From positions 1 through 24,247 of IMG/VR virus record IMGVR_UViG_3300020005_000025: 24,247 nucleotides of DNA. One strand, 5' to 3'. The DNA comes from a virus. How positions within the stretch are numbered: the stretch's first letter is position 1; the number at the start of each line of letters is the position of its first letter. The position numbers and the translations under genes were made by a program. The notes below the pieces were generated by a model. The model saw nothing but the letters and a program-made list of their open reading frames with translations. It searched no databases and had not been told where the DNA came from. Shown here piece after piece: positions 1 to 24,247 of this stretch.

Positions 1-239
1 CTGTGCGTTTGTCTACCCTCCCGGATCGGCCGCGTTCGGTCCCCGTTCGCCGCTGTTTTCCGAGCCTCGCCGTGATCGTTTCGGGCTCGTCCGAGGACGC
101 CTCCCCTCCGGTGGAGGGGACCCGCGTGGCTCTCACCGTGAACGGCGTCCCCGTGCGGATTCGCTGGCCGATCGAGGAGCCGGCGGGCGACTGGACGCGC
201 CTCGTGTGCAACTGTCGGGTCATCCCCGCCGAGCGATGA
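1..239 (+). CDS. 3' part of a small hypothetical gene running in from the right end of the window
   Basis: The frame is open from the first base and stops at 237-239, where the TGA overlaps the ATG of the terminase gene in an ATGA arrangement. A GTG at position 3 could start it, but I see no ribosome binding site because the window begins there. The last gene in the window (GTG at 24199) leaves the right end in exactly this frame. Joining the ends gives one protein of about 95 residues without a stop. I see no recognisable domain. The C-terminal half looks like a beta-rich folded domain (residues around VALTNGVPVRIRW), and the middle is Arg/Pro rich. Its place directly upstream of terL is where a small terminase or HNH gene often sits, but nothing in the sequence supports either call. 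Confidence 0.6.
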   Translation, partial: VRLSTLPDRPRSVPVRRCFPSLAVIVSGSSEDASPPVEGTRVALTVNGVPVRIRWPIEEPAGDWTRLVCNCRVIPAER

Positions 240-1990
240 CGGGCGCGTCTCGCACGGCGCGGCGTGGCGTGTACCGCGGGGATGGCGGCGCCTACGTCCG
301 TGGACGTACCGAGCTCCTCGCCGATCATCCGCCGTGCGCGACGCGGGGCCCGCGATGCGCCGGGATGGCGACGGAGGCGGATCATCGTCCACCGCTCGCC
401 CTCCACGATCACATCCCCGGGACCGGATGTTGTGTGCTGGTCCCGTCGTGCGGTCCCTGCGCCCGGGCGCAGGGTGGCGCTCTGGCGTCGAGCTCGCCGG
501 CGGCGTATCCGGTCGAGGTCCGGGAGCCGGCGCCGGTCCCGCTGGAGAGGTTCGACGTCGCGTGGCTCGTCGACCTCCTCGAGGTCCCACCGGATGCGAC
601 GTGGCCGCGTCTCATGTCGGCGCCGCATCCGCGGGCGGTCGGGTCCTACGGCGGTCTCGTCGAGCGCTGGAGCCTCGTCCACCGTGGGCGTCCGCTGCGA
701 TGGTGGCAGCGTCTCGTCTGTCGACGTCTCCTCGAACATGACGACGACGGTCGCCTCTGTTGGGAGCTCGCCGTCCTCACCCTCGCCCGTCAGGTCGGGA
801 AAACGTGGGTCCTCGGCGACCTGTGCGGGTGGCGTCTCCACGCCGCCGAGCTCCTCGACGCCATGCAAACCGTCCTGTCGACCGGCAAGGACATCGCCGT
901 CGTGCGCGAGATGCAACGGCGCCACCGTCTCGCCGCGAAACGGGACCGGGCGACCTATCACGTCCGCGAGGTCAACGGACAGGAGGAGATTGAGCTCCTC
1001 GCCGACGGGTCGCGGTGGATGGTGCGGGCGAAAGAGTCCGTGTACGGGATCACGGCGACGATGGCGACCGTCGACGAGGCGTGGAAGGTCCTCGCCTCGG
1101 TCGTCGACGACGGGATCGAACCGACGACCGTCGAGGCGCTCGACGCGCAAATCCTGCTCGTGTCGACGGCGCATCGACGGGCGACGGCGCTGATGATCGG
1201 GCGCCGGGCGACGGCGCTGGAGCATCTCGACGACGGCGAAGGTCCGCTCCTCCTCGAATGGTCGGCGCCGCCGCTCGCCGAGCTCGACGACCGGACCGCC
1301 TGGCGCGCCGCGTCGCCGCACTGGACGCCGAAACGGGAGCGTCTCATCGCCCGACGCCTCGAGGGCGCCCTCGCCGGCGAATCCGACGATGTCGACGAGC
1401 CGGATCCGGTCTCCAGCTTCCGGACGCAGTGGCTTAACCAGTGGCCGGCGAAACGTCTCGCCCTCGTCAAAGGCGAACGTCTCGTCGAGCTCGAGGAGTG
1501 GCGCGCCCTCGCCGGCGACGTCGTCGACGACCTCGCTCGGATCTACGTCGCCGTCGAGGACCACGCCGGATACGGCGCCGCCATCGCGGCGGTCGCCGTC
1601 CAGTCCGACGGACACCTCGGGCTCGACGGGTGGACCGTGCCGACATGGGCCGACGCCCTCGTCGACATCCGCCGCCTCCAGCGCTCACACGAGCTCGTCC
1701 GCCTCTACGCCGGCGCCTCGCTCCTCGTGCGTCTCCCGCCCGGGATGCGGGCGACGCCGGCGACGGCGACGCTCACCTCCTCGACGCTCCCGCTGATGCG
1801 CGAGCTCGTCGCCGCCGGCGTCATCGTCCACGACTCCGCCGAGCTCGACGAACAGATAGACGAGGTCCGCGTGACGACGGCGGTCGGCGGACTCAAGGTC
1901 GTCGCCGGCGCCCGCTCCGACCTCCTCCGGGCGGCGTCATGGGCCCTCGCCGCCGCCCATCGGCCGCGACGGACGCCGAGCATCCACTAG
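236..1990 (+). CDS. Terminase large subunit with an N-terminal HNH-like zinc module
   Basis: This is the DNA-packaging motor: an ATPase plus nuclease that cuts phage DNA and pumps it through the portal into the prohead. From the ATG at 236 it is 584 residues. The Walker A segment is ARQVGKTW (184-191), Walker B is ATVDEAW (277-283, with D280 and E281), and the coupling motif is LLVSTAH (307-313). The C-terminal RNase H-like nuclease shows an acidic VAVED strand and a final ARSDLLRAASWAL helix. The first ~85 residues hold C34, C41, an ADH triad (48-50), C72 and C75 in an LVPSCGPCARAQGG context, which resembles an HNH/zinc-ribbon nuclease. In related phages that is normally a separate upstream gene. 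I chose the start because its ATG overlaps the upstream stop; the in-frame GTG at 206 is an alternative. Confidence 0.9.
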   Translation: MTGASRTARRGVYRGDGGAYVRGRTELLADHPPCATRGPRCAGMATEADHRPPLALHDHIPGTGCCVLVPSCGPCARAQGGALASSSPAAYPVEVREPAPVPLERFDVAWLVDLLEVPPDATWPRLMSAPHPRAVGSYGGLVERWSLVHRGRPLRWWQRLVCRRLLEHDDDGRLCWELAVLTLARQVGKTWVLGDLCGWRLHAAELLDAMQTVLSTGKDIAVVREMQRRHRLAAKRDRATYHVREVNGQEEIELLADGSRWMVRAKESVYGITATMATVDEAWKVLASVVDDGIEPTTVEALDAQILLVSTAHRRATALMIGRRATALEHLDDGEGPLLLEWSAPPLAELDDRTAWRAASPHWTPKRERLIARRLEGALAGESDDVDEPDPVSSFRTQWLNQWPAKRLALVKGERLVELEEWRALAGDVVDDLARIYVAVEDHAGYGAAIAAVAVQSDGHLGLDGWTVPTWADALVDIRRLQRSHELVRLYAGASLLVRLPPGMRATPATATLTSSTLPLMRELVAAGVIVHDSAELDEQIDEVRVTTAVGGLKVVAGARSDLLRAASWALAAAHRPRRTPSIH

Positions 1991-2157
1991 ACGCCACGGA
2001 TTGGCCGCTCTGTGGCCGCTGGAGCCGCGAACGGGGCTCGGCGGTACTAGAGGACCTTGATCGCCAGGAGAATCGCGCACACTGCGGTCACGATGTTGGC
2101 GACCGTGTTCACGACAGAGTGATTCACGGCCGCGACGCTACTGACTGGCCGCTCAGT
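1990..2157. repeat. Imperfect 24-base direct repeat flanking the terminase-portal gap, with a hairpin
   Basis: Copies at 1990-2013 and 2134-2157 match at 20 of 24 positions and share the core TTGGCCGCTC or CTGGCCGCTC. The right copy is also a stem-loop (CTGACT at 2141-2146 pairing with AGTCAG at 2155-2160). The stretch contains no rightward gene. Possible roles are a packaging (cos/pac) or terminase-binding region, the scars of an inserted segment, or a transcription or RNA-processing structure. No T-run follows the hairpin, so a standard terminator is unlikely. Confidence 0.55.
2047..2127 (-). CDS. Possible antisense mini-gene for a single-helix membrane peptide
   Basis: The 188-base gap between terminase and portal contains a leftward reading frame that ends at 2047. 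Its C-terminal part reads as a hydrophobic helix (VANIVTAVCAILLAIKVL). The only canonical start close to it is a GTG at 2127, giving 26 residues. Upstream the frame stays open as far as the portal gene, but without a convincing start or Shine-Dalgarno sequence. The gap has a less extreme base composition than the genes around it, and it is flanked by a 24-base imperfect direct repeat. It could be a tiny membrane protein gene or just a chance frame. Confidence 0.22.
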   Translation of the reverse strand: MNHSVVNTVANIVTAVCAILLAIKVL

Positions 2158-2178
2158 CAGGAGTAACCTCGTCGCCCG

Positions 2179-3468
2179 ATGGGTGAGGGACGCCGCCGAG
2201 ACGATCGCGGCCGGTTCGTCTCCAAGCTCGAGGTCCGCACGATTCGACCCGTCGACGACGACCACGATCCGAACGGGACCGTCGGCGACCCGCCGACCGT
2301 CGGGCTCGACGTCTACACGGAGCCGACCGAGACGCCGCCGGCGGTCGTCGTCGCCGACTCGGGCGGTCCGGCACCGCCGTGGCCGCCGTCGAGGATTCAC
2401 GTGTCGCCGTGGGACGGATGGCCGGCCGATTGGGGCGTGCCGTCATGGGGCGGCGTCGTCGACGACCTCACCGACGTCGCGTGGGCGGCGCTCGACCTCA
2501 ACGCGTCCGTGTTCTCGACGATGCCGCCCTACCTCGTCGGCGCCTCCGACTCGCTCCCCGACGAGTGGATCGACAACCCGGACCCCGACCAGTACACGTC
2601 GTGGTCGACGTTCGCTCACTCGCTCATGTGGGATTTCCAGCTAGGCGAGGCGTTCGTCCTGTGCACGTCGCGGTTCGCCAACGGGTGGCCGGCGCGGTTC
2701 CATGTGGCGCCGCCGTGGAGCGTGAACGCTGAGCTCGTCGGCGGGCGCCGCGACTACAGCGTCGGCGCCCTGCGCATCGACCCGGTCGACGTCCTCCACA
2801 TCCGCTACCGCTCGACCGTCGACAACGCCCGCGGGACCGGACCGCTCGACGCTGGACGGACCCGCCTCGTCGCCGCCCGCGTCCTGCTCCGCTACCTGAC
2901 GAATTTCGTCGCCGGCGGCGCCGTCCCGTCGTCGGTCCTCGAATCCGAGGAGGACGTCACGGCGACGCAGGCCAACGACCTCCACGCGCAGTGGGTCAAC
3001 GCCCGCATGTCGAAACTCGGACTCCCGGCCGTCCTCGGCGGCGGCGTGAAATGGAAAGCGACGCAGGCGAACGCCCTCGACTCCGCCCTCGCCGAGCTCG
3101 CCGCGTACACGGACGCGAAGCTCGCCGTCCTCCTCGGCGTCCCGCCGTTCCTGCTCGGGCTCCCGGGCGGCGGCGACTCCATGACCTACTCGAATGTGTC
3201 GTCCATCTTTGATTATCACTGGCGCGCCGGACTCAAGCCGAAGGCGTCTCGGGTCATGCTCGCCCTCTCGCAATGGCTCGTCCCGCGAGGAACCTCCGTC
3301 GAGGTCAACCGTGACGAGTACGTCAACCCGGGACCGTACGAGCGGGCGCAGACGTACGAGATTCACCAACGCATCGGGTCGATGACGGTCGAGGAGATTC
3401 GTGAGGCGGAGCGGTTCGGCGTTGCGTCACGCTCCGCCGGGACGCAACTCTCCGGGGTCCTCAAGTGA
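2179..3468 (+). CDS. Portal protein (HK97-type)
   Basis: This is the dodecameric ring at the capsid vertex through which DNA enters and leaves. The product is 429 residues, the usual size for the HK97-type phage portal family. A charged, Pro-rich N-terminal tail of about 75 residues precedes the core. The core includes VPSWGGVVDDLTDVAWAALD, the wing/stem region with a DVLHIRY motif, and the segment LAVLLGVPPFLLGLPGGGDSMTYSN, which is typical of actinophage portals just before the C-terminal helices. The position after terminase and before the protease fits. AGGAGTAA at 2158-2165 is a somewhat distant ribosome binding site. The last four bases overlap the protease gene (GTGA). Confidence 0.93.
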   Translation: MGEGRRRDDRGRFVSKLEVRTIRPVDDDHDPNGTVGDPPTVGLDVYTEPTETPPAVVVADSGGPAPPWPPSRIHVSPWDGWPADWGVPSWGGVVDDLTDVAWAALDLNASVFSTMPPYLVGASDSLPDEWIDNPDPDQYTSWSTFAHSLMWDFQLGEAFVLCTSRFANGWPARFHVAPPWSVNAELVGGRRDYSVGALRIDPVDVLHIRYRSTVDNARGTGPLDAGRTRLVAARVLLRYLTNFVAGGAVPSSVLESEEDVTATQANDLHAQWVNARMSKLGLPAVLGGGVKWKATQANALDSALAELAAYTDAKLAVLLGVPPFLLGLPGGGDSMTYSNVSSIFDYHWRAGLKPKASRVMLALSQWLVPRGTSVEVNRDEYVNPGPYERAQTYEIHQRIGSMTVEEIREAERFGVASRSAGTQLSGVLK

Positions 3469-4151
3469 CACAGGAGGCGCTCGTGAACATGGTCGGGAAC
3501 GCGGCACAGGACCTCGACCGCCTCGCCGACTACGTCGACGCCGTCGTCCATCGCCCGCTCGAATATCGCACCGCCGGCGCCCTCGAGGTCCGGTTTCCGG
3601 AGCGCATCATCGACCTCGTCGCCGTCCCCTACAACGAGGAGACGCTCGTCCCGGAGCGTCGCGGGAGCTCCCGCCTCGTGCGGGAGTCGATCGCGCCGGG
3701 CGCGTTCGCCGGCGTCGAGCGGCGGGCGAACCGTGTCAAGGTGAACCGCGCTCACGACGTCGAGGCGGTCGTCGGACGCGCCCTCGCCCTCCACCCCGAC
3801 CGCGCCGAGGGTCTCGTCGCCGAGCTCCGCATCTCGAAAGGTCCGACCGGCGACGACATCCTGGAGCTCGCCGCCGACGGCGCGCTCGACGCCTCAGTCG
3901 CGTTCGCGCCCTTCCCGGGCGGCGAGGAGTGGCTCGAGAATCGGACCGCCCGACGGATCACAAAGGCATATCTAGGACATATCGCCCTCACCGGCGACCC
4001 TGCCTACGACGGCGCACAGGTCCTCGCCGTTCGGTCGTCGGCACCCGCGCTGTTGCCCGTGGCGCGGGTGCCGACTCCGAACCTCGACCGCATCCTCGCC
4101 GAACGGCGAGCTCGCGAGTCGGGTCTCGACCTCACGGCGCCCGAGGCGTAA
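3465..4151 (+). CDS. HK97-family prohead (capsid maturation) protease
   Basis: A serine protease of the S78/HK97 gp4 type that cleaves the scaffolding part of the capsid protein during head maturation. The product is 228 residues from a GTG overlapping the portal stop. Family hallmarks are visible: VNRAHD with the catalytic histidine, LVAELRIS, DASVAF with the nucleophilic serine, and a closing ALTGDPAYDGAQVLAVR segment. The N-terminal ~40 residues (TQEALVNMVGNAAQDLDRLADYV) look helical and may be an extra docking or scaffold segment. It is followed by a 115-base spacer before the capsid gene. Confidence 0.92.
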   Translation: MTQEALVNMVGNAAQDLDRLADYVDAVVHRPLEYRTAGALEVRFPERIIDLVAVPYNEETLVPERRGSSRLVRESIAPGAFAGVERRANRVKVNRAHDVEAVVGRALALHPDRAEGLVAELRISKGPTGDDILELAADGALDASVAFAPFPGGEEWLENRTARRITKAYLGHIALTGDPAYDGAQVLAVRSSAPALLPVARVPTPNLDRILAERRARESGLDLTAPEA

Positions 4152-4266
4152 CATCCGCCCTCAAGCGAGGCGATCTACCTCCGGAGGAGTGACGGACAGG
4201 GTCCGGCCGGAGTAGCGGGTGACCCGAGCGTGACGGAAACCGATCACGTTTCGAGGAGGTCACCCC
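4152..4266 (+). promoter_or_regulatory. Spacer upstream of the capsid gene with a palindrome and a strong ribosome binding site
   Basis: This is the largest gap in the rightward head operon after the terminase-portal gap. It contains the perfect palindrome CCTCCGGAGG (4178-4187) and ends in GAGGAGGT (4253-4260), seven bases before the capsid ATG. That is the best Shine-Dalgarno sequence of the head region. A separate strong translation signal fits the high copy number needed for capsid protein. I see no convincing -35/-10 pair, so an internal promoter here is only a possibility. Confidence 0.5.
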
Positions 4267-5493
4267 ATGCCCGGTGCGCAAGACGCCATGCTCGCCCGCC
4301 TTTCGGCGGAGCTCGAGGAGCGGCGCAATTTCCAGGACGGACTCGTCGAGGGCGCGCAAGAGGCGCAGCGCGACCTCAACGCGCAGGAGATGGAGCTCTA
4401 CAACCGCGCCGGGTCGCGGATGGTCGAGCTCGAGGCGCAACTCCAGCCGCTCCGCGAGGGCGCCCGCATCGCCCTCGACTCGCATCGTCGGACCGCCGAG
4501 CTCACCGAGGCGTTCGCCGTCGCCCGAAACCCGAACCTCGTCCCGGCGGCGATCGAGTACCGCACCGCCGGCGAGTACGTCCGCGACCACATCCGGGCGT
4601 ACGTCTCCCACGACGACGACACGGTCCGGCGCCTCGAGCTCTACCACCGCGCCGCCGCCCACCAGACGACGACAGACAACCCGGGTCTCCTCCCGGAGCG
4701 GCTCCTCGTCCCCATCCTCCAGAACCTCGATTTCGGGCGTCCGCTCGTCACGGCGATCGGCGTCCAGCAGCTACCCGCCGGGTCGTGGAGTCGACCGCGG
4801 GTCACGCAACACACGCAGGTCGGCAAACAGACGGCGGAGAAAACCGAGCTCGCGTCGCGCAAGATGATCGTTGACAAGCTCCCGCTCGAGGGCGACACAT
4901 ACGGCGGGTACGTGAACGTGTCGCGCCAGAACATCGACTGGACGCAGCCGCAGGTGCTCGACATCGTCATCGCCGACCTCACGTCGGAGTACGCGTTCGA
5001 GACCGAGGAGGCGACCGGGATCGACCTCGCCGCCGCCGCGACCGCCGGTCCGGTGCTCCCGGCGACGCCGACCGCGCAGGACATCGCCGATGCCTTGTGG
5101 GCCGCGGCCGGTCTCGTGTTCGGGAACATGTGGCTGGCGCGGACGCCGATGGGGCGTCTCATCCTCGCCGTCGCGCCCGACATGCTCGGGCTCCTCGGAC
5201 CGCTGTTCCCGGGTGTCAACCCGCAGAATGCGCAGTCGCAAGGCATGTCCGCCGGACTGTTCGGCGAGGGTCCGGCGCCGTCCATCTCCGGGATCACGCC
5301 GGTCGTGTCCGGCGCCCTCGCCGCAGGGACCGCGCTCGTCATCTCGTCGAACGCCGTCGAGGCGTACGAGGACCGCATCGGCGCCCTCCAGGTCGTCGAG
5401 CCATCGGTCCTCGGCACGCAGGTCGCCTACGCCGGACACTTCGCACTGCCGATCCTCCAGCCGACCGGCATCGTCGAAATCACGAAGACGTGA
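4267..5493 (+). CDS. Major capsid protein (HK97 fold)
   Basis: The shell-forming protein, 408 residues. Residues 1-115 are charged, helical and coiled-coil-like (LSAELEERRNFQDGLVEGAQ; LNAQEMELYNRAG), matching the scaffolding delta domain that the prohead protease removes in HK97-type phages. The mature part starts roughly at residue 130-145, with PGLLPERLLVPILQNLDFGRPLV. It continues with the E-loop/P-domain-like region and ends in ALQVVEPSVLGTQVAYAGHFALPILQPTGIVEI, typical of actinophage capsids. It directly follows the protease and has the strongest ribosome binding site in the region. The exact cleavage site cannot be read from sequence alone. Confidence 0.93.
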   Translation: MPGAQDAMLARLSAELEERRNFQDGLVEGAQEAQRDLNAQEMELYNRAGSRMVELEAQLQPLREGARIALDSHRRTAELTEAFAVARNPNLVPAAIEYRTAGEYVRDHIRAYVSHDDDTVRRLELYHRAAAHQTTTDNPGLLPERLLVPILQNLDFGRPLVTAIGVQQLPAGSWSRPRVTQHTQVGKQTAEKTELASRKMIVDKLPLEGDTYGGYVNVSRQNIDWTQPQVLDIVIADLTSEYAFETEEATGIDLAAAATAGPVLPATPTAQDIADALWAAAGLVFGNMWLARTPMGRLILAVAPDMLGLLGPLFPGVNPQNAQSQGMSAGLFGEGPAPSISGITPVVSGALAAGTALVISSNAVEAYEDRIGALQVVEPSVLGTQVAYAGHFALPILQPTGIVEITKT

Positions 5494-5497
5494 CGCC

Positions 5498-5614
5498 GTG
5501 ACGATGTTCGACGACCCGAACCGCGAGGCGGTCGGACTCGCCCCCGCCGGCGCCGACTCCGTCGAGGAACCGGCGCCGGAGCCGGAGACGCACGACGACG
5601 AGGAGGACGAGTGA
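5498..5614 (+). CDS. Small acidic hypothetical protein of the head region
   Basis: The product is 38 residues from GTG 5498, or 36 from ATG 5504. Its C-terminal half is almost purely Glu/Asp/Pro (EEPAPEPETHDDEEDE). It sits five bases after the capsid stop, and its own stop overlaps the GTG of the Ig-like gene, so it is in the same transcript and probably coupled. Many phages carry a short acidic protein at this place whose role is unknown. I cannot assign a function; a head-associated role is inferred from position only. Confidence 0.6.
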   Translation: MTMFDDPNREAVGLAPAGADSVEEPAPEPETHDDEEDE

Positions 5615-6015
5615 CGACGGAGGAGCTCGACCTCCTCCGCGACGGGACCGTCCCGATCGACGCGCCCGTTGTCAACGCTTGGGTCGTCGGCGTCGTCATC
5701 GTCGACTCGTCGGCGCCGGCGCCGACGCTCACGTCGCTCTCGCCGAACACGGCGGAGCTCGGGTCCGCCGTCGCCCTCGTGACCCTCACGGGAACAGGGT
5801 TCACGCGGAATTCTGTCATCGTCTGGAACGGCGGCGACGAGCCGACCGACTACGTGTCGCCGACACAGGTCACGACGTACGTCCGCCCGTCGACGGCGTC
5901 GACGCCGGGCGGGTATCCGGTCCTCGTCCGCGACGGTCCTCGACGCACGGCGCCGCAGACGTTCACGTTCACGGAACCGGCGCCGCCCGAGGCGCCCGAG
6001 GAGCCCGAGGAGTGA
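5611..6015 (+). CDS. Ig-like (IPT/TIG) domain head-associated protein
   Basis: The product is 134 residues. Residues ~32-120 form an IPT/TIG immunoglobulin-like beta sandwich: APTLTSLSPNTAELGSAVAL opens the domain, followed by LTGTGFTRNSVIVWNG, a strand with TQVTTYV, and a closing GGYPVLVRDG...TFTFTEP. Such domains decorate phage capsids or tails and are thought to bind carbohydrate or stabilise particles. The location between capsid and connector genes suggests a head decoration or fibre protein. The C-terminus is a Pro/Glu tail (PEAPEEPEE), similar in style to the acidic peptides at 5498 and 23967. The start GTG and the stop both overlap neighbouring genes. Confidence 0.8.
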   Translation: MTTEELDLLRDGTVPIDAPVVNAWVVGVVIVDSSAPAPTLTSLSPNTAELGSAVALVTLTGTGFTRNSVIVWNGGDEPTDYVSPTQVTTYVRPSTASTPGGYPVLVRDGPRRTAPQTFTFTEPAPPEAPEEPEE

Positions 6016-6392
6016 CCTACTACACGCCGCCCGCCGTCGCGCCGCCGGCGCCGCTCCCGTTCGACGTCGACGCCATCGCCGAGCTCGCCCTCGACGTCCT
6101 CCGCCTCGACCCGGCCGACGATGACGCCGAGCGGATTCGGATGGCGGCGGGCGTGGCGTGCGACCTCGTCTCCCGCGAGCTCGACTACGCCGTCGCGCCG
6201 GCGACGGTCCCGGCGCCGGTCGAGGACGCCGCCGTGTCGCTCACGGTCGAGCTCTACCGCCGCAAGGATGCGCCGTTCGGACTCACCGACTCATGGTCCG
6301 TCGACGGCGCGTCCATCCGCATCTCCTCGGATGTCATGCGCGGCGTGTCGTCCGAGCTCGCCCGCTACCGCTCCCGATGGGCGCTCGGGTAG
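6012..6392 (+). CDS. Head-tail connector (adaptor) protein
   Basis: The product is 126 residues beginning at a GTG that overlaps the previous stop. It has a mostly helical plan: a Pro-rich start, then DVDAIAELALDVLRLDPADDDAERIRMAAGVACDLVSRELDY and AVSLTVELYRRKDAPFGLTDSWSVDG, ending in ISSDVMRGVSSELARYRSRWALG. This pattern of early helices, an ELYRRKDAPFG-type segment and a final arginine-rich helix is common in the gp6/gp15-like adaptors that bind under the portal. Gene order (capsid, connector, completion protein, major tail protein) agrees. The assignment is by pattern and position rather than by a diagnostic motif. Confidence 0.75.
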   Translation: MTYYTPPAVAPPAPLPFDVDAIAELALDVLRLDPADDDAERIRMAAGVACDLVSRELDYAVAPATVPAPVEDAAVSLTVELYRRKDAPFGLTDSWSVDGASIRISSDVMRGVSSELARYRSRWALG

Positions 6393-6820
6393 TGGCCGAC
6401 GCGACCGCCGTCTCCGAGGCGAGGACCCGTCTCTACGACGCGCTCCGCCGGGACTCGTCGCTCGCCCCGTGGCGCGTCCACCGTGTCACGCCACGCCAGA
6501 TCGCCGCGCCGACGATCTACGTCGACTCCGTCGAGTTCGGGCTCGACGACGTCAACGGCGTCGGATTCGTCGCCGTCATGTTCCCCGTCGTGTTAGTTCA
6601 CGACGGCGCCGTGCGAGCACAGGTCGAAGCTCTCGACGACATGCTCGCCCATGTCTGGACCGCCGCGCTCTCCGCGTCGTGCGATCCGACCGACTCCCGT
6701 CCCGTCAACCTCGACGTCGGCGGTCCCACACTCCGATCGCACGTCGTGCGGGTCGGAACCCTTGTCCAGGCGTACACGATGTGTCCGCCCTCCCTCGTCT
6801 CCGCTGGAGGTACCCCGTGA
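6392..6820 (+). CDS. Tail terminator / head-tail joining protein (probable)
   Basis: The product is 142 residues from GTG 6392, sharing one base with the previous stop. ATG 6377, which adds five residues, is an alternative. The sequence starts with a helix (TAVSEARTRLYDALRRD), then alternating strands and helices (QIAAPTIYVDSVEF; FVAVMFPVVLVHDG; AQVEALDDMLAHVWTAAL). This plan fits the alpha/beta fold of tail terminator proteins that cap the tail tube before it joins the head. Position directly before the major tail protein supports this. No residue pattern is decisive. The last bases supply GGAGG just before the next start. Confidence 0.68.
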   Translation: MADATAVSEARTRLYDALRRDSSLAPWRVHRVTPRQIAAPTIYVDSVEFGLDDVNGVGFVAVMFPVVLVHDGAVRAQVEALDDMLAHVWTAALSASCDPTDSRPVNLDVGGPTLRSHVVRVGTLVQAYTMCPPSLVSAGGTP

Positions 6821-7440
6821 GCAATGTTTTCAAGATCGAAAACGGCGTGTTCGCCCTGTCCATCGTCGACCCGGCGGCGGTCGGGTACTCGCCGGCGTGG
6901 CAGACGCCGGGCGGCAAGCCGGTCGACTCCGTCCTCCTCGCCGACTACACGACGGCGGACGGAAACGACCTGTCGTGTCAGGTCGCGTCTGGCGCCCTCA
7001 CGGCGTCGCCGAACACGACGACCGACACGACGCCGGCGACATTCTGCGGACCCGAGGTCACGACGACAGCGGTCGGCGTCACGTCGTACGCGCTCGACGC
7101 GACGATCCTCCAGGACCCGAACATCGCGGCCGGCGTGTCGGCGTACCTGTTCGAGTTCGACACGCAGGAGGCGTACTTCCTCCTCGGGCTCGACGGCGTC
7201 AACCCGCCCAAGGCGGTCGGACGATGCCGCGTCGTCGCCGGCGCGTTCGGAGGCGACGCCCGCGTCACGCTCACGGCGACCCTCTCGCTCCCGGTCTCGC
7301 GCAAGCCGGACATCGAATACGGGAACGCGACGACGTCGCGCATCGTGTGGGGCTCCGGGACGGCGCCGACCGGCGCCCTCGCCGGCGAGGAGGAGGCGAC
7401 GACCGAGTCGGAGCCGATCCTCGAGGACGCGAACGCGTGA
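6817..7440 (+). CDS. Major tail (tube) protein
   Basis: The product is 207 residues, beta-strand rich with alternating small residues (SNVFKIENGVFALSIVDP; SYALDATILQDPNIAAGVSAYLFEFD; ARVTLTATLSLP). This is the profile of siphophage tail-tube proteins that polymerise around the tape measure. The C-terminus is short, acidic and probably disordered (GALAGEEEATTESEPILEDANA). It sits between the tail terminator and tape-measure genes with a good GGAGG ribosome binding site, as expected for an abundant structural protein. The GTG start overlaps the previous stop. Confidence 0.87.
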   Translation: MSNVFKIENGVFALSIVDPAAVGYSPAWQTPGGKPVDSVLLADYTTADGNDLSCQVASGALTASPNTTTDTTPATFCGPEVTTTAVGVTSYALDATILQDPNIAAGVSAYLFEFDTQEAYFLLGLDGVNPPKAVGRCRVVAGAFGGDARVTLTATLSLPVSRKPDIEYGNATTSRIVWGSGTAPTGALAGEEEATTESEPILEDANA

Positions 7441-7441
7441 C

Positions 7442-7906
7442 GTGTTCACCGTCGACAAGTCCGGCGACCTCTCCGGGATCGCCCGAGAGCTAGAACGCGC
7501 CGCGCAAGCGGGACAGAAAGACGCCGGGAAGGCGGTCGCGAAAGAGGGTCGCACGGCGATCCTCGACGACGTCCGTCGAGCTCGCGGTTCGCTCCGGATG
7601 ATGGGCGGACGCCTCGGCGTCAAGACACGGGTCACGGCGACGGCGGCGTCGTCCGTCGTCGAGCTCTACGCCGCGCCGGCGGGACCGTGGACCATCGTCA
7701 CGCAAGGGACCCGCGCCTACGACATCCGCCCGCGCCGTGCCGACGTCCTCGCCGCCGGTAAGGGCGACGTGATCGGCATGTCGGCGCATCGCCGCCGGCG
7801 CCTCGGACGCGACTACTGGGGACAGGCGACCGACCGCCTCGACGCCGAGCTCGGACCGCTCGTGGAGCGCGCCGTCGACGCACAGATGATGACGGCGGGT
7901 CGGTAG
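7442..7906 (+). CDS. Basic tail-region protein, possibly gp10-like tail completion
   Basis: The product is 154 residues from GTG 7442, one base after the major tail protein stop; its own stop shares a base with the tape-measure GTG. It begins with a helix (SGIARELERAAQAGQKDAGKAVAKEGRTAIL), continues with basic, strand-like segments (VTATAASSVVELYAAP; WTIVTQGTRAYDIRPRR) and ends in a helix (DRLDAELGPLVERAVDAQMM). This layout is like HK97 gp10-type tail completion proteins, which normally lie before the major tail protein. Here it occupies the slot where tail assembly chaperones are usually found. I see no chaperone-like composition or slippery frameshift site. Confidence 0.6.
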   Translation: MFTVDKSGDLSGIARELERAAQAGQKDAGKAVAKEGRTAILDDVRRARGSLRMMGGRLGVKTRVTATAASSVVELYAAPAGPWTIVTQGTRAYDIRPRRADVLAAGKGDVIGMSAHRRRRLGRDYWGQATDRLDAELGPLVERAVDAQMMTAGR

Positions 7907-10260
7907 TGGCCGGGCGCGACCTCACCTACACGATCGGCGTCGACGCCTCCGACGCGGCGGCGGGACTCCGCAAGCTGGAGGGCGCCGTCCGCTCGACGAT
8001 GCGGACCGTGGAGGACGAGCTCGAGGATGGCGCGACCGCCGGACAGAAGCTCGCCGAGTCGCTCGACCGTGTCGCCGCACAGTCGAAAGAGGACCTCTCC
8101 TCGGCAGCGGTCGCGGCCGAGGAGCTCCAGCGGGCGCTCCGTGATGCCGGGTCCGGGCTCGAGGTCGGCGACGCCATCGCCTCGCTCCAGCGGATGGGGC
8201 TCTCGTTCGACGAAATCACGCAGGACGCCGACACGCTCGCCGTGTCCCTCAAGAATCTCGGCGACGTCCGCGCCGAAGGCGTCCAGGAGCTCGACGCCAT
8301 CGCGCCCGGCCTGGCGACGAAGCTGGACAACGTCGAGCGCAGCGCGAGCTCGTCGAGGAGTGCGCTCGCCAACATGATCGGCAACTCCGCGCAGACGATG
8401 GGCGACTCCCTCGGCATCGTCGGCGACCTCGGCGTCGGCATCGGCCAGCTAGGGGAGTACGCGGCGGACGCCCGACTCGAGGGCGAAGGCATGGGCTCCG
8501 TGTTCAAGAACATGGCCGGCGTCGTCGGTCCGATGGCCGCGCTCGCCGCGGCGACGAAACTCGTCGCCGATGTCATGGCGTCCCGCTCCGAGAGTGCGGC
8601 GGCGGCGACCGCGCAACAGGAGCTCCTCACCGAGGCGTACAAGGAGGGCGGCGACGCGGCGACCAACTATGCGCGGGCGCTGAACGAGGCAGGGAAGATC
8701 GAGGTCGCCCTCGACCGTCACAAGTCCGCCGAGGAGGTCGGCGGACTCGTCTCGCTCTACTCGAAACTCGCGCCCATCGTCACCCTCGCCGGCGAGGCGC
8801 TCGGACTGTTCGGCGAGGCGACCGCCGACCTCGCACCGATGCTCTCCAGGGCGGGCGTGTCGACGCAGGAGTGGGCGGACGCCGTCACCGGCGGGTCCGA
8901 CGCCTACAAACTGTTCGCCGCCGGACTGGCCGCGACGAGTCTGTCCGCCGACGACCAGAAAACGGTGCTCGGCGAGCTCGCCGACGCGCAGGAGGCGAAC
9001 GCCGTCGCGTCCGACAACGCGTCGAAATTCAACACCGTGTTTGGCGACACGGCCGAGGAGGCGGCGGCGAAAACGGAGGAGCTCGCCCGCGCCCAACAGG
9101 AGGCGGCGGAGGCGGCAGACGCGCAAGCGATCGCCGTGGCCGGCGCGGCCGACTCGCTCCTCGAGGTCACGTCTGCGGCGGCGGAGGTCGAGCGTCGCTC
9201 CGACGCCCTGTCGGACCTGTTCGACGTCGGCGACGCGCCCGCCGAGGCGGCGTCGGCGACCCGCGACATCGCCGAGGCAATCGGCGGACTCGCGACCGCC
9301 GCGGAAGGCGTCGACCTCTCCGACGCCCTCGACCCGGCGAACCTCGGCGCGGACAAGCTCCTCGACGCCCTCGACGGACTCCGCCCGCAGGTACAAGCGA
9401 AAATCGCCGAGGCGTTCGCGGCGGGCGGACCGGAGGCAGCGACCGCCGTCGCCGACGACTACGTCGCACAGATCGTCGCCGCCCTCGGCGGACAACTCTC
9501 GCCGGAGAAAGTGAAAGAGCTCCTCGGCATCGGCGACCTCACGACGACGCTCTCCGTCGCCCTCGACGCGTCGTCGGTCGCCCGTGCCAAATCCGAGCTC
9601 GAGGTCCTCGTCGGCATCGGCGGAGAGACGCCGTTCACGGCGTCGCTCAAGCTCGCCGTCGACGCCGGGCAACTCTCGGGTGAGGCGGCGCGGGCGATCG
9701 CCGAATGGGGACTCGCCGAGGAGGGCGTCAAGGTCCCGCTCGACCCGGTCACGGACCCGGCGGCGCTCGCCGAGGCGCAAGCGTTCATGTCCTCGTTCGC
9801 CGCGTCGAATCCGGTCACACAACCGCTCGTCGGCGACGCCTCGGGTGTCACCGACGCCGCCACCGACGCCGCCGGACAAGTCGCCAAGACACCCGCGACA
9901 CAAGACATCCTCGCCAACACGGACGACGCCGAGGCGGGGATCGCCTCGACGAAAGACACGGCGGCGAACACGAAACCGATCGTCGACGTCGACGCCAACG
10001 TGCAAGCCGCGATCTTGACGATGCGCATCATTCAATTCGTCGCCGCGGCGCTGGCGCCGAAGGTCGTGGTCGACGCCGACATCGCGCCGGCGATGGCCGA
10101 CATCGCGACCGTCGCCGCGCAGCGGCCGCGGGTCCCGGCGACCGTGTACGTCGCCGACTACCCGACCGCCGGCGAGATTCAAGCGATGATCGGACGCCCG
10201 CGCATCCCGATCGACATCGTCGTCGGCACCTCCGTACGGATCACGGGCGTGAGGGACTGA
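7906..10260 (+). CDS. Tape measure protein
   Basis: The product is 784 residues, the second-longest protein in the window. It runs through the tail tube, sets its length and is ejected ahead of the DNA. It is strongly helical and Ala/Glu/Asp rich, with long coiled-coil stretches (DAADAAAGLRKLEGAVRS; EEAAAKTEELARAQQEAAEA). Hydrophobic segments around VGPMAALAAATKLVADVMA (~200-220) and AAILTMRIIQFVAAAL (~700) may contact the host membrane. Using the known rule of roughly 1.5 A per residue, the tail would be about 110-120 nm; this is an estimate. I see no peptidase or lysozyme domain. The GTG start shares a base with the previous stop. Confidence 0.92.
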   Translation: MAGRDLTYTIGVDASDAAAGLRKLEGAVRSTMRTVEDELEDGATAGQKLAESLDRVAAQSKEDLSSAAVAAEELQRALRDAGSGLEVGDAIASLQRMGLSFDEITQDADTLAVSLKNLGDVRAEGVQELDAIAPGLATKLDNVERSASSSRSALANMIGNSAQTMGDSLGIVGDLGVGIGQLGEYAADARLEGEGMGSVFKNMAGVVGPMAALAAATKLVADVMASRSESAAAATAQQELLTEAYKEGGDAATNYARALNEAGKIEVALDRHKSAEEVGGLVSLYSKLAPIVTLAGEALGLFGEATADLAPMLSRAGVSTQEWADAVTGGSDAYKLFAAGLAATSLSADDQKTVLGELADAQEANAVASDNASKFNTVFGDTAEEAAAKTEELARAQQEAAEAADAQAIAVAGAADSLLEVTSAAAEVERRSDALSDLFDVGDAPAEAASATRDIAEAIGGLATAAEGVDLSDALDPANLGADKLLDALDGLRPQVQAKIAEAFAAGGPEAATAVADDYVAQIVAALGGQLSPEKVKELLGIGDLTTTLSVALDASSVARAKSELEVLVGIGGETPFTASLKLAVDAGQLSGEAARAIAEWGLAEEGVKVPLDPVTDPAALAEAQAFMSSFAASNPVTQPLVGDASGVTDAATDAAGQVAKTPATQDILANTDDAEAGIASTKDTAANTKPIVDVDANVQAAILTMRIIQFVAAALAPKVVVDADIAPAMADIATVAAQRPRVPATVYVADYPTAGEIQAMIGRPRIPIDIVVGTSVRITGVRD

Positions 10261-10261
10261 G

Positions 10262-12883
10262 ATGTCGCTCGCCGCGTTCACCTGGACGACCCGAGCTCGC
10301 CCGTTCGTCGAGGTCGGGATCGGCGACTCCCGCACGCCGGCGCCGGCGGCACGATGGGACGTCCAGCGATGGGACGCCGCCGACGCGCTCTGGTCCGGCG
10401 TCGACCCGTCATGGCTCGACGTCACCTGTGACGCCCGCTCGTTCGACTGCGAGTACGGGCGGGCGCGCACGACCGACCGTTTCGTCCCCGGCGTCGCCTC
10501 CGTCATCGTCGACAACTCGAGCGGATGGGCGGACCCGGGAGGCGACCCGACGCCGGGCGTCCTCAACATGCGACCCGGACGGTCGATCCGGATGGGCGTC
10601 GACCACGAGCTCCACGGGCGACAGATCCTCTTTCGCGGGTTCGTCGACGCGATGAATCCGACCTACGACCCGGTCGACGCCGACACGGTCGAGCTCGTGT
10701 GCATCGACGCCCTCGGCGAGGTCAACCGCGCCAAACTCGTCCCGGCGTCGTCGCCGGTCGGCGCCGGCGACACGGCAGACGTGCGCGTCGCCCGCCTCCT
10801 CGACCTCGTCGGATGGGCGACGGCGAAACGCGACCTCGACGCGTCATCCCTCGAGCTCGTCGGCGACGAGCTCGGCGGACAGGTCGCCGACCTCCTCGGA
10901 CAAGCCGCCGAGTCCGGCGGCGGGTCCGTGTTCGGCGACTACAACGCGTCGGTCGTGTTCCGCGGGCGGGACTGGCAAACGTTCGTCCCCGACGTGCCGG
11001 TCGACGCCACCATCGGGAACGTCGAGCCGGGACACATCGTGCCCGGCACCCCGGAGGTCCCCGGCTACTTCATCGGCGACGGCACCGCCACCCACTACGT
11101 CTCGACCCCGGACGCCAACGACCTCGTCATGGACGGCGACGTTCGCTGGACCTGTCGCGTCCGCGACGACTCGACCGAGACGACGACGTCGCGTCTTATC
11201 ACCGCCAAGCAGGACCGCAACGCGGCCCGACTCGACTACCGACTCGGACACACCTACCTCACCGGCACGAACGTCACCGGCTACCCGACCGGTCTCGCGT
11301 CTCCGCAGATCGTCGCAGCGGTCGGCGTGCGCTCGGCGATCGGGACAACGCCGCCGGGAGCCGACGTCTACATCGGCGCCGACCTCGTCGGAGTCAACCC
11401 GGGATCGCAGGCCCTCACGCTGCGGGGGCAGTTCCTCCGATCAACCGACGGCACGACGTGGACGAACGTCGGAGCGCTCGGAGCGGCGGTCCGCGCCGAC
11501 ACGCTGTCGTACAACGGACCCGACCCGCTCAACGTCGGATTGTGGTGGCTCGGACGGATCTACTGGTCGCAGATCGAGACGAGGAACCGCGCCCGCCTCG
11601 TGTTCCCCGGTGTCGTCGGGAACTACCTCGGCGTCCCCGACGCGGCGAACCTGGACATCACCGGGGACGTCGAGATCGTCGCCCGTCTCACGTTCAATGA
11701 CATCGGCGCGACGAATCAGGGCGTCGTGTCGAAACACGGGGCGTACACGCTCTATCTCAACGTCGCCACCGCGGTCGGCGCGATCTTCTTCTTCGCCGAC
11801 GCGCCGGGCACGTCCGTGTTTGCGTCGTCGACTAGTCACGGTTTCGTCAGCGGTCAGACCTATTGGGTCAAGATGACCCGCGCCGTCGCGACCGGACTGG
11901 TGTCGTTTTACAAGGCGAACGATTCGCCGACTGAGCCGACGACGTGGACGGCGATCGGCACGCAGACACCCGCCGGGTCGGCGGGCAAGACGATCGCCGT
12001 GTCGGCGTACCGGGTCGACATCGGCCAACGCTACGACGGCGCGCTGCCCTTCACCGGGCGCATCGCCCGCGGCATCGTGCGCAACGGCATCGCCGGGACG
12101 GTCGTCCTCGACGTCTCCGAAAACAACGCCGGGAAGCTCGTCACGGCGACGACGTTCGTCGCGACGACCGGACAGACCGTCACCATCTCGACGACGCCGC
12201 CACATGCAATCGTCCAGCCGCAACCGGACCGCGTCGTATGGAGGTTCGACGCGAACGACTACCCGGGGACCGGGACGAGCTATGTCGACCCTCGAGGTCG
12301 GACGTGGACGCTCTCCGCCGCCGGCGCCATCGTCCCGAAGGTTCCCGAGGTCCCGCCGGTCGTCGTCCCCGCCGATGTCTGTCCGATCGGGTGGGAGCGT
12401 CCGTTCGCCCGCGCCGACATCGCGACCCGCGTCATCATCGGACGCGACCTCCAGACCGCTCAGGTCCTCGACGACGCGGACGCGCAGGTCCTCTACGGAA
12501 TCGAACCGTTCGAACGGACCGACCTCCTCACCGCGAACGACGCCGAAATCACGAGCCTCGGGACCCGCATCCTCGTCACTCGCTCCGCGGCGACGGCGCC
12601 ACGCATCCGCGCCGTGTCGTTCGACGCCCGCACCGCGGACAACGTCCTCGACCTCCTCTCAACCGTCGACGTGTACCGCCCGTCCCGCTATCGATGCCGA
12701 CTCCGTTACCCGCGAGGCGACGTGTTCGACAAGGAGATGTTCGCGACCGGCGTCGCGCACCACATCACGCCGGGCGCGTGGACTCTGGAGCTCAACCTCG
12801 ACGTCGCCGAACCGTTCGCCGCCGCCGGCGGGCGATGGGACCGCGACCGATGGGACCGCGCCGCATGGACGGTCGCCCCATGA
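10262..12883 (+). CDS. Large minor tail protein with inserted LamG/ConA-like lectin regions
   Basis: The product is 873 residues and is the only large protein between tape measure and lysis genes, so it probably forms the tail tip and receptor-binding part. Residues 1-250 and 690-873 look like two halves of one actinophage minor tail protein. Between them lie two regions of LamG/concanavalin-type beta sandwich: about 265-450 (GYFIGDGTATHYVSTPDAND and on) and about 455-640 (GNYLGVPDAANLDITGDVEI, then FVSGQTYWVKMTR and PFTGRIARGIVRNG). These folds commonly bind sugars. An RWD-x2-RWD motif occurs near both ends (31-38 and 858-865). The ATG is one base after the tape-measure stop. Confidence 0.85.
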   Translation: MSLAAFTWTTRARPFVEVGIGDSRTPAPAARWDVQRWDAADALWSGVDPSWLDVTCDARSFDCEYGRARTTDRFVPGVASVIVDNSSGWADPGGDPTPGVLNMRPGRSIRMGVDHELHGRQILFRGFVDAMNPTYDPVDADTVELVCIDALGEVNRAKLVPASSPVGAGDTADVRVARLLDLVGWATAKRDLDASSLELVGDELGGQVADLLGQAAESGGGSVFGDYNASVVFRGRDWQTFVPDVPVDATIGNVEPGHIVPGTPEVPGYFIGDGTATHYVSTPDANDLVMDGDVRWTCRVRDDSTETTTSRLITAKQDRNAARLDYRLGHTYLTGTNVTGYPTGLASPQIVAAVGVRSAIGTTPPGADVYIGADLVGVNPGSQALTLRGQFLRSTDGTTWTNVGALGAAVRADTLSYNGPDPLNVGLWWLGRIYWSQIETRNRARLVFPGVVGNYLGVPDAANLDITGDVEIVARLTFNDIGATNQGVVSKHGAYTLYLNVATAVGAIFFFADAPGTSVFASSTSHGFVSGQTYWVKMTRAVATGLVSFYKANDSPTEPTTWTAIGTQTPAGSAGKTIAVSAYRVDIGQRYDGALPFTGRIARGIVRNGIAGTVVLDVSENNAGKLVTATTFVATTGQTVTISTTPPHAIVQPQPDRVVWRFDANDYPGTGTSYVDPRGRTWTLSAAGAIVPKVPEVPPVVVPADVCPIGWERPFARADIATRVIIGRDLQTAQVLDDADAQVLYGIEPFERTDLLTANDAEITSLGTRILVTRSAATAPRIRAVSFDARTADNVLDLLSTVDVYRPSRYRCRLRYPRGDVFDKEMFATGVAHHITPGAWTLELNLDVAEPFAAAGGRWDRDRWDRAAWTVAP

Positions 12884-12899
12884 CACGAAAGGTCGCCGC

Positions 12900-13361
12900 A
12901 TGACATCCGTAGATCCGAACGGATTTCCGAATCACGTCGCCGCCGACGAGCTCATTGAGAGCGCGTGGGGGAACGCCGTCGTCGACAACCTCAAGCGCGT
13001 CGCCCGACAATTCGCGGCGGTCGGCGGAGGCGGGTCCTCGGGCGGCGGTATCGACATCGTCACGCTCACCGTCCCGGCGGTCCCCATCCCGACCGTGTGT
13101 GTCGTGCAGGGGCACCTGCGCGTCGACATCGCGAGCATCGCCGGGACGTACAACGTCAACATCGTCTACGGCGCGACGCCGATCGGGACGTGGCAGACGT
13201 CCGTGACGGGCATCCACTATTGCTCCGTCCTCGGCGTCCAAGACGTCCCGGCGAACGTCGCGCCGCAGTTCACGCTCCGCGGCGGCGGGACCGCAAACGT
13301 CACCGTGTTCGGCGACCCGACCATTAACCGCATCGTCGCCACATCGACCGTTCAGGTCTGA
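12900..13361 (+). CDS. Minor tail / fibre-like protein
   Basis: The product is 153 residues starting at ATG 12900, with GAAAGG at 12887-12892 as a ribosome binding site. The first ~35 residues (DPNGFPNHVAADELIESAWGNAVVDNLKRVA) are a helical head common in actinophage tail-tip proteins. A Gly/Ser linker (VGGGGSSGGG) follows. The C-terminal ~105 residues are beta rich and aromatic poor (VTLTVPAVPIPTVCVVQGHLR; TYNVNIVYGATPIGTW; QFTLRGGGTANVTVFGD), as in trimeric fibre or knob domains. It probably attaches to the tail tip. No enzymatic motif is visible. Confidence 0.72.
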   Translation: MTSVDPNGFPNHVAADELIESAWGNAVVDNLKRVARQFAAVGGGGSSGGGIDIVTLTVPAVPIPTVCVVQGHLRVDIASIAGTYNVNIVYGATPIGTWQTSVTGIHYCSVLGVQDVPANVAPQFTLRGGGTANVTVFGDPTINRIVATSTVQV

Positions 13362-13369
13362 GGAGTGCC

Positions 13370-13678
13370 ATGTCCTACGCGAGTCTCAACATCCAAATCC
13401 GGGACACGGCGCTGCGCGACCGCGTCAACTCCGCCGTCCAACAGGAGGCGCACGAAAACCCGGGGCTCTCGGAGAGCGCGTTCGCGGCGGGCGTCCGCGG
13501 CGTCATGTTCGGCGCCGGCGACCGCCTCATCTGGCCGGTCTCGCTGGCGACGGAAGCGGAGTACGCGTCGGCGCTCGCCGCAAACAATCCGGACCCGGGC
13601 GGCGACGAGTCCGTCATCTCGGACGGGATGATCCTCTCCGCCGTCCAGGCGTCATGGCCGCAGGACCCGGCGCCATGA
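13370..13678 (+). CDS. Hypothetical tail-region protein
   Basis: The product is 102 residues with GAGGAG just upstream of ATG 13370. I recognise no domain. It begins with SYASLNIQIRDTALRDRVNSAVQQEA, predicted helical, and has an acidic loop (NNPDPGGDESVISDG) and a final helix. It lies between fibre-like and lysis genes and overlaps the next gene by four bases (ATGA), so it belongs to the late operon. Short genes at this place often encode tail accessory proteins, but no function can be claimed. Confidence 0.65.
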   Translation: MSYASLNIQIRDTALRDRVNSAVQQEAHENPGLSESAFAAGVRGVMFGAGDRLIWPVSLATEAEYASALAANNPDPGGDESVISDGMILSAVQASWPQDPAP

Positions 13679-14067
13679 GCGACCCCGCCGCGTTCGGCGA
13701 TTGGAGCCCGGACGACTCCGTCGACACGGAGCCGCCGGCGCCCGAGCAGGTCTCATACAAGCTCCACGAGCTCCGCCTCGAGATCGACGCCCTCGCCGGC
13801 GCCGCCGGACTCCCGGCATGGGACGAGCTCGACGCGCCGTCACAATCGCTCGCCCTAGCGATGGGCGAGATGGTCGTCGCGTTCCTCCTCGCTCACGACC
13901 CGGACGACCCCGAGCTCGTCGCCCGACAACTCCACGAGGCGCGTCGCTACGTCGCGTCCTCACGCCTCCACCCGTGGGACGAGCTCGACGCCGACGACCG
14001 CGCCGTCGGAATCGACCTCATGTCACTCATCCTCGGATGGCTCCGCCGACAGGGGGCGCTCTCATGA
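13675..14067 (+). CDS. Hypothetical protein with an internal helical duplication
   Basis: The product is 130 residues from ATG 13675. Two segments, 46-72 and 98-124, are similar: each starts with WDELDA (49-54 and 101-106) followed by a helix of Ala/Leu/Met (SLALAMGEMVVAFLL and AVGIDLMSLILGWL). This points to a duplicated two-helix unit with 52-residue spacing. The N-terminus is acidic and Pro rich. Both ends overlap neighbours by four bases. It is located immediately before the endolysin, so a late structural or lysis-accessory role is possible, but the hydrophobic helices look too short and polar for a classical holin. Confidence 0.68.
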   Translation: MSDPAAFGDWSPDDSVDTEPPAPEQVSYKLHELRLEIDALAGAAGLPAWDELDAPSQSLALAMGEMVVAFLLAHDPDDPELVARQLHEARRYVASSRLHPWDELDADDRAVGIDLMSLILGWLRRQGALS

Positions 14068-14927
14068 CCGGTCTCTATTACACGGACGTCCTCGACGTCC
14101 TCCGCGCCGCCGGATGCCGGGTCGCCGAGAGCTCGACAACGAACGGATGGCAACGCCGGGCGCGGTCCTCGGGAGGGTTCCCGTCACCGCCGCTCGGCGT
14201 CCAGTGGCATCACACGGCGAGCTCGACCTCGCCGGCGAATGATCTCCACTGGCAGATCGTTTCGTGTCCGGATTCGCCGGTCGGGAACATGCTCCTCGAC
14301 CGGACCGGATGTTTCTGGCCGGTCGCCGCCGGCGCCGCCAACACCGCGGGCAAGGGCGGACCGCTCAAGCTCTCCCGCGGGACGGTCCCGGTCGACTCCG
14401 GGAACACCCGGACGTGGGCGATCGAGGCGGCGAACAGCGGCGTCGGCGAGGCGTGGCCGGTCGCACAGATCGACGCCTATTTCGCCGGGTCAGACGCCCT
14501 CAACGCCCGGTTCGGGAACCTCCCGACCGACGTGTTCTCGCACGCCCTCGGCGCCGGCGACGGGTGGACCAACCGCAAGATTGACCCGGCGACCGCCGCC
14601 GCCGTCCAAGGCCCATGGAAACCGCGCTCCGTGAACGGGTCCGGGACGTGGAGCCTCGCCGACATGCGCGCCGAGTGCTCCCGGCGCTCATCCTCGAACA
14701 TCGCACCGCCGGAGGTACCCGACATGACAGACGACCAGGCACGACAACTCGCCGAGCTCCACGCCTACCTGACGCAGCAGATTGGCGCGCCCGGACAGTT
14801 CACCGATCCGGGAGGCGCGAACCTAAACCTCCCGTGGGCCGCGGCGTGGGCATGGTCGTACGTCTCCGGTCCGATCGACGCGAAGCTCAACGACATTCTG
14901 GCTCGCCTCGATCGCGCCGGCATCTGA
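14064..14927 (+). CDS. Endolysin, N-acetylmuramoyl-L-alanine amidase (Amidase_2/PGRP type)
   Basis: The product is 287 residues. It cleaves the amide bond between muramic acid and the stem peptide to lyse the host. The zinc-amidase core spans ~40-180. QWHHTAS (48-52) carries the first zinc histidine, and SPVGNMLLDRTGCFWPVAAGAANTAGKG is typical of actinophage amidases. AIEAANSG (119-126) follows, and DVFSHALGAGDGWTNRKIDPA (157-176) carries the second histidine, H160. A linker leads to a C-terminal segment (DQARQLAELHAYL... LPWAAAWAWSYVSGPIDAKL) that may bind the cell wall. There is no signal peptide, so release should depend on the holin-like neighbour. Confidence 0.93.
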   Translation: MTGLYYTDVLDVLRAAGCRVAESSTTNGWQRRARSSGGFPSPPLGVQWHHTASSTSPANDLHWQIVSCPDSPVGNMLLDRTGCFWPVAAGAANTAGKGGPLKLSRGTVPVDSGNTRTWAIEAANSGVGEAWPVAQIDAYFAGSDALNARFGNLPTDVFSHALGAGDGWTNRKIDPATAAAVQGPWKPRSVNGSGTWSLADMRAECSRRSSSNIAPPEVPDMTDDQARQLAELHAYLTQQIGAPGQFTDPGGANLNLPWAAAWAWSYVSGPIDAKLNDILARLDRAGI

Positions 14928-14929
14928 CC

Positions 14930-15247
14930 ATGCGACCGTCGCCGGGCGGGCGCGACGTCGTCGCGACGATCCTGGCGATCGGCATCGCGACGGCGATCAA
15001 TCTGATCATGGTCGCCGTACTGTGGGACGCGCTGCGCAGCGACACGCCCGGGCTATCCGAAAACGCGACGCAGGTCATCACCGCGCTCGGGTCGGGCATC
15101 ATCGGCGTGCTCGGCGGATACATCGGCGGGCGAGCCGCCGAGCAGGCGCAGCATCGGGCGCAGGAAGCGGCGGCGCCTCGTGACACGTCGGACACGGGTA
15201 GCGCGGCGGCGGACCGTCGAGGCGTCGCCCACACGTCGGACAGATAG
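14930..15247 (+). CDS. Two-helix membrane protein, probable holin
   Basis: The product is 105 residues starting two bases after the endolysin stop. Two hydrophobic helices are visible: residues ~9-32 (DVVATILAIGIATAINLIMVA) and ~46-68 (ATQVITALGSGIIGVLGGYIGG), with a short polar turn between them. A charged, Ala-rich cytoplasmic tail follows. Size, topology and place after the endolysin match class II-type holins, which time lysis by forming membrane lesions. Unlike its neighbours it uses CTG and AGC codons freely. About 149 bases of its 3' end are antisense to a zinc-ribbon gene on the other strand. Confidence 0.72.
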   Translation: MRPSPGGRDVVATILAIGIATAINLIMVAVLWDALRSDTPGLSENATQVITALGSGIIGVLGGYIGGRAAEQAQHRAQEAAAPRDTSDTGSAAADRRGVAHTSDR

Positions 15248-15266
15248 ACGGCGGTTCGTCAGCCAT
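15099..15266 (-). CDS. Short zinc-ribbon protein, antisense to the holin 3' end
   Basis: The product is 55 residues from the ATG at 15266, which overlaps the upstream gene's stop. It contains a clear zinc ribbon, CPTCGRR and then CPTCHEA (C9, C12, C25, C28), followed by a basic tail (RRLARRCIRRARR). The start carries a degenerate copy of the repeated element found at the start of the other genes of this leftward operon (MADEPPS versus MTDEPLF). It is the last gene of that operon and lies mostly opposite the holin-like gene. The two cysteine pairs make a chance frame unlikely. A nucleic-acid-binding role is possible but not shown. Confidence 0.6.
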   Translation of the reverse strand: MADEPPSICPTCGRRLDGPPPRYPCPTCHEAPPLPAPDAAPARRLARRCIRRARR

Positions 15267-15513
15267 CGGCCATCCCAACGGTGATGCGGATATCCAGCGT
15301 CACAGTCAGACCAAGCGCACGCATCTCACGGGTCATCGCGGCCAACCGTGCGAACACGTCCTCCGGCGAGCCGGGTTGGTCAATCCCCTCCACGATGATG
15401 AACGGCGGTTCAATGCCGGTCGCACGTGCGAATGGTTCCCACTCCGCGTCGGTCATGGGTACGGGATCGCGCATCGGGCTGTTGAACAGCGGTTCCATTC
15501 CCGGCTCAGGCAT
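15259..15513 (-). CDS. Hypothetical protein of the leftward operon
   Basis: The product is 84 residues from ATG 15513, overlapping the upstream stop by eight bases. The N-terminus is MPEPGMEPLFNSP, which contains the repeated EPLFN segment. The middle is acidic and aromatic (MTDAEWEPFARATGIEPPFIIVEGID). The C-terminal half looks like one alpha/beta unit (EDVFARLAAMTREMRALGLTVTLDIRITVGM). I recognise no family. Compared with the late genes it uses AGC, CTG and GTG more, suggesting a different origin. It is preceded and followed by short genes with the same start-associated repeat. Confidence 0.68.
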   Translation of the reverse strand: MPEPGMEPLFNSPMRDPVPMTDAEWEPFARATGIEPPFIIVEGIDQPGSPEDVFARLAAMTREMRALGLTVTLDIRITVGMADG

Positions 15514-15673
15514 CGCCCAACAGCTCCTCAATGCTCGGCCGTGGCGGCGCGTAGAAGACGGCGCGCCGGGTGGCGCGCTCGTCCTCGCTCACACGGGCGC
15601 ACCAGTAGGGCGCCAGCCATGCCGGGTAGCCAGCGAACGCGCATGCAATTGAACAGCGGTTCGTCAGTGCCAC
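15506..15673 (-). CDS. Short hypothetical protein, start or frame uncertain
   Basis: The best frame runs from GTG 15673, overlapping the stop of the upstream gene, to 15506, giving 55 residues. The protein looks real in its body (AGYPAWLAPYWCARVSEDERATRRAVFYAPPRPSIEELLGDA) and its end overlaps the next ATG. However, the repeated start element here is read in another frame. There, an ATG at 15680 gives MPSGTDEPLFN, matching the N-termini of neighbouring proteins, before the frame degenerates into Arg-rich sequence. Either the gene has suffered a one- or two-base indel near 15645-15660, or the element is conserved as DNA rather than as peptide. Confidence 0.5.
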   Translation of the reverse strand: MALTNRCSIACAFAGYPAWLAPYWCARVSEDERATRRAVFYAPPRPSIEELLGDA

Positions 15674-15828
15674 TCGGCATCGGGCACTCCGAGGTAATCC
15701 CCGATGTCATCGAGCATCGGAGCCAGTCCGGTCTCGCGTCGCTCGCTGGGCGCGAGGCAGTCGAGGCACGCTAGGTACAGCTTGGCGAGCGCGTCACGGT
15801 CGCTGTTGAACAGCGGTTCGTCAGTCAT
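15664..15828 (-). CDS. Short hypothetical protein with EPLFN N-terminus
   Basis: The product is 54 residues from ATG 15828, overlapping the upstream stop as ATGA. It begins MTDEPLFNSD and continues as a helix with two cysteines (ALAKLYLACLDCLAPSERRE) and an acidic C-terminus (MLDDIGDYLGVPDAEWH). The first ~20 coding bases contain the repeated element CTGACGAACCGCTGTTCAA. I recognise no domain. The size, acidic nature and place next to an Lsr2 homologue would fit a small regulator or interaction partner, but that is speculation. Confidence 0.6.
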   Translation of the reverse strand: MTDEPLFNSDRDALAKLYLACLDCLAPSERRETGLAPMLDDIGDYLGVPDAEWH

Positions 15829-16184
15829 CGCCGCGCCTTACGCCTCGACCGCCGCGGCGCGGCGACCTCGTCGAACAGACTGGCGACGTGGAGGCGCCGC
15901 CATTCCTGCGGCGCTAGTCGGTCGTCGCCGTGACGGGCGTATCCGTCGGGCTGTCGGTAGCGCGTGACGACCTCGCCCGAGCGCGTCACCCATCGGACCC
16001 GCTCCATCGCACACTCGCCGCACGTCGACGGTAGACCGACCATCCCCGTCGACATCCCATACGGGCGGGCGACCGGCGCGTCCGGGTCGTCGATCCCGAC
16101 CGGTCGCCCGTGGTGCCATTCGTGACCCATCGACCGACACAGTGCGAACCGGAGCACATCGTCGCCCGCTCCCGCATCCGTCAT
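15825..16184 (-). CDS. Actinophage-type zinc-binding hypothetical protein
   Basis: The product is 119 residues starting at ATG 16184, which overlaps the Lsr2 stop (ATGA). A split zinc site is visible: C16 with H21 in LCRSMGHEW and C55/C58 in STCGECAME. VRWVTRSGEVVTRYRQPDGY follows, a pattern I associate with small actinobacterial and actinophage zinc proteins of unknown function. The C-terminus has VASLFDEVA and then a strongly basic tail (RRSRRKARR) that could contact nucleic acid. Coupling to lsr2 suggests a shared regulatory role, but no function is established. Confidence 0.75.
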   Translation of the reverse strand: MTDAGAGDDVLRFALCRSMGHEWHHGRPVGIDDPDAPVARPYGMSTGMVGLPSTCGECAMERVRWVTRSGEVVTRYRQPDGYARHGDDRLAPQEWRRLHVASLFDEVAAPRRSRRKARR

Positions 16185-16513
16185 TTCGTCGCGTGGAAAT
16201 GCTCGAGGACCGCGTTCGGCACCCGACCTCGCGACGGGAGCGTGACGCCGTTCGTCTCCGCCCACTGGACGAGCTCGGCGCGGTCGTAGGCGAGCGCCGG
16301 CGGCGTCGAGGCGCGACGCTTTGGCTCCTTCCGAGTGACGACGTAATCGCCGGGCGAGCCTTTCGACCAGAAGGGCTCCAGCGCTTTCGCGAGGCGCACC
16401 GCCGACTTGTCCGCGAGGTCGACCTCGACGCCCTGTCCGTTCACGATGATGACGACGGTTGTCGCCTCCGGCTCGCCGGTCAAGTCGTCGGTACGGACCG
16501 TGTGCAGTGCCAT
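16181..16513 (-). CDS. lsr2: Lsr2-family nucleoid-associated protein
   Basis: The product is 110 residues. Lsr2 is the actinobacterial H-NS analogue: it bridges AT-rich DNA and silences foreign genes. The N-terminal dimerisation half shows strands TTVVIIVNGQGVEVDL followed by a helix (KSAVRLAKALEPFWSKG). The C-terminal DNA-binding half has AELVQWAETNGVTLPSRGRVP and ends in AVLEHFHATK; the RGR at 95-97 is the AT-hook-like motif. A clear GAGGAGAG ribosome binding site precedes ATG 16513. Actinophages often carry lsr2-like genes and are thought to use them in lysogeny or to counter host silencing. It heads the leftward operon, downstream of an operator-like region. Confidence 0.93.
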   Translation of the reverse strand: MALHTVRTDDLTGEPEATTVVIIVNGQGVEVDLADKSAVRLAKALEPFWSKGSPGDYVVTRKEPKRRASTPPALAYDRAELVQWAETNGVTLPSRGRVPNAVLEHFHATK

Positions 16514-16539
16514 TCGCTCTCCTCGTTGTGGGGACCCGC

Positions 16540-16622
16540 GAGCCTCACCGTAGAACCCACGGTGGACCGTGCTGGACCCTAACAAACCCCGGTAGGGTCC
16601 TGGTGGACCCCGGTATACCCCG
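16540..16622 (-). promoter_or_regulatory. Operator-like region upstream of lsr2
   Basis: This stretch is dense in short repeats. ACCCCGGT starts at 16586 and 16607, the latter inside ACCCCGGTATACCCC with the palindrome GGTATACC. GGTGGACC lies at 16561-16568 and 16602-16609, with GCTGGACC between them. The 8-mer ACCCCGGT also occurs twice in the repressor/excisionase gap. Binding of the phage repressor, an excisionase or Lsr2 itself is plausible. TATACC on the leftward strand could act as a -10, but no good -35 accompanies it. Confidence 0.5.
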
Positions 16623-16628
16623 GGAAGA

Positions 16629-16804
16629 GGTCCGAAAAAGGCCGCCACAGGTTGCCAAGGTGAGGGTCGCGGGTTCGAATCCCGTCGTCCGCTCCGAACG
16701 CCTGGTCACAGGCACTTTCTTACCTCTCTCCGGGGGCATCCGGGGTCCGAAAACCGCGAGTAGAGCCTCACCTAGGGCCGAAAACCTAGGTAGAGCCTCA
16801 CCTA
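16629..16804 (+). repeat. Candidate integrase arm-type and accessory sites around attP
   Basis: GGTCCGAAAA or GGGCCGAAAA occurs at 16629-16638 (left of the core), 16744-16753 and 16775-16784 (right of the core), all in one orientation. A second direct repeat, TAGAGCCTCACCTA, lies at 16761-16774 and 16791-16804 with exact 30-base spacing; its GAGCCTCACC core also occurs at 16540-16549. ACCTAGG/CCTAGGT (16771-16777 and 16785-16791) forms an inverted repeat. Arm-type sites for the integrase and binding sites for excisionase are expected on both sides of an attP core. The assignment of each repeat to a protein is inference. Confidence 0.55.
16652..16695 (+). other. attP: attP core: 3' half of a tRNA-Gly(GCC) gene
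   Basis: From 16652 the sequence reads as the anticodon loop (TTGCCAA with anticodon GCC at 16654-16656), the 3' anticodon stem, a variable loop, the T arm with GGGTTCGAATCCC, and the 3' acceptor strand ending CGTCCGCTCC at 16695. The bases 5' of the loop do not pair with the anticodon stem, so this is only a tRNA fragment. Integration here would restore the 3' end of a host tRNA-Gly(GCC) gene, as is usual for tyrosine integrases. Phage genes lie on both sides (lsr2 operon and integrase), so it is attP rather than a prophage end. Confidence 0.92.
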
Positions 16805-16818
16805 CCGAGAGGACCCAC

Positions 16819-17088
16819 ATGCCCACCATCCGACCACCCCGCACCCGGTTCGGGCGCGCCGTCGCCGTCGTCGCCGTGCTCTACGCCGTGTGGCTCGGGC
16901 TCGTCATCTACAACGGCGTCAACCGCACGACGCGCACCGTCGCTCGCGCCTACGGGATCGACTCGACCCGCTCGACGCCCGCCTCGGCGGGCGAGATCGT
17001 CGCCCGGGCGCTCGTCGGTCTCGCCGTCGCCGGCGTCGTGATCCTGATCGCGTGGATCGTCTGGCACGGTCGCGAGGACGCCCGATGA
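16819..17088 (+). CDS. Small two-helix membrane protein upstream of integrase
   Basis: The product is 89 residues from ATG 16819, with GAGAGGA at 16807-16813. A basic N-terminus (MPTIRPPRTRFGR) precedes a first hydrophobic helix (~13-33, AVAVVAVLYAVWLGLVIYNG). A polar loop and a second helix (~61-82, VARALVGLAVAGVVILIAWIV) follow, with the end probably on the cytoplasmic side. Its stop overlaps the integrase start (ATGA), so the two are co-transcribed and the protein is likely made in lysogens or on establishment of lysogeny. Small membrane proteins next to integrases are often superinfection-exclusion candidates. That is only a possibility here, and I recognise no family. Confidence 0.7.
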   Translation: MPTIRPPRTRFGRAVAVVAVLYAVWLGLVIYNGVNRTTRTVARAYGIDSTRSTPASAGEIVARALVGLAVAGVVILIAWIVWHGREDAR

Positions 17089-18092
17089 CCCGCGCCCCCG
17101 TCTCCGTCGCCGACCCCGAGCTCGCCGACTTCCTGGACGAGGTCCCGTGGTCGCCGGCGAACCGGGCGAACGCCCGATGCAACCTCGCCCGCGCCGAGCG
17201 CTGGCTCGCCGCCGAGGGCGTCGCCCCGCTGGAGGCGACCCACCGCCATCTCCGCGGCTACCTCGCCGCCCGCGAGGCGTCCGGCGTCGGCGGGTCGACC
17301 CGACATAAGGAGTGGCAACATCTCCAGGCGTTCTACGCGTGGGCGGCGCGCCCCGTCGTCGAGGGCGGCGCCGGCATCCTCGACACGAACCCGGCGCTCC
17401 GTGTCGGCGCCCCGGAGGTCCCCAAAGCGCCGCGGGTCCGTGTCGCCGAGGCGTCCGACGTCGCCGCCCTCCTCGACTACTTCGCCCGCACGGCGCGCCT
17501 GCGCCGCGGCGGCGGCGAGCGTGAACGGGCGCTGCGTAACTCGGCGATGGTCTCGCTCATGTTCCGCTCCGGGTGCCGCGTCGGCGAGCTCCCGTGGATC
17601 GACGTCGCCGACCTCGCCCGGGACCGCGCCGGCGAGCTCGTCGCCGTCCGGGTCGGCGGCGACGACGGGACCCACACGAAAGCCGGTAAGGGACGTCTCG
17701 TCCCGCTCGTCGACGAGACGCCGCGGGTCCTCGAGCGCTACCTCCGCGCCCGCGGCGACACGCCCGGTCCGCTATTCCTCGGACGCGAGGCGCACACCGC
17801 GGATCTCGGGCGGCGCCTCACGGTGCGGGCGATCCGCGACGTCGTCGAACGCGGCGCTCGGGCGGCGGGCGTCACCGTCTCCAGCCACGACCTCCGCCGC
17901 GGCTGGACGGTCGAGTCGCATCGCCGCGGCGTCGACGCGGTGTCGTTGCGCCTCGTCGGCGGGTGGACGTCGGACGACATGATCGTCCGCTACCTCGGAC
18001 CCGACGCACAAGCCCACGCCGTCGAGGCGTTCCGAGCGACCGTCGAGGGCTCTCGGATGGGCTCCCCGCGAAGCTACGCCGACGCTGGCTAA
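17085..18092 (+). CDS. int: Tyrosine-family site-specific integrase
   Basis: The product is 335 residues. It recombines attP with the host attB. The N-terminal SAM-like core-binding domain covers ~10-110 (WSPANRANARCNLARAERWL... HKEWQHLQAFYAWAARP). The catalytic domain carries R165 in GCRVGEL, a lysine in THTKAGKGRLVPL (K199/K202), H268 and R271 in SSHDLRRGW, W294 in GGW (the position often His), and the nucleophile Y303 in IVRYLG. The motifs are complete, so it should be active. It lies beside attP and shares an ATGA overlap with a membrane protein gene. A GC-rich inverted repeat (CACCC GGGC GGGTG, 18096-18109) follows the stop. Confidence 0.95.
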   Translation: MTRAPVSVADPELADFLDEVPWSPANRANARCNLARAERWLAAEGVAPLEATHRHLRGYLAAREASGVGGSTRHKEWQHLQAFYAWAARPVVEGGAGILDTNPALRVGAPEVPKAPRVRVAEASDVAALLDYFARTARLRRGGGERERALRNSAMVSLMFRSGCRVGELPWIDVADLARDRAGELVAVRVGGDDGTHTKAGKGRLVPLVDETPRVLERYLRARGDTPGPLFLGREAHTADLGRRLTVRAIRDVVERGARAAGVTVSSHDLRRGWTVESHRRGVDAVSLRLVGGWTSDDMIVRYLGPDAQAHAVEAFRATVEGSRMGSPRSYADAG

Positions 18093-18140
18093 GGTCACCC
18101 GGGCGGGTGGCGCCGGCACGACGAGGACGGGGGGTTACGG

Positions 18141-18356
18141 GTGATCGACGACGACCCGGACGACCGCGCCGCGTTCGTCGGCGCGTGGCGCGTCGTCGTC
18201 GCCACTCGCGACGCCCTCGCCGCAGGACGCGGCGCCGACTACGCCGGCGAGTGGGCGCGGCAACTCGGCGACGAGCTCGCCGACGTCGAGGCGATCATGC
18301 GGGCGCGAGGCGCGATGCGAGATCGAGGAGGAGGCGGCGATCCGTCGGAGACATGA
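18141..18356 (+). CDS. Small acidic hypothetical protein
   Basis: The product is 71 residues from GTG 18141, with a G-rich run (ACGGGGGG) upstream as a weak ribosome binding site. It is helical and acidic (DDDPDDRAAFVGAWRVVVATRDALAAG; YAGEWARQLGDELADVEAIMRARGAM). It follows the integrase by 48 bases on the same strand, and its last ~60 bases run convergent to and overlap the 3' end of the repressor gene. Codon use matches the other + strand genes. I recognise no family. A role in lysogeny control is possible from its place only. Confidence 0.55.
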   Translation: MIDDDPDDRAAFVGAWRVVVATRDALAAGRGADYAGEWARQLGDELADVEAIMRARGAMRDRGGGGDPSET

Positions 18357-18699
18357 GTCGCATGAGGTCGACAATTTCGACGCTCCAGGGCGGTCGCTCC
18401 GACACCTCCACGATCTGAGCTCGTAACGCCTCCATCTGTTCGGCGATCTCCTCGCGAACGCTCTCGGCGACCTCGGAGTCGTGAGTCCGCCAGACACGCC
18501 ACGCCTCGCCTCTAGGCCATTCGAACGCCTCGTCTAGCGAGGCAAGTGTCGTCGCTGAGTAGCGCCGAGTCGGATTCGCCGTCTCGATATCGCGGATCGT
18601 TCGCGCCGACAATCCGGAAGCTCTTTGCAAAGCGGTCGCCGTCATGCCCCGCGCTGTTCGCGCCGCTATGACGCGTTCGCCGAGACTCGCCGCCGTCAT
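18295..18699 (-). CDS. Xre-family helix-turn-helix repressor, likely the immunity repressor
   Basis: From ATG 18699 the product is 134 residues. The N-terminal HTH_XRE domain is clear: LGERVIAARTARGMTATALQRASGLSARTIRDIETANPTRRYSATTLASLDEAFEW (~6-61), with TATALQRASGLSARTIRDIE as the HTH. The C-terminal part is helical and acidic (VAESVREEIAEQMEALRAQIVEV), probably for dimerisation. The frame is open upstream to a TTG at 18813 and a GTG at 18804, but those extra residues look unstructured. No Shine-Dalgarno precedes 18699, but a TAGATT -10-like hexamer ends 11 bases before it, which would give a near-leaderless mRNA. It is divergent from the excisionase/early operon. Confidence 0.82.
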   Translation of the reverse strand: MTAASLGERVIAARTARGMTATALQRASGLSARTIRDIETANPTRRYSATTLASLDEAFEWPRGEAWRVWRTHDSEVAESVREEIAEQMEALRAQIVEVSERPPWSVEIVDLMRLMSPTDRRLLLDLASRLAPA

Positions 18700-18710
18700 G
18701 GTGGATGTTG

Positions 18711-18736
18711 AATCTAAGCGCGAGTCGTCTGGACTC
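18711..18736 (-). promoter_or_regulatory. Putative repressor promoter element and GAGTC-N5-GACTC dyad
   Basis: On the leftward strand TAGATT (18711-18716 on +) fits a -10 hexamer TANNNT and lies 11 bases from the chosen repressor ATG. Just upstream is the dyad GAGTC-N5-GACTC (18722-18736), which could be an operator for autoregulation overlapping the promoter. I see no good -35 hexamer at 17 bases, so the promoter call is weak. Confidence 0.35.
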
Positions 18737-18813
18737 TCTGAAGCTGCTCCGCGTTCCACCTGTGTCTCCTCGTCCCTAGTCGCCCGTCGCGCCGCGTCCG
18801 ACACGAGACCCAA

Positions 18814-18971
18814 TCATGACAGAGCAAACCCCCGGCGTACCCCGGTAGACCCCGACAGGGCGCGACGAATCTCCGTTGTCCACAGGAATACCCCGGTTGT
18901 CCACTGGCGATCCACCGCCCGCGGGTCCGAAGATGCTCCAGGTGAGGACGACCGCGGAGGAGGACGCCGCG
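18814..18971 (+). promoter_or_regulatory. Divergent repressor/early-operon control region
   Basis: This 158-base gap separates the repressor side from the excisionase start and must carry the early promoter. It contains ACCCCGGTAGACCCC (18839-18853) and ACCCCGGTTGTCCAC (18890-18904), sharing ACCCCGGT with two sites upstream of lsr2. It also holds TTGTCCACA (18876-18884) and TTGTCCACT (18897-18905) exactly 21 bases apart, two helical turns. The latter pair matches the actinobacterial DnaA-box consensus TTGTCCACA (perfect and one mismatch), but may equally be repressor operators. No convincing -10 hexamer was found. GGAGGAGG at 18956-18963 is the ribosome binding site of the next gene. Confidence 0.55.
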
Positions 18972-19247
18972 ATGCGCGACGACATGCCAGAGCTCTACCG
19001 AATCGACGACATCGTCACGCGCTACCGCGTGAACGAGTGGACCGTACGTCGATGGCTCGGGTCGGGCGAGCTCCGCGGGTTCAAGCTCGCCGGCGCGTGG
19101 CGGATCGACCCGGCGGACTGGGCCGCGTTCCTCCGCCGCCGTCGCGATGACGCCAACCTCGACGACGGCGACCTCGGCGACGAGCTCGAGGGCGTGGCCG
19201 ATGCCCCGGTCACCGTTCCTCGCGCCCGACCGCGGCGGCGAGCGTGA
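18972..19247 (+). CDS. xis: Excisionase / MerR-like helix-turn-helix DNA-binding protein
   Basis: The product is 91 residues from ATG 18972, chosen because GGAGGAGG lies eight bases upstream; upstream in-frame starts lack this. Residues ~5-52 (PELYRIDDIVTRYRVNEWTVRRWLGSGELRGFKLAGAWRIDPADWAAFLRRRRDD) are the HTH_17/excisionase-type winged helix, with WTVRRWL as the recognition helix and GAWRI as the wing. An acidic stretch and a basic tail follow. As the first gene divergent from the repressor it may act as excisionase (directing integrase to excise), as a Cro-like early regulator, or both. It is coupled to the next gene by GTGA. Confidence 0.82.
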   Translation: MRDDMPELYRIDDIVTRYRVNEWTVRRWLGSGELRGFKLAGAWRIDPADWAAFLRRRRDDANLDDGDLGDELEGVADAPVTVPRARPRRRA

Positions 19248-19765
19248 ACGCCCTTCCCACGCCGCCGCCGCGGCGCCGTGTCGTCGCCCTCGTCCTCGCC
19301 GCGCTCGTCACCGTCGCCGGATGTACCCCGGCGCAGGTGCGGGCGTGGCTCCGCTGGCACGCCGAGGACCCGGAGACGGCGGTCGCGTTCCTCGACACTG
19401 ATGCCGGCCGCGACCTCCTCGCCGGCGACGACTCGGACGGTCCGCAGTTCGCCGAGTATCTCGCGACGCTCCCGACGCCCGGCGACTGTTCGTCGTACGC
19501 GCCGCTCCTCGAGCTCCACGGACTCCCCGTCGCCACGTTCACCCGCATCGCCTGGCGCGAGTCCGGATGCGACCATCGCTCGTACGTCGTCGACCATGAC
19601 GACGCCGGCGGCGGACTCCTCGGAATCAATCTCAAAGGGCGCCTCGCGGCGCTATGGCGCGAATGGTGCGGCGTCACGCTCGCCTCCGTCACCGACGCCG
19701 AGACGAACATCCGATGCGCCGCCGCCGCCTACCGCCGGATGGGGATGGCGCCGTGGAGGACATGA
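19244..19765 (+). CDS. Lipoprotein with lysozyme-like transglycosylase (SLT) domain
   Basis: The product is 173 residues. The N-terminus is a lipoprotein signal: basic PRRR, hydrophobic VVALVLAALVTV and lipobox VAGC with C27 as lipid site. A secreted domain follows, with FTRIAWRESGCDHRSY (E106 as catalytic glutamate), AGGGLLGINL (121-130), a helical part ALWREWCGVTLASVTDAETNI, and AAYRRMGMAPW, the usual SLT/goose-lysozyme ending. Four cysteines in the secreted part (82, 109, 142, 158) could form disulfides. It would sit on the outer face of the membrane. Its place in the early, not the late, operon is unusual. Cell-wall remodelling or blocking of superinfecting phage are both possible. Confidence 0.8.
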   Translation: MNALPTPPPRRRVVALVLAALVTVAGCTPAQVRAWLRWHAEDPETAVAFLDTDAGRDLLAGDDSDGPQFAEYLATLPTPGDCSSYAPLLELHGLPVATFTRIAWRESGCDHRSYVVDHDDAGGGLLGINLKGRLAALWREWCGVTLASVTDAETNIRCAAAAYRRMGMAPWRT

Positions 19766-19953
19766 CTCACGCCGAGCTCATCGCCGACGCCGCCGCGTAC
19801 GGCGTCGACGTGAACGCGACGACCGCGTTCGTCATCGGCGACGACGAGCTCGCCGCGTTCGTTCACTGGGCGCGCAACAATCGCGCCGACCTCGTGTACG
19901 CGCCGGGCGTGGCGCGCCGGGTCCTGCGCGCCTACGCCGAGGCGACGCCGTGA
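19762..19953 (+). CDS. Small hypothetical protein of the early operon
   Basis: The product is 63 residues from ATG 19762, overlapping the lipoprotein stop (ATGA) and ending in a GTGA overlap with the next gene. It appears to be one compact helical domain (THAELIADAAAYGVDVNATTAFVIGDDELAAFVHWARNNRADLVYAPGVARRVLRAYAEA). There are no cysteines, no transmembrane segment and no recognised motif. The coupling to neighbours on both sides and matching codon use support it as a real gene. Confidence 0.65.
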   Translation: MTHAELIADAAAYGVDVNATTAFVIGDDELAAFVHWARNNRADLVYAPGVARRVLRAYAEATP

Positions 19954-20168
19954 CGGCGATCCGCGTCACGCCCGCCGCGGCGCGCCGGATGGGCGTCGAC
20001 GTCCCGGCGTCGCGCTCGACCCGCACCGTCGCCCGCGCCCCGTACCACACGCGGTGCATGACATGTGGCGCCGTGTTCACGACGCAGGCGTCCGAGGACC
20101 GACACGTCGACCTCGTCGGCGGACACGTCCGTTTCGAACTCGTCCTCCAGTACGCGCCGCCGCCGTGA
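19950..20168 (+). CDS. Small C2H2-type zinc-finger protein
   Basis: The product is 72 residues from GTG 19950. After a basic N-terminus (RVTPAAARRMGVDVPASRSTRTVARAP) there is a single finger, CMTCGAVFTTQASEDRHVDLVGGH, of the form C-x2-C-x12-H-x6-H, followed by a short tail. Classical C2H2-like fingers are rare in bacteria but are known in small actinobacterial phage proteins. It is probably DNA, RNA or protein binding. Both ends overlap neighbours by four bases, and it is the first of several small zinc proteins in this operon. Confidence 0.7.
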   Translation: MTAIRVTPAAARRMGVDVPASRSTRTVARAPYHTRCMTCGAVFTTQASEDRHVDLVGGHVRFELVLQYAPPP

Positions 20169-20344
20169 ACGGGACGCACTGTCCGACGTGCTCGTGTCAC
20201 GCCGGCGCCGGCCGCGTCGACGACCGGGCGCCGTTCTATCGCCTCGTCCTCGACGTCGAGCGGGCGTGGCTCGAGCTCATGGCCGAGGACCGCGCCGCCG
20301 GACGCCGCAAGTGGCGCCCCTTCCACACGAGGACCGCCGCATGA
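20165..20344 (+). CDS. Small Cys-rich hypothetical protein
   Basis: The product is 59 residues from GTG 20165. The N-terminal CPTCSCH offers three cysteines and a histidine, a likely partial zinc knuckle. The rest is a helix (APFYRLVLDVERAWLELMAEDRAAGRR) and a basic end. Start and stop both overlap neighbouring genes by four bases. It may need a partner or dimer to complete a metal site. No family is recognised. Confidence 0.62.
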   Translation: MNGTHCPTCSCHAGAGRVDDRAPFYRLVLDVERAWLELMAEDRAAGRRKWRPFHTRTAA

Positions 20345-20709
20345 TCCGCGAGACGGTACAAGCGCGATTCTGGAGACGGGTCGAGCGCGGAGACCCGGAC
20401 GCGTGCTGGCTATGGCGTGGGGGGACGACCGCCGGACGGCAGGGCTACGGGCGTTTCTACGACGGATGCCGCAAGGTGTACCCGCATCGATTCTCGTACG
20501 AGCTCCACTACGGGTCGATCCCGCCCGGGTACGTCGTCGATCACCATTGTCGGGTCCCGTTGTGCGTCAATCCGCGACACCTGGAGGCGGTCTCGCTATC
20601 CGAGAACACGCTCCGAGTGAAACGTCCGGGTCGCCGTGGCGCGCTGCCGCGGGCGGTCGCCGGACCGACCGCCGCGAGTTTTCAACCGGAGCTCGAGGAG
20701 TGGACATGA
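20341..20709 (+). CDS. HNH homing-type endonuclease
   Basis: The product is 122 residues starting at ATG 20341. The full phage HNH_3-type layout is visible: a start FWRRVERGDPDACWLWRGGTTAGRQGYGRFY (10-40), then RKVYPHRFSYELHYGSIPPGYVVDHHCRVPLCVNPRHLEAVS (44-85), with D67-H68-H69, C70, C75, N77 and H80 in the nuclease core. It may be a free-standing homing endonuclease or help in DNA processing. It lies inside a coupled operon with overlaps at both ends, so it does not look like a recent insertion. The C-terminus is Pro/Ala/Arg rich. Confidence 0.9.
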   Translation: MIRETVQARFWRRVERGDPDACWLWRGGTTAGRQGYGRFYDGCRKVYPHRFSYELHYGSIPPGYVVDHHCRVPLCVNPRHLEAVSLSENTLRVKRPGRRGALPRAVAGPTAASFQPELEEWT

Positions 20710-21407
20710 CGACCGACAAGAGAGAGGAGGAGCCGCGGGGGACGGGCGTCGCCGCGGTACCGCAGACCGCGCCGGCGCCCGACTCGGCGTCGCCCGAGTA
20801 CCGGCATCTCGACCTCATGTGGCGCCTCGCGCAACGCACGACGCACTCCGAGATGGTCCCGAAGGTCCTACGCGGTCGACCCGACGCCGCCCTCGCCGTG
20901 ATGGTCTACGGACACGAGCTCGGGCTCGCTCCGATGACATCGCTCCGTGAGGTCTACATCATCGAGGGGACGCCGTCGTGTTCGGCGAAACTCATGCGGG
21001 CGCTCATCTTCCGCGCCGGACACGCCCTCGTGTTCCGCGAGTCGACCCGCGAGCGATGCGTCCTCCACGGGACCCGCGCCGACGGTCTCGGCGAGGCGGT
21101 CGTCACGTGGACGGTCGACGACGCCCGCACGGCCGGACTCCTCGGGAAAGATGTCTGGAAAAAGTATCCGGCCGACATGCTCGTCGCCCGGGCGACGTCG
21201 CGGGTCGCCCGCCTCGTGTTCCCGGATGTGACGATCGGCTACACGCCCGAGGAGCTCCAGCGCGTCGACCTGTCCGGCGAGTACGACTATGTCGACGTCG
21301 GCGCCGAGGTCGACGTCGTCGACGATGGGACGCCGCTCGACCTCGACGAGGACCTCGAGCTCGACGAGGAGGACGCCGAGCTCGTCGACGAGGAACCGGC
21401 GACGTGA
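20706..21407 (+). CDS. recT: RecT-like single-strand annealing protein
   Basis: The product is 233 residues. RecT-family proteins anneal complementary strands in phage recombination and genome circularisation. Family-like segments are SEMVPKVLRGRPDAALAVMVYGHELGLAPMTSLREVYIIEGTPSCSAKLMRALIFRAGH and LGKDVWKKYPADMLVARATSRVARLVFPDV, the latter being the hallmark block of actinophage RecT proteins. The N-terminal ~40 residues are disordered and the C-terminus is a very acidic tail (DLDEDLELDEEDAELVDEE), as in many ssDNA-binding proteins. No RecE-like or other exonuclease is adjacent, so it may use host nucleases or act alone. Confidence 0.85.
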   Translation: MTTDKREEEPRGTGVAAVPQTAPAPDSASPEYRHLDLMWRLAQRTTHSEMVPKVLRGRPDAALAVMVYGHELGLAPMTSLREVYIIEGTPSCSAKLMRALIFRAGHALVFRESTRERCVLHGTRADGLGEAVVTWTVDDARTAGLLGKDVWKKYPADMLVARATSRVARLVFPDVTIGYTPEELQRVDLSGEYDYVDVGAEVDVVDDGTPLDLDEDLELDEEDAELVDEEPAT

Positions 21408-21610
21408 ACGATCGCCCGACCCATCTCGTCGCCCATCCCGGCGCCGACCGGACCATCTGCGGACTCCACTACCGCCGCGACGGACAGCGCGCCTACCCGC
21501 AGATGTGGGCCGCGTACGTCGAGCGCCGCCGCCGCTCGTACGCCGAACACGGACTCACACTCGTCCTGTGCGACGAGTGTGAGGCGGGCGCCGAGGGCGT
21601 GACGTCGTGA
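21404..21610 (+). CDS. Small zinc-binding phage protein
   Basis: The product is 68 residues from GTG 21404, overlapping the RecT stop. The layout THLVAHPGADRTICG...LVLCDECEAG (H7, H11, C19, then C57/C60) is a recurrent one in actinophage small proteins: a surface-strand HLV...ICG followed by a final CxxC, giving one zinc site. The helix between (YPQMWAAYVERRRRSYAEHG) is basic. Function is unknown; nucleic-acid or protein binding is likely. Confidence 0.7.
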   Translation: MNDRPTHLVAHPGADRTICGLHYRRDGQRAYPQMWAAYVERRRRSYAEHGLTLVLCDECEAGAEGVTS

Positions 21611-21732
21611 GCGGCGACCGGTGTCCGCACTGCGCCGGCGTCGTCGCGCCGGCGCGACGCGGCGGCGACCCGGTCGCGGCGTGGCGCGTCCACGAGGAGT
21701 CGTGTCCCGGAATCCGGCGGGTCGAGCGATGA
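21607..21732 (+). CDS. Very small zinc-ribbon protein
   Basis: The product is 41 residues from GTG 21607, overlapping both neighbours (GTGA upstream, ATGA downstream). It contains CPHCAGVVAPARR and then WRVHEESCPG, so C6, C9, H29 and C34 form one zinc finger of the C-x2-C...H-x4-C type. The finger takes up nearly the whole protein. Coupled overlaps at both ends and the intact motif support it despite its length. Confidence 0.6.
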   Translation: MSGDRCPHCAGVVAPARRGGDPVAAWRVHEESCPGIRRVER

Positions 21733-21923
21733 CGGACATATGTCCGCACTGCCTCGCCCTCCGGGCGATCCTCGAGGCGACGAACGAGCGCCTCGGACGA
21801 CCCGTCGACTCGTTCGACGGATGGGACGAGGAGATTCCGCGGGCGCAATTCCCGACGCTCGCCGACGTCGCCGGATGCGACTGCCGATGCCACGCGCATC
21901 TGAGGTTCGGACGCCATGCATAA
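21729..21923 (+). CDS. Small Cys/His-rich zinc-binding protein
   Basis: The product is 64 residues from ATG 21729. The start is MTDICPHCLALRAILEATNERLG and the end is ADVAGCDCRCHAHLRF, giving C5/C8 and a CDCRCHAH cluster, a probable zinc site closing a helical hairpin. This N-terminal CPHC helix plus C-terminal CxCxCH layout occurs in many actinobacterial phage early genes. It overlaps the next gene by eight bases. Its biological role is unknown. Confidence 0.68.
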   Translation: MTDICPHCLALRAILEATNERLGRPVDSFDGWDEEIPRAQFPTLADVAGCDCRCHAHLRFGRHA

Positions 21924-22416
21924 CCTCGGCGCCGAGCTCGACCGCGCCTATGCCGTCGTCCAGGCGATCGACAACCGCGAACCGATGTCGACGCCCGACC
22001 TCGTCGCCCTGTGGCTCGACGTCGACCATCTCGCCCGCGAGCTCGGACAGGTCCTCAAGCTCCTCCACGAGGACGCCTCGGACCGGGTGTTCACCGAGAT
22101 TCCGGATGTCTCGTGGACGTACACGAGCTCGGTCGGCGAGCCGGTACATCTGGCACGCGGGTACGCGGCGGAACGCTGGAGCGGATACGAGCTCGCCGAC
22201 CGCCTCGCCGTCGACGTCGTCGACCCGGAGACCGGCGAGCTCCTCCGCGCCGTCCCCGTCGAGGTCGTGCGCCGACACGTCCCGGGATGTGCGACGGCGG
22301 ACACGACGTCGAGCAAATGGCGCACGACCGGTCTCGCTGAGCTCGTCCCGGACTGGCGCCGCTACCGCTCACGCGACGAGGCGCCGCTCGTCCTGCGCCG
22401 TGGGGAGCGGCCGTGA
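21916..22416 (+). CDS. Hypothetical early protein
   Basis: The product is 166 residues from ATG 21916. The first ~60 residues form two helices (LGAELDRAYAVVQAIDNREP; DLVALWLDVDHLARELGQVLKLLHEDA). The rest is mixed alpha/beta with SWTYTSSVGEPVHLARGYAAERWSGYELADRLAVDVVDPETGELLRAVPVEVVRRHVPG and a short C-terminus. I recognise the general style of actinophage early proteins but no named family. No catalytic motif is evident. It lies between small zinc proteins and the methyltransferase. Confidence 0.7.
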   Translation: MHNLGAELDRAYAVVQAIDNREPMSTPDLVALWLDVDHLARELGQVLKLLHEDASDRVFTEIPDVSWTYTSSVGEPVHLARGYAAERWSGYELADRLAVDVVDPETGELLRAVPVEVVRRHVPGCATADTTSSKWRTTGLAELVPDWRRYRSRDEAPLVLRRGERP

Positions 22417-22598
22417 CGGTCCTCGACACTGCCGACCTCGCCGAGCGGGCGTGTCGTATCTGCGGCGCCGTCGTCGGCGACACCATCCGACATCGCCGAT
22501 GGCACCACGAGGAGGACGCCCGCGACGAGTCGACGCTGGAGGTTCTGCGCGCCCTCACATCGGACCTCGAGCGTCGGGCGAGCACGGAGGCGGAGTGA
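22413..22598 (+). CDS. Small zinc-finger protein
   Basis: The product is 61 residues from GTG 22413. ACRICGAVVGDTIRHRRWHHEED contains C14/C17 and histidines H27, H31 and H32, a C2H2-like finger with C-x2-C-x9-H spacing. An acidic helix (ESTLEVLRALTSDLERRAS) follows. Start and stop overlap neighbours by four bases. It may pair with the methyltransferase encoded next or act alone; the sequence does not say. Confidence 0.68.
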   Translation: MTVLDTADLAERACRICGAVVGDTIRHRRWHHEEDARDESTLEVLRALTSDLERRASTEAE

Positions 22599-23260
22599 GC
22601 GCGCCCCGTCTCCTCGACCTCGGATGCGGAGGAGGAGGCGGCGCCCTCGGCTACGCCCGCGCCGGGTTCGACGTGACGGGCGTCGACATCGTCCCGCAGT
22701 ACGAGTACCCGTTCCGGTTCGTCCTCGGCGACATGCTCACGGTCGAGCTCGACGGGTACGACGCGGTCCACGCCTCGCCGCCGTGCAAGCTCTGGACGGG
22801 CGCCCGCGGGGACCGTCACGCCGCCCGACTGTTCGAGCCACACGCCGACGTCCTGTCGCCGATGCTCGCCCGTCTCGCCGAGCTCGACGTCCCGTGGATC
22901 GTCGAGAATGTCCCGGGCGCGCCGATGCCGCCCGGGTCGCTCGTCCTGTGCGGTTCGTCGTTCGGGCTCGACGTTCGCCGGCATCGACTGTTCGCCTCGA
23001 ACGTCGAGCTCACCGCGCCGCCATGCGATCACGCGTCACAGGAGGCGGGACGGTTCCGCTCACTCGACTGGAGTCGGCATACCGCCGGGAAGCGGGACGC
23101 CGTCGTCGGCGTCCACGGTTCGCTCCAGTACGCCGGCGAGCTCGCCATCCGCCGGCGAGCAATGGGCATCGATTGGCTCTCGAACGATCGCCTCACGCAG
23201 GCGATCCCGCCGGCGTACACGGAGCATCTCGGGCGCCAGCTACGGGCGTACACGGGGTGA
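22595..23260 (+). CDS. Compact C5-cytosine DNA methyltransferase
   Basis: The product is 221 residues from GTG 22595. It transfers methyl from S-adenosylmethionine to cytosine in DNA. Motif I is LLDLGCGGGGGALGYARAGFDVTGVDI (6-32). Motif IV is ASPPC with nucleophile C64. Motif VI is WIVENVPGA (101-109), motif VIII is RRHRLF (128-133), and AIPPAYTEHLG (203-213) resembles motifs IX-X. The target-recognition part is very short (~60 residues) compared with bacterial enzymes, as in other phage versions. No matching restriction gene is seen, so it is probably an orphan that protects phage DNA from host restriction. Confidence 0.9.
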   Translation: MSAPRLLDLGCGGGGGALGYARAGFDVTGVDIVPQYEYPFRFVLGDMLTVELDGYDAVHASPPCKLWTGARGDRHAARLFEPHADVLSPMLARLAELDVPWIVENVPGAPMPPGSLVLCGSSFGLDVRRHRLFASNVELTAPPCDHASQEAGRFRSLDWSRHTAGKRDAVVGVHGSLQYAGELAIRRRAMGIDWLSNDRLTQAIPPAYTEHLGRQLRAYTG

Positions 23261-23264
23261 CCCG

Positions 23265-23429
23265 ATGCCGACGCTCCTCGTCTCCGACTGGTGGCACGAC
23301 CTCGAACGGCGCCGCCGGCGCCTCGTCTGTCGATGCGACGACCCGACGCCCGAGCTCGTCCGCCTGTTCGGATGCGTCCCGGTCGAGGGCGCCTACGAAT
23401 GCCGGCGATGCGGACGGAAGGTCGTGTGA
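23265..23429 (+). CDS. Small zinc-ribbon protein
   Basis: The product is 54 residues from ATG 23265, with GGGGTGA as a weak ribosome binding site. LVCRCDDP (C22, C24) and FGCVPVEGAYECRRCGRKVV (C37, C46, C49) give a C-terminal zinc ribbon. The N-terminus is a helix with two tryptophans and a basic run (SDWWHDLERRRRRL). The stop overlaps the start of the replication protein (TGATG). Phage proteins of this type are often linked with replication or transcription, but its function is not known. Confidence 0.65.
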   Translation: MPTLLVSDWWHDLERRRRRLVCRCDDPTPELVRLFGCVPVEGAYECRRCGRKVV

Positions 23430-23818
23430 TGGCCGGGACACAGTGGGTCCGCATCGACGCCGGGTATCTCCGTAACCCGAAGGTGCGCCGGGTCGGACGT
23501 GACGGCGCCCTCCTCCACCTGTCGGCGATCCTGTACCTCGGCGAGCATCGCATCGACTCGGGACTCCTCCCACCCGAGGCGCTCGACGTCATCACGCCGC
23601 CCGCCTACCTTCGCCGGCCGGACGCCACGATCGCCCGCCTCGTCAAGGCTGGACTGTGGCATCCCGACATGTCGGGAGGGTTCCTCGTCCACGACTACGA
23701 CGAGCTCAACGGCGAAGCATCCGAGGCGGCGCGGGATCGCTACCGTCGCGCTCGGGAACGGGCGCGCTCACGCCGGCGACGGGAGGCGGAGGAGACCGCG
23801 GACGAGGAGCGGTCGTGA
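23429..23818 (+). CDS. Replication initiator / replisome-organizer-like protein
   Basis: The product is 129 residues from ATG 23429. The start AGTQWVRIDAGYLRNPKVRRVGRDGALLHLSAILYLGEHRIDSGLLPPEALDVI, and then ATIARLVKAGLWHPDMSGGFLVHDYDELNGEASEA, is the winged-helix domain at the N-terminus of actinophage replication initiators. The basic tail (RYRRARERARSRRRREAEE) could bind DNA. Phages with this protein usually recruit the host DnaB helicase at a nearby origin. The version here lacks a long C-terminal loader domain. It directly precedes the repeat-rich, gene-free region 23819-23966, which supports a role at the origin. Confidence 0.8.
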   Translation: MAGTQWVRIDAGYLRNPKVRRVGRDGALLHLSAILYLGEHRIDSGLLPPEALDVITPPAYLRRPDATIARLVKAGLWHPDMSGGFLVHDYDELNGEASEAARDRYRRARERARSRRRREAEETADEERS

Positions 23819-23945
23819 CCGCGGTCCGACCGCGGTCGTTGGCGCGGTACGAACGAACGAACGAACGAACGCGGTATTACATGTCGCGAGATAGATCATC
23901 TGTACGCGACATGTCGGCGTGGTCCACAGAGCGGCCCACAGATCG
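23817..23945. other. Candidate replication origin: palindromes, tandem repeats and a long inverted repeat
   Basis: No gene is evident between 23819 and 23966. The stretch contains, in order: the palindrome GACCGCGGTC twice (23817-23826, 23828-23837); five tandem GAAC units (23851-23870); a perfect 10-base inverted repeat ACATGTCGCG/CGCGACATGT (23879-23888, 23905-23914) around a 16-base AT-rich centre; and two CCACAGA boxes (23923-23929, 23936-23942), the first within TGGTCCACA, one mismatch from the actinobacterial DnaA box. Placement right after the initiator gene fits a phage origin. A control region for the packaging operon is the main alternative. Confidence 0.55.
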
Positions 23946-23966
23946 GGAGGCGTACCGTTCCCGGGC

Positions 23967-24038
23967 ATGACGCCCGAGGAGCCGGAGCCGCAGACACCCG
24001 ACGCACCCGACACGCCCGAGGAGCCGGAGCCCGAGTGA
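23967..24038 (+). CDS. Tiny acidic Pro/Glu peptide gene
   Basis: The product is 23 residues from ATG 23967: two EEPEP units separated by a Thr/Pro/Asp stretch. It ends in a GAGTGA overlap with the next gene's GTG. The upstream CGGGAGGCG (23944-23952) is a possible ribosome binding site. Its composition resembles the tails of the proteins encoded at 5498 and 5611. It could be a leader peptide coupling translation of the next gene, or a small acidic protein. Evidence is limited to composition and overlap. Confidence 0.42.
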   Translation: MTPEEPEPQTPDAPDTPEEPEPE

Positions 24039-24202
24039 CCTCAGACGCCGAACGACCGCAGCTAGCCGGACCCGAGTACCCGCCCGGTGAAGGCGAGCTC
24101 CTCACCTCCGCCGACGCGGTATGGATCGGACACCTCGTGATGGAGATGCTCCGCACGGCGTCCCTCGTCGTCATCGCCGTCGCCCTCGTCGTCATCGCGT
24201 GA
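24035..24202 (+). CDS. Small single-helix membrane protein
   Basis: The product is 55 residues from GTG 24035. A polar, Pro-rich first half (TSDAERPQLAGPEYPPGEGELL) leads to a C-terminal hydrophobic helix (TASLVVIAVALVVIA, ~41-55) that reaches the last residue, so it is probably tail-anchored. The stop overlaps the next GTG at 24199, placing it in the transcript that leads to terminase. I recognise no family. A role near the membrane (replication anchoring, exclusion or lysis) is guesswork. Confidence 0.6.
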   Translation: MTSDAERPQLAGPEYPPGEGELLTSADAVWIGHLVMEMLRTASLVVIAVALVVIA

Positions 24203-24247
24203 CCGTCGACGACCCGTGGCCGCTACGACCGGTACTGCGCATCGGGC
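24199..24247 (+). CDS. 5' part of the gene that continues at position 1
   Basis: A GTG at 24199 overlaps the previous stop and opens a frame (VTVDDPWPLRPVLRIG) that runs off the right end. Joined to base 1 it continues without a stop and in frame to 239. See the entry at 1-239; together they would encode about 95 residues directly upstream of the terminase. Confidence 0.6.
   Translation, partial: MTVDDPWPLRPVLRIG

What the first reader, a model, noticed from the sequence alone, without database searches (positions are those of the whole stretch)
15246..15828. One DNA element repeated at the start of four consecutive leftward genes
ACTGACGAACCGCTGTTCAA or close variants sit 9-18 bases inside the starts at 15828, 15673, 15513 and 15266, always in the same orientation, with another dyad copy at 15400. 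GAAC-N4-GTTC is perfect in four copies. In the 15673 gene the element is read in a different frame, so the conserved feature may be DNA or RNA rather than peptide. It could be a binding site for a repressor (stoperator-like), a LexA-type site, a translation-control element, or a recombination seam by which the cassettes were assembled.
Basis: partly seen in the sequence, partly recalled or inferred. Interest (0 to 1): 0.75.

Follow-up and report, generated by a model that had tools for sequence, protein, structure and literature searches.

The report
Frame-locked seam of phage gene cassettes
A short DNA sequence just inside the start of many unrelated small phage genes is the joint at which uncultivated phages swap those genes like interchangeable, frame-matched parts, which gives a rare direct look at how phage genomes become mosaics.

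Summary
The element, here called E (consensus GAACCGCYGTYCRWYWSC on the gene strand), occurs five times between 15819 and 15240, including the internal copy at 15400, which is a genuine seam. At least 17 other IMG/VR phage contigs carry similar arrays (82 E sites scored). E lies in frame, usually 9 or 18 nt after the start codon, in front of unrelated bodies (dCMP deaminase, Dam methylase, unknown small proteins).

E is conserved as nucleotide sequence. Third codon positions are almost invariant, while second positions change the amino acid.

Phage G001 carries the window's cassettes A, B and C at 97.6-99.4% identity in another order (B-A-C against A-B-D-C). The breaks fall at E, and the rest of the two phages is at most 79% identical where alignable. 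Homologues of cassette enzymes outside the arrays lack E and begin about where E ends, so each cassette borrows the start codon carried by the tail of its neighbour. The 'different frame' at 15673 reflects a 41-bp deletion.

Best reading: E is the crossover seam of modular, frame-locked cassettes. How the strands are exchanged (short homology or a dedicated recombinase) is unresolved. Hairpin and LexA-operator readings fail, and a peptide-only reading is contradicted.

The parts
15802..15819 (-). E1, seam in front of cassette A
   Evidence: exact core; in frame 9 nt after ATG 15828
15645..15662 (-). E2, seam in front of cassette B'
   Evidence: exact core; 18 nt after ATG 15680 in the EPLFN frame
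15478..15495 (-). E3, seam in front of cassette D
   Evidence: exact core; 18 nt after ATG 15513
15394..15411 (-). E4, seam inside the 15513 gene, between D and C
   Evidence: PWM score 27.6; in G001 cassette C is joined here to A's tail; in L015 the 3' end of D is followed by another body
15240..15257 (-). E5, degenerate seam (GAACCGCCGTCTATC) at the 15266 gene
   Evidence: PWM score 19.2; C plus its tail is shared with G001 up to 9 nt into E
15663..15819 (-). cassette A: E1 + body (...SDRDALAKLYLACLD...AEWH) + stop + start region of the next gene
   Evidence: 98.8% identical to G001 40282-40451, in another order
15496..15662 (-). cassette B': E2 + body (...CAFAGYPAWLAPYWC...IEELLGDA); lacks 41 bp at about 15645 relative to G001
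   Evidence: 99.4% identical over 168 bp; deletion shown by alignment
15412..15495 (-). cassette D, no stop: reads through E4 into C as one fused ORF
   Evidence: 3' end similar to L015
15258..15411 (-). cassette C: E4 + body (VEGIDQPGSPEDVF...) + tail
   Evidence: 97.6% identical to G001 40439-40602
15099..15257 (-). last cassette body (ICPTCGRRLDG...), zinc-ribbon-like by eye
15825..16187 (-). gene directly upstream of the array, no E; overlaps the ATG of the 15828 gene
   Evidence: phrog_4480, unknown function
16181..16513 (-). Lsr2-like gene at the head of the leftward gene set
   Evidence: phrog_1223, E 3e-17
16652..16695 (+). tRNA 3'-end sequence, probable attP core
   Evidence: 44 bp identical next to the integrase of G001; nearly identical in G009
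17085..18092 (+). tyrosine integrase
   Evidence: PF00589, phrog_1

Best explanation
E is the crossover seam of a modular gene-cassette array in a group of uncultivated phages, probably phages of Actinomycetota. A cassette runs from one E to the next: E, a gene body without its own start codon, the stop codon, and then the ribosome-binding region, start codon and first few codons that serve the next cassette. E is read in the same phase in almost every gene (EP-L/P/Q-F/S...), so any cassette can be placed before or after any other and both junctions stay in frame. Exchange between cassettes occurs inside E, most likely in its first 7-10 bases (GAACCGCYGT), so arrays gain, lose and reorder genes. 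Shown here: the conserved motif, its phase, its conservation as nucleic acid, the reordered cassettes with breaks at E, and homologues without E. Inferred: that E itself promotes the exchange. Most likely this is homologous or annealing-type recombination between short shared seams by host or phage enzymes; a dedicated site-specific recombinase is possible but none was found.
For: 1) Window and contig G001 share A, B and C at 98.8, 99.4 and 97.6% in a different order (A-B-D-C against B-A-C). Shared blocks begin at E base 0 (A and C) and end 9-17 bases into the next E. Over the complete G001 record the rest of the two phages is at most 79% identical where alignable, apart from a 44-bp att core and one 34-bp E-and-start stretch. 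2) Further cassettes in two contexts: G009/G013 share a block starting 4 nt before E with different upstream genes; G003b/G014; Dam cassettes of G003, G010 and L183. 3) D's 3' end is followed by C in the window and by another body in L015. 4) 54 E matches in 15 records (G003 and G008 overlap in part), all on one strand per record, with 0 on the other strand and 0 for the reversed control pattern. 5) 64 of 69 E sites are in phase with a start codon upstream, against 27 and 4 in the other frames. 6) Bodies are unrelated apart from the shared cassettes listed. 7) Homologues outside arrays lack E and start about where it ends: M-IAALYV... against EPPF-IAALYV...; dCMP deaminase similar. 8) Conservation is of nucleotides: GAA in 77 of 79 Glu codons (background 26%), AAT in 20 of 28 Asn (6%), GAT in 21 of 21 Asp (23%). 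9) Base 7 is largely uniform within a genome (concordance 0.86 against 0.46 shuffled, p about 5e-5) while bases 12-14 are not.
Against: No recombinase is common to the contigs: tyrosine integrases in 9 of 15 but only 24-39% alike, resolvase in 2, RecT in 1; most contigs are fragments. A 10-14 bp seam is short for ordinary homologous recombination. Bases 11 and 17 are constrained while neighbouring bases vary, which pure homology does not explain and which hints at recognition by a protein or RNA. E copies are related by descent, so p-values that treat them as independent overstate the evidence. Only one pair of phages shows recent reordering at near identity. Metagenome assembly errors cannot be fully excluded, although repeats of 20-40 bp seldom cause them.
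Confidence: 0.77

Rival explanations
1. Dedicated site-specific recombination: E is the core site of a phage or host recombinase (asymmetric centre CGCY flanked by GAAC and GTTC half-sites) that inserts, excises and reorders cassettes in an integron-like way.
For: Breakpoints map within about E bases 0-9. Base 7, in the asymmetric centre, is the base that is most uniform within a genome (TTT.., CCC.., AAA in L183), as expected if partner sites must match in an overlap region. Conserved and free positions are interleaved. All E point the same way.
Against: No recombinase family is shared by the contigs. The outer arms are only weakly symmetric, and the right half-site is broken in about a third of copies. 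New cassettes must also acquire E in frame, which site-specific recombination does not explain by itself.
Confidence: 0.2
2. E is a regulatory element, either a repressor (stoperator-like) site or a translation-control element just after the start codon. It is kept for regulation, and the shuffling is a by-product of the repeated sequence.
For: Fixed position at gene starts, one orientation, constrained C at bases 11 and 17, conservation as nucleic acid. Cluster K SAS and other start-linked phage repeats show that such elements exist (PMC3203893, PMC7302621).
Against: E is absent from the structural genes and all other parts of the records searched. Regulation does not need the breakpoints to coincide with E, nor bodies without a start codon of their own.
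Confidence: 0.17
3. Protein-level conservation: MxxEPLFN is a short N-terminal peptide signal shared by the small proteins.
For: E is in frame in 64 of 69 cases.
Against: The peptide varies (EPLFN, EPPSD, EPLTD, EPQSI, EPLDD) while synonymous positions do not. Homologues outside arrays lack it.
Confidence: 0.03
4. A LexA/SOS-type operator or a self-complementary hairpin is the conserved unit.
For: GAAC-N4-GTTC is perfect in 4 window copies and resembles Gram-positive SOS boxes (own knowledge).
Against: The N4 is fixed as CGCY/CGCA in nearly all copies, the GTTC half is lost in 28 of 82, and the arms do not covary (176 against 170 +/- 9 shuffled). Rfam finds nothing in the window.
Confidence: 0.03

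Closest known systems
PeSL (promoter early stem-loop) cassettes of T4-type phages (Arbiol 2010; Comeau 2014, as cited in PMC4503421)
   Same: A short repeated element at module borders mediates gene shuffling between related phages in regions rich in small genes.
   Different: PeSLs are promoter plus stem-loop elements; E lies inside the coding sequence, in frame, without a covarying stem.
Short conserved boundary sequences targeted by homologous recombination (model summarised in PMC3233612, from lambdoid and other phages)
   Same: Conserved border sequence where mosaic joints fall.
   Different: Here one border sequence is repeated at many joints of an array, is phase-locked inside ORFs, and is shared by at least 18 contigs.
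Start Associated Sequences (SAS/ESAS) of Cluster K mycobacteriophages (PMC3203893) and similar repeats in Microbacterium phages (PMC7302621)
   Same: Asymmetric, one orientation, tied to starts of small genes of many families, consensus differs between phage groups.
   Different: SAS lie upstream of the start codon at the ribosome-binding site, with sequence GGGATAGGAGCCC; no cassette reordering was reported in the passages read.
17-bp inverted repeat of Cluster O phages (PMC4351075)
   Same: Many copies per genome; GTTCGG/CCGAAC halves resemble part of E.
   Different: Symmetric, variable centre, not linked to start codons.
Integron gene cassettes
   Same: Array of promoterless small-gene cassettes, each carrying one recombination site, exchanged between elements (own knowledge).
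   Different: E lacks the GTTRRRY core, is intragenic and non-hairpin, and no common integrase was found.

Membership tests
SAS of Cluster K | 13-bp GGGATAGGAGCCC immediately upstream of the start codon | tested here: not met
   E is GAACCGCYGT..., usually 9-18 nt downstream of the start
SAS of Cluster K | one orientation, linked to starts of unrelated genes | tested here: met
PeSL cassettes | stem-loop in the repeated element | tested here: not met
   flanking arms do not covary
PeSL cassettes | early promoter in the repeated element | not tested
   no promoter scan was run; E lies inside coding sequence
Boundary-sequence-directed modular exchange | mosaic joints coincide with a conserved sequence | tested here: met
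Boundary-sequence-directed modular exchange | exchange depends on homologous recombination enzymes | not testable with these tools
   needs an experiment
Integron cassettes | attC-type site with GTTRRRY core and folded arms | tested here: not met
   consensus reads GTTC or GTCC on either strand; no arm covariation
Integron cassettes | dedicated tyrosine recombinase linked to the array | tested here: inconclusive
   integrases in 9 of 15 contigs, diverse, contigs partial
LexA/SOS box | two intact half-sites with free spacer | tested here: not met
   spacer fixed, right half-site broken in 28 of 82
Stoperator-type repressor sites | bound by the phage repressor | not testable with these tools
   needs a binding assay

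The most novel reading that the evidence does not exclude
These phages carry a dedicated cassette-exchange system: an intragenic, frame-locked recombination site with genome-specific variants at its centre (CTG, CCG, CAG), recognised by a protein not yet identified. It would work like an integron but splice genes onto start codons supplied by their neighbours, and it could also fuse proteins through the site.
Probability: 0.2. Interest if true: 0.93.

Novelty: new variant of a known kind. Interest (0 to 1): 0.76.

Why it matters
How phage mosaicism arises is debated: recombination targeted to conserved borders, or random joints sorted by selection (PMC3233612). Here one border sequence recurs at dozens of joints, sits inside the genes, keeps reading phase, and separates cassettes that have visibly changed order between two phages sharing a tRNA attachment sequence. 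That makes targeted exchange directly testable. It also gives a DNA tag for finding the fast-exchanging accessory genes of uncultivated phages, most of them unknown.

Tried and rejected
Hairpin/attC-like site: arms do not covary. LexA operator: fixed spacer and broken half-sites. Peptide signal: synonymous sites frozen, peptide varies. A shared recombinase: PF00589, PF00239 and PF03837 give no common candidate. Cultured phages: no array by DNA. Bacterial genomes: 13 scattered pattern hits, none in an array, and 0 of 396 Actinomycetota genomes with one stringent E pattern. First phage-relative search with the gene upstream of the array: nothing. Cassette B outside G001: nothing. Rfam: nothing in the window. 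A tRNA origin for E: some copies, with the ATGCCTGAGCCGGGAATS tail, have the geometry of the antisense of a tRNA 3' end, and one unbiased scan mainly found such antisense tRNAs. Only a minority of E sites look like this, so it is kept as a lead, not a conclusion.

Full report
WHAT IS THERE. The window is a complete IMG/VR virus record of 24,247 bp. It encodes terminase, portal, head protease, major head protein, endolysin and a tyrosine integrase. Between endolysin and integrase lies a leftward set: an Lsr2-like gene, a gene of unknown function, then small overlapping ORFs. The element in the finding is confirmed in three exact 14-bp copies and two variants. Numbering the first G of GAACCG as base 0, sites start at window positions 15819, 15662, 15495, 15411 and 15257 on the minus strand.

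A FAMILY OF ARRAYS. A scan of viral contigs with the core gave 78 loci. Most are single chance matches, but a few had two copies 190-400 bp apart at gene starts. Further scans with start-codon context brought the set to 18 contigs and 82 scored sites. In the first 15 records the pattern has 54 matches, always on one strand per record, none on the other and none for the reversed control; two of these records, G003 and G008, share sequence. Consensus: GAACCGC-Y-GT-Y-C-R-W-Y-W-S-C. A caution: several sites were found with a weight matrix built from seed sites that already matched the core. The scan with every synonymous position left free avoids that bias and still returned only GAA CCG C-G TTC versions in arrays; its one other hit, an AT-rich contig (L132), is not an array.

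ANATOMY. In 64 of 69 sites E is in phase with a start codon upstream (27 and 4 in the other two frames), most often 9 or 18 nt after it. The nearest stop codon upstream typically ends 1, 7 or 10 nt before E. So the stop of one gene overlaps the start of the next, and the start region belongs to the 3' tail of the preceding cassette. Bodies after E are unrelated apart from a few shared cassettes. They include a dCMP deaminase and two Dam-type methylases. In several places a cassette has no stop before the next E and reads through it in frame, giving fused ORFs, as for D-C in the window.

NUCLEIC-ACID CONSERVATION. Third codon positions of the first four codons vary in 0-5% of copies. The second position of codon 3 varies in 51% (Leu, Pro, Gln) and of codon 4 in 29%. 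Codon choice departs strongly from the contigs' own usage. This is the opposite of peptide-level conservation. The copies are related, so the binomial p-values are descriptive only.

REORDERED CASSETTES. Gene-strand order in the window is A-B'-D-C; in G001 (IMGVR 3300020005_000013) it is B-A-C. Identities are 98.8% (A), 99.4% (B) and 97.6% (C). A and C are shared from base 0 of their own E; A's tail is shared into the next E up to the first differing base, base 7, with a few matching bases beyond. Over all 43.8 kb of G001 no other stretch of more than 50 bp exceeds 79% identity, apart from a 44-bp tRNA 3' end next to each integrase; one 34-bp E-and-start stretch is 91%. G009 carries nearly the same tRNA end. 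These phages may therefore share a host tRNA target even though the window and G001 integrases gave no BLAST match. Older joints: G009 and G013 share a 75% identical block from 4 nt before E, with different upstream sequence, and D's 3' end meets a different body in L015.

HOW GENES ENTER. Homologues of the G009 enzyme in four other viral contigs and several cultured phages lack E. In three of the contigs and in Pseudomonas phage Persinger they begin M/V-I-A-A-L-Y/F-V, where array versions read EPPF-I-(S/A)-A-L-Y-V; a Caulobacter homologue instead has a short different leader before IAALFV. A cultured dCMP deaminase homologue starts within about one residue of the same place. E plus the borrowed start region thus takes the place of the native start codon.

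MECHANISM. Breakpoints bracket the exchange to about E bases 0-9. Base 7 lies in that interval and is nearly uniform within a genome (all T, all C, or in L183 all A; concordance 0.86 against 0.46 shuffled), whereas bases 12-14 are not. That fits an exchange region in which partners should match. It fits homology-based exchange and site-specific exchange alike, and it also fits separate exchange pools by host. Interleaved constrained bases (11, 17) favour recognition by some factor. No common recombinase was found. I therefore commit to 'crossover seam of frame-locked cassettes' with the enzyme open, short homology being the default.

COMPARISON. The nearest precedents are PeSL-mediated shuffling in T4-type phages (cited in PMC4503421), the boundary-sequence model (PMC3233612) and start-linked repeats of Cluster K and Microbacterium phages (PMC3203893, PMC7302621). 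None of these as described is intragenic and phase-locked. No paper in the held library contains the core DNA sequence, and the three hits for the peptide strings were incidental by title. The held library lacks most subscription papers, so novelty is provisional.

Noticed in passing
window 16652-16695; L099 13682-13725; L114: The same tRNA 3'-end sequence (probable attP core) lies in three array phages (window, G001, G009); the window and G001 integrases gave no BLAST match. The 31-bp core is exact in 42 of 396 Actinomycetota genomes.
   Followed up: partly
W_3, G001_5, G004_3, G007_1, G012a_4, L187: The ATGCCTGAGCCGGGAATS-GAACCG version of the start region plus E has the geometry of the antisense of a tRNA 3' end, which could hint at an origin from an attachment core.
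   Followed up: partly
L183 10076, 10224, 10753: A third variant of E (GAACCGCAG) is used at all three sites of this contig.
   Followed up: yes
G012 (L104, L105) and G003 (L106, L107): Two separate arrays in one phage contig.
   Followed up: no
G003a_1 and G003b_4: Two cassettes share EPLFHSPVQSLDTD and then diverge into different bodies, so some exchange also happens downstream of E.
   Followed up: no
window 15412-15495 with 15258-15411; G010_1/2; G012a_2/3; G012b_1/2: In-frame protein fusions read through E.
   Followed up: partly
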